From contig BEIE01000001.1 in NCBI GenBank assembly GCA_002898255.1, positions 372,001 to 436,000 of the forward strand: a DNA stretch of 64,000 bases, given 5' to 3'. The translations under genes and the position numbers were made by a program. This DNA comes from a bacterium HR28 (GTDB taxonomy: Bacteria; Chloroflexota; Chloroflexia; Thermomicrobiales; Thermomicrobiaceae). Of this stretch, positions 1 through 64,000 are shown in pieces. Positions within the stretch are counted from its first letter, which is position 1. The number at the start of each line of letters is the position of its first letter. A model generated the notes under the pieces. That model had not been told where the DNA came from. It made no database searches and saw only the letters and a list, made by a program, of their open reading frames with translations.

Positions 1-325
1 CCAGTGCGATCGGTACGCCGAGTTCACGCGCCGCAGCAGCGATCCCCTCGGTGGCCATACGATCCAGTGGCACATTCATCTCAATCTGCCGCCCGTGCCA
101 GCGCAACGTTCCCGCACCGCGCGCTGTGTAGGCCAGGCAAACCATGCCGTCCACGCGGACTCCGTGCGGCGTGGCCACCACCAGGACATCCGGCCGGGCA
201 GCGGCGCAGCGCTCTCCCAGCTGGAACATCGCAGCGCGCGTTTGTAGACCGCCCTCCGCATCCGCGGAGAGTTCCGGGATAATCGGAAAACCGTGCGGGG
301 CGACCGCTCCGAAAACGATTCCCAT
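1..325 (-). CDS. LigB-family extradiol dioxygenase, C-terminus beyond window
   Basis: The ATG at 325 is preceded on the minus strand by an AGAGGAG ribosome site, and the frame stays open to the left edge, so only about 108 N-terminal residues are seen. The protein opens with MGIVFGAVAPHGFPIIPEL and later carries TPHGVRVDG. These two His-containing turns are typical of the LigB/MEMO/AmmeMemoRadiSam-B fold of class III extradiol dioxygenases, where the His residues sit at the metal site. Substrate cannot be told from the fragment. It is divergent from the haem-binding gene at 640. It could be a MEMO-like protein rather than a ring-cleaving enzyme. Confidence 0.75.
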   Translation of the reverse strand, partial: MGIVFGAVAPHGFPIIPELSADAEGGLQTRAAMFQLGERCAAARPDVLVVATPHGVRVDGMVCLAYTARGAGTLRWHGRQIEMNVPLDRMATEGIAAAARELGVPIAL

Positions 326-639
326 CGTCCGCTCCTCTCACTCGTCGGACGTAGTATCGACGGCACTACGAAGGAGCGCAACGACTGCCCCACCGCGAAG
401 TGGCGCAAGAGCCCCGTATTTCCACCCACCAGGCGTGGAGGAAGCAAACAGCGCTGTTCTCACTGGGCTGCGAGCTCAGCGAAGAGCGGGTATTCCGTCT
501 AGGCATTCTGGAACTTGGAAACGCCCCCTGACTCCCCAAGCGTCGCCAACCGGTTACTCACCGTTTACATTCACAACCGATACTCGGTCTCGACAAGTGA
601 CCGCCCATATGGTGGGGGAAAACGGCAAGGGGGTTTGAG
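326..639. other. Divergent intergenic region
   Basis: This 314-bp stretch separates the minus-strand LigB gene from the plus-strand haem protein and must hold both promoters. I see the ribosome sites at its two ends but no convincing -35/-10 pair, no hairpin terminator and no coding frame. Confidence 0.5.
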
Positions 640-1218
640 ATGAGCAATTCGGTCACCACCGTCCGAGAGGCAAAACCACGGTGGGTGCGGCGCATTGCAC
701 TGATTCTTGGTGGCACGTTGGTCACTGTCTTTGTCGTTCTCCAAGGAGTGGCCTTGGCGCTGCCACGGAGTAATCCGCCGGTGATCGCAGAACCCCCGTG
801 GGACAGCCCGCAGACGCGCGAACTTTTCATGCGCGCTTGTGGTGACTGTCACTCGAATCAGACGAACTGGCGTTGGTACACATATGTCGCGCCAGCAGCA
901 TTTCTCGCCTACCGCGACGTCACCGAGGGGCGACAGAAATGCAACGTCTCCGAGTGGGGCGTTGGTGGCGAGCAGAAATGTGACGAATCGGCCGAAACGA
1001 TTCAAAAGGGAACAATGCCGCCCTGGTTCTACTTACCGCTCCATCCAGAAGCACGACTCTCCCCACAAGAGCAACAGCAGCTGATCCAAGGTCTCCTTGC
1101 TACTTTCGGTGAAGGCGGAGAAGGCCCTGGTCGCGAGGGCATCCCGGGTGGAGAGAACGAAGAGAATGAAAGCGAAGAAGGCCTTATCCCTCGTGCAATT
1201 GCCCTTCGCCTGTCCTGA
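640..1218 (+). CDS. Membrane-anchored haem-binding domain protein
   Basis: This 192-residue protein has one N-terminal membrane segment (about residues 19-41), a short PP-rich linker and a single c-type haem attachment motif, CGDCH at 67-71. A downstream KGTMPPW segment could supply the distal Met ligand. This order matches the small haem-binding domain family (Pfam Haem_bd type), which is anchored outside the cytoplasmic membrane. The last 35 or so residues are a Gly/Glu-rich tail with no family signature. The ATG follows an AAGGGGG ribosome site. The role is probably electron transfer or haem sensing, and its partner is not visible here. Confidence 0.8.
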   Translation: MSNSVTTVREAKPRWVRRIALILGGTLVTVFVVLQGVALALPRSNPPVIAEPPWDSPQTRELFMRACGDCHSNQTNWRWYTYVAPAAFLAYRDVTEGRQKCNVSEWGVGGEQKCDESAETIQKGTMPPWFYLPLHPEARLSPQEQQQLIQGLLATFGEGGEGPGREGIPGGENEENESEEGLIPRAIALRLS

Positions 1219-1620
1219 CGATTGGCCAGTGAGCCGCCTAGTGCCTTGGGAGGCACCCTTGCTCGAGACAGTGCACGCGGGACGGGCCGTGGGCCACCAA
1301 CGATCCGAGCAACCGGGCATCGCCTCGGTCCACAATCGCCCGCCCCGTGTATCACTCCATCCGGGCCAGCCGGGGGAAGCCGCGCACTCATTTTCCCCGG
1401 AGAGACAACCCTTTCGGCTGACATTCGGTCAGGGAGGAGTGTGTCGCAATTTCCCTCGGGAAGAGCAGGGTGCTCGCTAAGCGACCAGGGGATGTTACTC
1501 AGAGGAGTCTCAGCTTGGGGGCAGGCCCAGACCGGGCATTTCACCGCCGCACGGATCGCTAGCACAGAACACGGAGCGGTGCAGCGCACCGCCTGCAGGA
1601 ATCAGCTGCGCCCAAAGGGC
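1219..1620. other. Intergenic region upstream of the leucine leader
   Basis: About 400 bp between the haem-binding gene and the leu promoter. Frames that stay open here lack ribosome sites and recognisable protein sequence. I find no terminator with a T-run and no RNA gene. Confidence 0.45.
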
Positions 1621-1650
1621 TTGACAAACCCTGGACGGCTCTGCTAGGCT
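1621..1650 (+). promoter_or_regulatory. Sigma70-type promoter of the leucine operon
   Basis: A perfect -35 TTGACA (1621-1626) is followed after 18 bp by TAGGCT (1645-1650). The expected transcript start, about 1657, lies directly at the 5' edge of the T-box leader. Confidence 0.75.
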
Positions 1651-1656
1651 TTTGGG

Positions 1657-1897
1657 CAAAGGCGCGGAAGGGAAGCAGTAGCGCGCCGAATCCGGCCAGC
1701 GAGCCGGGGTGTGGTGGAAGCCCGGTCCGGAGTGGCGCGCGAACTCGTCCCGGAGCTGCACTCGCGAACCCAGGGAGTAGTGGGTGCCGGGTTGCGCCCG
1801 TTATCGCGCAAAGAGTGGGCGTCGCTGCTCGTTGCAGCGGCGGCCAAGTAGGGTGGTACCACGGGAACGGCCCGTCCCTTCGCGGACGGGCCGTTTG
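1657..1897 (+). ncRNA. T-box leader, leucine-specific
   Basis: The leader contains the AGTA/GAA specifier-loop signature (about 1677 and 1741). GAA is followed at once by CTC (1744-1746), a Leu codon. The strongly paired GC-rich stem I arm lies between 1681 and 1740. The T-box core AGGGTGGTACCACG spans about 1850-1863, and its TGGT would pair with the ACCA end of a tRNA whose discriminator base is A, as in tRNA-Leu. Known T-boxes read uncharged tRNA to allow read-through. The following genes are leuACDB, which agrees with the specifier. Confidence 0.9.
1866..1897 (+). terminator. T-box attenuator terminator
   Basis: A perfect 12-bp stem (1866-1877 with 1884-1895) closes a CTTCGC loop and is followed by a short T-run. 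Its 5' arm directly follows the T-box core, so antiterminator pairing and this hairpin exclude each other. Confidence 0.85.
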
Positions 1898-2025
1898 GTG
1901 TCAGAGGGATAGCAATGATCCACGGCATTTCGAGCTTGCTCCAACTCTCCCTTAGCCGGCCCCGCAGAGGGGCCATCGGAGACGCGGGACGGCTGTGACG
2001 GATGCGACCAAGTGATGAAGCGTCC

Positions 2026-2045
2026 GGCCTCCCGCCTGGGAGGCC
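2026..2045 (+). other. Second hairpin in the leuA leader
   Basis: GGCCTCCC (2026-2033) and GGGAGGCC (2038-2045) form a perfect 8-bp stem with a 4-base loop, ending 36 bp before the leuA start. It has no T-run. It may stabilise the processed mRNA or affect translation, but its function is unknown. Confidence 0.4.
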
Positions 2046-2081
2046 GAATCCTTCTAGAACAGGAGAAGCCGGAGGGAGACG

Positions 2082-3620
2082 ATGAGCGAGCGGTTAATCA
2101 TCTTCGATACCACGTTGCGCGATGGCGAACAGTCACCAGGCGCAACGATGACGGAGGACGAGAAGGTAGAAGTCGCCCGGCAGCTTGTCAAACTGGGCGT
2201 CGACATTATTGAGGCTGGATTTCCCGCTGCCTCACCTGGTGATCTCCGCGCCGTCCAGCGCATCAGTCGAGAAGTGAAAGGGGTCTCTGTCTGCGCGCTG
2301 GCCCGTGCCAATCAGCAGGACATCGACGCAGCCTGGGAGGGCGTACGCGACGCAGAGCAGCCGCGCATCCACACCTTCATCGCCACGTCCCCTATCCATA
2401 TGGAATACAAGCTGCGTAAGACGCCCGAGCAGGTACTGGAAGCGGCTCGCTTCGCGGTTCGTGCCGCCAAGCGCTACGTGAGCGACGTCGAGTTCTCAGC
2501 CGAAGATGCGACGCGCTCCGACTGGGACTTCCTCTGTCGAGTCTTCGCCGCCGCGATCGAGGAAGGGGCAACGACGATCAACATCCCTGACACGGTCGGT
2601 TACGCTGTCCCCCACGAATTCGCCGAGCTCGTCCGCTACATCATGGAGCACACGCCAGGCATCGAGAAGGTGACGGTGAGCGTCCACTGTCACAACGACT
2701 TGGGCCTGGCCACGGCCAACACGTTGGCAGCGATCCGCGTTGGTGCGCGTCAGGCCGAGGTGACAATCAACGGGATCGGCGAACGGGCCGGTAACACCGC
2801 GCTGGAAGAGGTCGTGATGGCTCTGCACGTCCGGCGCGATGTGTTCGGGGGGATCCTGCCACGCGTCGTCACTGAGCAAATCGTCCCGACCTCCAAGCTG
2901 GTTCAGCGCATCACCGGAATCCATGTCCAACCGAACAAGGCGATCGTCGGAGCCAATGCGTTCGCCCATGAGGCTGGTATCCACCAGGACGGTATGCTCA
3001 AGCATCGCCTGACGTATGAGATCATGACGCCACAGTCGGTCGGATGGGAGGCAAGCCGTCTTGTCCTGGGTAAGCACTCCGGACGGGCTGGCTTCACCGC
3101 ACGTTTGAAGGAACTCGGCTACGGTGATCTCTCGCGGGAACGGATCGAGCAACTCTACCAGCGGTTCATTGATCTCTGCGATCGAAAGAAGACCGTCACG
3201 GACGCCGATATCATCGCGATCGTCGAGGACCAGCTGGCCCAAGTACCCCAGCGTTTCGTGCTCAAGGGTTGGCGAGCTCACTCCGGCTCGGATGGCCGCG
3301 CCGAAGCGTGGGTCAAGCTGGAGGTCGACGGGATCGAACGCGAGGCGTCCGCGTCCGGGAATGGGCAGATCGATGCCCTGTTTAAGGCGATCGATCGGCT
3401 TGTTGGTCGCCATTGTGAACTTGAGGCTTTCCATGTTGACGCGGTCAGCCCAGGAGAGGATGCCCAAGGACAAGTTACAGTACATCTGCGATGCGGAACG
3501 CAAGTCTATAATGGCCGTGGCGTCGCGACGGACGTCATCGAGGCAAGCATTCGTGCCTATCTCATGGCCTTGAACCGTGCTGCCCTGACGGCACCCGTTT
3601 CGGTAAGTGGAGGTGAGTGA
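2082..3620 (+). CDS. leuA: 2-isopropylmalate synthase
   Basis: The 512-residue enzyme condenses acetyl-CoA with 2-oxoisovalerate, the first committed step of leucine synthesis. The N-terminal TIM barrel shows FDTTLRDGEQSPGA, the metal and acyl-CoA site, and the metal-binding HCHNDLGLATAN. The C-terminal third (from about residue 390) is the LeuA regulatory domain that normally binds leucine. Length is normal for the family. The ATG has a GGAGGGAG ribosome site. It is the first gene of leuA-leuC-leuD-leuB, and the T-box shown upstream controls it. Confidence 0.97.
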   Translation: MSERLIIFDTTLRDGEQSPGATMTEDEKVEVARQLVKLGVDIIEAGFPAASPGDLRAVQRISREVKGVSVCALARANQQDIDAAWEGVRDAEQPRIHTFIATSPIHMEYKLRKTPEQVLEAARFAVRAAKRYVSDVEFSAEDATRSDWDFLCRVFAAAIEEGATTINIPDTVGYAVPHEFAELVRYIMEHTPGIEKVTVSVHCHNDLGLATANTLAAIRVGARQAEVTINGIGERAGNTALEEVVMALHVRRDVFGGILPRVVTEQIVPTSKLVQRITGIHVQPNKAIVGANAFAHEAGIHQDGMLKHRLTYEIMTPQSVGWEASRLVLGKHSGRAGFTARLKELGYGDLSRERIEQLYQRFIDLCDRKKTVTDADIIAIVEDQLAQVPQRFVLKGWRAHSGSDGRAEAWVKLEVDGIEREASASGNGQIDALFKAIDRLVGRHCELEAFHVDAVSPGEDAQGQVTVHLRCGTQVYNGRGVATDVIEASIRAYLMALNRAALTAPVSVSGGE

Positions 3621-3626
3621 CGAGCC

Positions 3627-4886
3627 ATGGGCATGACGATGGCCGAGAAGATCCTGGCCCGGGCGGCCGGTCGCAGCCGCGTGGAGCCGGGAGAGATCGT
3701 GGAAGTTGCAGTCGACCTGGTGATGACGAACGACATCACCGCACCTCTGTCGATCGCTGAGTTCAAGAAGCTCGGCGTGGAGCGGGTCTTTGACCCGAAA
3801 AAGGTCGTTTTCGTCCCGGACCACTTCGTCCCAGCAAAGGACATCAAAGCAGCCGAGCAATCGAAGATCATGCGCGAGTTCGCTCTCGAGCAAAATGCAA
3901 TCTACTTTGAGATCGGTCGCGCGGGGATCGAGCATGTCGTCCTTCCAGAGCATGGGCTCACCCGTCCTGGGATGGTCATCATCGGTGCAGACTCCCATAC
4001 CTGCACCTATGGTGCCTTCAATGCCTTCGCGACCGGCATGGGCTCGACCGACATCGCCGCCGCGATGGCGACCGGTACAACCTGGATGCGCGTGCCACCG
4101 ACGATCAAGTTCGTTTACACCGGGACGTTGCCCCCGTTCGTGACAGGCAAGGATCTCATCCTCTACACCATCGGGCAGATCGGCGTTGACGGCGCCCTGT
4201 ATGCCTGCATGGAGTTCACCGGTCCAGTCATCGACGAGCTTCCGATGGACGACCGGATCACGATGGCGAACATGGCCATCGAGGCCGGCGCCAAGACAGG
4301 GATCTTCGCCTGTGACGACAAGACTCGCGAGTGGCTGGCCAAGGTCACGACCGAACCCTACGAACCAGTGGACAGTGATCCGGACGCACGCTATGCCCAG
4401 GTGATCGAGTTCGATGTCTCCAACTTGCGACCACTCGTTGCGTTGCCGCATCTTCCATCGAACGTGCGGCCGGCCGATGAAGTCCGTGATCTTCCGATCG
4501 ACCAGGTGGTCATCGGTTCCTGCACGAACGGTCGCCTGAGCGATCTCCGGATTGCGGCCGAGATCTTGAAGGGGCGGCAGGTTCATCCGCGCGTGCGTTG
4601 CATCGTGATTCCCGGCAGCCAAGAAGTTGCCAAGCAGGCAACCAAGGAGGGACTGGTCGATATCTTCCTTGAGGCCGGCGCGGTCTTTTCCGTGTCGACG
4701 TGCGGTCCCTGCCTGGGCGGCTACATGGGTGTCCTGGCCAAGGGCGAGCGCTGTGTCTCCACAACCAACCGCAACTTCCGCGGCCGCATGGGGCACCGGG
4801 AATCGGAGGTCATCCTTGCCAGCCCGGCGGTCGCAGCGGCGAGCGCAGTTCTTGGGCGCGTCGCCTCACCGTTCGAACTGAACTGA
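3627..4886 (+). CDS. leuC: 3-isopropylmalate dehydratase large subunit
   Basis: This 419-residue aconitase-family subunit isomerises 2- to 3-isopropylmalate together with LeuD. Visible are the GADSHTCTYGAF segment and cysteines for a 4Fe-4S cluster in VIGSCTNGR and in STCGPCLGGYMG. It belongs to the shorter LeuC/HacA type found in many archaea, Chloroflexi and thermophiles. It starts 6 bp after leuA. ATG 3627 was chosen, but ATG 3633 or 3639 would also fit, because the GGAGG at 3609-3613 is rather distant. Confidence 0.96.
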   Translation: MGMTMAEKILARAAGRSRVEPGEIVEVAVDLVMTNDITAPLSIAEFKKLGVERVFDPKKVVFVPDHFVPAKDIKAAEQSKIMREFALEQNAIYFEIGRAGIEHVVLPEHGLTRPGMVIIGADSHTCTYGAFNAFATGMGSTDIAAAMATGTTWMRVPPTIKFVYTGTLPPFVTGKDLILYTIGQIGVDGALYACMEFTGPVIDELPMDDRITMANMAIEAGAKTGIFACDDKTREWLAKVTTEPYEPVDSDPDARYAQVIEFDVSNLRPLVALPHLPSNVRPADEVRDLPIDQVVIGSCTNGRLSDLRIAAEILKGRQVHPRVRCIVIPGSQEVAKQATKEGLVDIFLEAGAVFSVSTCGPCLGGYMGVLAKGERCVSTTNRNFRGRMGHRESEVILASPAVAAASAVLGRVASPFELN

Positions 4887-4891
4887 CAGTC

Positions 4892-4919
4892 CGCGTGGCG
4901 AGGGATCCCTCGCCACGCG
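4892..4919. repeat. Perfect inverted repeat between leuC and leuD
   Basis: A 14-bp arm (4892-4905) is followed without any spacer by its exact complement (4906-4919). In RNA it would fold into a long GC-rich hairpin with a 4-base loop made by opening the central pairs. No T-run follows, so it is more likely a processing or stability element than a terminator. Confidence 0.7.
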
Positions 4920-4962
4920 CTGCAACTATCGGAGAGTTGAGCAGACGAGGAGGGCAGTACCC

Positions 4963-5481
4963 GTGCCAATGCGCGGGCGTGTCTGGAAGTTTGGTGACAA
5001 CATCGACACCGACGTCATCATCCCCGCACGCTACCTGGTGACCATCGACCCACAGGAGCTGGCACAGCACGTCATGGAGGACATCGATCCCGAGTTCGCG
5101 GCTAAGGTGCGCCCTGGCGATATCATCGTAGCCGGCCGAAATTTCGGCTGCGGCTCCTCGCGCGAGCACGCGCCGATCGCGATTAAAGCGGCCGGCGTGC
5201 AAGCGGTCGTCGCTGAGTCGTTCGCACGTATCTTTTTCCGCAATGCGATCAACATTGGACTCCCGGTCGTGGAAGCGCCTGAAGCGGTGCGCGAAACCGA
5301 GACTGGTGACGAGCTTGAGATCGACACGGAGAACGGGATCGTCCGCAACCTCCGCACCGGGAAGACGTATAAGGCGACTCAGTATGACGAGTTCATCCAG
5401 CATATCATCCGGGCCGGCGGGCTCCTCAATGCCGTCCGCGAGCGCATCCAGGCGCGCAAGGCAGCGGAGGCCGGCCAGTGA
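4963..5481 (+). CDS. leuD: 3-isopropylmalate dehydratase small subunit
   Basis: This 172-residue swivelling-domain partner of LeuC contains the typical FGDNIDTDVIIPARYL start and the GCGSSREHAP substrate loop. The GTG at 4963 has a GAGGAGGG ribosome site 8 bp upstream. An ATG two codons later is possible but less well spaced. The gene overlaps leuB by 4 bp, implying translational coupling. Confidence 0.96.
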   Translation: MPMRGRVWKFGDNIDTDVIIPARYLVTIDPQELAQHVMEDIDPEFAAKVRPGDIIVAGRNFGCGSSREHAPIAIKAAGVQAVVAESFARIFFRNAINIGLPVVEAPEAVRETETGDELEIDTENGIVRNLRTGKTYKATQYDEFIQHIIRAGGLLNAVRERIQARKAAEAGQ

Positions 5482-6599
5482 GCGAGGTACGGCTACTGCT
5501 GCTTCCCGGTGACGGAATTGGCCCGGAAGTCATCGCCGCGGCACGGCGGGTACTCGAGGCAGTCGGTACACGCCGTGGATACCACTTCTCGTTCGAGGAA
5601 GACCTCGTCGGAGGTTGCGCGATCGATGCCTATGGCACTCCGCTCGCCGACGAGACACTCGAGCGTGCTCGCGCGGTCGATGCTGTTCTCCTCGGCGCTG
5701 TTGGTGGCCCCAAATGGGATCACCTGCCGAAGGCGGCACGTCCTGAAGCTGGACTCTTACGGCTCCGCAAAGAGCTCGGCCTCTTCGCCAATCTCCGCCC
5801 GGTGCGCGTCTTTGATGCGCTCGCTGACGCGACGCCGCTCAAGCCGGATGTCGTGCGTGGCGTCGACTTGATCGTCGTGCGCGAGCTGACCGGTGGCCTC
5901 TACTTTGGTCAGCCATCGGAGCTCCGGCGCGAACCAAGCGGGCGCTGGGCGGTCGATACTCTCCCCTATCGGGAAGAGGAGATCGCTCGCATTGTCGACC
6001 TCGCGTTTCAGCTTGCCCGGGCGCGCCGCCGCAAGGTAACGAGCGTGGACAAGGCGAATGTGCTCAACACGTCGGCACTTTGGCGCGAGATCGCCAGCGA
6101 GATCGGCGCACGTTACCCGGACGTAACGCTCGAGCATCAGCTCGTCGACTCTTGCGCGATGCGCCTGATTGCACGTCCACGTGACTTCGATGTCCTGGTG
6201 ATGGAGAACCTCTTTGGCGATATCTTGAGTGACGAAGCAGCAGTGCTCGCTGGTTCCCTCGGTATGCTTCCCTCGGCTAGTCTCCACGGGCGTCCTCCGG
6301 AGCGTCCCGGGTCGCCAGCCGTTCGCTACGGGCTCTACGAGCCAGTGCATGGCTCAGCACCCGACATCGCAGGCAAAGGGATCGCCAATCCCATTGGCGC
6401 CATCCTGAGTGCCGCGATGCTCCTGCGTTGGACACTCGGCGACGAGCGGGCTGCAAGCGCCGTCGAGCAGGCAATTGACCGTGCGCTCGCTGCTGGTGCA
6501 CGTACCGCCGACTTGGCGCGCCCCGGCGAGAGTGCGCTCGATACAGAACAGTTCACAGACCGCGTCCTTGAGCAACTGGAGGAAACCCTCTCCAGTTGA
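5478..6599 (+). CDS. leuB: 3-isopropylmalate dehydrogenase
   Basis: This 373-residue NAD-dependent enzyme oxidatively decarboxylates 3-isopropylmalate, giving 2-oxoisocaproate. Motifs seen are LLPGDGIGPEV at the N-terminus, RELTGGLYFG, the catalytic Lys in SVDKANVL, the metal-binding ENLFGDILSDEAA and EPVHGSAPDIAGKG. The GTG start overlaps the leuD stop by 4 bp and follows a GGAGG inside leuD. It is the last gene of the operon, with a terminator directly after it. Confidence 0.96.
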   Translation: MSEVRLLLLPGDGIGPEVIAAARRVLEAVGTRRGYHFSFEEDLVGGCAIDAYGTPLADETLERARAVDAVLLGAVGGPKWDHLPKAARPEAGLLRLRKELGLFANLRPVRVFDALADATPLKPDVVRGVDLIVVRELTGGLYFGQPSELRREPSGRWAVDTLPYREEEIARIVDLAFQLARARRRKVTSVDKANVLNTSALWREIASEIGARYPDVTLEHQLVDSCAMRLIARPRDFDVLVMENLFGDILSDEAAVLAGSLGMLPSASLHGRPPERPGSPAVRYGLYEPVHGSAPDIAGKGIANPIGAILSAAMLLRWTLGDERAASAVEQAIDRALAAGARTADLARPGESALDTEQFTDRVLEQLEETLSS

Positions 6600-6622
6600 C
6601 GAGGCATGAAACACGTGTCCAC

Positions 6623-6660
6623 GGGGAGCTGGCCACTGTGACGGTCAGCTCCTCGTTGTT
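6623..6660 (+). terminator. Terminator of the leucine operon
   Basis: A 12-bp stem containing two G-T pairs (6623-6634 with 6643-6654) has an 8-base loop and is followed by GTTGTTG. Confidence 0.7.
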
Positions 6661-6899
6661 GTGAGACTCACCATTCCCGTGCAGTCAGTCACCAGTGCGT
6701 CTGCCGATCGTGCGGGCAGTGAATTTGCGGAGGCATCTTGTCACCCTGCCTCTCCATGAGGAGTGGCAGCCTGCTCTTCGGCGAGCACCGTGAGCACGTC
6801 GAAACTGGTCGCGCCCCAGAGTGGCGAACCCTCGTCACTAGAATGCTCGGCAGGCAGCAACAGTGGTACGCTCTGAAAACGAGCGGGAAGGGGAGGGTC

Positions 6900-8126
6900 G
6901 TGGCGAGCGGTACGCAGCGCAGACCAAACAGGAACCACTCTCGGAGACCGGCACCCACAGCTGCGGGTGGCCAGTCGCGAGGCCCTCTCGTTTTCGGTGC
7001 ACTCGCCCTGGTCGCGATGCTCATTGTCGCCGCCTGGGCGATTCGTGGTCTCATGCGAGAACCCGCCTCTGCACCGTCGCCGTCGCCCGTCGCGGTTGAA
7101 CAAGGCTCACCGCTCCCCGTTGTCACTCCAACGGCACCAGCTGCTGGTGCCGAAACACCCGTGTCCAATGAGGCTGCCACTCCAACTGTGTCGACGTCCC
7201 CGACGCCGACCCCGACGCCACCGCCTCCGGTGGTAGTCGGCGCATTCGGCGAACTTCCGGCACCTAATCTCCCGCAGCCTGCCTATCCGCCGGGTCAGTT
7301 GACGCTGCAGTACGAACTCGGCTTCGACCTCGAGACATTGCCAGCAGAGGCACCGGTGTATCGGCTTGTCGCTCGCCGCTGGGACGAGGCAAGTGTCACC
7401 GAACTCGCTCGCGCGCTCGGGATCGAGGGCGAGGCAGTTGCCACGCCTGGTGGTGGCTTCCTTGTGCGCAGTTCCGCCGGCCAGCTTGTGGTCAGTGATC
7501 TTACCATTCAGTACCAAGCGGCAACCCCACCTGCACAAGAGACACCATCTGCTGAGAGTACCCCGACGGTAACTCCGAGTTCAGCGGCAACCCTCTCCGA
7601 CGAGGAACTTGTCGAAGCAGCCCGCAGCTGGCTCGAACGACACGGCCTCGTAACGACGCCGCTCGGCGTGGGGAGAGTGCATGAGCGCCTCCCAGAGGCT
7701 GGGGTGGCGATCGTCATCTTCGGCCCAGCAGAACCGAATCCGGTTCTCTCAGCGCTGCCGGGTGCAACCGTGACGATCGGCACTGACGGGACCATTCGTC
7801 AGGCATTCGTGGCCTGGCCAGCAGCACTCGAACCCTCCACCTACAGTCTTCGCCCTGCCGAAGCGCTTTGGCAGGACGTCGTGAGTGGCCGCGGGACGAT
7901 CGATGTGGACGAGACGATCTTTACCCAAGCAAGTCTCCCACTCCGCGGAACCGCCCGCATCGAGGGCGCGGAGCTCGGCTGGGTAGATGCTGGACAAGGC
8001 AGTACGCGCTACCTCACACCAGTCGTCCGCTTCCGCGGAACCGCGACGTTCGAGGGATATGCAGAGCCAGTCGAAATCACCGTCACAGTCCCGGCCGTCG
8101 CAGCGCAGGCCGCGCCACGCGGTTGA
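6900..8126 (+). CDS. Membrane-anchored protein of unknown function
   Basis: I chose the GTG at 6900 because AAGGGGAGG lies just before it. The frame is open further upstream to 6738, but that part looks non-coding. The 408-residue product has a short basic cytoplasmic head, one membrane segment (about residues 27-47), a Pro/Thr/Ser-rich linker and then a globular extracellular part with two blocks separated by a second Thr/Pro linker. I recognise no catalytic motif. The next gene, 28 bp downstream, is a secreted GH18 protein, so a role at the cell wall is likely but unproven. Confidence 0.7.
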   Translation: MASGTQRRPNRNHSRRPAPTAAGGQSRGPLVFGALALVAMLIVAAWAIRGLMREPASAPSPSPVAVEQGSPLPVVTPTAPAAGAETPVSNEAATPTVSTSPTPTPTPPPPVVVGAFGELPAPNLPQPAYPPGQLTLQYELGFDLETLPAEAPVYRLVARRWDEASVTELARALGIEGEAVATPGGGFLVRSSAGQLVVSDLTIQYQAATPPAQETPSAESTPTVTPSSAATLSDEELVEAARSWLERHGLVTTPLGVGRVHERLPEAGVAIVIFGPAEPNPVLSALPGATVTIGTDGTIRQAFVAWPAALEPSTYSLRPAEALWQDVVSGRGTIDVDETIFTQASLPLRGTARIEGAELGWVDAGQGSTRYLTPVVRFRGTATFEGYAEPVEITVTVPAVAAQAAPRG

Positions 8127-8154
8127 GCGCATTCAGGACAGGAAAGGAGGAGCT

Positions 8155-9828
8155 TTGGGCCAGACACATCGCCAGAGGCCAGCACTCCACCTCGCTCTCG
8201 TCTTGATGATTGCGTTCAACGCCCTTTCATCTCTTGCAGCAGGCCCGTCTGTCCGCGCAGCACCTTCCTTCCTGCGGTGGGGCTACTACGTCACCTACGA
8301 CCGGACATCTTGGACAACGCTCCAGAACCATCTTGGTACGCTGGACGTCGTTTCACCGTATTTTTTCCAACTGCGGGCCGACGGATCGATCGAAGAACTC
8401 AGCGATCCGACCGCTGATAGCTTCTTGCGCCAGAGCGGGCTCACGATCGTGCCGATGATCAAGAACGTCCCGCGCTGGGACGAATTCACGCCGCTCATCG
8501 CTGATCCACAGCGCCGGGCTGCCATCATTGCTCGACTTGTTGCCCTGGTTGAGCAGCGTGGGTACCACGGGATCCACATTGACTTCGAGGCAGTCAACGC
8601 CAGTGATGCACCCCATCTCACGGCCTTCATGCGGGAACTCGCAGCTCAACTCCATCCGCGTGGAAAGCTCGTGACGCAGGCTGTCGTTGCCCGCACCTCG
8701 GATACGCCGACAACGTGGGGTGGTGCGTATGACTATCGAGCCCTCGCCGAAGTAAACGACTACATTGTGGTGATGGCCTATGATTTTCACTACGCCGGTG
8801 GCACACCCGGCCCGGTAGCCCCGCTGACGTGGGTACAACGAGTCGTTGCCTATTTGACGACGCGCATCCCACCTGAGAAGCTCATCCTCGGTATTCCACT
8901 CTACGGCTACGACTGGGACATCACGGCTGGTCCGCCAGCACGCTCCGTCCGCTTTGATCAGGTCCAGGAACTCCGAAGACGTCCTGGCGCGACGAGTGGA
9001 TACGACGAGACAGAGCAGGAAGCCTGGATCCGCTACACCGACGACCAGGGGCACCAGCACGAGGTCTGGCATGCTGACGTCCGCAGTGTGACCGCGCGGC
9101 TCGAGCTGGCATTGGACCGTGGCCTGGCTGGTGTAGCGCTCTGGCGACTCGGCCATGAGGACCCTGCCGTCTGGAACGAGCTCGCCCGCCTGAACACACC
9201 TGCCACGCGTATCCCCGCGTTTCCCTCCACTCCCGAGCGGCGCTACTTCCCAGAAACCGGACATTCTCTCGCCTATGGTTTCAAGGCATTCTGGGAACGG
9301 AGTGGTGGCCTACCGATCTTCGGCTATCCGCTGACCGAGGAGTTCACCGAAATGAATCCTGACCTCGGGCGGCCGTTTACTGTCCAATACTTTGAGCGAC
9401 AGCGCTTCGAATACCACCCCGAGCTCGCGGGGACACCCTATGAGGTTCAGCTTGGCCGCCTTGGGGCAGAAGACGCACAACGGCGGGGATTGCTGGGAAG
9501 TCAGCCGTTCCAGCCGGTGCCTGCTAGCGCCGCAGCGCCGGGCTGCCGCTTTTTCCCAGAGACCAGTCACACACTCTGTGAGCCCTTCCTCTCCTACTGG
9601 CAGTCGCACGGCCTGGAGTTCGGCGATCCGGGAATCTCCTTCCGAGAGTCGCTCGCCTTGTTCGGCTATCCGATTTCCGAGCCGTTCCGTGATCCGGCGA
9701 CCGGGTTGACCGTGCAGTACTTCGAGCGGGCACGTTTCGAGTACCATCCGGACAACCCAGAGCCGTACCAGGTGCTCCTGGGGCTCCTCGGCACCGATCT
9801 CGTACGGGCGAAAGGATGGATCCGGTGA
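8155..9828 (+). CDS. Secreted GH18-like glycosidase with two C-terminal repeats
   Basis: The TTG at 8155 follows AAAGGAGG at 4 bp and gives a classical signal peptide. An in-frame ATG further upstream lies inside the previous gene. The catalytic part (about residues 40-350) resembles the YaaH/spore-cortex branch of GH18, with [10 protein letters not shown] (Glu as proton donor), [10 protein letters not shown] and GIPLYGYDW. Residues 362-447 and 463-557 are two copies of a module running from RYFPETGH through FGYPL to [13 protein letters not shown]. The same module occurs in the glycosidase at 60235-62019. A cell-wall or exopolysaccharide substrate is inferred. Confidence 0.85.
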
Positions 9829-10280
9829 GCACTTCCAAGCGTATCCTTGTGCTGCACGGACCAAACCTGAACTTGCTCGGCCGGCGTGAGCCCGGGATCT
9901 ACGGGACGACAACGTTGGCGGAGATCGACCAACGGCTCCGCGAACTCGCGGCAGCACACGGCTACGAGGTGATTACTGCGCAGTCGAACCACGAGGGGGA
10001 ACTGGTTGACCTGATCCAGCGCTACGGCTGGGAAGTTGCGGGGATTGTGCTGAATCCCGGCGCACTCACGCACTACAGTATCGCGTTACGTGATGCAGTA
10101 GCAGCAGTGCCGGCCCCAACGGTCGAAGTACACCTTTCCAACATCCACGCACGGGAGCCGTTCCGGCACCATTCGGTCATCGCGCCGGTTGCAGTCGGGC
10201 AGATCTGTGGCTTCGGTCCGATGAGTTATGAACTTGCGCTTTCCTACCTGATACGACGTGCGGAAGGAGCAGAAAAGTGA
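9825..10280 (+). CDS. aroQ: Type II 3-dehydroquinate dehydratase
   Basis: This small cytoplasmic shikimate-pathway enzyme converts 3-dehydroquinate to 3-dehydroshikimate. It shows [14 protein letters not shown], with the catalytic Tyr following in GIYG, then [15 protein letters not shown] and [13 protein letters not shown]. The length, about 151 residues, is normal for the dodecameric type II family. I prefer the GTG at 9825, which overlaps the previous stop as GTGA and has AAAGGA 8 bp upstream. ATG 9816 would add three residues. It also overlaps the next gene by 4 bp. Confidence 0.95.
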
Positions 10281-11380
10281 ACATCGAGACGCGGCTCGCG
10301 CGGCTCCGCGAGCGGCTCCGCGAGCAGGAACTCGATGCGATCGTCGTCACGCACCCCTCGAACCGTTTCTGGCTGAGTGGCTTTACTGGCGAGGATATCC
10401 CCCCGAACGAATCGGCGGGACACCTCGTGATCAGCCAGCACGAAGCAGTCCTGGTGACCAGCCGCCTCAACAGCGCTCTCGCGCAGCAGGAAGCCCATGG
10501 TTACCGTATCTTCGACCAGGAGCGAGACTTCGCGCGGGGCGATGCAACCGTTCTGCAAGAGCTTGGGGCCCGCCGCGTCGGCTTTGAAGATCGTGCCATT
10601 CTCTACCGCGACGTTCGAGTCCTGGAAGAAACGCTCGGCCAACACGTTGAGCTGGTTCCCGTCGGCTCCCTGGTCGATGACTTGCGTGCGATCAAGACAC
10701 CGGACGAACTGGAACGGATCAAACAGGCGCAAGCGATCACCGACGCCGCTCTTCAGGCCGTCGTCGCCGAGCTCCGCCCCGGGCTGACCGAGCGCGAGAT
10801 CGCCCTCCAGTTGGAGCGAGCACTAATGGAGGCTGGTGCGGACGGCACGGCCTTTCCGATTGCGGTGGCGTCTGGCCCCCACGGTGCGTTGCCGCACTAT
10901 CGGCCCACGCAACGGCCGATCGCGGTGGGGGAGCCGATCGTCATTGACATGGGCGCCGTCGTCGGTGGCTATTGCGCCGACCTCACCCGCACCGTCTGGC
11001 TCGGTACGGCGGACGACCAGTTAGAGCGGATCTTCGCGGTCGTTCTCGCGGCAATCGAGGCGGCTGAGCAGGGCATCCGACCCGGCATGACTGGTCGCGA
11101 GGCCGACGCTTTGGCCCGGGAAGTGATTGCGCGTGCTGGCTACGGCGATGCGTTCACCCACTCCCTCGGTCACGGTGTTGGCGTCCGCGTCCACGAGGCA
11201 CCGTCCCTCTCGCCAGCGTCAGAGCAGGTGCTGGAGCCAGGCCATGTGGTGACCATCGAGCCAGGCATCTATCTCCCCGGATGGGGCGGCGTCCGGATCG
11301 AAGACCTCGTGGTGATCCGTGAGCACGGAGTCGACGTCTTGACGCGGACGCCGAAGCGTCTCACTCTGCCGGGAGGCTGA
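10277..11380 (+). CDS. M24 family Xaa-Pro aminopeptidase
   Basis: This 367-residue protein has a creatinase-like N-terminal domain and a pita-bread catalytic domain. The metal ligands are visible in order: VIDMGAV and CADLTRT (two Asp), the His of HSLGHGVG, the Glu of TIEPGIYLP and the Glu of RIEDLVV. These five ligands are complete. Such proteins release N-terminal residues preceding proline. The GTG overlaps the aroQ stop and follows AAGGAG. A linked position with aroQ and efp is frequent in many bacteria. Confidence 0.93.
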
Positions 11381-11462
11381 AGGCTCGTTCCCGACGGAGA
11401 GACGACCGTATACTGTTGCGACAAGGGATGGATCACAGCAGGCTCAGCAGGGGGAACTCCGC

Positions 11463-12023
11463 ATGATCGAGACAGGTGATCTGCGCAAAGGACTCACACT
11501 GCTCATCGATGGTGAACTCGTGCGCGTGCTGGACTTCCAGCACGTGAAGATGGGGCGCGGCAGCGCTTTTGTCCGCCTGACCCTCAAGAATCTTCGTACC
11601 GGTGCAACGACCACCACAACGGTCCAGGCCGGCTCACGCTTCGAACTTGCTCCGCTCGAGCGGCACCGCGTGCAGTTCCTCTACGAAGACAACGGTCAGT
11701 ACCACTTCATGGACACTGAGACCTTCGAGCAATTCGCAGTCGATCGCGAAGCGCTCGGTGATGCCGTCAACTACCTCAAGGAAGGGCTGCAACTTGACCT
11801 CCTCACCTATGAGGGACAGCCAGTCGAGGTGGAACTGCCCGTCACGGTCGACCTCAAGGTAATCGATACGCCGCCGGGCGTGCGTGGTGACACGCAGTCG
11901 GGCGGCGGCAAGCCAGCGACACTGGAGACGGGACTGGTCGTGACCGTCCCCTTCTTTGTCGAAGTCGGCGATGTCGTCCGCGTCGATACGCGCACCGGTG
12001 AGTATATCGAGCGGGTGAGCTAG
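11463..12023 (+). CDS. efp: Translation elongation factor P
   Basis: This 186-residue factor of three beta-barrel domains relieves ribosome stalling at polyproline. The domain I loop that reaches the peptidyl-transferase centre reads VKMGRGSAF, so Arg32 stands where lysine-modified EF-Ps have Lys. A TATACT -10 box at 11409-11414 suggests its own promoter, though the -35 is poor. GGGGG precedes the ATG. It lies 2 bp from accB. Confidence 0.96.
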
Positions 12024-12025
12024 CG

Positions 12026-12505
12026 ATGACCGAAAGTCCACGATCAGAGTCAGCCTGCGGTCACAACTACGCGGCGCTGACACGGGTGGTGCGCGAACTT
12101 GTCGAGGTGATGCGTAGCGCTGGACTCCAGCGACTCGAGGTGGTCCAGGGCGATCTCCGGATCGCCCTGGAATCGGCTCAAATCACCTCGACCGCCTCAA
12201 CCACCACGAGCGTGGCCACCACTCCCGTCATGACGCCTGCGCCTGAAGCACCTCCAACCGAGCAGCTTGAGACAATTGCTGCACCGATGGTCGGCACCTT
12301 TTACGCTGCACCACGCCCTGGCGCCGATCCATTCGTCCGGATCGGGGATCATGTTGAGCCAGGACAAGTGGTGGCAATTATCGAAGCGATGAAGGTGATG
12401 AATGAGATCGTCGCTGAACGTTCCGGGACGATCGTCGAGATTCTCGTCGAGAATGGGCAACCGGTAGAATACGGACAGCCACTCATGCGTCTACGACCGG
12501 ACTGA
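12026..12505 (+). CDS. accB: Biotin carboxyl carrier protein of acetyl-CoA carboxylase
   Basis: The 159-residue protein has an N-terminal helical part, a Thr/Pro-rich linker (about residues 52-78) and a C-terminal biotinyl domain with the biotin-accepting Lys in EAMKVMNEI. It carries carboxyl groups for malonyl-CoA formation. AccC is not adjacent. The gene begins 2 bp after efp and is probably co-transcribed with it and xseA-xseB. Confidence 0.95.
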
Positions 12506-12520
12506 CGCAAGGAGGATAGC

Positions 12521-13759
12521 GTGCTCGGGAGCGAGGCGATTGGCGTCGCCGAGCTGACGCAGCGGATCAAAGACCTGCTTGAGGCTCAACCCGAGCTCCA
12601 GTTCGTGCGCGTGCGTGGCGAAATCACCAACGCTCGAACCTATGCGAGCGGGCATTGGTACTTCAGCTTACGCGAGGGAGAAGCACTACTCCGCTGCGTA
12701 CTCTTCCGTAGCACTGCCCAGTGGCTTCCATATCTCCCACGCGACGGTGATGAGGTCGTCGCGACCGGCTCGATAGGTGTCTACGAGCGTGACGGGGTTT
12801 ACCAGCTCTACGTCGACCACCTTGAACCACTGGGCGATGGAGCTTTACGGCAGCAGTTCGAGCTCTTAAAGCAAAAGCTGGAGCGTGAGGGGCTGTTTGA
12901 CGAAACACGCAAGCGCTCACTGCCACCACTCCCCCGCTGTATCGCAGTCGTCACCTCGCCGCACGGTGCGGTCTGGCACGATATCCAGAGCGTCCTCAGT
13001 CGTCGCTATCCCTACGTGCACCTGATCCTCGCCCCAGCACGTGTCCAGGGTGACGGCGCAGTCGAGTCACTGATTGCGGCGCTCCAAGCCGTCCAAGCAG
13101 ACGGGCGCGCACAGGTCGTCATCATCGCACGCGGGGGCGGATCACTTGAGGACCTCTGGTGCTTCAATGATGAGCGGCTCGCCCGGACCGTCTTCGCTTG
13201 CCGCATACCGGTCGTCTCGGCGGTTGGTCACCAGACCGACTGGACAATCTGTGACTATGTCGCCGACCTCCGTGCACCGACCCCCTCGGCTGCTGCAGAG
13301 CTCGTGACGCCGAACGACCGTGCGACACTCCTCAGTTGGCTACAAGGCCTCTCGGAGCGACTCAACGAACTGATCGCTCGACGAGTCGAGGCATCCCGCG
13401 AGCGCGTGAACCAGCTGGAACATCGGCTCCAGCGCACCGCTCCGCGTCATCGCATGGATAACCTACGGCAACGTCTGGACCAGTCAGCACAGCGACTCGA
13501 TCTCGCGATAACACATCACTTACTTCGCGCGCGTAACCACGTTCGCACACTCGCCCGCGAACTGGAACTCCTGAGTCCCTACGGTCCCCTCGAGCGTGGC
13601 TATCTCCTTGCGGAGGACATGGCCAGCGGTAACCTCGTCCGGTCGGTAAACCACGTGACGATCGGGCAACGACTCCGACTCCACTTCAGCGACGGCACTG
13701 CTGAGACATCCGTACAGGCGGTACAGCCAAAGGGAACGGGAGGGGGATCTCATGGCTGA
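12521..13759 (+). CDS. xseA: Exodeoxyribonuclease VII large subunit
   Basis: This 412-residue protein has the N-terminal OB fold (RVRGEITNARTYASGHWYF), the nuclease core with ARGGGSLEDLWCFNDE and SAVGHQTDWTICDYVADLRAPTPSAAAE, and the long C-terminal coiled coil that binds XseB. It degrades single-stranded DNA to oligonucleotides. The GTG start follows AAGGAGG. It overlaps xseB by 8 bp. Confidence 0.96.
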   Translation: MLGSEAIGVAELTQRIKDLLEAQPELQFVRVRGEITNARTYASGHWYFSLREGEALLRCVLFRSTAQWLPYLPRDGDEVVATGSIGVYERDGVYQLYVDHLEPLGDGALRQQFELLKQKLEREGLFDETRKRSLPPLPRCIAVVTSPHGAVWHDIQSVLSRRYPYVHLILAPARVQGDGAVESLIAALQAVQADGRAQVVIIARGGGSLEDLWCFNDERLARTVFACRIPVVSAVGHQTDWTICDYVADLRAPTPSAAAELVTPNDRATLLSWLQGLSERLNELIARRVEASRERVNQLEHRLQRTAPRHRMDNLRQRLDQSAQRLDLAITHHLLRARNHVRTLARELELLSPYGPLERGYLLAEDMASGNLVRSVNHVTIGQRLRLHFSDGTAETSVQAVQPKGTGGGSHG

Positions 13760-14045
13760 GCACAGTGACGGCGCTGCTGTCCCGCCACATCCGATCGATC
13801 TCTTTGAAGAGATGGTGAGTGAGGTGGAGTCAATCGTCCAAAGGCTAGAAGCCGGTGACCTCCCTCTGGCCGAAGCGATCCGCGAGTATCAGCGCGGGAT
13901 CGAGCTCATTCGTCGCTGCAACGAAGTGCTCGATCAGGCAGAGCTCCAGATCTCGCAATTGCGGACAGGTTTCGTCGGTTACGAAGGATCAGCGAACACC
14001 TTCGGGTTTCTCAACGGAGAGGACGAAGACCTCCCGTTCTCGTGA
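13752..14045 (+). CDS. xseB: Exodeoxyribonuclease VII small subunit
   Basis: This 97-residue protein has the family core (FEEMVSEVESIVQRLEAGD followed by PLAEAIREYQRG and the helical LIRRCNEVLDQAELQI). It adds a C-terminal tail of about 25 residues that is longer than usual. It coats the coiled coil of XseA. The ATG lies within the end of xseA behind GGGAGGGGG. Confidence 0.95.
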   Translation: MAEHSDGAAVPPHPIDLFEEMVSEVESIVQRLEAGDLPLAEAIREYQRGIELIRRCNEVLDQAELQISQLRTGFVGYEGSANTFGFLNGEDEDLPFS

Positions 14046-15094
14046 ACACCGCCAGACCGTGGTCACTACCCATATCCGGCGACTCGAGGTCGCTGGCGCT
14101 TTCATCAATCGGGCTGACGAAATCAGTGCCTTCTGGCTGCCCAGCGAGCTCGCTACCCGCGCCTTTGGTGACAGTACTGGACTCGGCAGCTGCCAGTGGA
14201 CGTTTCGCCCTCTGCGGAGAGCCCTCGGCCAGCCTCAGACTGCCTCATTTCAAGTCAGGATTTTGTACCCGTGCCAGTGCATAGACCGTGGACAACAAGC
14301 ATGTACGGCGCCGCGGAGCGCACGTCTCCTCCTGTCACCGACGTTGCGTGAGAAATGGCAGAGGATGTGCACGTTATCACGACGGAGAGCGAGCTCTCCT
14401 CCATCACGTGTCAGGCTCGTCCGCCTCAAGAGAGACGGGAACCTTCGCCTCTACCAGGCGAGTGTGCCTGCCTCTCCAACTACACTTGCGCTTCCATTTC
14501 TTCCGCGACCGTCCCCTGCCGTTCAAGCGAATAGACAATGAACTTCCCTCCATGTGCGCCAGTGCGAGCCGTGCGTCGGACAGAGCATTCGTCGGGTAGG
14601 CAGCGACCAACCGCCGAGCCCGATTGCTCACAGGGGACCCTCGACGAACGGTTAAATCCTCGCCGGTGAGCAAGAGCGCAACCGGCTTCCCCGGACAAGC
14701 CCTCTGTGTCGCACCACCGTCACAAGAATCGCTATTGCTGAGGAGACACACCACTTGGACATCGTACGAACCTCTCCAAGGGGCTGGTCGGCGAGCAGAC
14801 GCACACCTTCTGCCCTACCAGCAGGCCCCTATGCTCGAAGGAACACGTGATACTCCGTCCAGCCTGTCACAACTGAGCAGGTGGCAATCCGCAATGAATA
14901 AGGCACCCGATACAAGTCCTACACGTTCAAGGACTTTGCGATCAGGTCTTTTCTCCTGACCTGCGACTGCTAGCCCTCTGCCTCCCCGATCACCTAGTAC
15001 CACCCCGGACTTTCACCATCTCTGCCTTGTCGACACAGCACCCGACCTTCTCCAGACGGAGGCCGTACTCGGCCGGTGGTCAACGGGAGGTCCC
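14046..15094. other. Long intergenic region without a supported gene
   Basis: More than 1 kb between xseB and the subtilase gene. Open frames exist on both strands (for example 14404-14754 minus) but none has a ribosome site plus family sequence. I find no tRNA, no terminator with a T-run behind xseB, and no repeat array. Base composition is slightly less GC-rich than in the genes. The 3' end carries GGGAGGT for the next gene. Confidence 0.5.
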
Positions 15095-17026
15095 ATGGCT
15101 GTGCATCGCTGGTTTCGCTTTCTTGTAGGACTCTTGCTCGCCCTGCAGCTCTTTGCAGCAGCACTCGCGGTCGCGAGTGCCGACGGGCCACCAGCCCGTT
15201 ACATCGTCATGCTCGCCAGCAGTGAAACGAATGAGTTCGCACCCCTCCGTCGCAGTCGAGCCCAGGAACTTGCACGAGAAGTCGGTGCCCAACCGGAACA
15301 GGTCTACGACACTGTTCTCAGCGGATTTGCTGGTCATCTCACTCCACGGCAAGTGCAGCGATTGCTCCAAACTGGGCAAGTCGCTGCCATCGTCCCGGAT
15401 AGGGAGACGCACCTCGCGGCACAGACTATCCCCACCGGCGTCCAACGGATCGGCACGCTGGCGAACACGACCGCCAAAATCGATGGTGTCGATGACCCGC
15501 TTCCGATCGACGTTGCGGTGCTGGATACTGGTATCGACCCGACTCACCCCGATCTGAACGTTGTCGGCGGTTATGACTGCTCCGGGAGCGGCAGCTGGGT
15601 CGATCGCCACGGACACGGGACGCACGTAGCGGGGATCATCGGCGCACGTGATAACGGCACGGGAGTTGTCGGCGTCGCTCCCGGAGCACGCCTTTGGGCT
15701 GTCAAGGTCTTTGCGGACAACGGGACGGGCTATGTCTCCTGGCTGATCTGTGGACTCAATTGGGTCGCCGGTAAGGCCGGCACAATCCGCGTCGCCAACT
15801 ACAGCGGCGGTACAAGCGGTACCGATACACCGAACTGCGGCGGAACAAGCGACCCATTGCATCAGGCGGTCTGCCGAGTGGTCCAGGCTGGTGTGACGCT
15901 CGTCGTCGCAGCCGGTAACGACGGGCGCGACGCCAGCAACACAATTCCGGCTGCCTATCCCGAACCGATCACTGTCGGCGCAATTGTGGATACAGACGGA
16001 CAACCCGGCGGACTCGGTCCCAGTACAAGCTACGGGGCCGACGATACCCGCGCCTCGTTCTCGAACTACGGAGCTGCAGTTGATCTCTATGCTCCAGGGG
16101 TCTCGATCCTCTCCACCGTTCCCGGTGGTGGTTATCAGCGCTGGAGTGGCACCAGTATGGCCACACCGCACGTCACGGGAGCTGCTGCACTCTATCTCGC
16201 TCAGAATCCAGGCGCCTCCCCAGGACAGGTGCGCAGCTTCCTCACGTCGGTCGGCGAGACTGGCGCATGGGACAGCTATGGACAACGGCTCGTGCGTGTC
16301 GACTGGAACGGTGGTGGCTCAAGCGACAGCGGCTCGGGCGGTGGATCCGGCGGCGGAACAACACCCAGCACGCGTGACGTCGCCATCACTGGCTTGAGCG
16401 CGCCCAGCACGGTCGCACTTGGGAACAGCGTAACGATCCAGGTAACAGTCCGCAACGAGGGGACGACGGACGAGACAGTAACCGTTACCCTTGCGGCGAA
16501 CGGTAGTACGGTCGAATCACCCCGCAGTCTCTCCCTCGCCCCTGGCGCGAGCTCCACAGCCAGCTTTCGTTGGCAGCCGGCCAGCGCCGGTACCTATACC
16601 CTACAAGCGACCGCCACCATTTCCGGTGACGATGCCGACCCGAGCGATAACCAGAGAAGCACGACCGTCACCGTCACGCAACAGGTCCGCGATGTCGCGA
16701 TCACAGAACTCAGCGCGCCTTCTAGCCTCACTCGCGGTCAAAGCGCGAGGGTCACAGTCACACTGGTGAACCGTGGGACGAGCAGCGTTAGCGTCACCGT
16801 TACCTTGTCCACTAACCCGCGCAACGCTGCGATGGGAACCGTCAGCAGCAGGGTCAGCCTCAGCCCCGGCCAAACTCGCACAATCAGCTTCACTTGGCGC
16901 ACGAACAGCCGTACCGCGCTCGGCACCTATACATTGACCGCCTCCGCTCCGCTCAGCGGCGACGCCAATCCAGCCGACAACACCCGAACGACGACCATTA
17001 CGGTCACTTCCACACTCCGTCGCTGA
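15095..17026 (+). CDS. Secreted subtilisin-like serine protease (S8) with CARDB domains
   Basis: The 643-residue preproprotein starts with a signal peptide (to about residue 29), then an I9-type propeptide (about 33-108) and a subtilase domain. The catalytic residues are Asp144 (VLDTGID), His174 (GHGTHVAG), the oxyanion Asn275 (AAGND) and Ser354 (SGTSMATPH). A Gly/Ser linker (about 395-415) leads to two CARDB-type beta-sandwich domains, each beginning RDVAIT-LSAPS. All catalytic residues are present, so it should be an active extracellular endopeptidase. GGGAGGT lies 4 bp before the ATG. Confidence 0.94.
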   Translation: MAVHRWFRFLVGLLLALQLFAAALAVASADGPPARYIVMLASSETNEFAPLRRSRAQELAREVGAQPEQVYDTVLSGFAGHLTPRQVQRLLQTGQVAAIVPDRETHLAAQTIPTGVQRIGTLANTTAKIDGVDDPLPIDVAVLDTGIDPTHPDLNVVGGYDCSGSGSWVDRHGHGTHVAGIIGARDNGTGVVGVAPGARLWAVKVFADNGTGYVSWLICGLNWVAGKAGTIRVANYSGGTSGTDTPNCGGTSDPLHQAVCRVVQAGVTLVVAAGNDGRDASNTIPAAYPEPITVGAIVDTDGQPGGLGPSTSYGADDTRASFSNYGAAVDLYAPGVSILSTVPGGGYQRWSGTSMATPHVTGAAALYLAQNPGASPGQVRSFLTSVGETGAWDSYGQRLVRVDWNGGGSSDSGSGGGSGGGTTPSTRDVAITGLSAPSTVALGNSVTIQVTVRNEGTTDETVTVTLAANGSTVESPRSLSLAPGASSTASFRWQPASAGTYTLQATATISGDDADPSDNQRSTTVTVTQQVRDVAITELSAPSSLTRGQSARVTVTLVNRGTSSVSVTVTLSTNPRNAAMGTVSSRVSLSPGQTRTISFTWRTNSRTALGTYTLTASAPLSGDANPADNTRTTTITVTSTLRR

Positions 17027-17043
17027 GCTGGCAGCACGACCTC

Positions 17044-17088
17044 ACAGTGGTGTGGCGGGGTTTCTCTCCGCCACACCACTGTTCTCCT
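17044..17088 (+). terminator. Strong terminator after the subtilase gene
   Basis: A 15-bp stem (17044-17058 with 17068-17082) has a 9-base loop and is followed by a CT-rich tract. Confidence 0.8.
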
Positions 17089-17843
17089 CTCGCCCCGCAC
17101 GCCGATAAGCCGCTATGCTGTTCAAGCTCTGCCATATCGGTTGGGATGACCTTACTGAGCGCAATCGATAGGAGACTTCGCTTTTCGATCACGGGTAGGC
17201 TGTATTCCGCTCCCGAGAGAGGCAGTTCACACGCTACGCATGTCGCTTTTCCGTGGTCACTTCTTTCCTCCCGGTGCTCCCCGTTGACCACTAAGCTTCC
17301 TCACAAGAACGCTCACCTCTCCTGACTGATGCGCGACCCGCACCAGCGCATCCTCTTCCGTCAGCCGTCAACGCTCTTGCGTCACCTACCGGGACAAGCC
17401 GATGCGCCGTGCCCCGAACGCCCCTGCGCTGCTTCTCCACGACACTCACCGACAAGATCTTTCACCTGTGTGCTCCTGAGGAGCGCTTGAAAAAAGGAGC
17501 ACCGTCCGGGAACGACCGAATCGGGGCGCTGTTCCTTAACCGGTGCACCCTCATTCCCATGCGAAACTCACCCACGTCTCATGCGGCCTCATCGTGTGTT
17601 CCAGTGCCCAAACCATCACCTCGTCCACCTACAGCCCCTGGTGCAGGGCGTGATGCACGCCGGGCCACCTGTGGCTATTTCCGCTCTCTCGGCTACCCCG
17701 CACACCTTGCAACCTTACTGTCTGGTCACCTCCGCAGACACACGCACCGAAAACGGATGGCCACAAAGCCTCCCCTCTTGCACCATCCCTGCCGTTCCGG
17801 TACGCTCGCCGTGACGGTAACGCATGAGTCAGCGGAGCGATCC
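17089..17843. other. Long intergenic region without a supported gene
   Basis: About 750 bp between the subtilase terminator and the next gene. The frame of that gene is open back to 17409, but the upstream part has no ribosome site, is rich in unlikely residues and carries no membrane or family sequence. A GGTACGCT box at about 17800 may be the -10 of the downstream gene. Confidence 0.45.
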
Positions 17844-19724
17844 GTGACCGGTCTCACCGGTCGGACCGCACCTAAGTCATCTGGTCCGTCCTTTCCGGTT
17901 GCCGCACCGGACGTTGCCCTCTGGGCAATCGTCGCGGTAGCCCTTGTGCTGGTGCTCGGGCTGCAGGCAACGCGTGTCTTTGTCTCCGACCTCGTCTTTG
18001 TCATCGACCAGAGCCGTCGAACACTCCTGCTCCTGCTCGTCGCTGTGACATTCGCTAGCCCGCTTCTCGCCCCTCTCGTCGGTGCGCTGAGCGGCGGTCG
18101 CCTACTCCTCGTGGCGACGGCATTGCTCGTCGCTGCGCGAACTGGACTCCAGCTCGTCGACTGGCCGCCCGCGCGAGTGGCTCTCGGTGCGATCGGCCTC
18201 GCTGCCTTTGGCTGGGCACTTCTCCCGTTGCTTCGCTGGCGAGCACGAGCTGGCTTGGGAATTCTGGCCGGGACAGCGATTGACCTCGCACTCCGCACTG
18301 CCCGCGACACCCTCGATCTTCCGTGGCTCCCAGGAATTGGCAGTCATCTTGTAACTGCCATACTGCTCACACTCTTTGTGGTGGCTGTCGGGTTTATCGC
18401 CACCGACCGGGGGCCGGTCGAGCCGCGGGGAGCGCTCGGTCTCCTCGCACTCGGGCCAGCGTTTGGCCTCCTGCACCTCGTGACCGGAAACCTGGGCTTT
18501 GCGATCGTGCACACCGGTTGGAACCTGCTACTCGCGAGCACGCTTCTGGGACTTGGGATGTTGCTTGGCCTCCTCGTCGCGCCACTCGCCGCGCAACACT
18601 GGAGCGGCTGGATCGCGACGACGGCGACAGGAACTCTCGGACTCTGGCTGGCATGGGGTACTGGCTGGCAGGCCGGAGTCGGATTGGCGCTCGCTGTCAC
18701 CAGCTGGGCGATCTTTACGCTGACCGCGGCAATGGGAGGGCGCCTCCTCCGCAGTCCAGCTAGTGTTGGCCGAGCTGGCTTGGCATTGGCGCTTGGTCAG
18801 CTTCTCCAGGTCGCACTCCTCTTGCGCTACTACACAGCGACCGGCGACCGCTGGATGCCCGTCGCGCTGTGGGCGCTCCTCGCTCTTGTCGTCGCGCTCG
18901 ACTGGCCGAGCGGCTGGCCACCCGGCGCTGTCGCTCTACTCCCACACGTGACCCTCAGTATGCTGCTCCCACTCGCTGCCGCCATCGCCTGGCAAGCACT
19001 CAGTAGGCAAGCGTCACCCCCAGCACTCGCCCCGAGGTCCGAGCTCGTCGTGATGACTTACAATATCCAATCCGGCTACGACCGCCACCAACGCTGGGAC
19101 TTGGAAGCAACCGCTCGCGTTATTGAGACTGCTCACCCAGACGTTGTGCTGCTGCAGGAAGTGAGCCGTGGCTGGTTAGTCACCTCGAGTGCCGACCAGT
19201 TGACGTGGCTGGCACAGCGGCTCGGCATGCACGCCAGTTGGGGCCCCGCCAGCGCTGACGGGCTCTGGGGAAACGCAGTGCTCACCCGCGCCCAGCCATT
19301 GGAAGAGCAAGTCATACGCTTCCGTACGACGCAGAACCTGCGACGAGGAGTTATCGCCGTTCGGCTGGCCACGCCAACCGCCTCGGTCTGGGTCGCCAGC
19401 ACCCATCTGGACGATCCACGCTCAGCAACTGCGGTGCGACTCGTCCAGATCGAGGAACTCCTCTCGTTTCTTCGACCAGCCCGCCCACTTATCCTCGGTG
19501 GCGATCTCAATGCCGAGCCTGAGAGTACGGAACTCGCACAACTCCAGGCAGCCGGCCTCCGCGACGCTGCCGCCGCAGTCGGCGCCATCATGCCTACTTC
19601 CGCTGACGCGCGTCGTATCGACTATGTGCTCATTACCGATGAGCTTGAGCCGGTCGCTGGAAGTGTTCTCGACGTTACAGCCTCCGACCATCGTCCTGTC
19701 ATCATCCGACTTGTCATCCGCTGA
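17844..19724 (+). CDS. Membrane protein with C-terminal endonuclease/exonuclease/phosphatase domain
   Basis: I chose the GTG at 17844 because GCGGAG precedes it. ATG 17757 and GTG 17811 are in frame and possible. The product, about 626 residues, begins with roughly a dozen membrane helices (to about residue 390) and ends in an EEP domain. EEP motifs are VMTYNIQSGYD, VVLLQEV (metal Glu), STHLDDP, ILGGDLNAEPES and ASDHRPV. Such hybrids are thought to act on lipid- or surface-linked phosphodiesters, but the substrate is unknown. It stands alone, with gaps of more than 500 bp on both sides. Confidence 0.83.
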   Translation: MTGLTGRTAPKSSGPSFPVAAPDVALWAIVAVALVLVLGLQATRVFVSDLVFVIDQSRRTLLLLLVAVTFASPLLAPLVGALSGGRLLLVATALLVAARTGLQLVDWPPARVALGAIGLAAFGWALLPLLRWRARAGLGILAGTAIDLALRTARDTLDLPWLPGIGSHLVTAILLTLFVVAVGFIATDRGPVEPRGALGLLALGPAFGLLHLVTGNLGFAIVHTGWNLLLASTLLGLGMLLGLLVAPLAAQHWSGWIATTATGTLGLWLAWGTGWQAGVGLALAVTSWAIFTLTAAMGGRLLRSPASVGRAGLALALGQLLQVALLLRYYTATGDRWMPVALWALLALVVALDWPSGWPPGAVALLPHVTLSMLLPLAAAIAWQALSRQASPPALAPRSELVVMTYNIQSGYDRHQRWDLEATARVIETAHPDVVLLQEVSRGWLVTSSADQLTWLAQRLGMHASWGPASADGLWGNAVLTRAQPLEEQVIRFRTTQNLRRGVIAVRLATPTASVWVASTHLDDPRSATAVRLVQIEELLSFLRPARPLILGGDLNAEPESTELAQLQAAGLRDAAAAVGAIMPTSADARRIDYVLITDELEPVAGSVLDVTASDHRPVIIRLVIR

Positions 19725-20276
19725 GCTCACCCTGTGCCCTGCCCTAACAAGGCATTGGGTTAGCACCGAATTTTCCCCACTTCTTCTGATCTCTACCCAG
19801 AGTGGTTCCGTTTCTCGGCTGGACGCTCTCGCCAGAATCATCTGCCACTCCGTCGCGAGAAATGCGTGAACTCCTCTTGCTCCGATGTGGTCACACACGC
19901 GGCCCCGTTGTGCGCCAGCGCATGGCTTCTCCAAATAGAGAACACGCACCACCCGGTCGGTGCGTCCCCTCTCCCAGAACCGTTCACCGCGGTACCAAGA
20001 CAGCTGCCACCGGACCGGCAGACCAGTACACCTGCTGCTCGCGTTGCCTCCTCGTGCGGACTGCATACCGGTATCTTTACAGTGCAGCACAGAGGCCGAG
20101 ATCGTAGCACGCCGCACGTCGTTCCTGGTCATGTGGCAGAGAACGGATCTACCTCAGGACGAGGTCCGTCGCACCGTGCCAGCCGGATGCTCGCTCCGAC
20201 AGAGAAGTCCCACACGCTCCCGCGAGACTAGCGGTATCCTGGAAAGCCGGTTCGCGACAGACGATACAGAGGCGAC
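19725..20276. other. Intergenic region without a supported gene
   Basis: About 550 bp. No frame has a ribosome site and recognisable sequence. A TATCCT box at about 20232 and GATACA at about 20264 lie just before the next gene and could be -10 elements, but no good -35 was found. Confidence 0.4.
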
Positions 20277-21863
20277 ATGCCAGACCGACGGGAACGCCAG
20301 CCAGCGACGCAAGCCGCACCGTACCAGAAGCGACGGCAGGGAACGAACCTGGCGTTTGCAGTCATTCTCGTTGGGCTCGTCGCAGAGGTTCTCGTTCTCT
20401 ATGGCCCTGCCCTCCGCTTCAGTTTTTTGCTGGACGACAGTTATGACCTCGTTATTGTGCGGCAGACGAGTTATCGGGAACTTCTCTTACGGCCACTCCC
20501 TGGCTTTAGCTACTACCGTCCACTCTCTTTCGCGCTCTACAAGCTCGTCCACGATCTCTGGGGCGAAACGGAGCCCTGGCACTATCACCTCCTGTCGGTC
20601 TCGCTCCACGCGCTGAATACGCTCTTGCTGGCGCTGCTTATCCGGAAAGTCGCTGGGATAGTCGCTGCAGCGCTCTCCGCCTCACTGTTCGCTGCCTTTC
20701 CGTTCGCCTACCAGGCGGTACAGATTGCCTGCTCGCTTCCTCATCTCCTCGTCACCAGTGCGATGCTCGGTACGCTCGTCCTGTGGGAACAGGGAATGGA
20801 ACAGCCTGGCCGCACTCGACGCCTCTTACGCTGCTCGGCAACGGCTATGGCGCTTGCTGCACCAGGTTTCCACGAGACGGGGGTTCTGACAGGAACCCTG
20901 GTCATTCTGTGGACCGCGCTCCGTTCCCGAGTAGGCTGGCGGCAAGTTCTGCCGGCGCAGAGCGGCTGGCTTTCTGTGGTGCTCCTCGGGAATGGCATTT
21001 ACCTTGCCCTGTGGTTCTGGGGGTTTGACAAGCCAGGAGGAAGGCCGGTTACTCTGCTCGATCGCCTCGAGAATCTAGTTTTCTGGTCACAAGCGACAAC
21101 CTACCCTCTGACTCGGCAGTTGACGACACTTCTCGACATCGACTGGCTCGCGCGGCATTCTTGGCAGGTCGTCATCGGCACCGCACTCATCGGTGGGACC
21201 GTCGCGCTCATCATCCACGCACTCGGCACGCAACTTCGGCTTGCGCTTGGAACGCTCGGATTCGGTCTCCTCACCTTCTTGCCCGCAATGCTGTTCCTTC
21301 CGTACCACGGGTATATTGAGGATGGCCCACGATTGCTCTATCCCGCAGCCCCAGCAATTGCCGCGTTCTGGGGACTGCTTCCACGTGCTGGCTGGCACTG
21401 GCGACGAGCACGGTGGCTCGGCGTGTCATTTGGGATACTGGTCATTGTCGTCACGCTCACCCAGAGTATTGTCTTTATCCAGCGGCGTAACGAACTCGGA
21501 CTGTTGGCCAGCCATGCCCAAGAGACGGTCGTCGCCACAGCACGTGCGAACCCACATTGGCCGCTGGTCGTCGTTAATGCCCCAGCGTGGCTCGCACTGC
21601 ACCACTACGAGTACCCGCTCGGCCATTTCGGCATGAATGCTCAACCAGAGTATCTCGGCTTCGAGGCTCTCCTTGAGGCACGCCTCGGCTGGCGACAACC
21701 AGTGCAGTCGCTGGTAATTGGGTCGCCACCCGCCCGAGAGTGGTATACCAGCGGCCCGCACGGCCAACCCGGCAATCAAGCCGAACTCAGCGCACTCCAG
21801 ATGAGCGGCTGGGTTATCCGGAACATCCAGCCGCTCAATCACACGCAAGGTCACGCTGCGTAG
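20277..21863 (+). CDS. Multi-pass membrane protein, GT-C glycosyltransferase-like
   Basis: This 528-residue protein has about 11 membrane helices. An acidic pair in the first external loop (LLDDSYDL, near residue 58) is followed by YYRPLSFALYKL. This is the pattern of GT-C enzymes (PMT/ArnT/TMTC type), which use polyprenyl-phosphate sugars. The C-terminal 100 residues form a soluble outer domain. Function as a lipid-linked sugar transferase is inferred. The leader is very short, with only GAGG close to the ATG. It is the only gene of its transcript as far as I can see. Confidence 0.72.
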   Translation: MPDRRERQPATQAAPYQKRRQGTNLAFAVILVGLVAEVLVLYGPALRFSFLLDDSYDLVIVRQTSYRELLLRPLPGFSYYRPLSFALYKLVHDLWGETEPWHYHLLSVSLHALNTLLLALLIRKVAGIVAAALSASLFAAFPFAYQAVQIACSLPHLLVTSAMLGTLVLWEQGMEQPGRTRRLLRCSATAMALAAPGFHETGVLTGTLVILWTALRSRVGWRQVLPAQSGWLSVVLLGNGIYLALWFWGFDKPGGRPVTLLDRLENLVFWSQATTYPLTRQLTTLLDIDWLARHSWQVVIGTALIGGTVALIIHALGTQLRLALGTLGFGLLTFLPAMLFLPYHGYIEDGPRLLYPAAPAIAAFWGLLPRAGWHWRRARWLGVSFGILVIVVTLTQSIVFIQRRNELGLLASHAQETVVATARANPHWPLVVVNAPAWLALHHYEYPLGHFGMNAQPEYLGFEALLEARLGWRQPVQSLVIGSPPAREWYTSGPHGQPGNQAELSALQMSGWVIRNIQPLNHTQGHAA

Positions 21864-22063
21864 CGATCTTATCCCCTGCATTCGCCCCACCATCGCGCTC
21901 AAGTGGACCACGCGATAACGCGCCTGCGAACAGGACGAAATGGCTACGTTTTCGCATCGAAAGACGCACGATATCATCAAAGCAGCTGCGTTCTCAGGCC
22001 AGCTGAAAAGCGTTCATGGATCGATTTAGACCAAGCCGACCTGGGGAATGCGGAGGACGGCGA

Positions 22064-24802
22064 GTGCAGGAAGCGCGTGAGAATGGCCATCCGTTGTCCG
22101 AGTCAAGCGGTGCCTGGAGTCAGCCCGTCACGGAGGATAAAGCGAAAGAAAAAGCACCTACCTCTTTGACCCTGATCACGAAACTCGCCACGCTCTTGAA
22201 CCGGGCAACCGATTTTCGCACGGCACTGCAAGAGACCTTGCCCTTAGTTCTGGAGTTGGTAGGCTCGACAGCGGGCTGGATCACACTCCGTCGGGAAGAG
22301 TCGTTCGAACTTGTCGCAGCGCATGGCCTACCACCAGGGCTTGCCGCGAACAACATGAGCATGTTGCGCTGGTCCCCGTGTCGCTGCCAGCGCCTCGCTG
22401 CGTCCGGCGGCCTGTCGACCACTGCGGAGATCATCGGCTGCGAACGATTGGCGCGGCTCCGCGAGCAAGCCGAAAACGCGGAAATGGCTGAGCGGATCAC
22501 AGGCGGGCTTCACTGGCACCTCTCGGTGCCGCTGCGCACCCTAAGTGGGAACGTCATCGGGCTCCTCAACGTCGCTCGGTTGACCCCCGATCCGCTCGAC
22601 ATCGAGACCAAGCTCTTTTTGGATCTTATCGGTGAGTTCCTAGCAAGTGCCATTGAACGAGCTGAACTGACCGCGGAACTCCGACGGCTTCGTTCCGAAG
22701 AGTGGGAACGGGCAACGGCGTTGGCCCATATGCTTGTTGGACAGGAGCGATTGTCGGATGTTGCAGATTCGATCTTCACCATGCTCGAGCCGGTTCTTCA
22801 GCCTGATGCAATCAGCCTCCTTGTTGTCGATCCTTCGGAGCAATATCTTGTCCTGCGTGCTGGACGCGGCTGGTCGGCCGCGTGGGTAGGGCGAATGTGG
22901 CTCCCGCTCAATCCTCCGACGCACAACGGCCCAGCCTGGGCACTCCATACTGGTCGTCCCTTCAGCATCCGACTTGACCAGCTTGGACGGCCATTCCACG
23001 TCCCACCACCAGTGCTCGAAGCAGGCGTCCGCTTTTCGGCCTTCTTTCCACTGTTTGCCAACGAACGTCCAGTTGGCGTTCTGGTAGCAAACTATTTCAC
23101 TGTTCGAGAACTCAGCGAAGAGCAGATCCGTTTCGCCACCCTCCTCGCTGAGATCGGAGCAGTCGCCATCGCACGGGCGAGGGAACGAGAGCGCAACGAA
23201 GAACTGATGAGCGAACTTCCGATTGGCGTCTTCCAACTGAATGCAGCGGGCCAGATCATTCAAGCAAACCGGGCGTTCGCACGACTTCTCGGTTGGGAAC
23301 GCCCCGAGAATGTCCTCGGACGGCCTCTTGCAGATTTCTTCCTCGAGCGGGTGGAGGCGTCTCGTCTCTGGAACGCGGTACGGCGCGGTGAAGCGATCAG
23401 CGGTACCGAGTGCCGTTGGCGGAAACGAGACGGTGCGGCCTTCTGGGTACGCCTCTCGACACGGGCCCAACGCACTCCTGATGGCCACGTACTCCTCGTC
23501 GAGGGAACAGCCGAAGACATCAGTGAGCGCAAGCGAGTAGAGGAACATCTCGTCTATCTTGCACGCCACGACCCCCTCACCGGCATTGCCAATCGCTACG
23601 CGCTCATCGAGGCATTGGAAGACACACTGGCACGCGCGTGGCGGAACCAGCGTAGCGGTGCCTTGTTGCTGATCGACCTCGACAATTTCAAGCTCGTCAA
23701 CGACCAACTCGGCCACGCTACAGGAGACACCGTGCTGCGCTCGGTGGCCACACGTTTGAGTCGCGTTGTGCGGGCGCGCGAACTCGTCGCCCGGCTCGGC
23801 GGCGACGAGTTCGCAGTTCTACTCTTTCCAATCACGCGCGAAGCTGCGGAAGGTGTGGCCCAGCGCCTGCTCGCTGCGATAGGAGAAATCGCGGTAACAC
23901 TACCGGAACGCGTGATGCGACTGAGAGCAAGTTGCGGCATCGCTCTCTTCCCGGAACATGGGACCACCGTTGAAGAACTCCTCATCGCAGCCGATCGTGC
24001 ACTCTACACGGCCAAATATCGCGGCGGCTCCCGGATTGAGACCTACGACATCGGACGTTCGCAGGCTAATCCACCTTCAGCCACTGCATTTGCCCAGTAC
24101 CTCGAAGCAGCACTGGCCAACGACACGTTTTGCCTCCTGTCTCAACCGATCCTTGACCTCCGGAGCGGTTCGGTTTCTGGATACGAGTTACTGCTCCGCC
24201 TACGCGAGGGCGATCGTCTGCTCGATCCAAGCGGTTTCCTACCGATCGCGGAGCGGCTCGGATTGCTGCCGAAGATTGATCTCTGGGTTGTCGAACGTGC
24301 CGCTCAGCTCGCACGTGCGTGGGGTCAACGCATCCATGTCAATCTCTCAGTGCAGACGCTTCATGATGCACAAGCGCTGCACGCCTTTGAGAAGATCTTC
24401 GAACGTCACGCCGTTCCTGATGGGAGAGTTGTCTTTGAGCTGACGGAAACAATCGCAATCGCCGATTTTGCTTGGGTGCGTGAGCAGCTGCAGCGGCTAC
24501 GCAACTGCGGTTGCCTCCTCGCCATCGATGACTTCGGCGTTGGCTACTCGTCACTCTACCAACTTCGCTCCTTTCCGGTCGATTTTCTCAAGATCGATGG
24601 GAGTTTTGTCGTCGATCTCCTCGACGATCCGGTCGACCGTAGTATCGTGCGTGCTATCGTCGAGCTAGCTCGGGCGTTGGGTGCCGAGACAATCGCCGAG
24701 TGGGTCGAGCGCGAGTCACTGCTCGACGAACTCCGCGCGCTCGGCGTCGACTATGCCCAAGGCTATGCCATCGGCCGTCCCCAGCTGGTCGAAGAATCCT
24801 GA
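22064..24802 (+). CDS. GAF-GAF-PAS-GGDEF-EAL cyclic-di-GMP turnover protein
   Basis: I chose the GTG at 22064 because CGGAGGA lies 6 bp upstream. ATG 22016 has no ribosome site. The product is about 912 residues: two GAF sensor domains (about 40-200 and 225-380), a PAS domain (about 385-505), GGDEF (about 520-675) and EAL (about 685-910). The GGDEF signature RLGGDEF is intact, and the upstream inhibitory site reads RARE rather than RxxD. EAL residues are present: the ELLLR Glu, NLS, the Glu of FELTET, IDDFG, FLKIDG, the AEWVE Glu and AQGYAIG. No membrane segment, so a cytoplasmic sensor. It may both make and degrade c-di-GMP. Confidence 0.93.
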   Translation: MQEARENGHPLSESSGAWSQPVTEDKAKEKAPTSLTLITKLATLLNRATDFRTALQETLPLVLELVGSTAGWITLRREESFELVAAHGLPPGLAANNMSMLRWSPCRCQRLAASGGLSTTAEIIGCERLARLREQAENAEMAERITGGLHWHLSVPLRTLSGNVIGLLNVARLTPDPLDIETKLFLDLIGEFLASAIERAELTAELRRLRSEEWERATALAHMLVGQERLSDVADSIFTMLEPVLQPDAISLLVVDPSEQYLVLRAGRGWSAAWVGRMWLPLNPPTHNGPAWALHTGRPFSIRLDQLGRPFHVPPPVLEAGVRFSAFFPLFANERPVGVLVANYFTVRELSEEQIRFATLLAEIGAVAIARARERERNEELMSELPIGVFQLNAAGQIIQANRAFARLLGWERPENVLGRPLADFFLERVEASRLWNAVRRGEAISGTECRWRKRDGAAFWVRLSTRAQRTPDGHVLLVEGTAEDISERKRVEEHLVYLARHDPLTGIANRYALIEALEDTLARAWRNQRSGALLLIDLDNFKLVNDQLGHATGDTVLRSVATRLSRVVRARELVARLGGDEFAVLLFPITREAAEGVAQRLLAAIGEIAVTLPERVMRLRASCGIALFPEHGTTVEELLIAADRALYTAKYRGGSRIETYDIGRSQANPPSATAFAQYLEAALANDTFCLLSQPILDLRSGSVSGYELLLRLREGDRLLDPSGFLPIAERLGLLPKIDLWVVERAAQLARAWGQRIHVNLSVQTLHDAQALHAFEKIFERHAVPDGRVVFELTETIAIADFAWVREQLQRLRNCGCLLAIDDFGVGYSSLYQLRSFPVDFLKIDGSFVVDLLDDPVDRSIVRAIVELARALGAETIAEWVERESLLDELRALGVDYAQGYAIGRPQLVEES

Positions 24803-24859
24803 TCTTGCCAGACGTACACTCTCCGATGACACTGTGTGGCACCGCGAGAGGGGGCGTCG

Positions 24860-25570
24860 ATGGCAGAGGAGCGGCCGGTCGCGTTCGTGACGGGTGGCAC
24901 GGGACAGGTTGGTTCAGTTGTCGTGCGCTGGTTCGCCGAGCGTGGCGCACGGCTCTTCATCCCGTACCGTTCTTCCGAACGTTGGCAGCAACTCCGTGAG
25001 ACACTCGGAGAGCTCGCGAACGCCGTAGAGGGTATTCATGTTGATCTGGCCGACCCCGCGGGAAGTGAGCAGGCCGTGACCGCTGCGCTTGATCGTTACG
25101 GGCGTCTGGACTGGGTACTCTGCCTGGCTGGAGGGTTCCGTCCGGGTCGGATTGCCGAAACAACACCTCAGCTCTGGCAAGAACTCCTGGCACTCAACCT
25201 CTGGCCAACCGCTCATGTTCTGCGGGTTGTCGTGCCCCGCCTGCTCGCGCAAGGAACCGGACGGATCGTGACTGTTGGGGCACGGGCCGCTCTCGATCCC
25301 GGAGCCGGGGCAGTTGCCTACGCCGTGGCAAAGCATGCAGTGATCACGCTCACGTTGGCAGTTGCACGCGAGCTCCGCGGCACCGGCGTCACGGCGAACT
25401 GCATTGCACCAGCGACCATCGATACACCGGCGAACCGAGCCGCCATGCCAAATGCTGACTACACGAAGTGGGTCCGTCCGGAGCAGGTGGCCGCGCTGCT
25501 CTGGTATCTCTGCTCGCCGGAAGCTGCCGCGCTCAACGGAGCCGTCATTCCGATTGTGGGCGGACAATAA
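24860..25570 (+). CDS. Short-chain dehydrogenase/reductase
   Basis: The ATG at 24860 follows GAGAGGGGG. A GTG at 24836 would add eight residues. The 236-residue Rossmann protein shows the TGGTGQVG nucleotide loop, a CLAGGF equivalent of NAG, and the YAVAK catalytic pair. The usual catalytic Ser is replaced in the VGARAAL segment by Gly/Ala. The C-terminus (ALNGAVIPIVGG) is typical of the FabG-like branch. The substrate is unknown. It is convergent with the protease gene, only 3 bp apart. Confidence 0.88.
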   Translation: MAEERPVAFVTGGTGQVGSVVVRWFAERGARLFIPYRSSERWQQLRETLGELANAVEGIHVDLADPAGSEQAVTAALDRYGRLDWVLCLAGGFRPGRIAETTPQLWQELLALNLWPTAHVLRVVVPRLLAQGTGRIVTVGARAALDPGAGAVAYAVAKHAVITLTLAVARELRGTGVTANCIAPATIDTPANRAAMPNADYTKWVRPEQVAALLWYLCSPEAAALNGAVIPIVGGQ

Positions 25571-25573
25571 GCG

Positions 25574-27283
25574 CTAGCGCGCAGTCACCGCATGGGTTGG
25601 CATGTCTCCACGTGGCGTACCGTCCCACGTCGCTCCATAGAGATGCCAGCGGAAGGCTTCGACGAGCGAACGGAGGGTACGGGTAATCTCTTCGGGAATC
25701 GGCTGTCCCTCCGGTGAGAACCATGGGCCAACCGGCTCTGGCGGGAGCACGGTGGCGGCATGTGTCGGTACCTCGGGGTGTGGCACACCGTCCCAGCTGA
25801 TCCCGTAGAGATGCCACCGGAAGGCCTCCACGAGCGCGCGGAGCGTCGCTTCGGTCGCCTGCCGATCAAAACCGTTCTCGGTCACCAGCACCGGCACCGG
25901 CTCACCCGGCCGGAGTTGCGGAGCATGCGTAGGCAAATCACCGCGATGATCGACACCGTCCCAACTCATGCCGTAGAGATGCCAGCGGAACGCCTCGACG
26001 AGTGCGCGAGCAGTGGCGTTAATCGCCTCGGCTCTCGGTTGCCCACGACTGTCGAACCATGGTCCATCGGCCAGATCCCAGCTCGCAACAACGTCCCAGA
26101 TGGTGCGGAGTTCGCGCCCATCCACGTCACGAGCAATCGCCTCGATGAGATGGTTCCCTGGATCAAGGTGTGCCGTGAATGTCACCGTCGGCCCCGTCCC
26201 GCGAGCCTCCTGCCCGGCGACCCGAACAATGAGTTCGGCGAGCGGCCGGTCAGATACAACTGTCACACTGACCTGAACCGGTCCAGGCAAAACGGTTGAC
26301 CAACGCGCTGGCTCCACCGCCACGAAGGCCAGCGAAACTGGTGTTCCCGGTGTCGGCGTCGGCCCTGGTGTCGGGGTCGGTTGCGGAGTAGGAGTAGGCA
26401 ACGGAGTCGCCTGCAGGCTACAGCCAGCATCGGCGCAGAAGTTCTCGACAAAGCGGATGACATCCGCCGTCACCCGGCGAGCGACGTTGGCAAGCGTGGA
26501 CTCAAACGAGACGATTCCAAAGACGGCGAAGCGGTCGGTCGTCAGAAGCGGACCACCGCTCATCCCTTCGGTCAGGTCGGCTTGCAATGCTAAGAGATCT
26601 GCGCTGATGTCCAGGAAGCCACTTGCCGATGCGTGCCACTGCGTCCCGAACGGCTTGTCACCAGGATAGCCAGCGACCACGAAGGAGAAGGACGGGTCGG
26701 TGAGTGCAGCATCACTCGGAGCGGCAAGTGTAAGCGATCCCGCTTGCGCTCCGAGAGGATCAGCGAGGAGCACCAACCCAAAGTCAAACCGGGGCAGCTC
26801 GCCCTGCTCTGCCCAACCACGCGGGACGACAACATCAACGGCCTCGGTCGTCCCATACGGGGTCACAACGCTTTCGCCTTGCCGATCCGCACCGGGAGCG
26901 ACGATGAGCCGCTCAACCCACCCGCCGTTCTCGGCGGCATAGAGGCAGTGCGCGGCGGTCAGCACAACATTCGTGCTGATGAGCGTTCCGGAACAGGAAA
27001 ACAGCGTACCGTCGGCGAACTCACCAACGAGGAGCGTCACAGCGGACGCAGGTAAGCTCGTCGTCGGTGTGACGCGCACTCGCTCATCCGGCGGGAAGAT
27101 ACGCTGGTAAGAGAACTCGCGTCCAGCCGCCTCGAGGAGACTGACCGAGGCCGCACGCGCTGGTGCTGCCAGCTGGTGACGGACGTATGAGGCTGGCTCA
27201 GCCGCGACTGGATGCGTTGCCAGCAATGCCAAAAGCAACGACAAGGCGAGGAATAGCCCCGGCCAGCCGGATCTCGACTTCAT
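25574..27283 (-). CDS. Secreted trypsin-like serine protease with three novel C-terminal repeats
   Basis: The ATG at 27283 follows GGGAGG and starts a signal peptide ending near AEP. The 569-residue protein has an S1/V8-like domain (about 60-300) with the triad in LTAAHC, FDFGLVLL and EGMSGGPLL. A PT-rich linker (about 305-325) leads to an Ig-like segment and then three tandem copies of a 51-57-residue unit (407-463, 464-518, 519-569). Each copy contains LVEAFRWHLYG, an S/T-WDG and PTHA. The repeats match no family I know. They may bind the cell surface or a carbohydrate. Confidence 0.88.
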   Translation of the reverse strand: MKSRSGWPGLFLALSLLLALLATHPVAAEPASYVRHQLAAPARAASVSLLEAAGREFSYQRIFPPDERVRVTPTTSLPASAVTLLVGEFADGTLFSCSGTLISTNVVLTAAHCLYAAENGGWVERLIVAPGADRQGESVVTPYGTTEAVDVVVPRGWAEQGELPRFDFGLVLLADPLGAQAGSLTLAAPSDAALTDPSFSFVVAGYPGDKPFGTQWHASASGFLDISADLLALQADLTEGMSGGPLLTTDRFAVFGIVSFESTLANVARRVTADVIRFVENFCADAGCSLQATPLPTPTPQPTPTPGPTPTPGTPVSLAFVAVEPARWSTVLPGPVQVSVTVVSDRPLAELIVRVAGQEARGTGPTVTFTAHLDPGNHLIEAIARDVDGRELRTIWDVVASWDLADGPWFDSRGQPRAEAINATARALVEAFRWHLYGMSWDGVDHRGDLPTHAPQLRPGEPVPVLVTENGFDRQATEATLRALVEAFRWHLYGISWDGVPHPEVPTHAATVLPPEPVGPWFSPEGQPIPEEITRTLRSLVEAFRWHLYGATWDGTPRGDMPTHAVTAR

Positions 27284-27316
27284 GCCTACCTCCCTCGATG
27301 CAGCAACGCACGCCTC

Positions 27317-27345
27317 ACTGTACGTGTCGGCAGTGACAACGACAA
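27317..27345 (-). promoter_or_regulatory. Promoter of the trypsin-like protease gene
   Basis: On the minus strand TTGTCG (27345-27340) and TACAGT (27322-27317) are 17 bp apart. The transcript would begin about 27310, leaving a leader of about 27 bases with the GGGAGG site. Confidence 0.6.
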
Positions 27346-27427
27346 GCGAGAGAGTAAGAGTATCCTAAGGCAGCTACAAAGGATCATTGCTGCACGACTC
27401 TGTATTCGATCGGGAGGTGAGGAACTC

Positions 27428-28174
27428 GTGCAGGACGAGCGGCGAGCGCTGGTGATCGTGGCCCATCCGGACGACATGGAGATCGGCTGTGGTGGAACGG
27501 TTGCCCGGTGGGTCGATGAGGGCTGGACAGTCGACCTCGTCGTTGTGACCGACGGCGGGAGTGGTGGCCCGGATGACGCGGAGGACGTCAGTCCCGAGGC
27601 ACGGCGACGGATTAGTGAGATCCGGAAAGCGGAACAGCGCGAAGGAGCGCGGATTCTCGGTGTGCGGACTGTCGAGTTTCTTGACTATCCTGATGGATGT
27701 GTTGAGCCGACGTTAGGACTCCGGCGTGATCTTGTCCGTGTCATTCGGAAGTATCGGCCACAGATCCTCGTCATCCCGTCGCCGGATCGCAATTGGTCAC
27801 CAGCGTACCAGGTTGGTCGCTACCACCCGGACCACCTAGCGGTGGGACAGGCGGCATTGGCGGCGGTCTATCCAGCTGCTGGTAATGCCTGGGACTTTCC
27901 GGAGCTTTTGGAGGAGGGGTTGCGTCCTCATCAGGTACAGGAGATCTACGTCATCAATGCGCCCGTGCTCAACCATGCGGTGGATATCACGACCACCTTG
28001 GAGCGGAAGCTCACTGCGCTGAAGGCGCATCGCAGCCAGTTTGGTGATCGCTTCGCGCTCCTCGAGCGCTGGCTGCGGCAAGCAGCGATGGAGCGCGGAG
28101 TTCGCCACGGCATGCAGTATGCTGAGGAGTTTCACCGCATCCGGGTACGCGAGCCATTTCCGTTCCGCCGGTGA
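27428..28174 (+). CDS. PIG-L (LmbE) family deacetylase
   Basis: This 248-residue zinc hydrolase has AHPDDMEIGCGGT near the N-terminus (His, Asp, Asp) and YHPDHLAVG (third His) further on, so the metal site is complete. The family removes N-acetyl groups from GlcNAc-containing substrates such as mycothiol or bacillithiol precursors, GlcNAc-PI and antibiotics. The exact substrate cannot be told. The GTG follows GGGAGGTGAGG. It is divergent from the protease gene. Confidence 0.9.
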   Translation: MQDERRALVIVAHPDDMEIGCGGTVARWVDEGWTVDLVVVTDGGSGGPDDAEDVSPEARRRISEIRKAEQREGARILGVRTVEFLDYPDGCVEPTLGLRRDLVRVIRKYRPQILVIPSPDRNWSPAYQVGRYHPDHLAVGQAALAAVYPAAGNAWDFPELLEEGLRPHQVQEIYVINAPVLNHAVDITTTLERKLTALKAHRSQFGDRFALLERWLRQAAMERGVRHGMQYAEEFHRIRVREPFPFRR

Positions 28175-28833
28175 GGCACAGTTCTGAAGAAATCGGAAAA
28201 TGAGCAGTACACGGTGGATGATCCGTGCCATCTCTTTCACCTGAACGTGACCGCACGATGGCACGGTCGTTTTCTCGGCGCTCGATGCCCGGCGTTTGGC
28301 ATCGGGCATGCTCACCAACTGGGTGGGGAAGGAGATGCATGGAAGCTGCAGCGATCGAGGCAAAAGATTATCTTGTTGTTCCCTCTAGAATCATACCCAC
28401 CGCGGGATAGAAAATGGGGCGGGAAGCAATATACTATTCAAACTGGTAGTATTCAAGCAATATAATCTTTGCATCGTCGCATGTCCTTCCGCTAATCTCC
28501 TGAAGCACCTTTGGCAACCCTTCATTGCCTATACACCGTCTCCCAGCACAACGGTGAAGGCGGGTAAACAGTCTACTGTGCATGGCTCGTCTGCCCGCAC
28601 AGCTGTCCTTCTCTGACTGCTGACTGCGGGAGCAGTCAGGAAGCAGCAGCTTTCGCTCTGCCTTCGCCTTTTGGTGAGTGGGCAAGGCACCTGCGCCTGA
28701 CACGCCCTCTGGTTTGAGCAGGCACCGCCGTTGGGCGTTGTTCTTCCCACACGTCTGCTACCGCAATCAGCCGCAGTATGCGACACTGCTCGTGGCTTGA
28801 GGCTGCCTCTTGTGGACAGGAGTGGGGGACAGA
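28175..28833. other. Intergenic region with an AT-rich patch and hairpins
   Basis: About 660 bp without a supported gene. A GACCG...CGGTC hairpin followed by TTTTC (about 28250-28276) may terminate the PIG-L transcript. Around 28427-28470 is an unusually AT-rich patch in which AAGCAATATA occurs twice, flanking ATACTA...TAGTAT. CTGACTGC (about 28614) pairs with GCAGTCAG (about 28632). The end carries GGAGTGGGGGACAG for the next gene. Confidence 0.45.
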
Positions 28834-31800
28834 ATGAATGCCGAGCGACATGGTGTGCATGATCTCATGCGCGCTTTACGCTTCCGCTGCGTCGGCCCAC
28901 ACCGCGGAGGACGCGTCGTCGCGGTTGTTGGACACCCAGACGACCCGATGACGTTCTACTTCGGTGCCTGTGCTGGTGGGGTATGGAAGACCGAAGACGG
29001 CGGCACGACCTGGTGGAACATCTCGGACGGCTTCTTCGGTACAGCAGCGGTCGGTGCCATCGCCATTGCGGCCTCCGACCCGAACGTCCTCTATGTCGGC
29101 ACCGGCGAGGCCTGTATCCGCGGCAATGTCTCGCACGGTGACGGTGTCTACAAATCGACCGATGGTGGGCGGACCTGGATCAACGTCGGACTCCGTGATA
29201 CCCGCCACATCGCCAAGATCCGCGTCCATCCAACGAACCCCGACCTTGTCTACGTCGCTGCTCTAGGACACGCCTTTGGGCCCAATGAGGAACGCGGCGT
29301 CTTCCGCAGTCGAGACGGCGGGCGCACCTGGGAACGGATTCTGTATCGGGACGCACAGACCGGTGCAATCGATCTCGTCATGGATCCTCACAATCCCCGC
29401 ATCCTCTATGCTGCACTCTGGCAAGCGCGTCGCTGGCCTTGGAAGTTCGAGAGTGGGGGCCCTGGTTCCGGAATCTTCCGCTCCACCGACGGGGGTGAGA
29501 CCTGGGAGGAACTCACCCGCAAGCCTGGGCTTCCGAAGGGAATCATCGGACGGGTTGGACTCGCGGTTTCCGCTAAACCTGGTCGCCTCTGGGCACTCGT
29601 GGAAGCTGAGGACGGCGCCCTTTTCCGCTCTGAGGACTACGGTGAATCGTGGGAGCGCGTGAGTGACAAGGGAGATCTCCGCTGGCGGGCCTGGTACTTC
29701 CACCATCTCTGCGCCGATCCGGTTGATCCGGATACGCTTTGGGTACTGGATCTCAAGCTCTGGAAGTCGATCGATGGTGGACGTACCTTTACCGAGGTAC
29801 CCACACCACACGGCGACCACCACGACCACTGGATCGACCCGAAGAACCCGCTGCGGATGATCAACGGCAACGACGGCGGCGCCTGCATCAGCTTCGATGG
29901 CGGCCGCACCTGGTCAACCCAGTTCAATCAACCGACGGCGCAGCTCTACCACGTCACCGTCGATAACCGCTTCCCCTACTGGATCTACGGCTCCCAGCAA
30001 GACAATACGGCAATCGCGCTCCCCAGCCGCTCAGTGAACGGTGCGATCACTACCAGTGAATGGATTGAACCCGGTGGTGGCGAGAGCGGATATATTGCGG
30101 TCAAGCCGGATGATCCCGACATCGTGATTGGTGGAGCGATCGGCAGCGGTGAGGGAAATGGCCGCCTGATCCGGTACAACCGCCGGACCGGCGAGCAGCG
30201 CAATATCACTGTCTGGCCCTACGAGACCAGCATGGCTGAAGGCGCCGAGTCGCTCCGCTATCGCTTCCAGTGGACATTTCCCATCCTTTTCTCACCCCAC
30301 GACCCGAACACGCTATATGTCTGCTCCCAGGTTGTCCATCGCTCACGGGACCTTGGCTACACCTGGGAAGTGATCAGCCCTGACCTCACGCGCAGCGATC
30401 CCGACAAGCTGAAGCCCTCCGGCGGGCCGATCACCCGCGATAACACCGGTGCTGAGGTCTATTGCACGATCTTCTCTTTTGTCGAGTCACCGCATCGCCC
30501 CGGTGTCTTCTGGGCAGGGACAGACGACGGTCTGGTTCACGTTTCGCGTGACGGTGGTGCCACATGGGAGGCTGTGACACCACCGGAGCTCCCGGAATGG
30601 GCGACCGTCGCTTCGCTCGAAGTCTCGCCGCACGACCCGGAGACGGTCTATCTGGCAGCCCACCGCTACCGGCTGGATGATCCAGCACCCTACCTCTTCA
30701 AGACAAACGATGGCGGACGAACCTGGCTTTCGCTGCGTGGTGACCTGCCGGAAGAGACAATCTGTCGCGTGCTTCGGGTCGATCCGGTGAAGCCGGGCCT
30801 TCTCTACCTTGGCACAGAGACAGGACTCTGGATCTCCTTCGATGATGGTCAACACTGGCATCGCTGGCAGGGGAACCTCCCCATCTGCCCGATCTATGAT
30901 CTGGTGGTCAAGGACGACGATCTAGTCATCGCGACACATGGCCGCAGCTTCTGGATTCTCGACGATGTGACGCCGCTCCGGCAGTTCGATCCCTCCACGC
31001 TCGCTGGACCAGCCTATCTTTTTACCCCGCGACCGACTGTCCGCTTCAAAACCTATCCAGGGTTCGGCAGCGAGGTACCGAACACTGTGAGCTACCGCTG
31101 GGCCGGCCCCATCGTCTACGCAGCATGGGTCACCGAGCGACCGACTGGTGTCAAAGAAGCACGACCACTGGATGCGGGAGAGAATCCGCCCGACGGTGCC
31201 ATCGTGACCTACTATCTCGCAGAGGAACCCGCTGAGGTCACACTCACGATCTTGGATGCCGAGGGGCGTGAGCTGCGGCGCTTCTCGAGCGAAAAGCCTG
31301 TTGATCCCTACCCGGATATTCCAGAGGAAAAGAAGCCCTCGCTCCCGCCGCGCCTGGACAAAACTCCGGGATTCCACCGCTTCGTCTGGGACTTGCGCGT
31401 GGAAGGCGCTCGACGCGTGATCGGCGACAAGCCATACGAGGGATATCTCGTCGGGCCACGCGTCGTACCCGGTATGTACCAGGTGCGCCTCACCGTCGGT
31501 GACCACAGTTGGACGCAGCCGCTCGAGATCCGGATCGATCCGCGGCTCACTATCACGCGGGAGGATCTCGAGCGGCAGTTCGACCTGCTCTTGCGCATCC
31601 GCGACAAAGTCTCAGAGGCGCACGACGCAATCAACCGTCTGCGCGATGCGCGCCACCAGCTCGACGAGTGGCAACGACGACTTGAGGCATCCAACGGAGC
31701 AGATGAACTGCTCGAATCGGTACGCGCCATGCGTGACCGACTTGGATCGCTCATCGACGAACTTCTGGAACCGCGGATGGATGACCCCCGCCAGTTTCCG

Positions 31801-32028
31801 TGGCGTGCGCCAGCACGGTTGGCAGCATTGCAGAGCTTTGTCGACAGTGCCGACGACCGGCCGACGGCCGCCGAGGAAGCGGTCTATCACGAACTCGCTG
31901 CGGAAATCGACGCCATCCTCGCACGCGTGCGGCAGGCGCTCGAGGAGGAACTCCCTGCACTCGGCCGGCGCTTGCTCGAAGCCGGAGTTAGTCCAATTCT
32001 GCCGCGACCAGCCCTGGCTCGACCCTGA
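28834..32028 (+). CDS. Large sortilin/VPS10-like BNR beta-propeller protein
   Basis: This protein is about 1064 residues. The first 730 or so residues contain about eleven BNR/Asp-box turns of the type S-x-DGG-x-TW, spaced as in ten-bladed VPS10/sortilin and xyloglucanase-like propellers. The C-terminal third has a beta domain (about 740-900) and a helical, charged coiled coil (about 910-1030). It has no obvious signal peptide. Related proteins are often annotated as glycosyl hydrolases, but the catalytic Asp pair of GH74 cannot be confirmed here, so enzymatic activity is uncertain. ATG 28834 follows GTGGGGGA. A strong terminator follows. Confidence 0.85.
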   Translation: MNAERHGVHDLMRALRFRCVGPHRGGRVVAVVGHPDDPMTFYFGACAGGVWKTEDGGTTWWNISDGFFGTAAVGAIAIAASDPNVLYVGTGEACIRGNVSHGDGVYKSTDGGRTWINVGLRDTRHIAKIRVHPTNPDLVYVAALGHAFGPNEERGVFRSRDGGRTWERILYRDAQTGAIDLVMDPHNPRILYAALWQARRWPWKFESGGPGSGIFRSTDGGETWEELTRKPGLPKGIIGRVGLAVSAKPGRLWALVEAEDGALFRSEDYGESWERVSDKGDLRWRAWYFHHLCADPVDPDTLWVLDLKLWKSIDGGRTFTEVPTPHGDHHDHWIDPKNPLRMINGNDGGACISFDGGRTWSTQFNQPTAQLYHVTVDNRFPYWIYGSQQDNTAIALPSRSVNGAITTSEWIEPGGGESGYIAVKPDDPDIVIGGAIGSGEGNGRLIRYNRRTGEQRNITVWPYETSMAEGAESLRYRFQWTFPILFSPHDPNTLYVCSQVVHRSRDLGYTWEVISPDLTRSDPDKLKPSGGPITRDNTGAEVYCTIFSFVESPHRPGVFWAGTDDGLVHVSRDGGATWEAVTPPELPEWATVASLEVSPHDPETVYLAAHRYRLDDPAPYLFKTNDGGRTWLSLRGDLPEETICRVLRVDPVKPGLLYLGTETGLWISFDDGQHWHRWQGNLPICPIYDLVVKDDDLVIATHGRSFWILDDVTPLRQFDPSTLAGPAYLFTPRPTVRFKTYPGFGSEVPNTVSYRWAGPIVYAAWVTERPTGVKEARPLDAGENPPDGAIVTYYLAEEPAEVTLTILDAEGRELRRFSSEKPVDPYPDIPEEKKPSLPPRLDKTPGFHRFVWDLRVEGARRVIGDKPYEGYLVGPRVVPGMYQVRLTVGDHSWTQPLEIRIDPRLTITREDLERQFDLLLRIRDKVSEAHDAINRLRDARHQLDEWQRRLEASNGADELLESVRAMRDRLGSLIDELLEPRMDDPRQFPWRAPARLAALQSFVDSADDRPTAAEEAVYHELAAEIDAILARVRQALEEELPALGRRLLEAGVSPILPRPALARP

Positions 32029-32043
32029 CGGTGAGTGCTTGTC

Positions 32044-32090
32044 TTGGTGCAGCGGGTGAGGTCACACACCTCGCCCGCTGCACCAACTCT
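32044..32090 (+). terminator. Strong terminator after the propeller gene
   Basis: An 18-bp stem with one T-G pair (32044-32061 with 32069-32086) and a 7-base loop begins 16 bp after the stop codon. Confidence 0.8.
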
Positions 32091-32973
32091 TGCTTCATCC
32101 ATAAAGGGAACGAGCTCTTTCGTCGCGATGCCGCATCTTCCGCTCGGTCATCCTCCAGGGACAGAGACCGAATCGGGCGACGCGGGGATCGTCCCAAGCG
32201 CGATGCGCCTATCGGTCACATCGCCAAGGCCCGAGCTGCCACATCTCAGAGGCTAGACACGACTGGCAACAAACGAGTGACACCTCACCCACAGTTTGCC
32301 GCTCCCGGTTCCTCTCACAAAGGACGCGATTTCTTGCACCCGGAACCCCGATGTGCACTCGAATGACGTCCCTCGGTGAGGATAAGGGACAGGAAAAATG
32401 GTGCCGTGGCAACTCGCTCCCGAGCTGCCTGACGTCGGTGATAGACCGGCTCGCAGATGCAAACGCCCACGAACGACAAGAGGCACGTCGTTCCTCTACC
32501 CAGCTGTGCTCTGCTTTCGCGTTCTGTGGAGACATGCCACGCTCAGCCCTCATGGATCAGCACACATGCTCCCTGACGCAAAACCGCGTCCTGACTGGGA
32601 ACCCTCATTCGCGCTGATTACCTGCAGCTCCCTTGGGTGCTACAGACAATGCCAACACGGCTCAGGTGCTGGAAATACAGCAGATACCCATTGCGTCGCC
32701 ACATGCGTCACCCGAACGCCGCTGTGGAGGTGGAACATCTCGCGTCAGTGCAAGCTGCCTGGGCCAACGCTCCAACGGCGCCTACCCCGTCAAATCGGGC
32801 GCAGACCGGCATCGCTGCACAGTCCGCACGACAAAGCGTTGACGAACGGTGCACGCATCACTGCGCTGAAAGCAATAGACCGTGTCACCTACCAGAAGTG
32901 GTTGGGCATGGCCAACGCTGTGCCAGGATGCTTGCACAGCTCCAGCGCGAACTCCACGGGACAGCAGGCCTGC
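32091..32973. other. Long intergenic region without a supported gene
   Basis: Nearly 900 bp between the terminator and the 3' end of the HIT gene. A plus-strand frame (32398-33156) is open, but it runs antisense into HIT and has no ribosome site or recognisable sequence. I see no RNA gene or repeat array. Confidence 0.45.
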
Positions 32974-33321
32974 TCAGCCCAGCGGCAGGCGGAGTGGGTT
33001 GCCCCCGAGCAAGTGAAAGTGCAGATGGAAAACGCTCTGCCCCGCGTCGGGCCCCACGTTGGTGACGAGCCGGTAGCCACGCTCAGCGAGGCCGTGCTCC
33101 CGCGCGACCTTTGCAGCGACTTGGAGACACCGACCCAGGAGAGCAGGATCGACTGATTCTGCCTCAGCAAGCGAACGGATGTGTTGATTCGGAACGACCA
33201 GCAAGTGGACGCGCGCCTGCGGATGGATGTCCCAGAAGACCGTCACGGTGTCATCTTGATAGACTTTGCGCGCTGGCTGGCGACCAGCGACAATCTCACA
33301 AAAGATGCAGAAATCGGTCAT
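32974..33321 (-). CDS. HIT family nucleotide-binding hydrolase
   Basis: This 115-residue protein starts CIFCEIVAGR and has the histidine triad HLHFHLLGG near the C-terminus, with the middle His expected to form the nucleotidyl intermediate. It fits the HINT/PKCI branch, which hydrolyses purine nucleoside phosphoramidates. The ATG at 33321 follows GAGGAGGG. Only 29 bp separate it from the divergent mutM start, so its promoter probably lies inside mutM. Confidence 0.94.
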   Translation of the reverse strand: MTDFCIFCEIVAGRQPARKVYQDDTVTVFWDIHPQARVHLLVVPNQHIRSLAEAESVDPALLGRCLQVAAKVAREHGLAERGYRLVTNVGPDAGQSVFHLHFHLLGGNPLRLPLG

Positions 33322-33350
33322 CCGGTCCCTCCTCATTGGGTGATACCGAC

Positions 33351-34229
33351 GTGCCAGAACTGCCAGAAGTCGAAACAATTCGCCGGACACTCGCCCCGCT
33401 GCTTATCGGCGCAACCGTTCTGGCCGCGCTCCGCGGCGAGCGTCCCGACGATATTCTGCTCGATCCGTGGCCCATATTCGCACGCCGCGTGCGTGGCCGG
33501 CAGATTGTCGCGCTCGAGCGCCGTGGCAAGTATCTCGCGTTGCGGTTCAGCGATGAAGGCCGATTACTCATCCACCTTGGGATGACCGGAGAGTTCCGAC
33601 TAAGTCGGCCCGATGTTCCGCCACCCCGGCACTGTCACATTGGACTGGTACTCCGCTCTCCTTACCCGCTTCCGGCGACGTTGATCGATCGACGTCGTCG
33701 CTTCGTGCTCCGCTACCGCGATATCCGACGTTTCGGCCGCATAGGACTCCTCGCACCAGAGGACTGGGCAGCACTCTCGCAGCGGCTCGGACCCGAACCA
33801 CTCGACCCGGACCTGGATGCGTTCACGCTCTGGCAGCGGCTCGTCCATCATCACACGAGCGTCAAAGCGGCCTTGCTTAACCAAGCATTGATTGCAGGTA
33901 TCGGCAACATTTATGCTGACGAGGCACTGTTCCAGGCCGGCATTCATCCACTGCGCCGCTGTGACACACTCACGCTATCCGAGGTGGAGCGGCTCTTGAC
34001 CGCCTTGCGGAGCGTGCTCACAGCGGCCATTGAGAGTCAGGGTACAACCATCCGCGATTACCGTGATGCGCACGGGCGCACAGGACGCTATCAATTCCAG
34101 CTGCAGATCTATGGTCAGCGGCCAGGCACTCCGTGTCCCCGATGCGGAACACCGCTTGAGCGGGTGCGGGTTGCCGGCCGTAGCAGCACCGCTTGTCCCC
34201 AGTGTCAGCCCCTTGCCTGCAACACCTAA
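33351..34229 (+). CDS. mutM: Formamidopyrimidine-DNA glycosylase
   Basis: The GTG at 33351 gives the mature start PELPEVETIRR, whose Pro is the Schiff-base nucleophile and Glu the catalytic acid. An upstream open frame is therefore non-coding. The 292-residue protein has the RRGKYL lysine loop, the GIGNIYADEALF helix-two-turn-helix and a C-terminal four-Cys zinc finger (CPRC and CPQC). It excises oxidised purines such as 8-oxoG. The ribosome site (GGGTGAT) is weak. Confidence 0.96.
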   Translation: MPELPEVETIRRTLAPLLIGATVLAALRGERPDDILLDPWPIFARRVRGRQIVALERRGKYLALRFSDEGRLLIHLGMTGEFRLSRPDVPPPRHCHIGLVLRSPYPLPATLIDRRRRFVLRYRDIRRFGRIGLLAPEDWAALSQRLGPEPLDPDLDAFTLWQRLVHHHTSVKAALLNQALIAGIGNIYADEALFQAGIHPLRRCDTLTLSEVERLLTALRSVLTAAIESQGTTIRDYRDAHGRTGRYQFQLQIYGQRPGTPCPRCGTPLERVRVAGRSSTACPQCQPLACNT

Positions 34230-34279
34230 TCTTCGAGCTGGAAAGGTCACTGAGAAAGCCGACGGCTAGACAACAGATG

Positions 34280-35518
34280 TCAACGCGTTTCTCTGTTCAG
34301 CGCCGTGAACTCCAGCTCATCCGGGTCGAGCACTGGGCAGTTCTCAGCATCTGGGAGGAGCTCGGGATGCTTGAGGCCACTGCCAGTGAGGAAGAGCACG
34401 ACTTCGTCTGCAGGAGTCAGCCAGCCGCTGTCGCGGAGCGTGAGAAGCGCCGCAAGCGTCGCACCGGCTTCGGGGGACACTAGGAGACCTTCGGTACGGG
34501 CGAGTAGCCGCATCCCTTCGAGCAGCGCCGCATCGCTCACTGTGACAGCAGTGCCACCGCTGCGCCGCACAGCATCGAGTACCAAGCGATCCCCGATCGT
34601 CATCGGAACGCGCAGTCCTGGGGCAACTGTCGTGGCGTGCTCCCATGGTGCGGCGGTCGACACCCCTTCATGGAACGCACGGACAAGCGGTGCGCACCCC
34701 TCTGGTTGCACCAGCACCAGGCGCGGCCATTCCGGGCCGAGTAGCCCGAGCATCTCGAGTTCGCTGAACGCTTTCCACATTCCCACGATGCCGGTACCAC
34801 CTCCGGTGGGATAGACGATGACGTCAGGAATCCGCCAACCGAGTTGCTCAACCAGCTCTATCCCCATCGTCTTCTTTCCCTCGGCCCGATACGGCTCACG
34901 GAGCGTCGAGAGGTCGACCCAACCACGCTCGACAGCAAGGCGCCGGACGAGCCGCCCGCAGTCGGTGATTAGGCCGCGCACCCGATAGACGTGGGCACCG
35001 TACGCCAGGCACTCAGCGAGGATCGTCCGTGGTGTGTCGGCCGGGACGAAGACGTAGGCCGGGATACCCGCTCGCGCAGCATAAGCGCTCAGTGCCGCAG
35101 CAGCATTTCCCGCCGAGGGCAACGCGACAGCCTGCGCACCCAGCTCCACTGCACGACTCACAGCAACTGCTAAGCCGCGCGCCTTGAAGCTGCCGGTCGG
35201 GTTGCGACTCTCATCCTTGAGCCAAAGCTGCCGGAGACCGAGATCGCGCGCTAAGCGCTCCGCCGCAAGCAGTGGGGTGCCGCCTTCGCCCAGTGTCAGG
35301 CGAAAGCGCGGATCGCGCACTGGTAGCAACTCCGCGTAACGCCACAGGTTCCATGGGCGCGCGCCAAACCGATCAGGATGGAACGTCCGGCGCGCACGCT
35401 CAAGATCGTAGTGCGCGGCGAGCACACCGCCACAGCACGGGCACGTACCGTGGAGCTCGTCGGCAGCAAGTTCCGTGCCGCAGGCTGTACAGCTGAGGTG
35501 TGTCAGTGCACTCTCCAC
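34280..35518 (-). CDS. thrC: Threonine synthase
   Basis: This PLP enzyme of fold type II converts phosphohomoserine to threonine. It has an N-terminal four-Cys zinc ribbon (CTAC and CPCC), the PLP lysine in NPTGSFKARG, the PTGGGTGIVG phosphate loop and a C-terminal FLTGSGLKHPE. I chose the GTG at 35518. The frame is open to an ATG at 35575, but a TACAAT -10 box at 35545-35540 would put the transcript start downstream of that ATG. The length (412 residues) fits the family. It is convergent with mutM. Confidence 0.93.
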   Translation of the reverse strand: MESALTHLSCTACGTELAADELHGTCPCCGGVLAAHYDLERARRTFHPDRFGARPWNLWRYAELLPVRDPRFRLTLGEGGTPLLAAERLARDLGLRQLWLKDESRNPTGSFKARGLAVAVSRAVELGAQAVALPSAGNAAAALSAYAARAGIPAYVFVPADTPRTILAECLAYGAHVYRVRGLITDCGRLVRRLAVERGWVDLSTLREPYRAEGKKTMGIELVEQLGWRIPDVIVYPTGGGTGIVGMWKAFSELEMLGLLGPEWPRLVLVQPEGCAPLVRAFHEGVSTAAPWEHATTVAPGLRVPMTIGDRLVLDAVRRSGGTAVTVSDAALLEGMRLLARTEGLLVSPEAGATLAALLTLRDSGWLTPADEVVLFLTGSGLKHPELLPDAENCPVLDPDELEFTALNRETR

Positions 35519-35545
35519 GACAGCCCCATTCCCCGGGGCATTGTA

Positions 35546-36133
35546 TCCCACCTTCGGGAGGAGGGACGCGACCACACGCAGGTCGCAAAGCTGTATCCAC
35601 GACCCCGCAAGTCAGGACAAGCAGCCCGCTTGGGTCAGTGTTCGCAATTCGTCGAGTGCGGTCTTCCCAGGGTGTCTGGTTTGGTTGGGAGCAGTCGGCA
35701 ACGCACGAGCGACTCTCTGCGCAGAGACAAAGTGGTCGCCTCGTCCTGTCCCGCTGGTTATGCTGTTTCTAGCTCTCGGAACAGGGATGGTGCTCGCGGT
35801 ATTCAACGCGCCTGCGATACTCCTTCAGCATACGACCCTAGATGGCCCTGGCGTCACGACCAGAATACTTTTGTTGTCCCTCGCCAGTTTTCTCCTCAAA
35901 GGGCCACGCTCCCGCATAGATTTCCCTCAACGGACCATGCTGCGACACACAGTGGTGAGTCAAGTGCACGGCCTCATTGCCGAGCAGAGTTTGTTCCCGC
36001 AGCAAAGATCCCAGAGAAACCATGACCGGGCTCCGGTGACAATCTCCCATCTCGATAGGATTTGCTTCTCCTTCTCCCCCAACGGATCGAGCACCTGAAG
36101 CGGCCGGAAATTGCGTCGCCTTGTATGTGTGAC
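35546..36133. other. Intergenic region without a supported gene
   Basis: Nearly 600 bp between the divergent thrC and GT4 genes. Overlapping open frames on the plus strand (35378-36098) show no family sequence and no ribosome sites. The thrC promoter lies at its left end, and the promoter at 36134-36163 serves the right-hand gene. Confidence 0.45.
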
Positions 36134-36163
36134 TTGACACGAGGCCACTCAATGCGTTATGTT
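36134..36163 (+). promoter_or_regulatory. Promoter of the GT4 glycosyltransferase gene
   Basis: A perfect TTGACA (36134-36139) is followed after 18 bp by TATGTT (36158-36163). The leader would be about 80 bases. Confidence 0.75.
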
Positions 36164-36252
36164 CCGTTGGTCGGCAGACTTCGCACGCCGGCGCGAGCCG
36201 TCGCCGGCATCCCGAGCGTCCAAAAGACAGGTGAGGGACGGGAGGTGGTGCC

Positions 36253-37434
36253 ATGCGGATCGCGCAGATCGCGCCGCTCATCGAAGCGGTGCCCCCCAAG
36301 CTGTACGGTGGAACCGAGCGAGTCGTCTATGCGCTGGTCGAGGAGCTTGTACGGCGTGGGCACGATGTGACGCTCTTTGCGACCGCTGACTCGCAGACGA
36401 GCGCACGCTTAGTGCCCATGGCCGAAGGTGGGTTGCGACTCCTGGGAACGAAGGATCCGATCGCCTTGCACGTCGCGATGCTCGAGGAGGTTTATGCCCA
36501 GGCCGATGAGTTCGATATTATCCACTCCCATGTCGACTACCTGACATTTCCTTTCGCTCGCGGAGTTACGACACCGACGGTGACGACACTCCACGGTCGA
36601 CTCGATCTGCCCGAGACACGCCGGGTTCTCTCTCGCTTCACCGACCAGCGGCTGATCAGTATTAGCTGGAGCCAACGAGCGCCGGTCGCAGATTTGCCTT
36701 TGCGCTGGGTCGGTACCGTCTACAACGGTGTCTGTTTGGAACGCTTTCCCTTCCGCCCCGAGCCAGACAATCCACCGTATCTAGCCTTCGTCGGCCGTAT
36801 CTCCCCCGAGAAGCGGCCAGACTGGGCTATCGAGGTCGCGCGTCGTGTCGGACTCCCGTTGAAGATCGGCGCGAAGATCGATCCAGCTGACCGCGACTGG
36901 GCGGAAGAGCACTTCCTGCCGCTGCTCGGCACACCAGGTGTTGAGTATCTCGGTGAGGTCGACGACCGGCAGAAGGCTGAACTTCTCGGCGGAGCGCTCG
37001 CACTTCTGTTCCCGATCGATTGGCCAGAGCCGTTCGGTCTGGTGCTCATCGAGTCGATGGCCTGCGGAACGCCGGTCATTGCCTTCCCCGGTGGGGCGGT
37101 CGAAGAAGTCGTTCTCGATGGCGTGACAGGCCTGGTCTGCCGCAGCCGGACGCTCGATGAGATGGTCCAGGCAGTGCATCGCATTGAACAGCTCGATCGT
37201 GCTGCCTGCCGACGGCATGTCGAGCAGCACTTCTCGAGCGAGGCCATGACCGATGCCTATGAGGCGATCTATCAACAGGTCTTGCTCGAGCAGGCTACGC
37301 CACTCGTTGTCAGTGCGGACGGCTACCTCACATCGGCGACGATCGGTGACGTGCGGAGGCTCCCACCTGTTGGTAGCGAGATTGGGCGAACTGCCACAAG
37401 TGGATTCACGACTCCGGCTCCGCTAGAGCGCTAA
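36253..37434 (+). CDS. GT4 family glycosyltransferase
   Basis: This 393-residue GT-B protein has the N-terminal KLYGGTERVVYAL loop, the hinge region FVGRISPEKRPDWAIE and the donor-binding PEPFGLVLIESMACGTPVIAF (E-x7-E). It belongs to the retaining, UDP/GDP-sugar-dependent GT4 group close to enzymes of exopolysaccharide synthesis. Donor and acceptor are unknown. GGGAGGTG precedes the ATG. Its last 29 bp overlap the end of the convergent oxidoreductase gene. Confidence 0.9.
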   Translation: MRIAQIAPLIEAVPPKLYGGTERVVYALVEELVRRGHDVTLFATADSQTSARLVPMAEGGLRLLGTKDPIALHVAMLEEVYAQADEFDIIHSHVDYLTFPFARGVTTPTVTTLHGRLDLPETRRVLSRFTDQRLISISWSQRAPVADLPLRWVGTVYNGVCLERFPFRPEPDNPPYLAFVGRISPEKRPDWAIEVARRVGLPLKIGAKIDPADRDWAEEHFLPLLGTPGVEYLGEVDDRQKAELLGGALALLFPIDWPEPFGLVLIESMACGTPVIAFPGGAVEEVVLDGVTGLVCRSRTLDEMVQAVHRIEQLDRAACRRHVEQHFSSEAMTDAYEAIYQQVLLEQATPLVVSADGYLTSATIGDVRRLPPVGSEIGRTATSGFTTPAPLER

Positions 37435-38497
37435 CAAGTTGCACGACAAGCTGCCGGTAGCCCTCGGGATCCGGTTGAGGCAACGCGCGGGCGAAGACGT
37501 GTGTCACTCCGAGCGCGGCAAGTCGAGCTAGCCGCGCTCGGAGTTCTTTTGCTGACCCGATCAAGCACAGCTGGGCGAGGAGTTCTGTCGGGACGAGTTT
37601 GCGGATCGCTGTTGGATCGACGGACCTCCGGAGGTCATGCCAGGGACGTCCGGCACGCAGGAGGTCTTCGGTACCGAGGAACCGGCGGAGGTCAGCAATC
37701 AGGCGCTCCGTGTCGAAGCCAGGGACGACGACCTGCTGAGCCATTCCGGGAAGCGTGCAGAGCAAGGCGAAGACGACTTTCCGTTCCTCGAGCTCCGGCT
37801 CGGGATCGTCTGTCAGGACGAGGTTGCCCCGCAGGAAGACAGGGAACGCCCTAGGATCACGTCCAGCCGTCGCGACAGCTGCACGGACCTCAGGGAGGAT
37901 CTGCGAGAGAAACAGTTCGCTGGCAAAATCGGCAATCAGGATGCCATCGGCGAACCGCGCTGCGAGTTCGCGCGCTCGCGGCCCTAGCGCCGCCAGATAG
38001 ATCGGAATCTGCTGCTGCAGCGGCGCGATGCTCAGCGGCCAATCTCGAACCCGAAATCGCTGCCCGTCCAGCGAGGCACGGTACGGCGGCTGCCACCACT
38101 GCCGGAGAAGCTGGATCGTCTCAGTAAGCGCGACGAGCGGATCCCTCGTCTCCATCCCAAGACCGAAGCGATAGAACTCTGGTTGTCCACGGCCGAGACC
38201 AAGGAAAGCCCGACCACCAGTGAGGCGATCGAGCGTGGCGAGCGCCATGGCGATCTGCACCGGATGACGCAGGAACGGGCTCGTGACACCGGTTCCGAGG
38301 CGGATCCGCTCGGTGCGCGGCGCGGCCGCGGCTGCAACGGCAATTGCATCCCAGCCGTCAGGATCCTCACTGAGCCAGACCGAGTGGAAGCCCCCGCGAT
38401 CGGCGGCCATGATCGTCTCGAGCGTCCAAGCAACCGCAGCATGCGGATCACGTGCACGAGCCCAACGATGGTGCGAAAGATCGAGACAGAGCTCCAC
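37406..38497 (-). CDS. LLM class flavin-dependent oxidoreductase
   Basis: This 363-residue TIM-barrel protein of the bacterial luciferase superfamily shows TERIRLGTGVTSPFLRHPVQ, GGRAFLGLGRGQPEFYRFG and PIYLAALGPRARELAARFAD, typical of FMN- or F420-using members. The GTG at 38497 follows GAGGT, which overlaps the amidase stop (9-bp gap). It is the third gene of a minus-strand operon with an AtzG-like protein and an amidase, which suggests degradation of a nitrogen-containing organic compound. Cofactor and substrate are unknown. Confidence 0.88.
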   Translation of the reverse strand: MELCLDLSHHRWARARDPHAAVAWTLETIMAADRGGFHSVWLSEDPDGWDAIAVAAAAAPRTERIRLGTGVTSPFLRHPVQIAMALATLDRLTGGRAFLGLGRGQPEFYRFGLGMETRDPLVALTETIQLLRQWWQPPYRASLDGQRFRVRDWPLSIAPLQQQIPIYLAALGPRARELAARFADGILIADFASELFLSQILPEVRAAVATAGRDPRAFPVFLRGNLVLTDDPEPELEERKVVFALLCTLPGMAQQVVVPGFDTERLIADLRRFLGTEDLLRAGRPWHDLRRSVDPTAIRKLVPTELLAQLCLIGSAKELRARLARLAALGVTHVFARALPQPDPEGYRQLVVQLVSALAEPES

Positions 38498-38506
38498 CGA
38501 AGTACC

Positions 38507-39913
38507 TCAGCTGAAGGCAAGCGGTGGCCGATGGCGATGCCAATCGGTACGTGCTTGGTAGGAGCGAGCGAGAGCGAGCAAGGTGCTCTCGTCACCAGCC
38601 CGTCCCACGAACTGCATCCCGGTCGGGAGACCGCGCTCACCAAACCCGTTCGGCACGCTGATCGCCGGTAGCCCTGCCAGGTTACTCGCCGCGCTCAGGG
38701 GAGTACGCCGCGCCGGTCCAGCATACTCGTCAAAGCGACTCGTCAGTGGACTTGCAACGACCAACGTGCTCGGGGCAACGATCGCATCGTACGGGGCAAG
38801 CAGCGACGCGAGTTCCTCCCGCAACTGGCGGCGGATTCGCTGGGCGCGAAGGTAGTCGACCGCCGGAATCGTGAGGCCAGCGATGCCACCGACTCGATCT
38901 TCGGGCGCTGTCAGCGTGCGCGTCGCGCCGCTAGCCACGAGTTCCTCGAAGGCACTTGCGGCCTCGGCGGTGAGCACAATGCGGATCACCTCGCCGTATG
39001 GGCGGTCAGGGAGGGCAATTGGTTCGAGCGTCGCGAACTCGCTCAAGACCGCCAGCGCCGCGCGGAAATTCGCAACCACTTCTGGCTGTGCGAACTCCAG
39101 ACCCGTTTCGAGGACACCGATTCGGAAGCCCTGCTTCTGTTCCGACACAGGTGCGTCGGACCATGGTTGCGGAATGGTCGCTGGATCGCGTGGATCAGGA
39201 CCAGCCACAGCGGCAAGCACAAGCGCACAATCATCTGCACTCCGTGCGAGCGGACCTATCTTGTCCAGTGTCCAGCTCAAGGTCATCGCGCCGAAGCGAC
39301 TCACTCGCCCGTAGGTAGGACGCAACCCGGTCACGCCGCAATAGCTGGCGGGAACGATGATCGATCCCCACGTCTCGGTACCAAGCGCGAAGGGAACGAG
39401 GTCAGCTGCTACCGCTGCCGCTGGACCAGTTGAAGAGCCTCCGCTCCATGCGTCCATGTTCCAGGGGTTGATCCCTGGCCCAGTGAAGGACGCATTCGGC
39501 TGCTCGTACCCCATTCCTCCGGCCAATTCGACTGTAGCGAGCTTGGCCACAAGGACCGCACCGGCCTCGCGCAAGCGAGCAATCGCTGTCGCGTCTTCCG
39601 GAAAGTGCTGCTGGCGGAGAGGCGCGGCCCCCCAGGTCGTCGGGTACCCAGCAGCAGCGAGAAGATCTTTGGCACCATACGGAATTCCATGGAGCGGGCC
39701 ACGGTCGATACCCGCCGCCAGTTCCGCTTCCGCACGACGGGCCTCGTCCAATGCGCGCTCCGCGGTCAGCGTAACGACAGCGTTCAGCCGTTTGCCAATC
39801 CGCTCGAGCCGTCGTAGTGCGAGTTCAGCGAGTTCGACTGGACTCGTCTCCCGACGGCGAAGCAACACTGCTAACTCGCGGAGAGAACGATGAGCAAGCT
39901 CATCCTGAGTCAT
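38507..39913 (-). CDS. Amidase signature family hydrolase
   Basis: This 468-residue enzyme has the catalytic Lys in PYGAKDLL, the cis-Ser in GGSSTGPAAAVAA and the nucleophilic Ser in TETWGSIIVPAS, so the Ser-cisSer-Lys triad is intact. Its substrate may be an amide, a urea-like compound or allophanate-like. The start overlaps the stop of the small gene upstream by 4 bp, which implies coupled translation and a shared complex, as in AtzG-AtzE or GatC-GatA. Confidence 0.92.
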   Translation of the reverse strand: MTQDELAHRSLRELAVLLRRRETSPVELAELALRRLERIGKRLNAVVTLTAERALDEARRAEAELAAGIDRGPLHGIPYGAKDLLAAAGYPTTWGAAPLRQQHFPEDATAIARLREAGAVLVAKLATVELAGGMGYEQPNASFTGPGINPWNMDAWSGGSSTGPAAAVAADLVPFALGTETWGSIIVPASYCGVTGLRPTYGRVSRFGAMTLSWTLDKIGPLARSADDCALVLAAVAGPDPRDPATIPQPWSDAPVSEQKQGFRIGVLETGLEFAQPEVVANFRAALAVLSEFATLEPIALPDRPYGEVIRIVLTAEAASAFEELVASGATRTLTAPEDRVGGIAGLTIPAVDYLRAQRIRRQLREELASLLAPYDAIVAPSTLVVASPLTSRFDEYAGPARRTPLSAASNLAGLPAISVPNGFGERGLPTGMQFVGRAGDESTLLALARSYQARTDWHRHRPPLAFS

Positions 39914-40113
39914 TGCCTTGTTCCCACTTGAAAGAGAAAGTCGGGTTCATCGGCGTTCGTCAACGGGAACGCACGCAGTTTGCGGCTCGCTTCTACGAGC
40001 TCCCGAATCTGCGCGCGGAGACGCGCCTGCTCGTCTTCGTCGAACCAGCCAGGGAAGCGCGCCAGTACCAATGCGAGACGCTGCTCAACTTCGACATCGA
40101 GCTCGTCCGACAT
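39910..40113 (-). CDS. AtzG-like (DUF4089-type) small subunit
   Basis: This 67-residue protein consists of two helices followed by an FPLTNADEPDFLF tail, the pattern of AtzG/GatC-like proteins that wrap around an amidase subunit. GGAG precedes the ATG, and the stop overlaps the amidase start. By analogy with AtzG-AtzE it should stabilise the amidase. The sequence is short, so the family call rests on the tail motif and the gene order. Confidence 0.75.
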   Translation of the reverse strand: MSDELDVEVEQRLALVLARFPGWFDEDEQARLRAQIRELVEASRKLRAFPLTNADEPDFLFQVGTRQ

Positions 40114-40315
40114 TGCTCGACTCCGTTCCCAGTGGACTCTACCACGAACCAGCCATTCGGCGAACCCAAGAGGCCTAACCGGAGCCGCTCACACTAGGGC
40201 AGGAGAAGATGGAGGGCTCGGTGCCTCTCTGGAATGAGAAGTAAAACCTGCAGCGACAGGACTCGTACGGCTGGAGTGAGATCGGTGCAGCACACGTCCT
40301 ATGGTCCGCACGGAC

Positions 40316-40344
40316 TTGTGCGACGGGTGAGGATGCGATACACT
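40316..40344 (+). promoter_or_regulatory. Promoter of the terC riboswitch transcript
   Basis: TTGTGC (40316-40321) and TACACT (40339-40344) are 17 bp apart. The start point falls at about 40350, just upstream of the riboswitch. Confidence 0.65.
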
Positions 40345-40349
40345 CCTGC

Positions 40350-40449
40350 CCGCGTGGGGAGTAGCCTCCCAGCAGGAAGCTGCTGGTGCGCCTGGTCGTC
40401 AACACAGGGTTAACCCCTCGGCTAGGCGAGGCGGAGAGGCGAGACCACG
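40350..40449 (+). ncRNA. yybP-ykoY (manganese) riboswitch
   Basis: The conserved blocks of this aptamer are present in order: GGGGAGTAGCC (40356-40366), a hairpin, CGTCAACAC (40397-40405), CTCGGCTAGGCGAGGC (about 40418-40432) and GGCGAGACC (about 40438-40446). The class senses Mn2+ and commonly precedes TerC/Alx/MntP/P-type ATPase genes, and terC follows here. The 3' blocks form the 5' arm of the terminator, so ligand binding should allow read-through. Confidence 0.93.
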
Positions 40450-40490
40450 ACGGACGATTTGGTCCGTCTGGCTCGCCTCTCCGCTCATTT
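40431..40490 (+). terminator. Riboswitch expression-platform terminator
   Basis: A 13-bp stem (40431-40443 with 40472-40484) is topped by a further 7-bp stem (40449-40455 with 40462-40468) and followed by TCATTTC. Confidence 0.85.
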
Positions 40491-40531
40491 CTGGGGAGGG
40501 TCAGAGGGCCTCAAGGAGGTAAGGGGTCACA

Positions 40532-41491
40532 ATGGTCGAAGTGCCGCTATGGGGCTGGTTCGCGTTCATTGGACTCATCCTGGTTCTCCTCGCGCTTGAC
40601 CTTGGCGTCTTCCATCGGAAGGCGCATGTCGTTGAGATGAAGGAAGCTGGCCTGTGGATCGCATTTTGGGTGTCGCTCTCGCTCCTCTTCGGAATTTTCC
40701 TCTGGTTCATCGAGGGGCATGAAGCCGGCCTTCAGTATTTCACTGGCTACTTGATCGAACTCTCCCTCTCGGCTGACAACATGTTTGTATTCGTCTTGAT
40801 CTTCACGGCCTTCGCGGTTCCCGCACAGTACCAGCACCGCGTGCTGTACTACGGAATCCTGGGTGCGCTCCTGATGCGTGGGGCGATGATCCTCGGTGGT
40901 GCCTGGTTGATCAAGGAGTTCCATTGGATTCTTTACCTCTTCGGCGCATTCCTGGTTTTCACGGGCATCCGCATGCTCTTGGAACGTGAGGAACGCGAGG
41001 TGGATGTCGAGAATAACATCGCCATCCGTATCGTCTCGCGTTTCGCACCTATCGTCCCACGCTACTTTGAGCAGCATTTCTTCGTGCGGATCGATGGGAA
41101 ACGCTACGCGACGCCGCTCATTGTCGTGCTCGTCCTCGTCGAACTGACCGACCTCATGTTCGCGCTCGACTCGATCCCAGCGATCTTTGCCGTGACACGT
41201 GATCCCTTCATTGTGTTCTCTTCGAACGTCTTCGCGATCCTTGGACTCCGCTCGATGTATTTCCTTCTGGCTGGACTCGTCCGGCGCTTGGCCTACTTGC
41301 GCTATGGCCTCGCCTTCATCTTGAGTTACATTGGTGTGAAAATGCTCATTCAGGACTTCTACAAGATTCCGACAGTAGTCTCGCTTGGTATCGTGATCGT
41401 CACGCTGGCGATCAGCGTGGTCGTCTCCCTGCTTCTCGCCGAGCGACGGCTGGTGCGCCACCATGCGGAGGTGACACAAGCCAATGAGTAG
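40532..41491 (+). CDS. TerC/Alx family membrane protein, probable Mn2+ exporter
   Basis: This 319-residue protein has about nine membrane helices. Two acidic membrane motifs characteristic of TerC/Alx are present: LSLSADNMFVFVLIF (about residue 80) and TDLMFALDSIPAIFAVT (about residue 206). The family exports manganese or metallates exported enzymes. AAGGAGG precedes the ATG. Control by the upstream manganese riboswitch supports a role in Mn2+ efflux. The stress-protein gene follows after 51 bp and probably shares the transcript. Confidence 0.93.
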   Translation: MVEVPLWGWFAFIGLILVLLALDLGVFHRKAHVVEMKEAGLWIAFWVSLSLLFGIFLWFIEGHEAGLQYFTGYLIELSLSADNMFVFVLIFTAFAVPAQYQHRVLYYGILGALLMRGAMILGGAWLIKEFHWILYLFGAFLVFTGIRMLLEREEREVDVENNIAIRIVSRFAPIVPRYFEQHFFVRIDGKRYATPLIVVLVLVELTDLMFALDSIPAIFAVTRDPFIVFSSNVFAILGLRSMYFLLAGLVRRLAYLRYGLAFILSYIGVKMLIQDFYKIPTVVSLGIVIVTLAISVVVSLLLAERRLVRHHAEVTQANE

Positions 41492-41542
41492 TGGGCCACT
41501 TGGTGATAGGCCTGCTCATGGAATCAGGGGAGGGAGAAAACC

Positions 41543-42451
41543 GTGCCCACATTCATCGTTCCGCTGGAATATGACCGCACAAAGCCACATCCTCACGGGA
41601 TCAGTGAGCGTGTCCTGCCCTGGGCACGCGCCCTGGCGCGGCGTCTTGCAGCCCCAGTCGTCTTAGTGGCCGTCCTCGAAGTTCCGGTTGGGCTCCGTTC
41701 TGTGAAGGAGCAAGAACTCCTTCGAGCCCTGCTCGAGGATTGGCGCGCGGAGTGCCGCGCCTACCTGGAAGAAGTTGCTCAGACGTTCCCTCAGGAGGCT
41801 CCCATCCGCATCGTCATTGAAGAGGGAGATCCAGCACTCGTCCTCACACGCCTGGCGGAAGAAACAGCCGATCCACTCGTTGTCATGGCAGCGCATGCCC
41901 GTGCCGGATGGCGCCGTGTGGTACTCGGTTCAGTGACGGCGCAGGTAATCGCGAGCGGGGTCACCCCCGTCTTTGTTGTTCCCGCACACGTGCCACCACC
42001 AGATGAGGCCGAGCTCGTCCTCGACCGGGCACTCGTCCCACTCGACGGCTCACGACTCGCAGAAAGAGCACTCGATCTCTTGCCGCTCCTCGGGACAGAG
42101 GGCTGGGAAGTCCTACTCCTCCATGTCCGCGAGGGACGTCCCCGCCGCATCGAAGCAGACGTCGCTGGCGATGATCCGTCCACGTATCTCCGTGAACTCG
42201 CCGAACGCCTGGTTGCACGTGGCTATCGCGTCGAGTGGCTGGTCGCCGATGGACGGCCCGCCCAAGTGATCGTCGAGGTCGCGCGCGAGCGGGCAGCAGA
42301 TCTCATCGTCATGGTCACTCATGGTTGGAGTGGACTGCGTGATGTGGTGATGGGTTCAACCGCCGAACAGGTGCTCGCCCAGGCACCGGTACCAGTCCTG
42401 GTGCGGCGGCCGGCGCCACTCACTCCTCCAACTGGTACGGCACCATCGTGA
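41543..42451 (+). CDS. Tandem universal stress protein
   Basis: This 302-residue protein consists of two UspA domains (about 1-147 and 158-293). The second has the full ATP-binding pattern GWSGLRDVVMGSTAEQV. The first has RAGWRRVVLGSVTAQV, also close to consensus. The GTG start follows GGGGAGGGAG. Its position behind terC suggests induction together with it, although it may also have a promoter of its own. The last 32 bp overlap the convergent permease gene. Confidence 0.92.
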   Translation: MPTFIVPLEYDRTKPHPHGISERVLPWARALARRLAAPVVLVAVLEVPVGLRSVKEQELLRALLEDWRAECRAYLEEVAQTFPQEAPIRIVIEEGDPALVLTRLAEETADPLVVMAAHARAGWRRVVLGSVTAQVIASGVTPVFVVPAHVPPPDEAELVLDRALVPLDGSRLAERALDLLPLLGTEGWEVLLLHVREGRPRRIEADVAGDDPSTYLRELAERLVARGYRVEWLVADGRPAQVIVEVARERAADLIVMVTHGWSGLRDVVMGSTAEQVLAQAPVPVLVRRPAPLTPPTGTAPS

Positions 42452-44438
42452 TCGCAAGATCAGGGATCTGGACGAGCGCGCGCCGGAGGCGCCAGGCAGT
42501 CTGGGTATGGAGCAGCCGTTCCCACCAGTGCGCGGTGACGAACTCCGGGATAACCACTGTGACGAGCGGAGCTCCTTTCTCACGGTGGAGCTTTTCGATG
42601 ACTGCAACCAGGGGCCCAAGGAGTTCCCGATACGGCGATTCGACGATGATCAGGGGAATCGTGAGACCAGCCTCACGCCAGCGTTGCTGCAACACTTCTC
42701 CCGACTCGGGCTCGGTTGCCACGTGAACAGCAACGACATCGTCCGCGATCGAACGCGCGTAGGCAAGGGCGGTTAAGGAGGCGCGGTTCAGTGATGCAAT
42801 GGGAACGATCGCCACGCTCCGCCGGAGGCCGAAGCGCAACCGACGGCGGACCTCGTCAGTCGTGACACGCAGCTGTTCGGCCACAGAGACATAGTGGCGG
42901 TGAATTGCGAGCATCATTCCGATCAGTGCCGGGATAAGCAAGACAACCATCCAGGCACCGTGAACGAATTTCGTAACCACTACCACCACGGTCACAACGC
43001 CAGTAGCAATGGCTCCGATACCGTTAATAACGAGACTGTGCCACGAGAGGTGCCGGAGACTCCCATTGGCACTTCTCCACCAGTGCACGACCATGCTCGA
43101 CTGCGAGAGGGTGAACGCCGTGAAGACACCAACCGCGTAGAGTGGGATCAGCGCCGAGACACTCGCCTGACGGATGACAACCAGCAGGCTGGTAAAGAGG
43201 CCGAGCGTGACGATCCCCGTGGAGAAGGCGAGCCGATCCCCTTGAAAGCGGAACTGCCTCGGTAGGAAGCGATCGCGCGCCAAAAAGTAGGCCAAGCGCG
43301 GGAAGTCAGCAAAAGCCGTATTCGCTGCGAGAAAGAGGATCAAGGCAGTCGCCGCTTGCACAACGTAGTAGAAGGGTGAATCGTCGACGAGCGTTCGTGC
43401 CAGTTGAGAAACGATCGTCTCGCGTTCACTCGGAACGAGATGGAAGTGGTAACTCAGAAGAGTAATACCGCTGAACAGAAATCCGAGAATCAGCCCCATA
43501 GCGAGAAGCGTCGTTCGGGCATTCTCGGCTTGCGGCTCCTTAAATGCGGGAACGCCATCAGCGATCGCCTCGACACCCGTCAAGGCCGTACTTCCCGATG
43601 CGAAAGCGCGGAGGATGAGGAAAAGCGTGAGTGGGCTGGACGGCGCAGGTACCTCATGCCGCACCGGATGTGGCGTGGGGCCAATACCCACGAGCGACGC
43701 CAGCCCGAGAAGAATCAGCGCCCCAACACAGATGATGAACGCATAGGTGGGAAGCATGAAAATCGTCGCGCTCTCGCGGACTCCCCGCAGATTGATCACC
43801 GTGAGCAACAGAATGGCCGTGACCGCCAATTCAACCCGATAGGGATACAGCGAAGGGAATGCGGAGGTGATTGCAGCGACACCAGCTGAGATACTCACCG
43901 CAACGGTCAAGACGTAGTCACTGAGAAGCGCAGCAGCGGCGAGCAGGGCCGGACCAGTACCCAAATTGTCTTTGGTTACGATGTACGTGCCGCCACCGTG
44001 TGGATAGGCATGGATCGTTTGACGATACGAGAAGATGACGATCGCAAGAAGCGCCACGATGGCGGCACCGATCGGCACGACGAATGCATAAGCCGCTGTA
44101 CCCGCGAGGATCAGGACACGGAGGATCTCTTCAGTCGCGTACGCTGTCGACGAGAGCGCATCTGAGGAGAAGACCGCGAGTGCCTTTGCCTTGCCGATCC
44201 GCTGGTGAGCCGCTTCTGCGGTGCGGAGCGGATAACCAATCAACGCCCGCCGGAGACGCACCCACACTTTGCCCAAGAGTCCCGACGGCTCCGCTAGTTC
44301 GGCGACAAAACGCCCTGGGGCGATCTCCCGGAGAGGAAGGTCGCTCGAGGCGACGTGGCGGATATAGCGGTCTCCCGGGTGCGTCCCCGGGATGCTCGTT
44401 CCGTTGCGGATCAACGAGCTTTGTTCGTCGGTGCCCAT
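42420..44438 (-). CDS. APC-superfamily permease, KimA/YdaO-like
   Basis: The 672-residue protein has an N-terminal cytoplasmic segment of about 80 residues, twelve membrane helices (about 95-510) and a C-terminal soluble domain (about 520-672). Motifs such as VFSSDALSSTAYATEEIL, PHGGGTYIVTKDNLG and TALTGVEAIADGVPAF match the large APC permeases that include the proton-coupled potassium importer KimA. Potassium is therefore the likely substrate, but amino acids cannot be excluded. The ATG lies behind a hairpin with GGATGGGAG between them. A TATACT -10 box is at 44493-44488. Confidence 0.85.
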   Translation of the reverse strand: MGTDEQSSLIRNGTSIPGTHPGDRYIRHVASSDLPLREIAPGRFVAELAEPSGLLGKVWVRLRRALIGYPLRTAEAAHQRIGKAKALAVFSSDALSSTAYATEEILRVLILAGTAAYAFVVPIGAAIVALLAIVIFSYRQTIHAYPHGGGTYIVTKDNLGTGPALLAAAALLSDYVLTVAVSISAGVAAITSAFPSLYPYRVELAVTAILLLTVINLRGVRESATIFMLPTYAFIICVGALILLGLASLVGIGPTPHPVRHEVPAPSSPLTLFLILRAFASGSTALTGVEAIADGVPAFKEPQAENARTTLLAMGLILGFLFSGITLLSYHFHLVPSERETIVSQLARTLVDDSPFYYVVQAATALILFLAANTAFADFPRLAYFLARDRFLPRQFRFQGDRLAFSTGIVTLGLFTSLLVVIRQASVSALIPLYAVGVFTAFTLSQSSMVVHWWRSANGSLRHLSWHSLVINGIGAIATGVVTVVVVVTKFVHGAWMVVLLIPALIGMMLAIHRHYVSVAEQLRVTTDEVRRRLRFGLRRSVAIVPIASLNRASLTALAYARSIADDVVAVHVATEPESGEVLQQRWREAGLTIPLIIVESPYRELLGPLVAVIEKLHREKGAPLVTVVIPEFVTAHWWERLLHTQTAWRLRRALVQIPDLAITMVPYQLEE

Positions 44439-44448
44439 CTCCCATCCA

Positions 44449-44476
44449 GCGGAGCAGGACTGGTCACCTGCTCCGC
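44449..44476 (-). promoter_or_regulatory. Hairpin directly upstream of the permease ribosome site
   Basis: GCGGAGCAGG and CCTGCTCCGC (10 bp, perfect, 8-base loop) lie between the -10 box and the ribosome site of the permease gene. There is no T-run. It may control translation or mRNA stability. It does not match the c-di-AMP riboswitch consensus. Confidence 0.5.
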
Positions 44477-44720
44477 GCCGGTGGACGAGTATACGCCTCG
44501 GGCAGACAAAGTGAGGACCACGTTTAACAGGGAGGCATCATCGTCACCCTGAGCTTCCACAGAGGGGGTGTCGCCGAGTACCCCAAACACAAAACGAGCG
44601 ACTGTCAAGAAAGTAGAGGACTAGCCAGTGCCAAACGTGGAGTCTCCTCAAGAGACAGCAACCGTGTCCCGGAATGGTACCCTTGTCCACAGTTGAACGC
44701 GTCTTCGCAGGGGTGGCCCA

Positions 44721-45581
44721 ATGTTCGTGCCAATCCTCCACAGTTGCCCAACTTGCCCAAGCGTCCTCGGGATTACCCTCTATCCGCCAGCGCTGGCGTT
44801 GGTCATCGTTCCAACGCTTGTGTACAGTCTCGCATTGTGGCGGTTACGGCGAATCGGTCGCTCCGTTCCCACGAGCTGGCCGGCGGCGTTCTATGTCGGT
44901 ATGTTCACGGCACTCATTGCCCTGGCCGGTCCGCTCGATACGTGGAACGACGAACTCCTCACAATGCACATGGCGCAACATCTCGTCCTCATTCAGATCA
45001 CAGCACCCCTACTCCTGCTGGGGAGACCGATCCAAGTCATCTTGCGTGGGCTTCCGCCACAGCGCGCTGGCCTACTGACACGCCTGTTGCTCCGGCCAAT
45101 CTGGTCCCGTCGCCTCCTCCAGCTGTTGACGCAGCCGCTGGTGGCTGCGGCACTGGCCAATCTTGCTTTGGTCGTCTGGCACTTTCCGCCCCTCTACAGC
45201 CAGGCAGTCTGGCACCAGTTGGTCCATGACCTGCAGCACGTGAGCTTTTTTGGTACAGCGCTCTTGTTCTGGTGGCCGATTATTGACCCAGTACCACGCC
45301 ACCACCGCGTGAGCGGCCTGTGGGCAAGTCTCATGGTCTTTATCACTGCGGTGATCAGCACAGTGATTGGAGCAATCCTCACGCTTGCTGATAAGGTACT
45401 CTATGAGCCCTATCGCTCCGTCGCTATGCCCTGGGGGTTTACTCCAATGGTCGATCAGCAGGTTGCTGGCCTTCTCATGTGGATTGGTGGCGGCACACTG
45501 TACATCGTGATCATTCTTATCCTCCTTGCTCGCTGGCTCCTCCACGAGGAAGGCCGCCGTATGGCCAGCGAGCCCGCGTGA
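44721..45581 (+). CDS. CtaG-family cytochrome c oxidase assembly protein
   Basis: This 286-residue protein has about seven membrane helices, with the family signature WNDELLTMHMAQHLVLIQ, WHFPPLYSQAVWH, LQHVSFFGTALLFWWP and a C-terminal DQQVAGLLMWIGGG. The conserved His residues may bind copper. CtaG of this caa3 type is needed for assembly of a caa3 oxidase. No oxidase genes are in the window. The ribosome site (AGGGGTGG) is moderate. It is convergent with the ArsO-like gene. Confidence 0.92.
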   Translation: MFVPILHSCPTCPSVLGITLYPPALALVIVPTLVYSLALWRLRRIGRSVPTSWPAAFYVGMFTALIALAGPLDTWNDELLTMHMAQHLVLIQITAPLLLLGRPIQVILRGLPPQRAGLLTRLLLRPIWSRRLLQLLTQPLVAAALANLALVVWHFPPLYSQAVWHQLVHDLQHVSFFGTALLFWWPIIDPVPRHHRVSGLWASLMVFITAVISTVIGAILTLADKVLYEPYRSVAMPWGFTPMVDQQVAGLLMWIGGGTLYIVIILILLARWLLHEEGRRMASEPA

Positions 45582-45676
45582 GACGCCCAGCCGGATACCG
45601 CATACCCTCTTACGGAACACGGATCAACCGTTCCCAACGAAGAGGCCCCCTTCTGGCGAGCAGCCACTACTGGGCA

Positions 45677-47095
45677 TCAGGGTGATCCACAACAGGACCC
45701 GGGCCGGGACACGCTGGAACTCGCCGAAGGGCTTCCTTCCACCTTGCTGTGTTCCAGCGCAAGAGGGAGAGCATCCGCGTTACGCACCGGTTCCAATCCA
45801 GGCGACATCGTTCCGGTGTGTTGATTCGCTTCTCCAGACTCGCAGCATGCCGCGACATCTGCACCGTTGCAGACGCCGGTCGCCGGGAGTTCAAGTTGGA
45901 CGCGATGCGCAGCCTCCCAATCGCCAGCCAGCGCCGCGACCACCGAACGGACCTGCTCGTAACCGGTCCGAAGCAAAAACGTTGGCGCGCGCCCATAGCT
46001 TTTAAGGCCTACAAGAAAGAAGTCCGGTTCTTGAGGGTGCGCAAGCTCCCGGACTCCGTGTGGAGGGACAGTCCCACAACTATGAACGTTCGGATCGATC
46101 AGGGGCGCGAGGGCTACCGGCGCCTCAACGGCCGGATCGAGCGCCAGCCGAAGCTCATGGAGCGGCGTGAGGTCCGGCCGATACCCGGTTGCACAGACAA
46201 TCCGATCAACTGGGGGTAGGACCCGCTCGCCGCTATGGATCACGATACCCCGCGAGCTCCGTTCGACTCGATCCACAAGAACTCCGGTGTGCAGGGTAAC
46301 AAGGGCTTTCGCCACGGCCTCCGCGACACGGAGACCAAGCCGGCCACGCTCGGGAAGTTCATCGCTCGCACTGCCGAGTCGCCCAGTGAGCGAGCGACGC
46401 CGAATCGCCCAGTGGATCCGGGTATCAGGCTCTTGTGCTGCCAGCTCGACGAGGTCAAGAAGGACCCCAAAAGCTGAATGTCCAGCCCCGACCACGAGTG
46501 TCTGCCTTCCGGCGTAGGCTGCCCGGTCGCGGCCGAGCACGTCTGGCATACCGTAGGCAATACAATCGGCCAGAACCGCTTCGCCGAGTGCAGGGAGACC
46601 ACACGCACCCAGCGGGTTCGGAACAGCGCCAGACGCATCAATCACTGCGCAGGCGAGGATTTCCTCCTCACCGTTCGGCGTCGCTACGCGGACCACGAAT
46701 GGGCGCCCGATCCGATCATACCCAGCCAGCTTATCGCGGCCGAGTCGGGCGACAGCGATGACACGATGCTGCACATGCAGGAAGGGATGGATCGCTGGGT
46801 GGGCAGCGAGTGGTTCGAGCCAGCGTGCGACGAGCTCGCCGCCGGTCGGGTAAGCCTCCGACGCAGGGGCATGCCAGCCCTTGGCGGCGAGAAGTTGTGC
46901 CGCAAGCGGATCAAGGTTGAACCGCCAGGGCGAGAACATCCGGACATGCGCCCAGCGCCGGACCACTGTGCCGACGGTGGGACCAGCCTCCAGTACCAAG
47001 AACGGCAGGCCCCGCTGGGACAAATGTGCAGCCGCGACAAGCCCGATCGGCCCGGCACCGATCACAACGATAGGAAGGTCCCGCGGTGACGACAT
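45677..47095 (-). CDS. ArsO-like FAD-dependent monooxygenase
   Basis: The 472-residue two-dinucleotide-binding-fold flavoprotein has IVVIGAGPIGLVAAAHL at the N-terminus (FAD), LVVGAGHSAFGVLLDL (NADPH) and CATGYRPDL. The last 65 residues are Cys-rich: GVCNGAD, ACCESGE and a terminal SCCGSP. Flavoproteins with such tails are found in ars operons as ArsO. The vicinal Cys pairs could bind trivalent arsenic. An ArsR gene lies 147 bp upstream on the same strand. GAGGAG precedes the ATG. No arsenite pump is adjacent. Confidence 0.8.
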   Translation of the reverse strand: MSSPRDLPIVVIGAGPIGLVAAAHLSQRGLPFLVLEAGPTVGTVVRRWAHVRMFSPWRFNLDPLAAQLLAAKGWHAPASEAYPTGGELVARWLEPLAAHPAIHPFLHVQHRVIAVARLGRDKLAGYDRIGRPFVVRVATPNGEEEILACAVIDASGAVPNPLGACGLPALGEAVLADCIAYGMPDVLGRDRAAYAGRQTLVVGAGHSAFGVLLDLVELAAQEPDTRIHWAIRRRSLTGRLGSASDELPERGRLGLRVAEAVAKALVTLHTGVLVDRVERSSRGIVIHSGERVLPPVDRIVCATGYRPDLTPLHELRLALDPAVEAPVALAPLIDPNVHSCGTVPPHGVRELAHPQEPDFFLVGLKSYGRAPTFLLRTGYEQVRSVVAALAGDWEAAHRVQLELPATGVCNGADVAACCESGEANQHTGTMSPGLEPVRNADALPLALEHSKVEGSPSASSSVSRPGSCCGSP

Positions 47096-47182
47096 TGCTG
47101 TGCTCCTCTCACATCTCTTCCGCGTACCATCCAGTCAGCGCCGCTCCGCTCAATGAACCGCACTCCCATGCAGGCCACCCTA

Positions 47183-47200
47183 TATCGACATTTATCGATC
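47183..47200. promoter_or_regulatory. ArsR-type operator between arsR and the flavoprotein gene
   Basis: TATCGA-CATTTA-TCGATc is an almost perfect dyad. The same dyad, in the variant TATCGA-CGTTTG-TCAATg, overlaps the arsR promoter. It lies downstream of arsR and 88 bp upstream of the flavoprotein start, suggesting a second ArsR-controlled promoter there. Confidence 0.65.
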
Positions 47201-47242
47201 CAGGTGCGACACTGTATCCCCCTCATGCACCTGGTTCCACGC

Positions 47243-47584
47243 TCAAGTCGCGACCTGTTCAGCCAGAACCTGCTCGAGGGCTGCCAATGCGGCACGCGCA
47301 AGCGGCGTGGCTTGGTAGTAGGCCCAGGTACCGCGGCGCTCGACCGTGACAAGATGAGCCTGGCGCAGGATGCGCAGATGGTGCGAAACGGTGGGCTGAC
47401 CGACCGGCACGCGCTCCACGAGGTGGCAGACACAAAGCGGTTCCTTCTGCTGAACAAGCAGTGCCAGTAACGTCAAGCGCGTCTCGTCAGCGAGGGCCCG
47501 AGCTAGTGCGGCGAGTTGGCGCATTCGTCCCGTGTCCAAGGAGGGCATTTCGCGATCGATCAGGCAACAGGATCGTTGTGCCAC
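47243..47584 (-). CDS. arsR: ArsR family transcriptional repressor
   Basis: The GTG at 47584 follows AAGGAGG by 5 bp and lies behind the promoter described below, so longer frames upstream are non-coding. The 113-residue winged-helix protein has the metalloid site CVCHL (Cys51, Cys53) at the start of the DNA-binding helices and GQPTVSHHLRILRQAHLV as recognition region. An extra Cys pair, Cys6-Cys7, near the N-terminus could add a third sulfur ligand. As(III) binding would release it from DNA. The gene is autoregulated by its own operator. Confidence 0.93.
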   Translation of the reverse strand: MAQRSCCLIDREMPSLDTGRMRQLAALARALADETRLTLLALLVQQKEPLCVCHLVERVPVGQPTVSHHLRILRQAHLVTVERRGTWAYYQATPLARAALAALEQVLAEQVAT

Positions 47585-47602
47585 CTTGTCCTCCTTGGAG
47601 TC

Positions 47603-47632
47603 ACCATAGCATCTGTATCGACGTTTGTCAAT
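47603..47632 (-). promoter_or_regulatory. arsR promoter with overlapping operator
   Basis: On the minus strand a perfect TTGACA (47631-47626) and TATGGT (47608-47603) are 17 bp apart. The ArsR-type dyad at 47616-47633 covers the -35 and most of the spacer, so bound repressor would block polymerase. Confidence 0.82.
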
Positions 47633-47971
47633 GCATTTCCTGCTGATCACTGCTGGCGTCTCGCATCAGCACCAGAAGGCGGCTCACGCAAGAGCGTGGA
47701 AGGCAAACAAATGACAAGGGAGGACAGCGCGCTCCCACAGAACTACTGAAGCTCGATCGTCTCTTGAAAACGCGCTTGCAGCGATTGTGCTCGGGCTTGG
47801 AGGGCAGCGACACCTGTAGGTCTGTCCGGCTCTTGATCTCAGAGGGCCACAGCGCACTGGTCAACTTGCGCCCGCATCAATCTCTCCGTCACCTCTTGCG
47901 AGAGATGAGATTGCCCGTTATCGTGCCGAGGCGGAACCGACAGGAGGTCTCTCTCCAGAAGGAGAACGGCG
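47633..47971. other. Intergenic region with the amidohydrolase promoter
   Basis: About 340 bp between the divergent arsR and amidohydrolase genes. A promoter candidate for the latter is TTGCGA (47896-47901), a 17-bp spacer and TATCGT (47919-47924). No other feature was found. Confidence 0.5.
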
Positions 47972-49567
47972 ATGGACGCCTATGCAGTCGTGAACGGCAC
48001 GATCTTGACGATGGATCCGACGCAACCAGAAGTTGAGGCATTCGGGGTAATTGGCGAGCACATTGTCGCCGTTGGCTCATTGGCCGAGGTCGAAGCAGCC
48101 CTGCCCCGTGGCGCCCGGCGACTTGATCTCGCCGGGGCTACTTGCCTTCCCGGCTTCAATGAAGCACACAATCACATGATCAACTTTGGCTTGGTTCTGG
48201 GGCAAGTCAACTGTCGTCACCCTCATGTCCGCTCCATCAGCGACATCGTGGCCCGCTTTGCCGAGCGAGCGAGCCAGACACCGCCGGGGAGCTGGATCCG
48301 TGGGCGTGGGTATGACGATAACGTGCTTGCCGAGCATCGTCATCCCACCCGTTGGGACCTTGACCAGGCTAGCACGCGTCATCCGCTCGTCCTTGTCCAT
48401 AGCTCCGGTCATATGCTGGTCGCGAATTCCCTAGCGCTTCAGCTCGCTGGCGTCACCCGGGAGACGCCCGACCCTTCTGGTGGACACATTGTGCGAGACG
48501 AGTCGGGCGAGCCGACTGGGCTGCTCCAGGAGAACGCGATGGAACTGGTCGAACGAGTAATCCCTGCTCCAACGCTTGAGGAGATGATTGAAGCACTTCG
48601 TCGCTGCAACGATGCATATGTTGCGGCTGGTATTACCTCAAGCCAGGACGCTGGCTCGGACCATCCACTGCAAGTCGAGGCCTACCAGCGAGCAGTCGAG
48701 CGCGGTGTGTTGAAGCTGCGCACTTCGATGATGATCCGTCATCAACTTCTCCCCCATCTGCTTGGGCTGGGAGTCAAGCAGGGATTTGGCGACAATCGAC
48801 TCCGCCTCGGCCCAGTGAAGCTCTTTGCCGACGGTAGCCTCATTGGACGCACCGCAGCGGTGAGCCGTCCCTTCCTGAGCGATCCACGACCAGACAATTA
48901 CGGGATGACGATCTGGACACAAGAAGAACTGGACGAGTTGGTCTGGCAAGCCCACAGTGCTGGCTTCCAAGTGGCGACACACGCGATTGGTGATCGAGCG
49001 ATTGAGATGGTGCTGGATGCCTATGAGCGTGCGCTCACTCGGCTCCCACGAGCAGATCATCGTCATCGTATTGAACATTGCGGAATATTACGCCCCGACC
49101 TGATTGAGCGCATTGCCCGACTTGGGGTGCTAGTCGTCAGCCAGCCAATCTTTATCGCTGAATACGGTGATGGCTTCATTCGCCACCTTGGTCTGGAACG
49201 GATTCAACTCACGTATCCGTTCCGAAGCCTTCTCGATGCCGGCATCCGGCTCGTTTTCTCGACGGACTGCCCGGTCTCGTCTTACGAACCGCTCCGCTGT
49301 ATCCAAGCCGCCGTTTTGGAGCGCACGGCGAGCGGCCGTTCCTATGCGCTGGAGGAGGCGATTCGCGTTGAAGAAGCCCTACCGCTCTACACAGTGAATG
49401 GGGCATACGCCACCTTCGAGGAGCGACACAAGGGGATGCTCCGCCCCGGCATGCTTGCCGATTTTGTCGTCTTGGAGCATGATCCGCGTCGCGTCGATCC
49501 GGAGGAACTCACGCAGATACGAGTGCTGCGCACGGTCATTGGCGGCCAGACGGTCTATGAGGCATAA
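47972..49567 (+). CDS. Metal-dependent amidohydrolase, YtcJ/NfdA-like
   Basis: This 531-residue protein shows the short N-terminal beta domain, the metal motif FNEAHNHM (an H-x-H variant), the later HAIGD and HRIEHCG histidines, and FSTDCPVSS with the catalytic Asp. It ends with ADFVVLEHDPR and GGQTVYEA. This is the arrangement of the YtcJ branch of amidohydrolases, which hydrolyse N-acyl or formamide substrates. The natural substrate is unknown. AAGGAG precedes the ATG. It appears to be a single-gene unit. Confidence 0.92.
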   Translation: MDAYAVVNGTILTMDPTQPEVEAFGVIGEHIVAVGSLAEVEAALPRGARRLDLAGATCLPGFNEAHNHMINFGLVLGQVNCRHPHVRSISDIVARFAERASQTPPGSWIRGRGYDDNVLAEHRHPTRWDLDQASTRHPLVLVHSSGHMLVANSLALQLAGVTRETPDPSGGHIVRDESGEPTGLLQENAMELVERVIPAPTLEEMIEALRRCNDAYVAAGITSSQDAGSDHPLQVEAYQRAVERGVLKLRTSMMIRHQLLPHLLGLGVKQGFGDNRLRLGPVKLFADGSLIGRTAAVSRPFLSDPRPDNYGMTIWTQEELDELVWQAHSAGFQVATHAIGDRAIEMVLDAYERALTRLPRADHRHRIEHCGILRPDLIERIARLGVLVVSQPIFIAEYGDGFIRHLGLERIQLTYPFRSLLDAGIRLVFSTDCPVSSYEPLRCIQAAVLERTASGRSYALEEAIRVEEALPLYTVNGAYATFEERHKGMLRPGMLADFVVLEHDPRRVDPEELTQIRVLRTVIGGQTVYEA

Positions 49568-49920
49568 GGCGGTGAGGCTGCACGGGTGGTGCTACGGAGC
49601 GACCCGCAGGCGCCGTCCAGCGACTGACCATCCCTCCTCTGATGACCTGCTTCAGTTCGCTGGCTGGGAGATATGTGATCAACACACCAGTGCTGCACAG
49701 AGAACCGGCGTAAGGGGGGCTGTTGGAGACGGGCACACCCACGCTCGCCGCAACAGGCCTGGTAGCAGGCTGGATGTGGGCAGGCAATGGAAAGAACCTC
49801 CCCGCCGAATGAACGACTAAAAGACAGTCCAGCATCGGCGACTGTGCGTCTGCATCCCCCTGCTCACGCCGGTGCGAGTTGTTTACTCTGTGCCTCCCGA
49901 TGAGACCCCAGGAACGTTCG
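49568..49920. other. Convergent intergenic region
   Basis: About 350 bp between the 3' ends of the amidohydrolase and M28 peptidase genes. I see no coding sequence and no clear T-run terminator, only several short GC-rich inverted repeats. Confidence 0.4.
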
Positions 49921-51327
49921 TCAGATCACGTTCCCTTCGCTTGCTCGGACACGCTCAAGAAGCCCCGCCTCCGCTAACTGCTGCCGCACCTCTTCCGGTG
50001 TGCGTTGCCGTCCCGGGAACGCCTCATCCTCACTCAGGCGGATTACCAAGCGCGCAGCGAGCGCCGCTGCGAGTTGGATACTGCGGAGCGTGACTTTGTC
50101 GAGCGTGTCCGCCTCGGTATGTCCCCAGCCACGCCCGACCATGCCACTCGTCGCATCGCGGCTGCTCAGTGTTGCATTTGGGATGCCGCGTAGGGCGAAC
50201 GGAAAGTGATCGGAGTGTGCGTTGAGTTCGTCCCGGATCGCGAAGTCGTAGGGAAGCTCTCGGCTGATCGCTTGGAAGTAGGGAACGAGTTCCGGTAAGC
50301 CAGAGAGGACAAGTTGTTCTTGCCCGCCGCTGCCACGTCCCGCGCCGTCGAGGTTGAGGACGAATCGAATGCGCTCGTCATGCGCTGCCGCGCGCGCCGC
50401 GTGGTAATAGGCCCCAAGGAGCCCGAGTTCCTCGGCACCGAAACAGATGATACGGACGGTCCGCGCGAGTTGGCCTCGCAAGCGGCTGAGGGCCCGGCCG
50501 ACCTCCAGCCCAACCACCGTCCCTGCGCCATCGTCGCTCGCGCCTTGGGCAATATCGTGGCCATCATAATGCCCACCAACAAGCACGATCTCCTCAGGAT
50601 GAGTCCGACCGGGAAGCTCACCGATGACGTTCGCCGAACGTGCTTCGCACGTTCGGTTCTCGGTCGCGATGCGGAGGCGCAGCGTTCCGCGCTTGGCAAG
50701 GCGGCGAAGGAACATACCGGTCTCATAGCTCAGCCCGAGACCGGGAATGGGCGCTTCACGGTCCACAGCACTCGTCCCGTTCGGATTCCGGCCGGTAAGC
50801 GAGCCCGTGATATGCAGTTGTCCTGGATTCTGATTGACAAAAAGCACCGCAACGGCACCACGTTGCACGGCCCAGTTGTACTTGTCAGTCCGGTGGCTCT
50901 TGCGCTCGCCAGGGCGGTTCGTTTCAGCATCGGTCAGGACGATCTTGCCCGGAATCTCGCTCGCGAGCCGGTCGAAGTCCGGGAGTTCCCCCTCTCCCAC
51001 GTCGACCACTTCGGCCTCGAGATGCGCACTGGGACAATAGGGCATTGCGAGGGATGGGAGCTCCCGCTCCAAGGGCTCGATCACCCAGAGCTGGCAGGGT
51101 CCCCGTTCCCAAGTCACCATCGGGAACTCCTCGAGACGGACGTTCTCGAGTCCATAAGCGCGTAGGCGTTCGGCCAGGAATTCGGCCGCTCGCCACTCCT
51201 GCTCTGAGCCCGCGAAACGATGGCCAAGGTCATCACAGAGATAGACGAGATTCCGCCAGGCTTCATCCGACGTCCAAATCTCACCCAGCACAACGCGATC
51301 GAGTTCTCGCAAACGCTCGCGCTCCAT
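49921..51327 (-). CDS. M28 family zinc aminopeptidase
   Basis: This 468-residue protein has a PA-type insert (about 85-210) and a di-zinc peptidase domain. The ligands and base appear in order: GGHYDGHD (His and Asp), SDDGAGT (bridging Asp), GAEELGLLG (Glu-Glu), NLDGAG (Asp) and GWGHTEADT (His). It has no signal peptide, so it is probably cytoplasmic. GGGAAGGACG precedes the ATG, 11 bp after the kinase stop, so it is co-transcribed with the kinase. Confidence 0.93.
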   Translation of the reverse strand: MERERLRELDRVVLGEIWTSDEAWRNLVYLCDDLGHRFAGSEQEWRAAEFLAERLRAYGLENVRLEEFPMVTWERGPCQLWVIEPLERELPSLAMPYCPSAHLEAEVVDVGEGELPDFDRLASEIPGKIVLTDAETNRPGERKSHRTDKYNWAVQRGAVAVLFVNQNPGQLHITGSLTGRNPNGTSAVDREAPIPGLGLSYETGMFLRRLAKRGTLRLRIATENRTCEARSANVIGELPGRTHPEEIVLVGGHYDGHDIAQGASDDGAGTVVGLEVGRALSRLRGQLARTVRIICFGAEELGLLGAYYHAARAAAHDERIRFVLNLDGAGRGSGGQEQLVLSGLPELVPYFQAISRELPYDFAIRDELNAHSDHFPFALRGIPNATLSSRDATSGMVGRGWGHTEADTLDKVTLRSIQLAAALAARLVIRLSEDEAFPGRQRTPEEVRQQLAEAGLLERVRASEGNVI

Positions 51328-51338
51328 CGTCCTTCCCT

Positions 51339-52334
51339 TCAGGTCTCGCCTCGACCATGCTTTCCATCGGCGAATGCTGCACGACTCGCCTCACGTAAGA
51401 AGCGCATCACGCGGGAACGTGTCGGTAAGGCGGGAATTGCACCACGGCGGGTACAGACGAGTGCACCGACGGTATTGGCCAGCTGCAACGCCCGTTCGAT
51501 CGCCTCTCGTGACCAATCTCCTTTCTGCTCAAGCAAGCCCACGAGTAGACCGGCGACAAAGCCGTCACCGGCACCGGTCGTATCGACCACCCGCACTGAG
51601 AATCCCGGTATGGTCCCTTGTCCCTCCGGCAGAAGATACGTACACCCAGCCGCTCCCCGCGTCACCACCACGAGGCGGAGACGCTCGTGCCACAGCTGAC
51701 GCACTGCTGCGGGATTGGGCGATCCAGCAAGGAAGGTCAGTTCATCCTCGCTAAGCTTGACGAGATCCGCTTCGCGCCAGCCAAGCAGCATCCCTTCGCG
51801 CGCTGCTTCTGCCGAGGGCCAGAGCGCAAGGCGCAGGTTGGGATCATAAGAGACGAGTGCGCCGTGCGCACGAGCCTCGGCCAGCGCAGTAAGCGTCGCC
51901 GAGCGAACCGGCTCACTGATGAGCGAGATGGAGCCGAAGTGGAAGATGCGAGTCACACGTACCACCTCGCGATCAACGTCCTCGGGACGCCAGAGCATGT
52001 CAGCGCTGGGGTGGCGATAAAAGAGAAAGTCACGTTCACCATCGGCGCGTAGACTGACAAACGCGAGCGCAGTACGGGCAGCAGCGGTGAACCGCAGACC
52101 ACGCACATCGACGCCGGCACGTCGAAGTGTTTCCGCTAAGTAGTGACCAAAGTCATCGTCACCCACCTGACCAAGGAATGCTGCCCGGTGACCGAGTCGG
52201 GCAACCCCGACCGCAACATTGGCCGGCGCACCACCAGCAGCGCGGCGAAACGCTGGCGCGTCGGCCAGGCGAACACCACGCCGGAGTGCAACAAAGTCGA
52301 TCAGGAGTTCTCCGCAGCTGACGACATCAAACAC
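51339..52334 (-). CDS. PfkB family sugar kinase
   Basis: This 331-residue kinase starts with VVSCGELLIDFVA and carries GGAPANVAVGVARLG (sugar binding) and DTTGAGDGFVAGLL, with the catalytic base Asp and anion hole. It is closest in style to fructokinase or 2-keto-3-deoxygluconate kinase. I chose the GTG at 52334 because AAGGAGG and a promoter lie just upstream, although the spacing (12) is long. The M28 peptidase gene follows after 11 bp. Confidence 0.92.
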   Translation of the reverse strand: MFDVVSCGELLIDFVALRRGVRLADAPAFRRAAGGAPANVAVGVARLGHRAAFLGQVGDDDFGHYLAETLRRAGVDVRGLRFTAAARTALAFVSLRADGERDFLFYRHPSADMLWRPEDVDREVVRVTRIFHFGSISLISEPVRSATLTALAEARAHGALVSYDPNLRLALWPSAEAAREGMLLGWREADLVKLSEDELTFLAGSPNPAAVRQLWHERLRLVVVTRGAAGCTYLLPEGQGTIPGFSVRVVDTTGAGDGFVAGLLVGLLEQKGDWSREAIERALQLANTVGALVCTRRGAIPALPTRSRVMRFLREASRAAFADGKHGRGET

Positions 52335-52376
52335 TTGGCCTGACGACCTCCTTCGGTCTTGGTCGTCAGCACGGCG

Positions 52377-52405
52377 ATAATGCGATGTTGGCCGAGAGAC
52401 GTCAA
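52377..52405 (-). promoter_or_regulatory. Promoter of the kinase-peptidase operon
   Basis: On the minus strand TTGACG (52405-52400) and CATTAT (52382-52377) are 17 bp apart. The transcript would begin about 52370. Confidence 0.72.
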
Positions 52406-52754
52406 GCCGTCTGGGAAGATCTCCGGTGTGGTGCCCAGGCGCCGACTCAGTCGGCGAGGACAAGCAAAAACCCAGAGATAAGGTTCTGCGGGCCAGGTTG
52501 CCCCATACACCCCAGCCATGTGCGGGACGCTACGGAAGCGCGTAATCGACCTGTCGATGGTCTGACAAATTCCCGAATACGCTCACGCGTGTCCTAGTAG
52601 AGGTGCGGATGCTGCAGTGACGGCCGTACCGATCGGGACACGTGACTGAGGCGGTCAGGCGACCGCCAGTTCTCCGCGTTCGTGGACTGCATGCTGAATC
52701 GGGTTGGCAGGTGCTGAGGGCCGTGCACTCGAGACATCTTCAATCGTAGAGCGG
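52406..52754. other. Intergenic region between the glucosidase and kinase genes
   Basis: About 350 bp. Two perfect 7-bp hairpins are visible: CGCCGAC/GTCGGCG at about 52441-52457 and GGCGGTC/GACCGCC at 52650-52667. The second lies about 90 bp behind the glucosidase stop and could end that transcript, though no T-run follows. No gene was found. Confidence 0.45.
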
Positions 52755-54425
52755 CTACTCTCGTAGCGCGACGATGCAGCCCTCGTTTGGTCGGAGGACG
52801 AGACCGCTCTCGATGATCTCACCAGCACGATCGAGATATGTGGAGAGGAGCACCTGACCGCGCAGGGTAAAGCGGCTCGTCGTGAACGTCCGCTCATGTC
52901 CACCGAAATTGAGCACAACGAGCAAGCGTCGACCAGCGGCCTCGCGGAGAAAGGCGAGAAGGTCATTCGGCGCCGGGACGGGCCGATAGCGGCCGACGAC
53001 AAGCGCCGGCTCAGCCCGTCGCAGTATCAAGAGCTCCCGGTATAGCGACAGCATGGAACGAGGGTCCTTGCGCTGCACCACAACGTTGCGCGTCGCGTAA
53101 TCCGGGTTCAGAGGCAGCCAAGGTTCACCCGTAGTGAATCCGGCACCGGGGCTGTCATCCCATGGCATCGGTGTTCGGCAGGAATCGCGACCGGCCCCAG
53201 GGCCGAGAGTCCGCTCAAGAGGATCACGACGCCGTTCAGGGGGGATAGGGACATCGGAAAGCCCCAGTTCATCACCGTAGTAAATCGTCGGCGTCCCACG
53301 CAGGGTCAAGAGCAACATGGCAGCGACGCGTGCTTGCGCCTCGCCGATACGCGTCGCGACGCGTGGCCGATCGTGGTTGCTCAATACCCAGTTGGGCCAG
53401 TCATCAGGGCCGAGTAGCGCCTCGTACGTATCGATCGCGGCGCCGACACGGCGAGCTTCCCAGGGCACTAGCAGCAGCTCAAAGTTGAACGGCATGTGGA
53501 GCTCGCGACGATGCGGGCAGCCGTAATAGGCGACGAGTCGCCCGACAGGCAAGTAGATCTCGCCAATGAGGACGCGCTCACCAAAGGCATCGGCGACTTG
53601 CCGCATGCGAGCGAGAATATCGTGGATCTCCGGACGATCGCTCGTGTAGACCGGAAGCAGCTCGCGATACGGTGGCTGATCTGGCGTGTAGTCTGGGTTC
53701 ACCGGATTGTCACGCAGCTCCTCGTCTTTGATCAGGAACCAGATGGCATCGAGGCGAAAACCATCAACTCCCCGGGTGAACCAAAAGCGAAGGACATCGA
53801 GCATCGCTGCTTGAACTTCCGGATTTCTCCAGTTCAAATCGGGCTGTTCCTTCAGAAAAGTATGCAGATAGTACTGTCCTGTCGCGGCATCAAACTCCCA
53901 TGCCGAGCCACCAAAGACACTGCGCCAGTTGTTCGGTGGGCCACCATCGGGGGCAGGATCAACCCAGATATACCAGCTACGGCGCGGATGATCACGGCTA
54001 CTGCGTGACTCAAGGAACCAGGGGTGCTGGTCGGAGGTATGGTTGGGGACGAAGTCGAGGATCACTTTGAGTCCCCGTGCATGGGCATCCGCGATTAGCC
54101 GCTCAAGATCCTCGAACGTCCCGAATGTTGGATCAACGTCGAGATAGTCGCTGATGTCGTAGCCAAAGTCAGCCATCGGCGAGCGGAAGATGGGAGAAAG
54201 CCAGATGGCGTCAATGCCAAGCCACACAAGGTAGTCGAGCTTCCGGCGAATCCCCTCAAGGTCGCCGACACCGTCACCGTTACTGTCCGCAAACGAGCGG
54301 GGGTAGATATGGTAGATGACCGCACGCTGCCACCAGTGCCAGCGCCGTTGTTCCGTCAGCAATGGTTCGTCGTGGCGCGAGTAATCTCCGCGCTGATCAG
54401 CAGCCATTTCCGAACGACTTCTCAT
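52755..54425 (-). CDS. GH13 alpha-glucosidase/oligo-glucosidase
   Basis: This protein of about 556 residues has the (beta/alpha)8 barrel motifs DFVPNHTS, GFRLDAIWF (nucleophile Asp), LIGEIYL (acid/base Glu) and LSNHDRPR (third Asp). QPDLNWRNPEV marks the oligo-1,6-glucosidase/alpha-glucosidase subfamily. A C-terminal beta domain follows. It should hydrolyse maltose or isomaltose-type sugars in the cytoplasm, as no signal peptide is seen. The start is uncertain: ATG 54425, 54470 and 54407 are all in frame with weak ribosome sites. Confidence 0.92.
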   Translation of the reverse strand: MRSRSEMAADQRGDYSRHDEPLLTEQRRWHWWQRAVIYHIYPRSFADSNGDGVGDLEGIRRKLDYLVWLGIDAIWLSPIFRSPMADFGYDISDYLDVDPTFGTFEDLERLIADAHARGLKVILDFVPNHTSDQHPWFLESRSSRDHPRRSWYIWVDPAPDGGPPNNWRSVFGGSAWEFDAATGQYYLHTFLKEQPDLNWRNPEVQAAMLDVLRFWFTRGVDGFRLDAIWFLIKDEELRDNPVNPDYTPDQPPYRELLPVYTSDRPEIHDILARMRQVADAFGERVLIGEIYLPVGRLVAYYGCPHRRELHMPFNFELLLVPWEARRVGAAIDTYEALLGPDDWPNWVLSNHDRPRVATRIGEAQARVAAMLLLTLRGTPTIYYGDELGLSDVPIPPERRRDPLERTLGPGAGRDSCRTPMPWDDSPGAGFTTGEPWLPLNPDYATRNVVVQRKDPRSMLSLYRELLILRRAEPALVVGRYRPVPAPNDLLAFLREAAGRRLLVVLNFGGHERTFTTSRFTLRGQVLLSTYLDRAGEIIESGLVLRPNEGCIVALRE

Positions 54426-54506
54426 ACTAGAAGTCTCACTCTCCGATGGCTGAGCGCCGCCGAATGGCAAGCAGGGCGGCGCTCACTGTAGACGCGCGGT
54501 CGCTGG

Positions 54507-54764
54507 TCAGTGGCGAGCGATTTGGCGAACTCGAGCCACGCGTGCGACCAGCAGGGCTGTTCCGACAGCAACCAGGAAGACGAGTGGGATGTCAATCAAA
54601 AGGAAAGCCCACGTCAAGGCGAGTTCGCCAGTGAGGAAGCTGGCCAATGTTCCAAAGAGAACGCTGAAGATCACCAGAGCAGCGGTACGAAGTCGCATCG
54701 AGGCTATTCGCCAGCAGATGAGTCCGACGACAACACCGGCGCTGATTGGCAGGATCTCACCCAT
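54507..54764 (-). CDS. Small membrane protein of unknown function
   Basis: I chose the ATG at 54764 because GGAGGG lies 9 bp upstream and a promoter lies at the right distance. The 85-residue product has three hydrophobic segments (about 4-20, 26-44 and 49-72) and a short basic tail. I recognise no family. It is followed by the glucosidase gene on the same strand after about 80 bp and may be co-transcribed with it. Confidence 0.6.
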   Translation of the reverse strand: MGEILPISAGVVVGLICWRIASMRLRTAALVIFSVLFGTLASFLTGELALTWAFLLIDIPLVFLVAVGTALLVARVARVRQIARH

Positions 54765-54803
54765 CACTTCGATCCCTCCATGCATCCACCTTGCCCACAG
54801 TCC

Positions 54804-54832
54804 AGCCTGCCGCAGGAGCGAGCAGCTGTCAA
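54804..54832 (-). promoter_or_regulatory. Promoter of the small membrane protein gene
   Basis: On the minus strand a perfect TTGACA (54832-54827) and CAGGCT (54809-54804) are 17 bp apart. The -10 resembles the TAGGCT of the leu promoter. Confidence 0.65.
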
Positions 54833-55059
54833 GCGACTCCAAAGATGATGGGAACACAAGGGGTAGGGAATCCCGATGTGACGTACCCCTTCTGTGCCTT
54901 GTTGACACCTACGGCCTGTAGTTTGGCATGCAGTGTTCCAATGACGCGTGCCACGAGAGAACGAACTTTCACCCGGTGACGTAGCACGAGCGACGCTGTC
55001 ACAGGTAACTCGTGTTCGAACCTCAATCGGAGAGGCGAAACTTCTCACAAAATGGAAGC

Positions 55060-56271
55060 TCACCGAGTCACCGTGAGTCCAATGAGTTCGCCCATTTCGC
55101 GGAGCTGCTCGCGGGCGCGTTCTACGTCGCGCCCCTCCCGAGCCGCCACAAGCAGCCGATCGGCTGCCTCGGCCAGCACGGCGATCGCCCGCGGGGTATC
55201 AAGGTCGTCCGAGAGCGCTGCCGCGAGCTCGTCGCGCAATGGGGCCAGGTCAAGCGGCGTTGCCTGACCACCAACCACATTCACTGCCTCGCGCAAGCGC
55301 TGGACAAGTGGCTCAAACCGCGCCGGACCATCATCTTCATACGCAAACGGCGTCCGGTAGTGATGGCTGAGAAGATAGAGGCGGATCGCGTCGCCAGTGT
55401 GGCGGCGCAGCGTGTTACGCACCAGCACGAGATTCCCCAGCGACTTCGACATCTTAGCGCCCTGATATTCAACCATGGCGACGTGCACCCAGAAACGTGA
55501 GAACGGCCTGAGGCCGGTGTAGCCTTCCGACTGGGCAATCTCACTCTCGTGATGCGGGTAGATCAGATCGGAGCCACCACCGTGCACATCGATCTGTGGG
55601 CCAAGGTACTTTATCGCCATCGCGCTGCACTCGATGTGCCAACCAGGACGTCCTGGACCCCAGGGGCTATCCCAGGTCGGCTCACCAGGTTGTGCCGCCT
55701 GCCAAAGAACGAAATCGAGCGGGTCTTCCTTCCGCGGATCTTGCGGATCGGCGCCCCGCTCGGCCGAGAGGCGAATCATCTCCTCGCGACTACAGCGACA
55801 CAGATGCCCGTAGTCAGGATCGCTGGCAACACGGAAGTAGACATTGCCGTCACGTACGTAAGCTGCACCCTGCTCGAGCAGTCGCTGGATAATCTCGATC
55901 ATCAGCGGTATTTCTTCCGTGGCGCGAGGAAAGACTGAAGGGAAAAGCACGTTGAGCGCATTCAGGTCTTCCTGGAACTGCCGGACATACCGATCCCCGA
56001 GCCGATCCCATGGCTCTCCCACCTCACGTGCTTTGCGTAGGATGTCGTCGTCGATATCTGTAATGTTTTGCACATACTTGACACGCCAGCCATGATGCTG
56101 ACAGATACGATTGAAGACATCGAACACCAAATACGTCATTGCGTGCCCCATGTGGGTCGTGTCATAGGGGGTCACGCCACACACATAGAGCCGGACGGTA
56201 TGCCCGTCGGCCGGAGAGAAAGGCTCGACTCGTCCAGTCAGCGCATTGAACAGCTGCACGGCCTTGCTCAC
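55060..56271 (-). CDS. Cysteine ligase of the MshC/CysS family
   Basis: This class I synthetase-fold protein of about 403 residues shows LYVCGVTPYDTTHMGHA (the zinc Cys and HIGH-like motif), YVQNITDIDD, WHIECSAMAIKYLG, GGGSDLIYPHHESE and the KMSKS loop AKMSKSLGNL. The TPYD-TH-GHA form and the end of the protein soon after the helical bundle fit MshC (cysteine:GlcN-inositol ligase) better than CysS, which normally reads PTVYDYAHIGNA and is 60-70 residues longer. It adenylates cysteine in either case. The start may be GTG 56271 or GTG 56259. It is divergent from the peroxiredoxin gene. Confidence 0.8.
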   Translation of the reverse strand: MSKAVQLFNALTGRVEPFSPADGHTVRLYVCGVTPYDTTHMGHAMTYLVFDVFNRICQHHGWRVKYVQNITDIDDDILRKAREVGEPWDRLGDRYVRQFQEDLNALNVLFPSVFPRATEEIPLMIEIIQRLLEQGAAYVRDGNVYFRVASDPDYGHLCRCSREEMIRLSAERGADPQDPRKEDPLDFVLWQAAQPGEPTWDSPWGPGRPGWHIECSAMAIKYLGPQIDVHGGGSDLIYPHHESEIAQSEGYTGLRPFSRFWVHVAMVEYQGAKMSKSLGNLVLVRNTLRRHTGDAIRLYLLSHHYRTPFAYEDDGPARFEPLVQRLREAVNVVGGQATPLDLAPLRDELAAALSDDLDTPRAIAVLAEAADRLLVAAREGRDVERAREQLREMGELIGLTVTR

Positions 56272-56359
56272 TCCCTCCAGTACGCGCGCTGCTCGCTTTC
56301 GGTATCGTACCATCGGAGCATGATGCAGATGTCGGTTCGGTTGGGAGGAAGGAAGGACG

Positions 56360-56836
56360 ATGGCAGGCCAGGTCGGTGAACGAGCTCCAGATTTCCGTCT
56401 CCCCAGCACGCTTGGTCAGCCGCTCGCCTTGAGTGAAATCGTACGCGAGCGCATCGCCGTTCTCGCCTTCTTCCACTTCGCCTTCACAAGCGGTTGAAGG
56501 AACGAGTTGTCCCAGTTGTGGGACAAGATCGAGGAGATTCGCGCGCTCGGCGCCGAAGTCTACGCGATCAGCTGCGACAGTCACTTCGCTCAGGCAGCGT
56601 GGGCACGCGAACTCGGGGTCGATTTTCCCTTCCTCAGCGACTGGAGCCGCGAGGTCATCACTGCTTACGACCTGAAAATCGACGAGTTTATCGGGTACCG
56701 TGAGGTCCCCGCGCGGGCAATCGTCATCGTCGACCGTGACGGCACGATTGTCTACCGCGAGCGGGCACCCCTGCGTGCGCTTCCGGACGTCGAGGCGGCA
56801 CTCGCCGCTCTCCGTTCACTCGCGGTGCGGCGCTGA
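56360..56836 (+). CDS. Candidate selenocysteine peroxiredoxin (in-frame TGA at the active site)
   Basis: The ATG at 56360 follows GGAAGGA. The frame encodes GERAPDFRLPSTLGQPL and AVLAFFHFAFTSG, then meets TGA at 56495-56497 (codon 46). It continues in the same frame as RNELSQLWDKIEEIRALGAE, the SCDSHFAQ segment and VPARAIVIVDRDG to a TGA at 56834-56836. In AhpC/TSA proteins this site reads T-x-x-C, and here it is T-S-G-TGA, so the TGA replaces exactly the peroxidatic Cys. A hairpin at 56507-56526 fits a bacterial SECIS. Read through, the product has 158 residues, a normal peroxiredoxin. The conserved Pro before the site is His39. The alternative is a pseudogene or a sequencing error. Confidence 0.85.
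56507..56526 (+). promoter_or_regulatory. SECIS-like hairpin after the in-frame TGA
   Basis: TTGTCCCA (56507-56514) and TGGGACAA (56519-56526) form a perfect 8-bp stem with the 4-base loop GTTG. The loop begins with G and lies 17 bases after the TGA, inside the range known for bacterial SECIS elements that bind SelB. The stem is part of the coding sequence. Confidence 0.75.
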
Positions 56837-58219
56837 GCTAACTACCGGCGACGCCGGATGACTCGATGGTGGCGCTGCCTCCCACAGTCGACGCAGAGCC
56901 GCTTCGACCACACGGCGGGTGGCCGGCGCAGGCTGTCCCACCTTGAGCTGGACGAGTTCCGGTGGGAACAGGAGATCGAGCGTCCACTCCATCGCTAACC
57001 GGATACGACGATCCCAGCGCGGGATGTGCAGCAGCGCGTAGGTGCGCCAGAGCCACCAGGCGAGGAAGCCATCAAGCGTCACCCGACCAAGCCAGGCGAT
57101 CGCAGCATGATCGCCAAGCGTGACCATCATGCCGCGCGTGCGATACCGCATCGGAGCGAGCTCGCGGTGGTGCAAGGTAGCCAAGAGATTGCGCGCCAGC
57201 AACCGAGCTTGCCGCACTGCGTGCTGGGCGGTCGGCGCATAGGGCCGACCAGTTGTCGGGTCGGTGACAGCTGCATTATCGCCGAGCGCCCAAACGTTCG
57301 TCATGCCATTGACTCGCAAGAACTCATCGACGACGATCCGTCCCCGTTCATCAAGCGGAAGACCAAAGTTCCGCACAATCGGGTTCGGTTCCACGCCGAT
57401 CGCGCTGACGATGGTCCGTGACTCCAGAACCGTCCCATCGTCGAGCAGAACGGCAGCAGGTTCTACGCGGACAACCTTGCGGCCCAGCAGTACCTCGATC
57501 CCGCGCCGCTGCAGCTCCCGTACAGCACGCACGGCGGCTGTCTCAGGAAAGCTCGTGAGCAGGCGTGGCAAGGCCTCCACCAGCACCACCCGCTCCGTTC
57601 CCGGCCGAATGTTCTGGTAATACCGGAGCGCATGCGTGAAGAGGCTGCGGATCTCAGCCGCGACTTCCACCCCTGTTGGCCCGCCCCCGATCACCACCAC
57701 CGTCAGTAAGCGCTGCTGCTCCTTGGGATCCGCTTCAATATCGGCTTGTTCGAGGAGATCGATAAGGTGGTTCCGGAGCGCAAAGGCGTTCGCGAGTCGC
57801 TGGACATCGAACGCGTAGTCGTCAAGCCCCGGAATGCCGAACGTGGCCGGTACACCACCGAGCGCCAGAACGAGATGGTCGTACGGGAGCTCTAAGGGCT
57901 CCTGGCGATGTTGGTACAGCCCGTGCTGGATCGTGACGACCCTCCGCTCAAGGTCAACGCCGGTGAGTTCGCCGGCGTAGAGCCGAGCATGGGGGACGAC
58001 TTGCCGAATTGACGTCAGAATGGTTTCAACCCGTAAGGCTCCTGAGATCACTTCTGGCATGAGCGGATAGAAGACGAACGCGTTCTCGCGGGAGATCAAC
58101 GCAACCTCGATCTCCCCCCGACGTGCGGCCCGTCGGAGTTCGTGTGCTGCTGTCACCCCAGCGAACCCACCACCGGCAATGACGATCCGGACAGGTCTCG
58201 TGCGAGCTTCCGTCGTCAT
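56816..58219 (-). CDS. Type II NADH dehydrogenase (NDH-2)-like flavoprotein
   Basis: The ATG at 58219 follows AGGTAGG. A start at 58258 would add 13 residues. The 467-residue protein has IVIAGGGFAGVTAAHEL (FAD), VVVIGGGPTGVEVAAEI (NADH), VWALGDNAA and a C-terminal WRTYALLHIPRW amphipathic membrane-attachment region, as in NDH-2. It would pass electrons from NADH to quinone without pumping protons. Its 3' end overlaps that of the convergent peroxiredoxin gene by 21 bp. Confidence 0.9.
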   Translation of the reverse strand: MTTEARTRPVRIVIAGGGFAGVTAAHELRRAARRGEIEVALISRENAFVFYPLMPEVISGALRVETILTSIRQVVPHARLYAGELTGVDLERRVVTIQHGLYQHRQEPLELPYDHLVLALGGVPATFGIPGLDDYAFDVQRLANAFALRNHLIDLLEQADIEADPKEQQRLLTVVVIGGGPTGVEVAAEIRSLFTHALRYYQNIRPGTERVVLVEALPRLLTSFPETAAVRAVRELQRRGIEVLLGRKVVRVEPAAVLLDDGTVLESRTIVSAIGVEPNPIVRNFGLPLDERGRIVVDEFLRVNGMTNVWALGDNAAVTDPTTGRPYAPTAQHAVRQARLLARNLLATLHHRELAPMRYRTRGMMVTLGDHAAIAWLGRVTLDGFLAWWLWRTYALLHIPRWDRRIRLAMEWTLDLLFPPELVQLKVGQPAPATRRVVEAALRRLWEAAPPSSHPASPVVSSAPHRE

Positions 58220-58383
58220 GAGCAACCTACCTCTTCGTCGTGGCGTTACCCCCGCCACGGCACGAACCCTTCATTGTATCGCACAGAAGCAGCCCTGCAG
58301 GATGGCGGAGTTCTGCCCTGTTCCCCACCATGCCGCGCTTCCTCGGTTACGATTGCCGAGCGAGAAATGAAAGGAGTTGTGCA

Positions 58384-59196
58384 ATGTCCGCACGAGGGTT
58401 CGGACTGGCTGCGGCGGTCTCCCATGAGGTCATCCGCGCAGCAGCAGCTGCTTGCGAGGCCTTGGGGTATCGCACGTTCTGGGTCAACGACACGCCAGAC
58501 GGCGACGGGTTGGCAGCACTCGCCGCAGCAGCATCAGTCACCCAACGCATCGCGCTCGGAGTCGGCGTCTTACCGCTGACGCGTTGGACCCCAGAACGCA
58601 TCGCGGAACGAGTGCGGGAACTCGAGCTTCCAGTTGATCGCCTCCGCCTGGGCATCGGTTCCGGGGCCGGCCCGGGTGCTCTCGCGCGCGTCCGCGCGGG
58701 CGCGCTGGCACTGCGCGCAGCCGTTCCCTGCGAGCTCGTCATCGCGGCGCTCGGCCCGCGCATGTGCCGCCTCGCCGGCGAACTGGCCGATGCCGTGCTC
58801 TTCAACTGGCTCACTCCGGCGCACGTCGAACAATCGACGCACTGGCTCGCCGAAGGCGCCACCGCCGCCGGACGAGCGCTCCCACGGCGCTACGCGTATG
58901 TGCGCGTCGCGCTCGGCCGCCAAGCCTTTTCCCGCCTCGAAGAGGAGGCAGCACGTTACGAGCGCTTCCCAGGCTATCGCGAGCACTTTGCTCGCATGGG
59001 CGTCAGAGCGCTCGCCACCGCGATCGCCGTGGAGTACGCCGAAGAACTGGCCACAGCGTTGAAGCCGTGGGAGACACAGTTGGACGAGACTGTCGTGCGT
59101 GCAGTCACCGCTCACGACCGTCTCGACGAAGTCCTGGCGCTTGTCGAAGCGGCAGCGCCTGCTCAGCTCGGCTCTGGAGGCCAGGCCGGCTCCTGA
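58384..59196 (+). CDS. LLM class (luciferase-like) oxidoreductase, short form
   Basis: The ATG at 58384 follows AAAGGAG. The frame is open further upstream, but that part is non-coding. The 270-residue TIM-barrel protein shows GYRTFWVNDTPDGDGL, TQRIALGVGVLPL and ELVIAALGPRMCRLAGELADAVLFNW, the pattern of F420-dependent luciferase-family enzymes. It lacks some of the usual insertions, being about 60 residues shorter than the one at 37406. Substrate is unknown. The 3' end overlaps the DinB gene by 34 bp. Confidence 0.85.
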   Translation: MSARGFGLAAAVSHEVIRAAAAACEALGYRTFWVNDTPDGDGLAALAAAASVTQRIALGVGVLPLTRWTPERIAERVRELELPVDRLRLGIGSGAGPGALARVRAGALALRAAVPCELVIAALGPRMCRLAGELADAVLFNWLTPAHVEQSTHWLAEGATAAGRALPRRYAYVRVALGRQAFSRLEEEAARYERFPGYREHFARMGVRALATAIAVEYAEELATALKPWETQLDETVVRAVTAHDRLDEVLALVEAAAPAQLGSGGQAGS

Positions 59197-59630
59197 CCGG
59201 CCAACAACTGCTCGACTTGCTCGAGGTGAAGCCGATCATGCTCCACGAGCTGCTCGACGAGATCCTCCACCGTCACCTCGCCGAGCCGCTCGTGGATGGC
59301 ACGGCGTTCCCAGTCCTTGAGGGAGAGTGTCATCAGCGTCGTCAGAGTATCGCCCCGCTCCTGGCCAAGCCGCTCCAACGCTTCAGCCAGTGAACTCACC
59401 GACTCCGCTGTGCCAGTAAGATCGACAGCACGAAAATACGGTGTGTCCTGGGCAACCATCCGTAAGATGCGCTGGCGCATCAGCGCTTCGACCGCGGCCA
59501 AATGGGCGACGATGCGCGCAAGCGGGGTTTCTCCTTCACTTCCGCTCGTCTCTCTATCGCGGAGCATGCTCTGGAGCCGGCGCGGCGTCTCGGAGAGAAG
59601 ATCGATCAGCTCTTGGTAGGGATGGAGCAT
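59163..59630 (-). CDS. DinB-family four-helix bundle protein
   Basis: This 155-residue all-helical protein has a conserved layout. One His is in the ARIVAHLAAVEALMRQRI segment and two are near the end in LVEHDRLHLEQVEQLL, which would form the metal site of DinB/YfiT-like proteins. Some members are thiol-dependent S-transferases that use mycothiol or bacillithiol. AAAGGAG precedes the ATG. It is the last of a minus-strand series with the VOC and glycosidase genes. Confidence 0.85.
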   Translation of the reverse strand: MLHPYQELIDLLSETPRRLQSMLRDRETSGSEGETPLARIVAHLAAVEALMRQRILRMVAQDTPYFRAVDLTGTAESVSSLAEALERLGQERGDTLTTLMTLSLKDWERRAIHERLGEVTVEDLVEQLVEHDRLHLEQVEQLLAGQEPAWPPEPS

Positions 59631-59668
59631 GCCAAGACTCCTTTCTGCGCTCCGCGGAGCACCCGTAC

Positions 59669-60214
59669 TCAGCTCGCTGGCCGATCGGTCAGGTGCCAGG
59701 TGATTCCGAAGGGGTCACGAAAGACAAAGGAGTGCTCGTCACTTTCGGCAACTGCGTAGCCACGGATAAGCACTTCGGCACGGAGTTCCAAGAGCGTCTC
59801 CGGTGCAACACGCAGACTCAAATGGACCAGACGCGGCTCGACAAAGACCGTCCCGCGACCAGCGAACTGCAGGAGCAACGCAAGCGGACCGTTGCGGAGC
59901 AGGACGTACTGCGGGAAGACACCGCTGCGCAGCCCCGCGTCCCAGTCAAAGTCAGGGGGGAGATATTCCCAGGCATCACCCGCACGCCGGACGCGCCAGA
60001 CGACCTCCATACCGAAGAACTCCCGGTAGAAGTTCTCGGCCACCTGGAGGTCAGCAACACGGATCGCAACATGCTGGAACGCTTCGATGCGCACCGTCCG
60101 CGTGGCAGGCAGGAGCGGTTGTACTCCGGGATCGGGGAGCCCGTACGGCAAAAGGCCGCTTCCCGGCGGTGCAGGAACAAGAGCTCCTTGGATCGGTGCG
60201 ATCTGCTCGCTCAT
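59669..60214 (-). CDS. VOC family (glyoxalase/dioxygenase fold) protein
   Basis: This 181-residue protein has a Pro-rich N-terminal extension of about 40 residues and then two beta-alpha-beta3 units starting with QHVAIRVADLQVAENFY and LVHLSLRV, ending FVFRDPFGITWHL. The first His and the late acidic positions could bind a metal. The reaction is unknown. GAGAGGATGG precedes the ATG, 20 bp after the glycosidase stop. Confidence 0.85.
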   Translation of the reverse strand: MSEQIAPIQGALVPAPPGSGLLPYGLPDPGVQPLLPATRTVRIEAFQHVAIRVADLQVAENFYREFFGMEVVWRVRRAGDAWEYLPPDFDWDAGLRSGVFPQYVLLRNGPLALLLQFAGRGTVFVEPRLVHLSLRVAPETLLELRAEVLIRGYAVAESDEHSFVFRDPFGITWHLTDRPAS

Positions 60215-60234
60215 TGAACCATCCTCTCGGCGAA

Positions 60235-62019
60235 TCAGCGATACCAGCCGAGTGTCTGCACTGCTTGCGCTCCAAGCAAACCGAGCTGGACTTCGTACGG
60301 CGTCCCAGCCGCCTCCGGGTGGAATTCGAAGCGAGCCCGCTCGAAATACTGCACGGTGTACTCCTTCCCATCGCTCGGGTTCACCTCACGAAACTCTGGG
60401 CTGATCGGCAGCCCAAAGCGAGCGAGCCCGCCGTTCTGTTCCCAGTATCGCAAAAAGGCACCCTGAACGACGAAGCCGGTTTCGGGGAAATACCGCTGAT
60501 CCGGACCGAGCTTCTCAGGCGGAAGCTGTGGCGGGAAGGTGCGGTCGCCGAGAGCCCAGCGGCCAAGATGAGCAAGCTGGACCTCATGAGGAGTCCCCCG
60601 GTACTCCGGCCAGTATTCAAAGCGGGCGCGCTCAAAGAACTGGACAAGCCGGCCACCGCTCCAGAACGGCTCCGTCAGAGGATATCCAAAGGCAGCGAGC
60701 CCACCGTTCTGTTCCCAGTAGCGTCGGAACGGCCCACTCAGGGTATGCCCCGTTTCGGGAAAGTAGCGCACACTCGAATCACTGGGTGGTGGGACGCGAC
60801 TCGTCGGCACCGCCTCAGGTCGCGCCAACTGCTGGTAGACCAGGTAGGCGGGCTTCCGCGGCCAGGGAATCGCTTCTCGCCCGTAGACCTTACCCGAGTC
60901 AAGGAGACGCACCAGGCCCCAGCTTGCGTATCCGTGCGTGAGACCAAAGTCCTCAAACTTGAACCAGAAGACGCGCTCAACCTCCGGTGCTTGCTCCCAC
61001 AAGAGTGTGTAGACCTGGCGGAGAAACTCCGCCTGAGCCAGTTCGGCTGGCGTTGGCATGGCAACGCCAGTCATAGACCAGGGAGCGGGATCAGCTGGCA
61101 TGCCGACTTCCGTGACCCAAATCGGAGTCGTGTCACCATAAGCGAGCTGGCTCGCTCGGAGCTCGCGCACTGCAGCGAGGACACTGCCGGCATCCGGTAA
61201 GAAATACGGGTGGATCGAGACAGCATCCCAGGGATAACGGCCAGTGCGCGCCCGGTACTCCCGCACAGCGGGACTCTCATAGACCGCACGCCACCAGTCC
61301 AGGTGTCGATCACCATCCTGATGACGGTCGAAAAGAAGGCTGCCAGCAACCACACGCGTTGAGGGGCTGAGCTGTTTCACTGTTTCGTAGACATCCACAG
61401 CGAGTCGCCCATAGATCTCGGGGCGGACTGCATGCTCTCGCTGGCCCGTCTCTTCTTGGAGAAGCTCATTGGCGTTCGGCTCGTTCAAGAGCTCAACCGC
61501 GCTCAGTGCTCCTCCGTAACGCCCAACAATTTCTTTGGTCCGCTCCACAAACGCACGGGTGTATCGGTTACGGCCGTCACGGTCAGGCGACTCGTTGATC
61601 GTCCGAAAGCGATAAGACTCGTCAACATCGGCCAAGATACCCGAACCGAGCACCGCCAGCACCTTCATCCCGTAGCGAGGCGCGAGATCGAAGAGGTACC
61701 AGTCATGCTTGTTCCAATCGATCCAGCCCGGGCCAGGAGCAGTGTCATACTCGGCATGGAGCTCGATCCGCACCCAACGGGCACCGAGCGCAGCTATCTC
61801 CGCCATCATCGTCTCGAGAAAGATGCGATTGACATCAAGTGGGGCGCGTTCCGGATCCGTATTGAACTCGTACCAAGGATCGCGACCGACGATCCCGAAG
61901 AACTCGGCACGGCTTGCAGGGTCCCGCTGAGCTGAGACGGTTGCGGCCGGTCGACCGACAAGACTCGTGGCGAGGAGCGCGAGCGCCAGCAACGCACGCA
62001 GTCCTCGTCCAATGCCCAT
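60235..62019 (-). CDS. Secreted clan-A glycosidase (GH5/GH39-like) with two C-terminal repeats
   Basis: The ATG at 62019 follows AAGGGG. A TTG at 62025 is also possible. The 594-residue protein has a signal peptide and a TIM-barrel catalytic domain (about 35-395) with ELLNEPN (acid/base Glu) and WVTEVGMP (nucleophile Glu). It then carries two copies of the RYFPETG...FGYPL...[11 protein letters not shown] module (plus-strand 60530-60771 and 60238-60505). The same module ends the GH18 protein at 8155-9828. A surface or exopolysaccharide substrate is likely. Confidence 0.87.
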   Translation of the reverse strand: MGIGRGLRALLALALLATSLVGRPAATVSAQRDPASRAEFFGIVGRDPWYEFNTDPERAPLDVNRIFLETMMAEIAALGARWVRIELHAEYDTAPGPGWIDWNKHDWYLFDLAPRYGMKVLAVLGSGILADVDESYRFRTINESPDRDGRNRYTRAFVERTKEIVGRYGGALSAVELLNEPNANELLQEETGQREHAVRPEIYGRLAVDVYETVKQLSPSTRVVAGSLLFDRHQDGDRHLDWWRAVYESPAVREYRARTGRYPWDAVSIHPYFLPDAGSVLAAVRELRASQLAYGDTTPIWVTEVGMPADPAPWSMTGVAMPTPAELAQAEFLRQVYTLLWEQAPEVERVFWFKFEDFGLTHGYASWGLVRLLDSGKVYGREAIPWPRKPAYLVYQQLARPEAVPTSRVPPPSDSSVRYFPETGHTLSGPFRRYWEQNGGLAAFGYPLTEPFWSGGRLVQFFERARFEYWPEYRGTPHEVQLAHLGRWALGDRTFPPQLPPEKLGPDQRYFPETGFVVQGAFLRYWEQNGGLARFGLPISPEFREVNPSDGKEYTVQYFERARFEFHPEAAGTPYEVQLGLLGAQAVQTLGWYR

Positions 62020-62064
62020 CGGCAACCCCTTCCCTTCCCATATCGCCCAACGACGGCACGCGTG

Positions 62065-62967
62065 TTACGCCACACGCAGCGCCCGGCGCCAAGGTTCGAG
62101 GACAAATCGCTCCAGCGCCTCCGCAACCCCGTCCTCGTCATGCCCCCGCACGACCGCCCCGGCCTGGGCACGCACGTGCTCGGGGGCATTCCCCATCGCG
62201 ACCCCGAGTCCGGCCCGACGCAGGAGCGGGAGATCGTTCTCGCCGTCCCCCACAGCGAGTACATCGGCAAGGGTGAGTCCCCGTTGCTGTGCCAGCAGTT
62301 CCACCCCACTAGCCTTGCTCACGCCGGGTGCATGCACGTTGGCAACCCAACGCGGGAGCTGCGGAATCCACTCGAACGGGCCATGGTGATAGATCGGAAG
62401 TCCAGCCCGCGCCAAACGGGCCGTCGCACGGCGGAGCGCCCGCTCTGGACCAAAGAGATCGACCGTCAGCACGTCGTCGAGCTCGAGCACGTCCGCGGCC
62501 GGAAGCCGGTCGACCTCACCGGTACGTGGCAGGAGCTCCGCTGCGAACTCCGGCAGGGCGGGAAGCGGATCGGTGACGAGGACGAGGCGCTCGCCACTGG
62601 CTGGGCCACGCAGGACGAGCGCACCGAGCCCCTCACGTTCCGCCTCAGCTAGGGTGCGAGCCAGTCCGGCTCGATCGAGTGGACGCTCGACAAGTGCCAC
62701 TTCCCGCTCGGAATCCCAGACTAGTGCACCGTTGTACAGCACCAACGGCAGTTGGATGCCAAGCTGCGCGACGATCGGTCGGGTCGTACGCAGACGCCGA
62801 CCAGTAGCCAAGGCGACCTCGATCCCCAGGGCGCGGCAGGCGCGGATCGCATCGTGGACCACCGGACGTACCACGTCCGAGGGATCCAAGAGCGTCCCAT
62901 CGATGTCGAGCACAACGAGGCGGAACAGTCGTTCCTTGACCATTTGGTTGGCTTGGTGGTCGCCCAT
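62065..62967 (-). CDS. Cof-type HAD hydrolase
   Basis: This protein of about 300 residues has the HAD motifs LVVLDIDGTLLD (Asp nucleophile and acid), LATGRR (motif II), the C2B cap, the Lys of GVSKASGVELL and VGDGENDLPLL (motif IV). It belongs to the Cof/YbiV group that hydrolyses sugar phosphates or nucleotides. ATG 62967 follows GGGGGTG. ATG 62943 is an alternative. The glycosidase gene follows after 45 bp on the same strand. Confidence 0.92.
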   Translation of the reverse strand: MGDHQANQMVKERLFRLVVLDIDGTLLDPSDVVRPVVHDAIRACRALGIEVALATGRRLRTTRPIVAQLGIQLPLVLYNGALVWDSEREVALVERPLDRAGLARTLAEAEREGLGALVLRGPASGERLVLVTDPLPALPEFAAELLPRTGEVDRLPAADVLELDDVLTVDLFGPERALRRATARLARAGLPIYHHGPFEWIPQLPRWVANVHAPGVSKASGVELLAQQRGLTLADVLAVGDGENDLPLLRRAGLGVAMGNAPEHVRAQAGAVVRGHDEDGVAEALERFVLEPWRRALRVA

Positions 62968-63050
62968 TGCACCCCCGCTCGCGCCTTGCCACCACTGGTA
63001 TAGCATAGGGGCCGCGGGGTTTTGATCTTTTGTCGAAGACTTTTTGTTGT

Positions 63051-63319
63051 CTCCATTAGAGGTGCCCGGAGCTGCTGTGCTCGGTCCAAGTGATCTCGCG
63101 CTTCCTCGATCGCCTGCTGGGACTGATGGAGCACATCAAGCCAGGTGGGAGAGTGCGACGTTGGCGAAGAAGTAATCCCGGTCGTCTCGAGCGCAGTGAG
63201 CACTTCTCGTCCAACATGGACGAGCATCAGGACACCTACAGTCAGTTCCCGGCCGAGATCGAGAAAATCACGCGTAGCCGCGTGGCGAAGTCAGCCAATG
63301 CCCACTTCCGCAGGCCCAT
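63051..63319 (-). pseudogene. Frameshifted small gene behind the HEPN-MNT pair
   Basis: The ATG at 63319 has AGGAGG 4 bp upstream and encodes MGLRKWALADFATRLR before the frame ends at 63242. From about 63275 the next frame continues naturally as RDFLDLGRELTVGVLMLV, and later TWLDVLHQSQQAIEEARDHL. Joined by one frameshift, this would be a protein with one hydrophobic helix and a C-terminal coiled coil. The second frame has no stop of its own until 62721 inside the HAD gene, so the 3' end also seems eroded. I do not recognise the family. Confidence 0.55.
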
Positions 63320-63328
63320 CACGCCTCC

Positions 63329-63688
63329 TCAGCCCCTCCCACGGACCCAGACTGTCTCTCGTCGCAAGGTCTCGGCCAGGCGGGGGCTCCGCTTACCCAG
63401 CTGCTCCCACTCGGCGCGCGTGTAGACCAGTGCCTCCGCCGGCACTGGCAACTCCTCCAGCGGCAGGAGCGCCATCCTCCGCTCGAACGGCAGCTCTGAC
63501 GTTTCCAGGATCACCACAATATCGACGTCACTGCCCACCCCAGCATCACCACGAGCGTAGGAGCCGAAGACGCCCACCGCCACCAGTCCCGGCAGCTCCA
63601 GACGCTGGGCCCAAGCCGTGACCGCCTCCAGAACCTCAGCGCGGCTCGGCCATCTGAGCACGGACGAACGCAACGATCTCACTGGCAT
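63329..63688 (-). CDS. MNT-type nucleotidyltransferase
   Basis: The protein has the nucleotidyltransferase signature GVFGSYARGDAGVGSDVDIVV, with both metal-binding Asp residues in SDVD. Its length of about 119 residues fits the minimal antitoxin type. Partner HEPN proteins are inhibited by such enzymes, in known cases by AMPylation. The start is uncertain: ATG 63688 overlaps the HEPN gene by 53 bp with AGGGGG ahead of it, and GTG 63661 is also possible. Confidence 0.88.
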   Translation of the reverse strand: MPVRSLRSSVLRWPSRAEVLEAVTAWAQRLELPGLVAVGVFGSYARGDAGVGSDVDIVVILETSELPFERRMALLPLEELPVPAEALVYTRAEWEQLGKRSPRLAETLRRETVWVRGRG

Positions 63689-64000
63689 AGGCAATGGCCC
63701 CCTGGCTCTGCAAGGGCCCGTAGTGCTCAGCCGGCGCTCCCGCCGGGAAGGCATCGGGGCAGCGCGTGGGCACAGACAGAGCATCCAACGAGCGGGCCTT
63801 CTCCACCAGTATAGAAGGAGCCGTGATGGGCAGCTCGACCAGGAGGCGGGCCACCAGGTGCCCCCAGGCCTCCTGGCCCAGGTGGAGGTGCAGGGCCTTC
63901 ACCGCCTTCTCAGCGGCCTGCTGGGCGGCAAAGCACGCCCACTCATGCCGCCCCGCTTGCGCGGCGATCCGCGCCATCTCTAGGTCCGACTCGGCCTGCT
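63636..64000 (-). CDS. HEPN domain protein, N-terminus beyond window
   Basis: The frame is open to the right edge. The visible part begins QAESDLEMARIAAQAG and continues ACFAAQQAAEKAVKALHLHLG, the first two helices of a HEPN domain. A later section is poorly conserved. I do not see an RxxxxH RNase motif in the visible region, so it may belong to the non-RNase subclass. It overlaps the MNT gene, and the pair resembles HEPN-MNT toxin-antitoxin modules. An ATG at 63977 is internal, because conserved sequence lies upstream of it. Confidence 0.85.
   Translation of the reverse strand, partial: QAESDLEMARIAAQAGRHEWACFAAQQAAEKAVKALHLHLGQEAWGHLVARLLVELPITAPSILVEKARSLDALSVPTRCPDAFPAGAPAEHYGPLQSQGAIAYASEIVAFVRAQMAEPR

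Follow-up and report, generated by a model that had tools for sequence, protein, structure and literature searches.

A two-gene cassette in a heat-loving bacterium, consisting of arsR and then a flavoprotein gene, both on the minus strand, carries two copies of one palindrome, and relatives of the host keep these paired sites together with arsR. The reading that we prefer, with a probability of about 0.6, is that of a detoxification unit under ArsR control that has two operators, the second of which most likely acts as a roadblock to transcription, and a flavoprotein that most likely oxidizes a trivalent compound. A fuller version, at somewhat less than even odds, would make it a natural, class-wide ArsR circuit that joins a promoter operator to a promoterless, arsenic-released roadblock and drives a flavoprotein whose cysteine-pair tail traps metalloids. 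The parts are of known kinds; the notable features are the conserved pairing of operators without a convincing second promoter, and the cysteine-pair tail.

The cassette, its sensor, and its missing pump

The host is a Thermomicrobium species; among named records, Thermomicrobium sp. CFH 73360 comes closest (94% identity in the flavoprotein). In the window, the whole stretch of 64,000 nucleotides that was analyzed, arsR occupies positions 47243-47584 of the minus strand and encodes an ArsR/SmtB metalloregulator of 113 residues; the flavoprotein gene, at 45677-47095 of the same strand, encodes a FAD/NAD(P)-type protein of 472 residues with a Pyr_redox_3 match. The first-pass annotation had described two inverted repeats around arsR, and both are present as described: TATCGACATTTATCGAT at 47183-47199 and TATCGACGTTTGTCAAT at 47616-47632, identical at 14 of 17 bases. 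The dyad at 47616 covers the -35 element of the arsR promoter, and the other lies between arsR and the flavoprotein gene. That promoter, TTGACA-17-TATGGT (47603-47631, read from 47631 to 47603 on the minus strand), agrees with the sigma-70 type at 10 of 12 positions and is the only such match in 45500-48000, where shuffled sequences average 0.4; its -35 element coincides with the operator's outer half.

The specificity of these sites depends on how strictly they are defined. The dyad pattern as first described occurs without mismatch at 3 places in the 3.12-Mb genome, and with two mismatches it occurs 22 times in the window versus 17.8 times in shuffles, which is no enrichment. Since loose dyads appear at shuffle frequency, only the strict form is informative, and we used a palindrome, ATYGAYNNNNRTCRAT, refined from nine loci (our own and eight from relatives). 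Exact matches to it place the predicted promoter-proximal ArsR operator at 47617-47632 (ATTGACAAACGTCGAT on the minus strand) and the predicted second, downstream operator at 47184-47199 (minus strand, ATCGATAAATGTCGAT). Rather than recurring at random across the genome, a prospect that had been raised against these dyads, the exact palindrome is found at 4 places in the 3.12 Mb (56 with at most one mismatch), two of which are those of the cassette. The remaining two were considered as further operators and are taken as chance occurrences, since they lie inside open reading frames.

The winged helix of ArsR scores above the cut-offs of both HTH_5 PF01022 (48.4 bits, cut-off 22) and NF033788 (89.4 bits, cut-off 55) in scans run on the longer frame, 47243-47650. 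Translation most likely starts at GTG 47584, 5 nt behind an AAGGAGG at 47596-47590; the longer frame was rejected because its start, GTG 47650, sits upstream of the promoter and GTG 47584 has the ribosome-binding site. The protein contains cysteines at positions 6-7 (CC) and 51-53 (CVC), and all four are invariant across nine aligned proteins. When the Rhodococcus ArsR (L025) is aligned with the Corynebacterium ArsR 6j0e, which has its third cysteine elsewhere and no CVC, the N-terminal CC of the former coincides with the CC of the latter; the CVC corresponds to that of Lmo1102. The cysteine set of this ArsR thus combines two known positions.

The cassette had been described as lacking an efflux pump, which holds for the cassette and its surroundings only. 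Whole-genome searches with models of Acr3, ArsB, ArsK, LMW-type ArsC, ArsM, and ArsP_1 placed no match within the window. Elsewhere the genome encodes an ArsK-like/ArsC-like pair and an ArsB-superfamily protein. The pair is on contig 2, where an ArsK-family MFS gene (173.7 bits, below the NCBI cut-off of 400) lies 0.9 kb from an ArsC-like gene that scores 106.5 bits (cut-off 174.3). The MFS protein shares 38% identity with those that adjoin the flavoprotein in Rhodococcus and Streptomyces. The 19-kb stretch around this pair contains no ArsR-family match and no dyad at 11 or more of the 12 positions. The two genes flank a small gene that looks HEPN-like by eye (L181, G000:C2:372000-391000, 8372-11136). 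The ArsB/CitMHS-superfamily protein (219 bits, cut-off 457) is encoded apart from them. Three other candidates in the genome were rejected: the Acr3 match is of the SBF type only (55 bits versus 282.8), the best ArsM match reaches 53 bits versus 263, and an ArsP_1-family match at G000:C2:351400 shows just weak SaoE and Cu/Zn-efflux matches in NCBIfam.

Conservation of the paired sites in relatives

The decisive evidence that the dyads are more than chance is their conservation in relatives, where a site was defined as a match at 11 or more of the 12 defined palindrome positions. At the level of the order, the set comprised 25 flavoprotein loci (E values up to 1.2e-100, our own included; a 140-residue piece at a contig end, G030, was left out), and in 18 of them the flavoprotein gene is directly preceded by arsR in the same orientation. 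The promoter dyad is present in every one of the 18 and is accompanied by the second dyad in 16, the exceptions being L070 and L075. Three of the other seven loci are cut by contig ends (L073, L078, and L080), a fourth has its ArsR 2.2 kb away (L065), and the last three have no ArsR near the flavoprotein (L066, L068, and L079).

Because the palindrome had been derived from nine order loci, a class-wide set gathered later provides an independent test. The flavoprotein was found at E values up to 1e-60 in 50 of 158 genomes, from which 27 unseen loci were fetched. In ten of these (L184-L190, L192, L200, and L204) arsR is directly upstream; the promoter dyad is present in all ten and both dyads in nine, L200 being without the second. 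Six more loci (L194, L201, L202, L203, L208, and L209) have two upstream dyads with no recognized arsR between them, two (L197 and L198) have two weaker sites (11/12) outside the paired pattern, and four (L193, L195, L196, and L199) have one dyad each. No dyad was found in L183, L191, L205, L206, or L207, the first four of which have less than 600 bp of upstream sequence. Single-base shuffles predict 0.67 matches for the entire class set. The sites are concentrated accordingly: the 25 order loci hold 34 sites in the 17.6 kb that lie at most 800 bp before the flavoprotein, versus 7 in 320 kb elsewhere (1.93 versus 0.022 per kb), and the 27 class loci hold 39 upstream in 19.2 kb, versus 20 in 212 kb elsewhere (2.03 versus 0.094 per kb).

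Outside these groups the palindrome follows a particular kind of regulator. The 31 proteobacterial loci (L085-L116 minus L113, a Chloroflexi MAG with one dyad; several are near-duplicates) have no dyad in the 24.8 kb before the flavoprotein gene, and the regulators at that place are of the PadR/MarR type in 18 loci and of the ArsR type in four (L095, L096, L098, and L100), with none recognized in nine. Among twelve plasmid loci, the Rhodococcus locus L025 has three dyads and L023 and L026 have one each at 11/12; the remaining nine have none, including L167 and L168 (Ensifer) and L172 (Afipia), where ArsR is directly upstream. The proposal that the dyads are ArsR operators is consistent with their retention with arsR in the class and their absence from the 18 PadR/MarR loci, and the seven ArsR-adjacent loci without the palindrome (L095, L096, L098, L100, L167, L168, and L172) tie the putative operator to a single ArsR subgroup.

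In the Rhodococcus plasmid, the three like palindromes are at -77, -51, and -22 in the gap between divergent arsR and flavoprotein genes. In six class loci (L184-L189), a gene for a PstS-like phosphate-binding protein is located divergently upstream of an arsR-flavoprotein-MFS unit, and pst genes also adjoin this unit on Ensifer and Cellulosimicrobium plasmids. No MFS gene match was found near the flavoprotein in the nine Thermomicrobium and sister-genus loci (L061 is cut). Such a gene is present downstream in 12 of the 16 other order loci and in 25 of the 27 class loci, as judged by matches to the plasmid MFS proteins rather than by scores on the ArsK model.

The role of the second site

We infer that ArsR would bind the palindrome over the -35 element and repress its own gene, and that it would also bind the second copy, which lies past arsR and ahead of the flavoprotein gene. 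There it would most likely stop RNA polymerase leaking through arsR, so that some ArsR could be made while the flavoprotein stays off. A trivalent arsenical or antimonite would then load the cysteine sites of ArsR and free both operators at once, and the flavoprotein would most likely use NADPH and O2 to oxidize methylarsenite, arsenite, or antimonite. The cysteine-pair tail probably serves to trap this thiophilic compound and to pass it to the FAD site, by analogy with mercuric reductase, in which a C-terminal cysteine pair delivers the substrate to the FAD site.

The two sites differ in their relation to promoters. The outer half of the first dyad reads ATTGAC in all 18 order loci with arsR directly upstream, and in every one the region's best promoter match begins at its TTGAC, with a -10 element at 17 or 18 nt; at most 4% of shuffles reach this match in 17 of the 18 (17% in L069). 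The same register, with order and class together placing the -10 element at 16-18 nt, is held at 15 of 18 tested class sites (exceptions L200, L195, and L199; L193 and L196-L198 were left out of this test). At the second dyad the usual reading is ATCGAT or ATTGAT. At all 17 order sites (16 pairs and L065) its best promoter match does no better than shuffles and the TTGAC register is not kept, and no promoter in register was found at 13 of 15 class sites, L184 and L208 having weak ones. These scans addressed promoters of the sigma-70 type, and other types would escape them. At the sequence level, then, a second ArsR-type site follows arsR in the cassette and precedes the effector gene, with no convincing promoter of its own, which makes a roadblock its most likely job.

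Three other accounts of the second site were weighed, all of them less probable than a roadblock. The strongest, though improbable, holds that the site governs an internal promoter, so that arsR and the flavoprotein gene form two transcription units. The 95-123 bp from the beginning of the second site to the flavoprotein start in five genus loci leave room for a transcription start; the divergent Rhodococcus arrangement puts its dyads directly upstream of the flavoprotein; and promoter-like matches at 9 of 12 positions lie near 5 of 15 class second sites (L184, L185, L194, L204, and L208), with a perfect TATAAT beside the dyad in L185. Those class matches, however, are equaled by 9-21% of shuffles, the loss of register across the order argues against a promoter there, and L185-L188 have a likely start codon with AAAGG just 21-25 nt past the second dyad, which leaves little room for one. 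It is less probable again that contacts between the ArsR dimers on the two sites draw the intervening arsR DNA into a loop, strengthening repression at the promoter rather than blocking elongation. The order spacing of 424-484 bp would permit this, as auxiliary operators at such distances loop in other systems, and the mycobacterial ArsR-family protein CmtR is reported to be cooperative with multiple operators (cited in PMC5116461). Against looping, the spacings of 431-441 bp among nine family loci show no helical phasing, and the distance in the class, 457-599 bp with arsR between the dyads, is only 44-332 bp without it. ArsR/SmtB proteins, moreover, are usually dimers.

Hardly probable is the third account, in which the inverted repeat before the flavoprotein gene is no operator and forms an RNA hairpin, as an attenuator, a processing site, or a control of translation. 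In Bacillus sp. CDB3, operon expression is reportedly reduced by a hairpin located between arsC and arsD (PMC4562236), and here a 41-nt stretch of the transcript outdoes 196 of 200 shuffles in folding; over 83 nt, however, the fold is unremarkable, with 28 of 200 shuffles folding as well. Across 32 second sites, in a test biased by their choice on a DNA consensus, pair 3-14 is kept in 25 (21.9 in shuffles, 3% of which reach this), whereas pair 6-11 is kept in 17 (19.7 in shuffles) and full pairing in just 13. The second dyad also shares sequence with the promoter operator beyond what pairing demands. The lack of a convincing promoter, the lack of phasing, and the incomplete RNA pairing at the second sites together favor an operator that blocks elongation.

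Such a roadblock has counterparts in engineered systems. An added ArsR site downstream of arsR is described as lowering background in E. coli bioreporters (PMC3918153), a second site serves against background also in PMC5116461, and a review lists ArsR as a roadblock to RNA polymerase (PMC10310618). The cassette resembles the bioreporters of PMC3918153 in having a promoter with an ArsR site, arsR first, and a second ArsR site before the effector. Unlike those man-made constructs with E. coli ArsR, the layout here is natural and conserved at many loci of the class. E. coli arsRBC and R773 arsRDABC are autoregulated arsR operons with an operator over their own promoter. The cassette shares with them the ArsR/SmtB repressor, the promoter operator, and, presumably, induction by metalloids; it differs in its second operator before the effector, in having a flavoprotein as that effector, and in lacking a pump within the unit. 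Searches of an open-licence library brought no paper to our notice that describes a natural second ArsR site or a cysteine-pair tail on such a flavoprotein. If the roadblock reading is true, repressor binding inside an operon separates the expression of sensor and effector in nature, evolution arrived at the anti-leak design that bioreporter engineers built, and the thermophile could supply low-leak ArsR parts for arsenic biosensors.

In four sister-genus genomes (L061-L064), a small frame with what is likely its own ribosome-binding site crosses the second operator, as seen by eye. The sequences diverge further on, and the frame may be due to chance or encode a leader peptide.

The flavoprotein and its cysteine-pair tail

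The description of the flavoprotein as ArsO-like did not survive comparison with the family model. It scores 39.1 bits on NCBIfam ArsO (NF040505, cut-off 425) and three of its relatives score 38.1-49.7 bits, and a plasmid of Streptomyces sp. NBC_01708 carries an annotated ArsO and a homologue of the flavoprotein as separate genes. The two kinds of protein have a flavoprotein fold and an ars-operon context in common but differ in length (346 residues for the ArsO model versus 472 here) and in the cysteine-pair tail of the present protein. Its structural model (pLDDT 81.6) has its best Foldseek matches among YpdA, FNR/TrxR-like, and FMO folds.

The flavoprotein has a match in 142 plasmid records, in 119 of them across at least 80% of the query; no relative was found in viral contigs. 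In twelve plasmid regions opened by choice among the 142 records, its annotations are generic, either oxidoreductase or NAD(P)-binding protein, and ten of these regions (exceptions L023 and L024) hold genes annotated as arsenic specific. Among the neighbors of the flavoprotein are ArsN1 and transporters of the ArsK-like kind, whose substrates are organic or trivalent arsenicals. An MFS gene directly follows the flavoprotein in L024, L025, and L026 and is upstream on the other strand in L021; ArsK is the best NCBI family for all four scanned plasmid MFS genes (154-243 bits, cut-off 400), and two Ensifer adhaerens plasmids are annotated arsR-oxidoreductase-arsK. The flavoprotein family is common in ars islands and on plasmids of soil bacteria, and is often followed by an ArsK-like transporter. 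Judged by context, the best candidate for its identity is the published ArsV oxidase for trivalent arsenicals and antimonite, a flavin monooxygenase that is reportedly an ars-locus flavoprotein and is said to be widespread in soil bacteria.

It is also conceivable, if rather unlikely, that the flavoprotein acts on compounds other than trivalent arsenicals; it might, for instance, be a reductase of disulfides or thiols that aids ArsC or redox balance during arsenic stress, with the tail as a redox shuttle or an arsenic sink. The closest solved fold is that of the bacillithiol disulfide reductase YpdA/Bdr, 7a76 (Foldseek 1.1e-19, profile E value 4.1e-19), and the cysteine pairs of the tail could relay redox equivalents. 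Yet the cysteine of the GGGPCG motif, which is catalytic in YpdA, is replaced by Val/Ile, and membership in YpdA/Bdr was rejected on this ground and on the TIGR04018 score of 38.7 bits (cut-off 339.9); the ArsN1 and ArsK-like transporters among the neighbors also argue against such a reductase.

The three cysteine-rich spots noted in the C terminus are Cys 409, CC 417-418, and CC 468-469. They fall within a region (45680-45889, minus strand) that begins with an LPxTGVC motif (45869-45889), nearly invariant among homologues, and continues as a tail that the model leaves disordered (pLDDT below 50 for residues 407-472). Homologues with the motif share this composition: CC is present in 57 of 62 distinct tails, which together contain 120 CC pairs versus 23.9 +/- 4.1 in shuffled tails, and cysteine makes up 10.0% of tail residues versus 0.54% of body residues. 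After clustering at 70% identity, CC is kept in 26 of 28 motif-bearing representatives. Five distinct homologues lack LPxTGVC, two of which are cut short. The other three (L117, L118, and L121; 37-38%), from deltaproteobacterial and myxococcal MAGs, are complete, distant proteins that end at 404 residues with no cysteine tail, so the fold can exist without it; the substrate of these tail-less homologues may differ.

MerA has an adjacent cysteine pair at its C terminus that binds a thiophilic metal. Vicinal cysteine pairs of ArsD are described as binding thiophilic metals and metalloids (PMC2440759). The tail of the present protein resembles both in its adjacent cysteines and differs from them in being disordered, variable in length and in number of pairs, and attached to an ars flavoprotein. 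Its conservation offers a handle on how such soil-plasmid enzymes might catch trivalent arsenic or antimony.

Downstream, a CtaG-type cytochrome oxidase assembly gene (44721-45581 of the window) faces the flavoprotein gene. The fourth of the sister-genus loci is cut by a contig end at this point; the same gene faces the flavoprotein gene, at a varying distance, in our own genome, in four genus loci, and in three of the four sister-genus loci.

Follow-up and report, generated by a model that had tools for sequence, protein, structure and literature searches.

A predicted selenocysteine-containing peroxiredoxin gene of bacterium HR28 and its relatives in the Chloroflexota

A gene located at positions 56360–56836 (plus strand) of the window, the 64,000-nucleotide stretch of bacterium HR28 DNA analyzed here, is almost certainly a real selenoprotein gene. 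Judged from its sequence, it would encode a one-Sec peroxiredoxin of the AhpE/BCP-like type, with predicted selenocysteine (Sec) insertion and peroxidase activity. The gene comprises 158 codons, with a putative Sec codon at codon 46 and a stop TGA at 56834–56836; UGA thus appears to be used twice in the same gene, once for Sec and once for termination. Sec-containing peroxiredoxins are a known family, and the HR28 protein is a further member of it. An earlier note on this DNA had proposed a genuine selenoprotein, and the proposal is supported by the Sec machinery of the genome, the conserved TGA, purifying selection and the alternation of Sec and Cys among homologues.

Reading frame and conservation of the in-frame TGA

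The AhpC/TSA frame opens with the ATG at 56360, and its sole in-frame TGA is found at 56495–56497 (codon 46, plus strand). A purine-rich run, GGGAGGAAGGAAGGA, begins at 56343 and carries a Shine-Dalgarno-like AAGGA (56349–56353, plus strand) 6 nt before the ATG. When the read-through product was compared with the Pfam AhpC-TSA model, the whole domain was covered at 108.5 bits (cut-off 26), whereas the downstream fragment beginning at TTG scored 62.8 bits alone. This match bears out the description, given in the earlier note, of a good AhpC/TSA frame that is broken by the TGA and then resumes. The TGA had also been assigned to the exact place of the peroxidatic Cys (T-S-G-U); the sequence, orthologue and structure alignments agree, and the TGA column coincides with the peroxidatic Cys of solved peroxiredoxins (‘aftsgc’ against ‘afspvc’ or ‘aftqvc’).

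Five matches from the same genus, Thermomicrobium (83–93% identical), and nine orthologues from the same family (47–65% identical) were found to contain exactly one TGA each, at the same codon and without frameshifts; in one same-genus genome, only 54% complete, no match to the peroxiredoxin was obtained. Pairwise dN/dS was mostly 0.02–0.2 (about 0.1) both before and after the TGA, which indicates that the two halves are selected as one protein. The gene is arranged head-to-head with cysS, encoding cysteinyl-tRNA synthetase (55060–56334, minus strand), and this order was kept in 15 of the 15 family genomes with the gene, which shows that the peroxiredoxin copies are orthologues; cysS is context and lies outside the Sec mechanism. 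A gene for an NAD(P)H dehydrogenase-like flavoprotein (Pyr_redox_2; 56816–58258, minus strand) converges on the peroxiredoxin gene, an arrangement kept within the genus. In five genomes of genus g3 of the same family (G107–G111), selA was present and no close Sec-peroxiredoxin copy was detected (the best matches had E values of about 1e-6 to 1e-13), so the gene may have been lost or replaced in that genus.

On the evidence of the window by itself, a frame that is sound except for a single internal stop would also fit a pseudogene produced by nonsense mutation, or a sequencing error that turned TGC or TGT into TGA. Both were rejected as highly improbable given the conservation of the TGA and the purifying selection: all 15 family genomes with the gene carry this TGA and no further lesion, and dN/dS remains about 0.1 downstream of it. 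The random stops and frameshifts that would have counted against the earlier note's proposal were absent from the relatives, and a base-calling error at 56495 was ruled out because isolates and MAGs that were sequenced independently also carry the TGA.

As the earlier note had anticipated for standard gene calling, a mechanical ORF call does yield a fragment that starts at TTG 56507. The locus could accordingly be read as a two-part gene, with translation ending at the UGA and resuming at this TTG to give a 109-residue protein; the ORF is present, and an AAGGA lies 5 nt upstream as a possible ribosome site. In relatives, however, CTG or ATG stands in place of the TTG and the AAGGA has not been conserved. 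Purifying selection is just as strong on the 45 codons ahead of the UGA, and a protein made by restart would be missing both its catalytic residue and its first beta strands. With neither the start nor the AAGGA conserved and the N-terminal codons under selection, restart was rejected as very unlikely, and a single read-through frame is retained as the reading of the locus.

The hairpin downstream of the UGA and the Sec-decoding genes

A predicted bacterial SECIS hairpin is located at 56507–56526 (plus strand), with the sequence TTGTCCCA-GTTG-TGGGACAA. The stem (56507–56514 paired with 56519–56526) is perfect over 8 bp and begins 9 nt from the UGA, and the GTTG loop (56515–56518) begins 17 nt from it, in agreement with the seventeen bases given in the earlier note. 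The hairpin folded better than dinucleotide shuffles (z = -2.3). Because it sits inside coding sequence, a synonymous-codon null matters, and it also folded better than sequences in which the amino acids were kept and the synonymous codons redrawn according to local usage (p = 0.0035). Across six members of the genus, which are not independent, the synonymous-recoding test gave p = 0.0005–0.0035.

In homologues, the apical loop is fixed at about 16–17 nt past the UGA and is nearly always AGTT or a close variant. Three stem pairs were swapped on both sides between genera of the Thermomicrobium family (register 43: TA/CG, TA/GC and CG/TA), and three two-sided compensatory changes were likewise found in the f31 family (register 42: TA/GC, AT/TA and GC/CG). 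Stem registers differ between clades, mostly among 42, 43 and 44, and choosing them sequence by sequence makes the pairing look better. The hairpin just 3′ of the UGA, clear in HR28, is weak in some relatives: in genus g5 the synonymous-recoding test gave p about 0.13–0.18, and no clear hairpin was seen at the usual spot after the UGA in L033–L035, L041 and L058–L060.

The earlier note had proposed a genome-wide search for selA, selB, selC and selD. In the HR28 genome (3.12 Mb, 99.6% complete), the whole set of Sec-decoding genes was present: a tRNA-Sec with anticodon TCA (73.1 bits, cut-off 47), selA (548.6 bits), selB (336.6 bits, or 365 with its C-terminal part) and selD (359.5 bits). The selD gene (L048, G000:C1:1068420–1069352, minus strand) has one in-frame TGA, in C-A-G-U-A-G, and selenophosphate synthetase would therefore itself be a selenoprotein. 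Among the 15 family genomes with the peroxiredoxin gene, selA exceeded its cut-off in 14, and the remaining genome, 78% complete, contained selB at 350 bits. Since selA is common in the class (over the cut-off in 119 of 158 genomes), its co-occurrence with the gene is a consistency check and a weak discriminator.

A second predicted selenoprotein and one further candidate were observed in the same genome. The second selenoprotein, L062 1981–2421 (minus strand; G000:C6:121480–121920), is a SelL-related, Prx-like protein with a UxxC motif (LRGLR-U-PYC) and its own AGTT-loop hairpin on a GC-rich stem, and it is conserved in nine relatives. The candidate, L085 1501–2700 (plus strand; G000:C1:955411 onward), has an open frame of nearly 530 codons for a putative selenoprotein that combines a thioredoxin-like part with NHL repeats, and its in-frame TGA falls in YC-U-INCLHVLP (UxxC).

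For the peroxiredoxin, the ribosome would reach the UGA at codon 46 of the mRNA, where SelB carrying Sec-tRNA-Sec would bind the hairpin 9–29 nt downstream (loop AGTTG, starting 16–17 nt after the UGA) and selenocysteine would be inserted. Translation would then continue until the gene's ordinary stop, the UGA at 56834, where no hairpin of this kind is expected.

Sec/Cys alternation and the active site

In an alignment of 81 homologues, all from the Chloroflexota except one from the Acidobacteriota, the peroxidatic column was occupied by TGA in 53 and by Cys in 28, and no other residue or codon was found there. The UGA is kept in the orthologues and Cys stands in its place in other homologues. 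The comparison with Cys and Sec homologues advised by the earlier note returned Cys at this column in the wider relatives. At least four switches between Sec and Cys on the tree are forced by well-supported branches. Four Sec-peroxiredoxins of uncultured Chloroflexi (L058–L060 and L126) share the FFHFAFT-xx-U motif of Thermomicrobium yet are placed among the Cys homologues and show no evident hairpin at the usual spot, through either convergence or a misplaced branch.

The frame would be open whatever the UGA encodes, and another amino acid could be supposed at this position, through a changed code or near-cognate readthrough by Trp or Cys. Such a reading is extremely improbable, given the canonical tRNA-Sec and selA, selB and selD of the genome and the alternation with Cys only. 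A changed genetic code was rejected because the peroxiredoxin gene itself and 7 of the 9 neighboring predicted genes end in UGA as an ordinary stop. Selenocysteine is thus preferred as the residue at codon 46.

The AlphaFold model of the protein (pLDDT 94.6) has a peroxiredoxin fold, in keeping with the AhpC-TSA score above the curated cut-off, and its top Foldseek matches were Bcp4/PrxQ-type peroxiredoxins (TM 0.83–0.91). In all aligned rows, the active-site positions were T or S at T43, U or C at U46 and R at R119. No resolving or second Cys was conserved across the Sec clade, Cys72 being present only in Thermomicrobium and the L058–L060 group. For this reason, the likeliest mechanism would be a one-Sec cycle, in which the selenolate would attack hydroperoxides to form a selenenic acid that would then be reduced by an external thiol, the presumed reductant.

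Seven residues ahead of the catalytic position, the HR28 protein has His39 where the PxxxTxxC motif has Pro; the absence of this Pro is treated as a variant, since the domain, the fold and the other active-site residues are those of a peroxiredoxin. At this position, H, Y, F, V, L or I was found in 48 of the 53 Sec rows, including 42 of 42 in the main Sec clade and likewise two smaller Sec groups, whereas P was found in 25 of the 28 Cys rows. The Pro persists in two other Sec groups and has been lost from one Cys group. The association between Sec and Pro loss was represented by four independent pairs on starred branches (two with, one against and one neutral) and five on all branches, and cannot reach significance because independent events are so few; the hypothesis that all Sec rows lacking the Pro share one origin was not rejected (p-AU 0.062).

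Relation to known peroxiredoxins and biological meaning

The Sec-containing peroxiredoxin family (Prx, PF00578/COG1225, TxxU) has as its type member PrxU of Eubacterium acidaminophilum (PMC1794560, PMC9312934, PMC13188914). The HR28 protein shares with it the peroxiredoxin fold, Sec in place of the peroxidatic Cys in T/S-x-x-U, the hairpin just past the UGA and Cys homologues in relatives, but it scored 46.4 bits against the NCBIfam PrxU equivalog NF040737, below the curated cut-off of 270. In a 2026 review, PxxxTxxU is described as highly conserved in Sec-peroxiredoxins (PMC13188914), unlike in the HR28 protein with its His for the motif Pro. The best sequence and fold matches were BCP/PrxQ-like proteins of thermophilic archaea (Aeropyrum pernix 2cx3/4gqf, 2ywn and Sulfolobus Bcp4 3hjp) and Mycobacterium AhpE (1xvw). 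Their peroxidatic residue is Cys, where HR28 has the predicted Sec in a clade with no conserved resolving Cys, and in the two that were aligned the region of the motif Pro is kept in the form typical of Cys-type peroxiredoxins. Prx-SUH (NF045827) and the SelL-related/Prx-like UxxC proteins (NF040769) are thioredoxin-fold selenoproteins of the same superfamily, but their Sec lies in different motifs, and the HR28 protein reached 19 of 298 and 34 of 120 bits, respectively.

Among titles and abstracts on selenoproteins of Thermomicrobium or the Thermomicrobia, none was found to describe this peroxiredoxin gene. A Sphaerobacter AhpC is named in a supplementary figure of a 2017 tRNA-Sec paper, so part of the Sec-peroxiredoxin clade may have been noticed earlier (PMC5330540).

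Ordinary gene calling would lose or truncate the peroxiredoxin across the genus and in many Chloroflexota, and peroxide defense in these organisms is easily misread. Thermomicrobium is an aerobic thermophile. According to the 2026 review, aerobes rarely retain selenoproteins (PMC13188914), and the lineage offers a test case for why some of them, hot ones included, keep selenium in peroxidases. It is possible, though less likely than not, that the Chloroflexota hold a large separate Sec-peroxiredoxin lineage in which Sec relaxed the near-universal Pro of PxxxTxxC (His in Thermomicrobium). The lost Pro makes it possible to test which active-site features a peroxiredoxin requires solely on account of a sulfur nucleophile. 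If Sec did relax this Pro, the active site would shield and activate its chalcogen differently, in aerobic thermophiles that would be expected to avoid selenoproteins.
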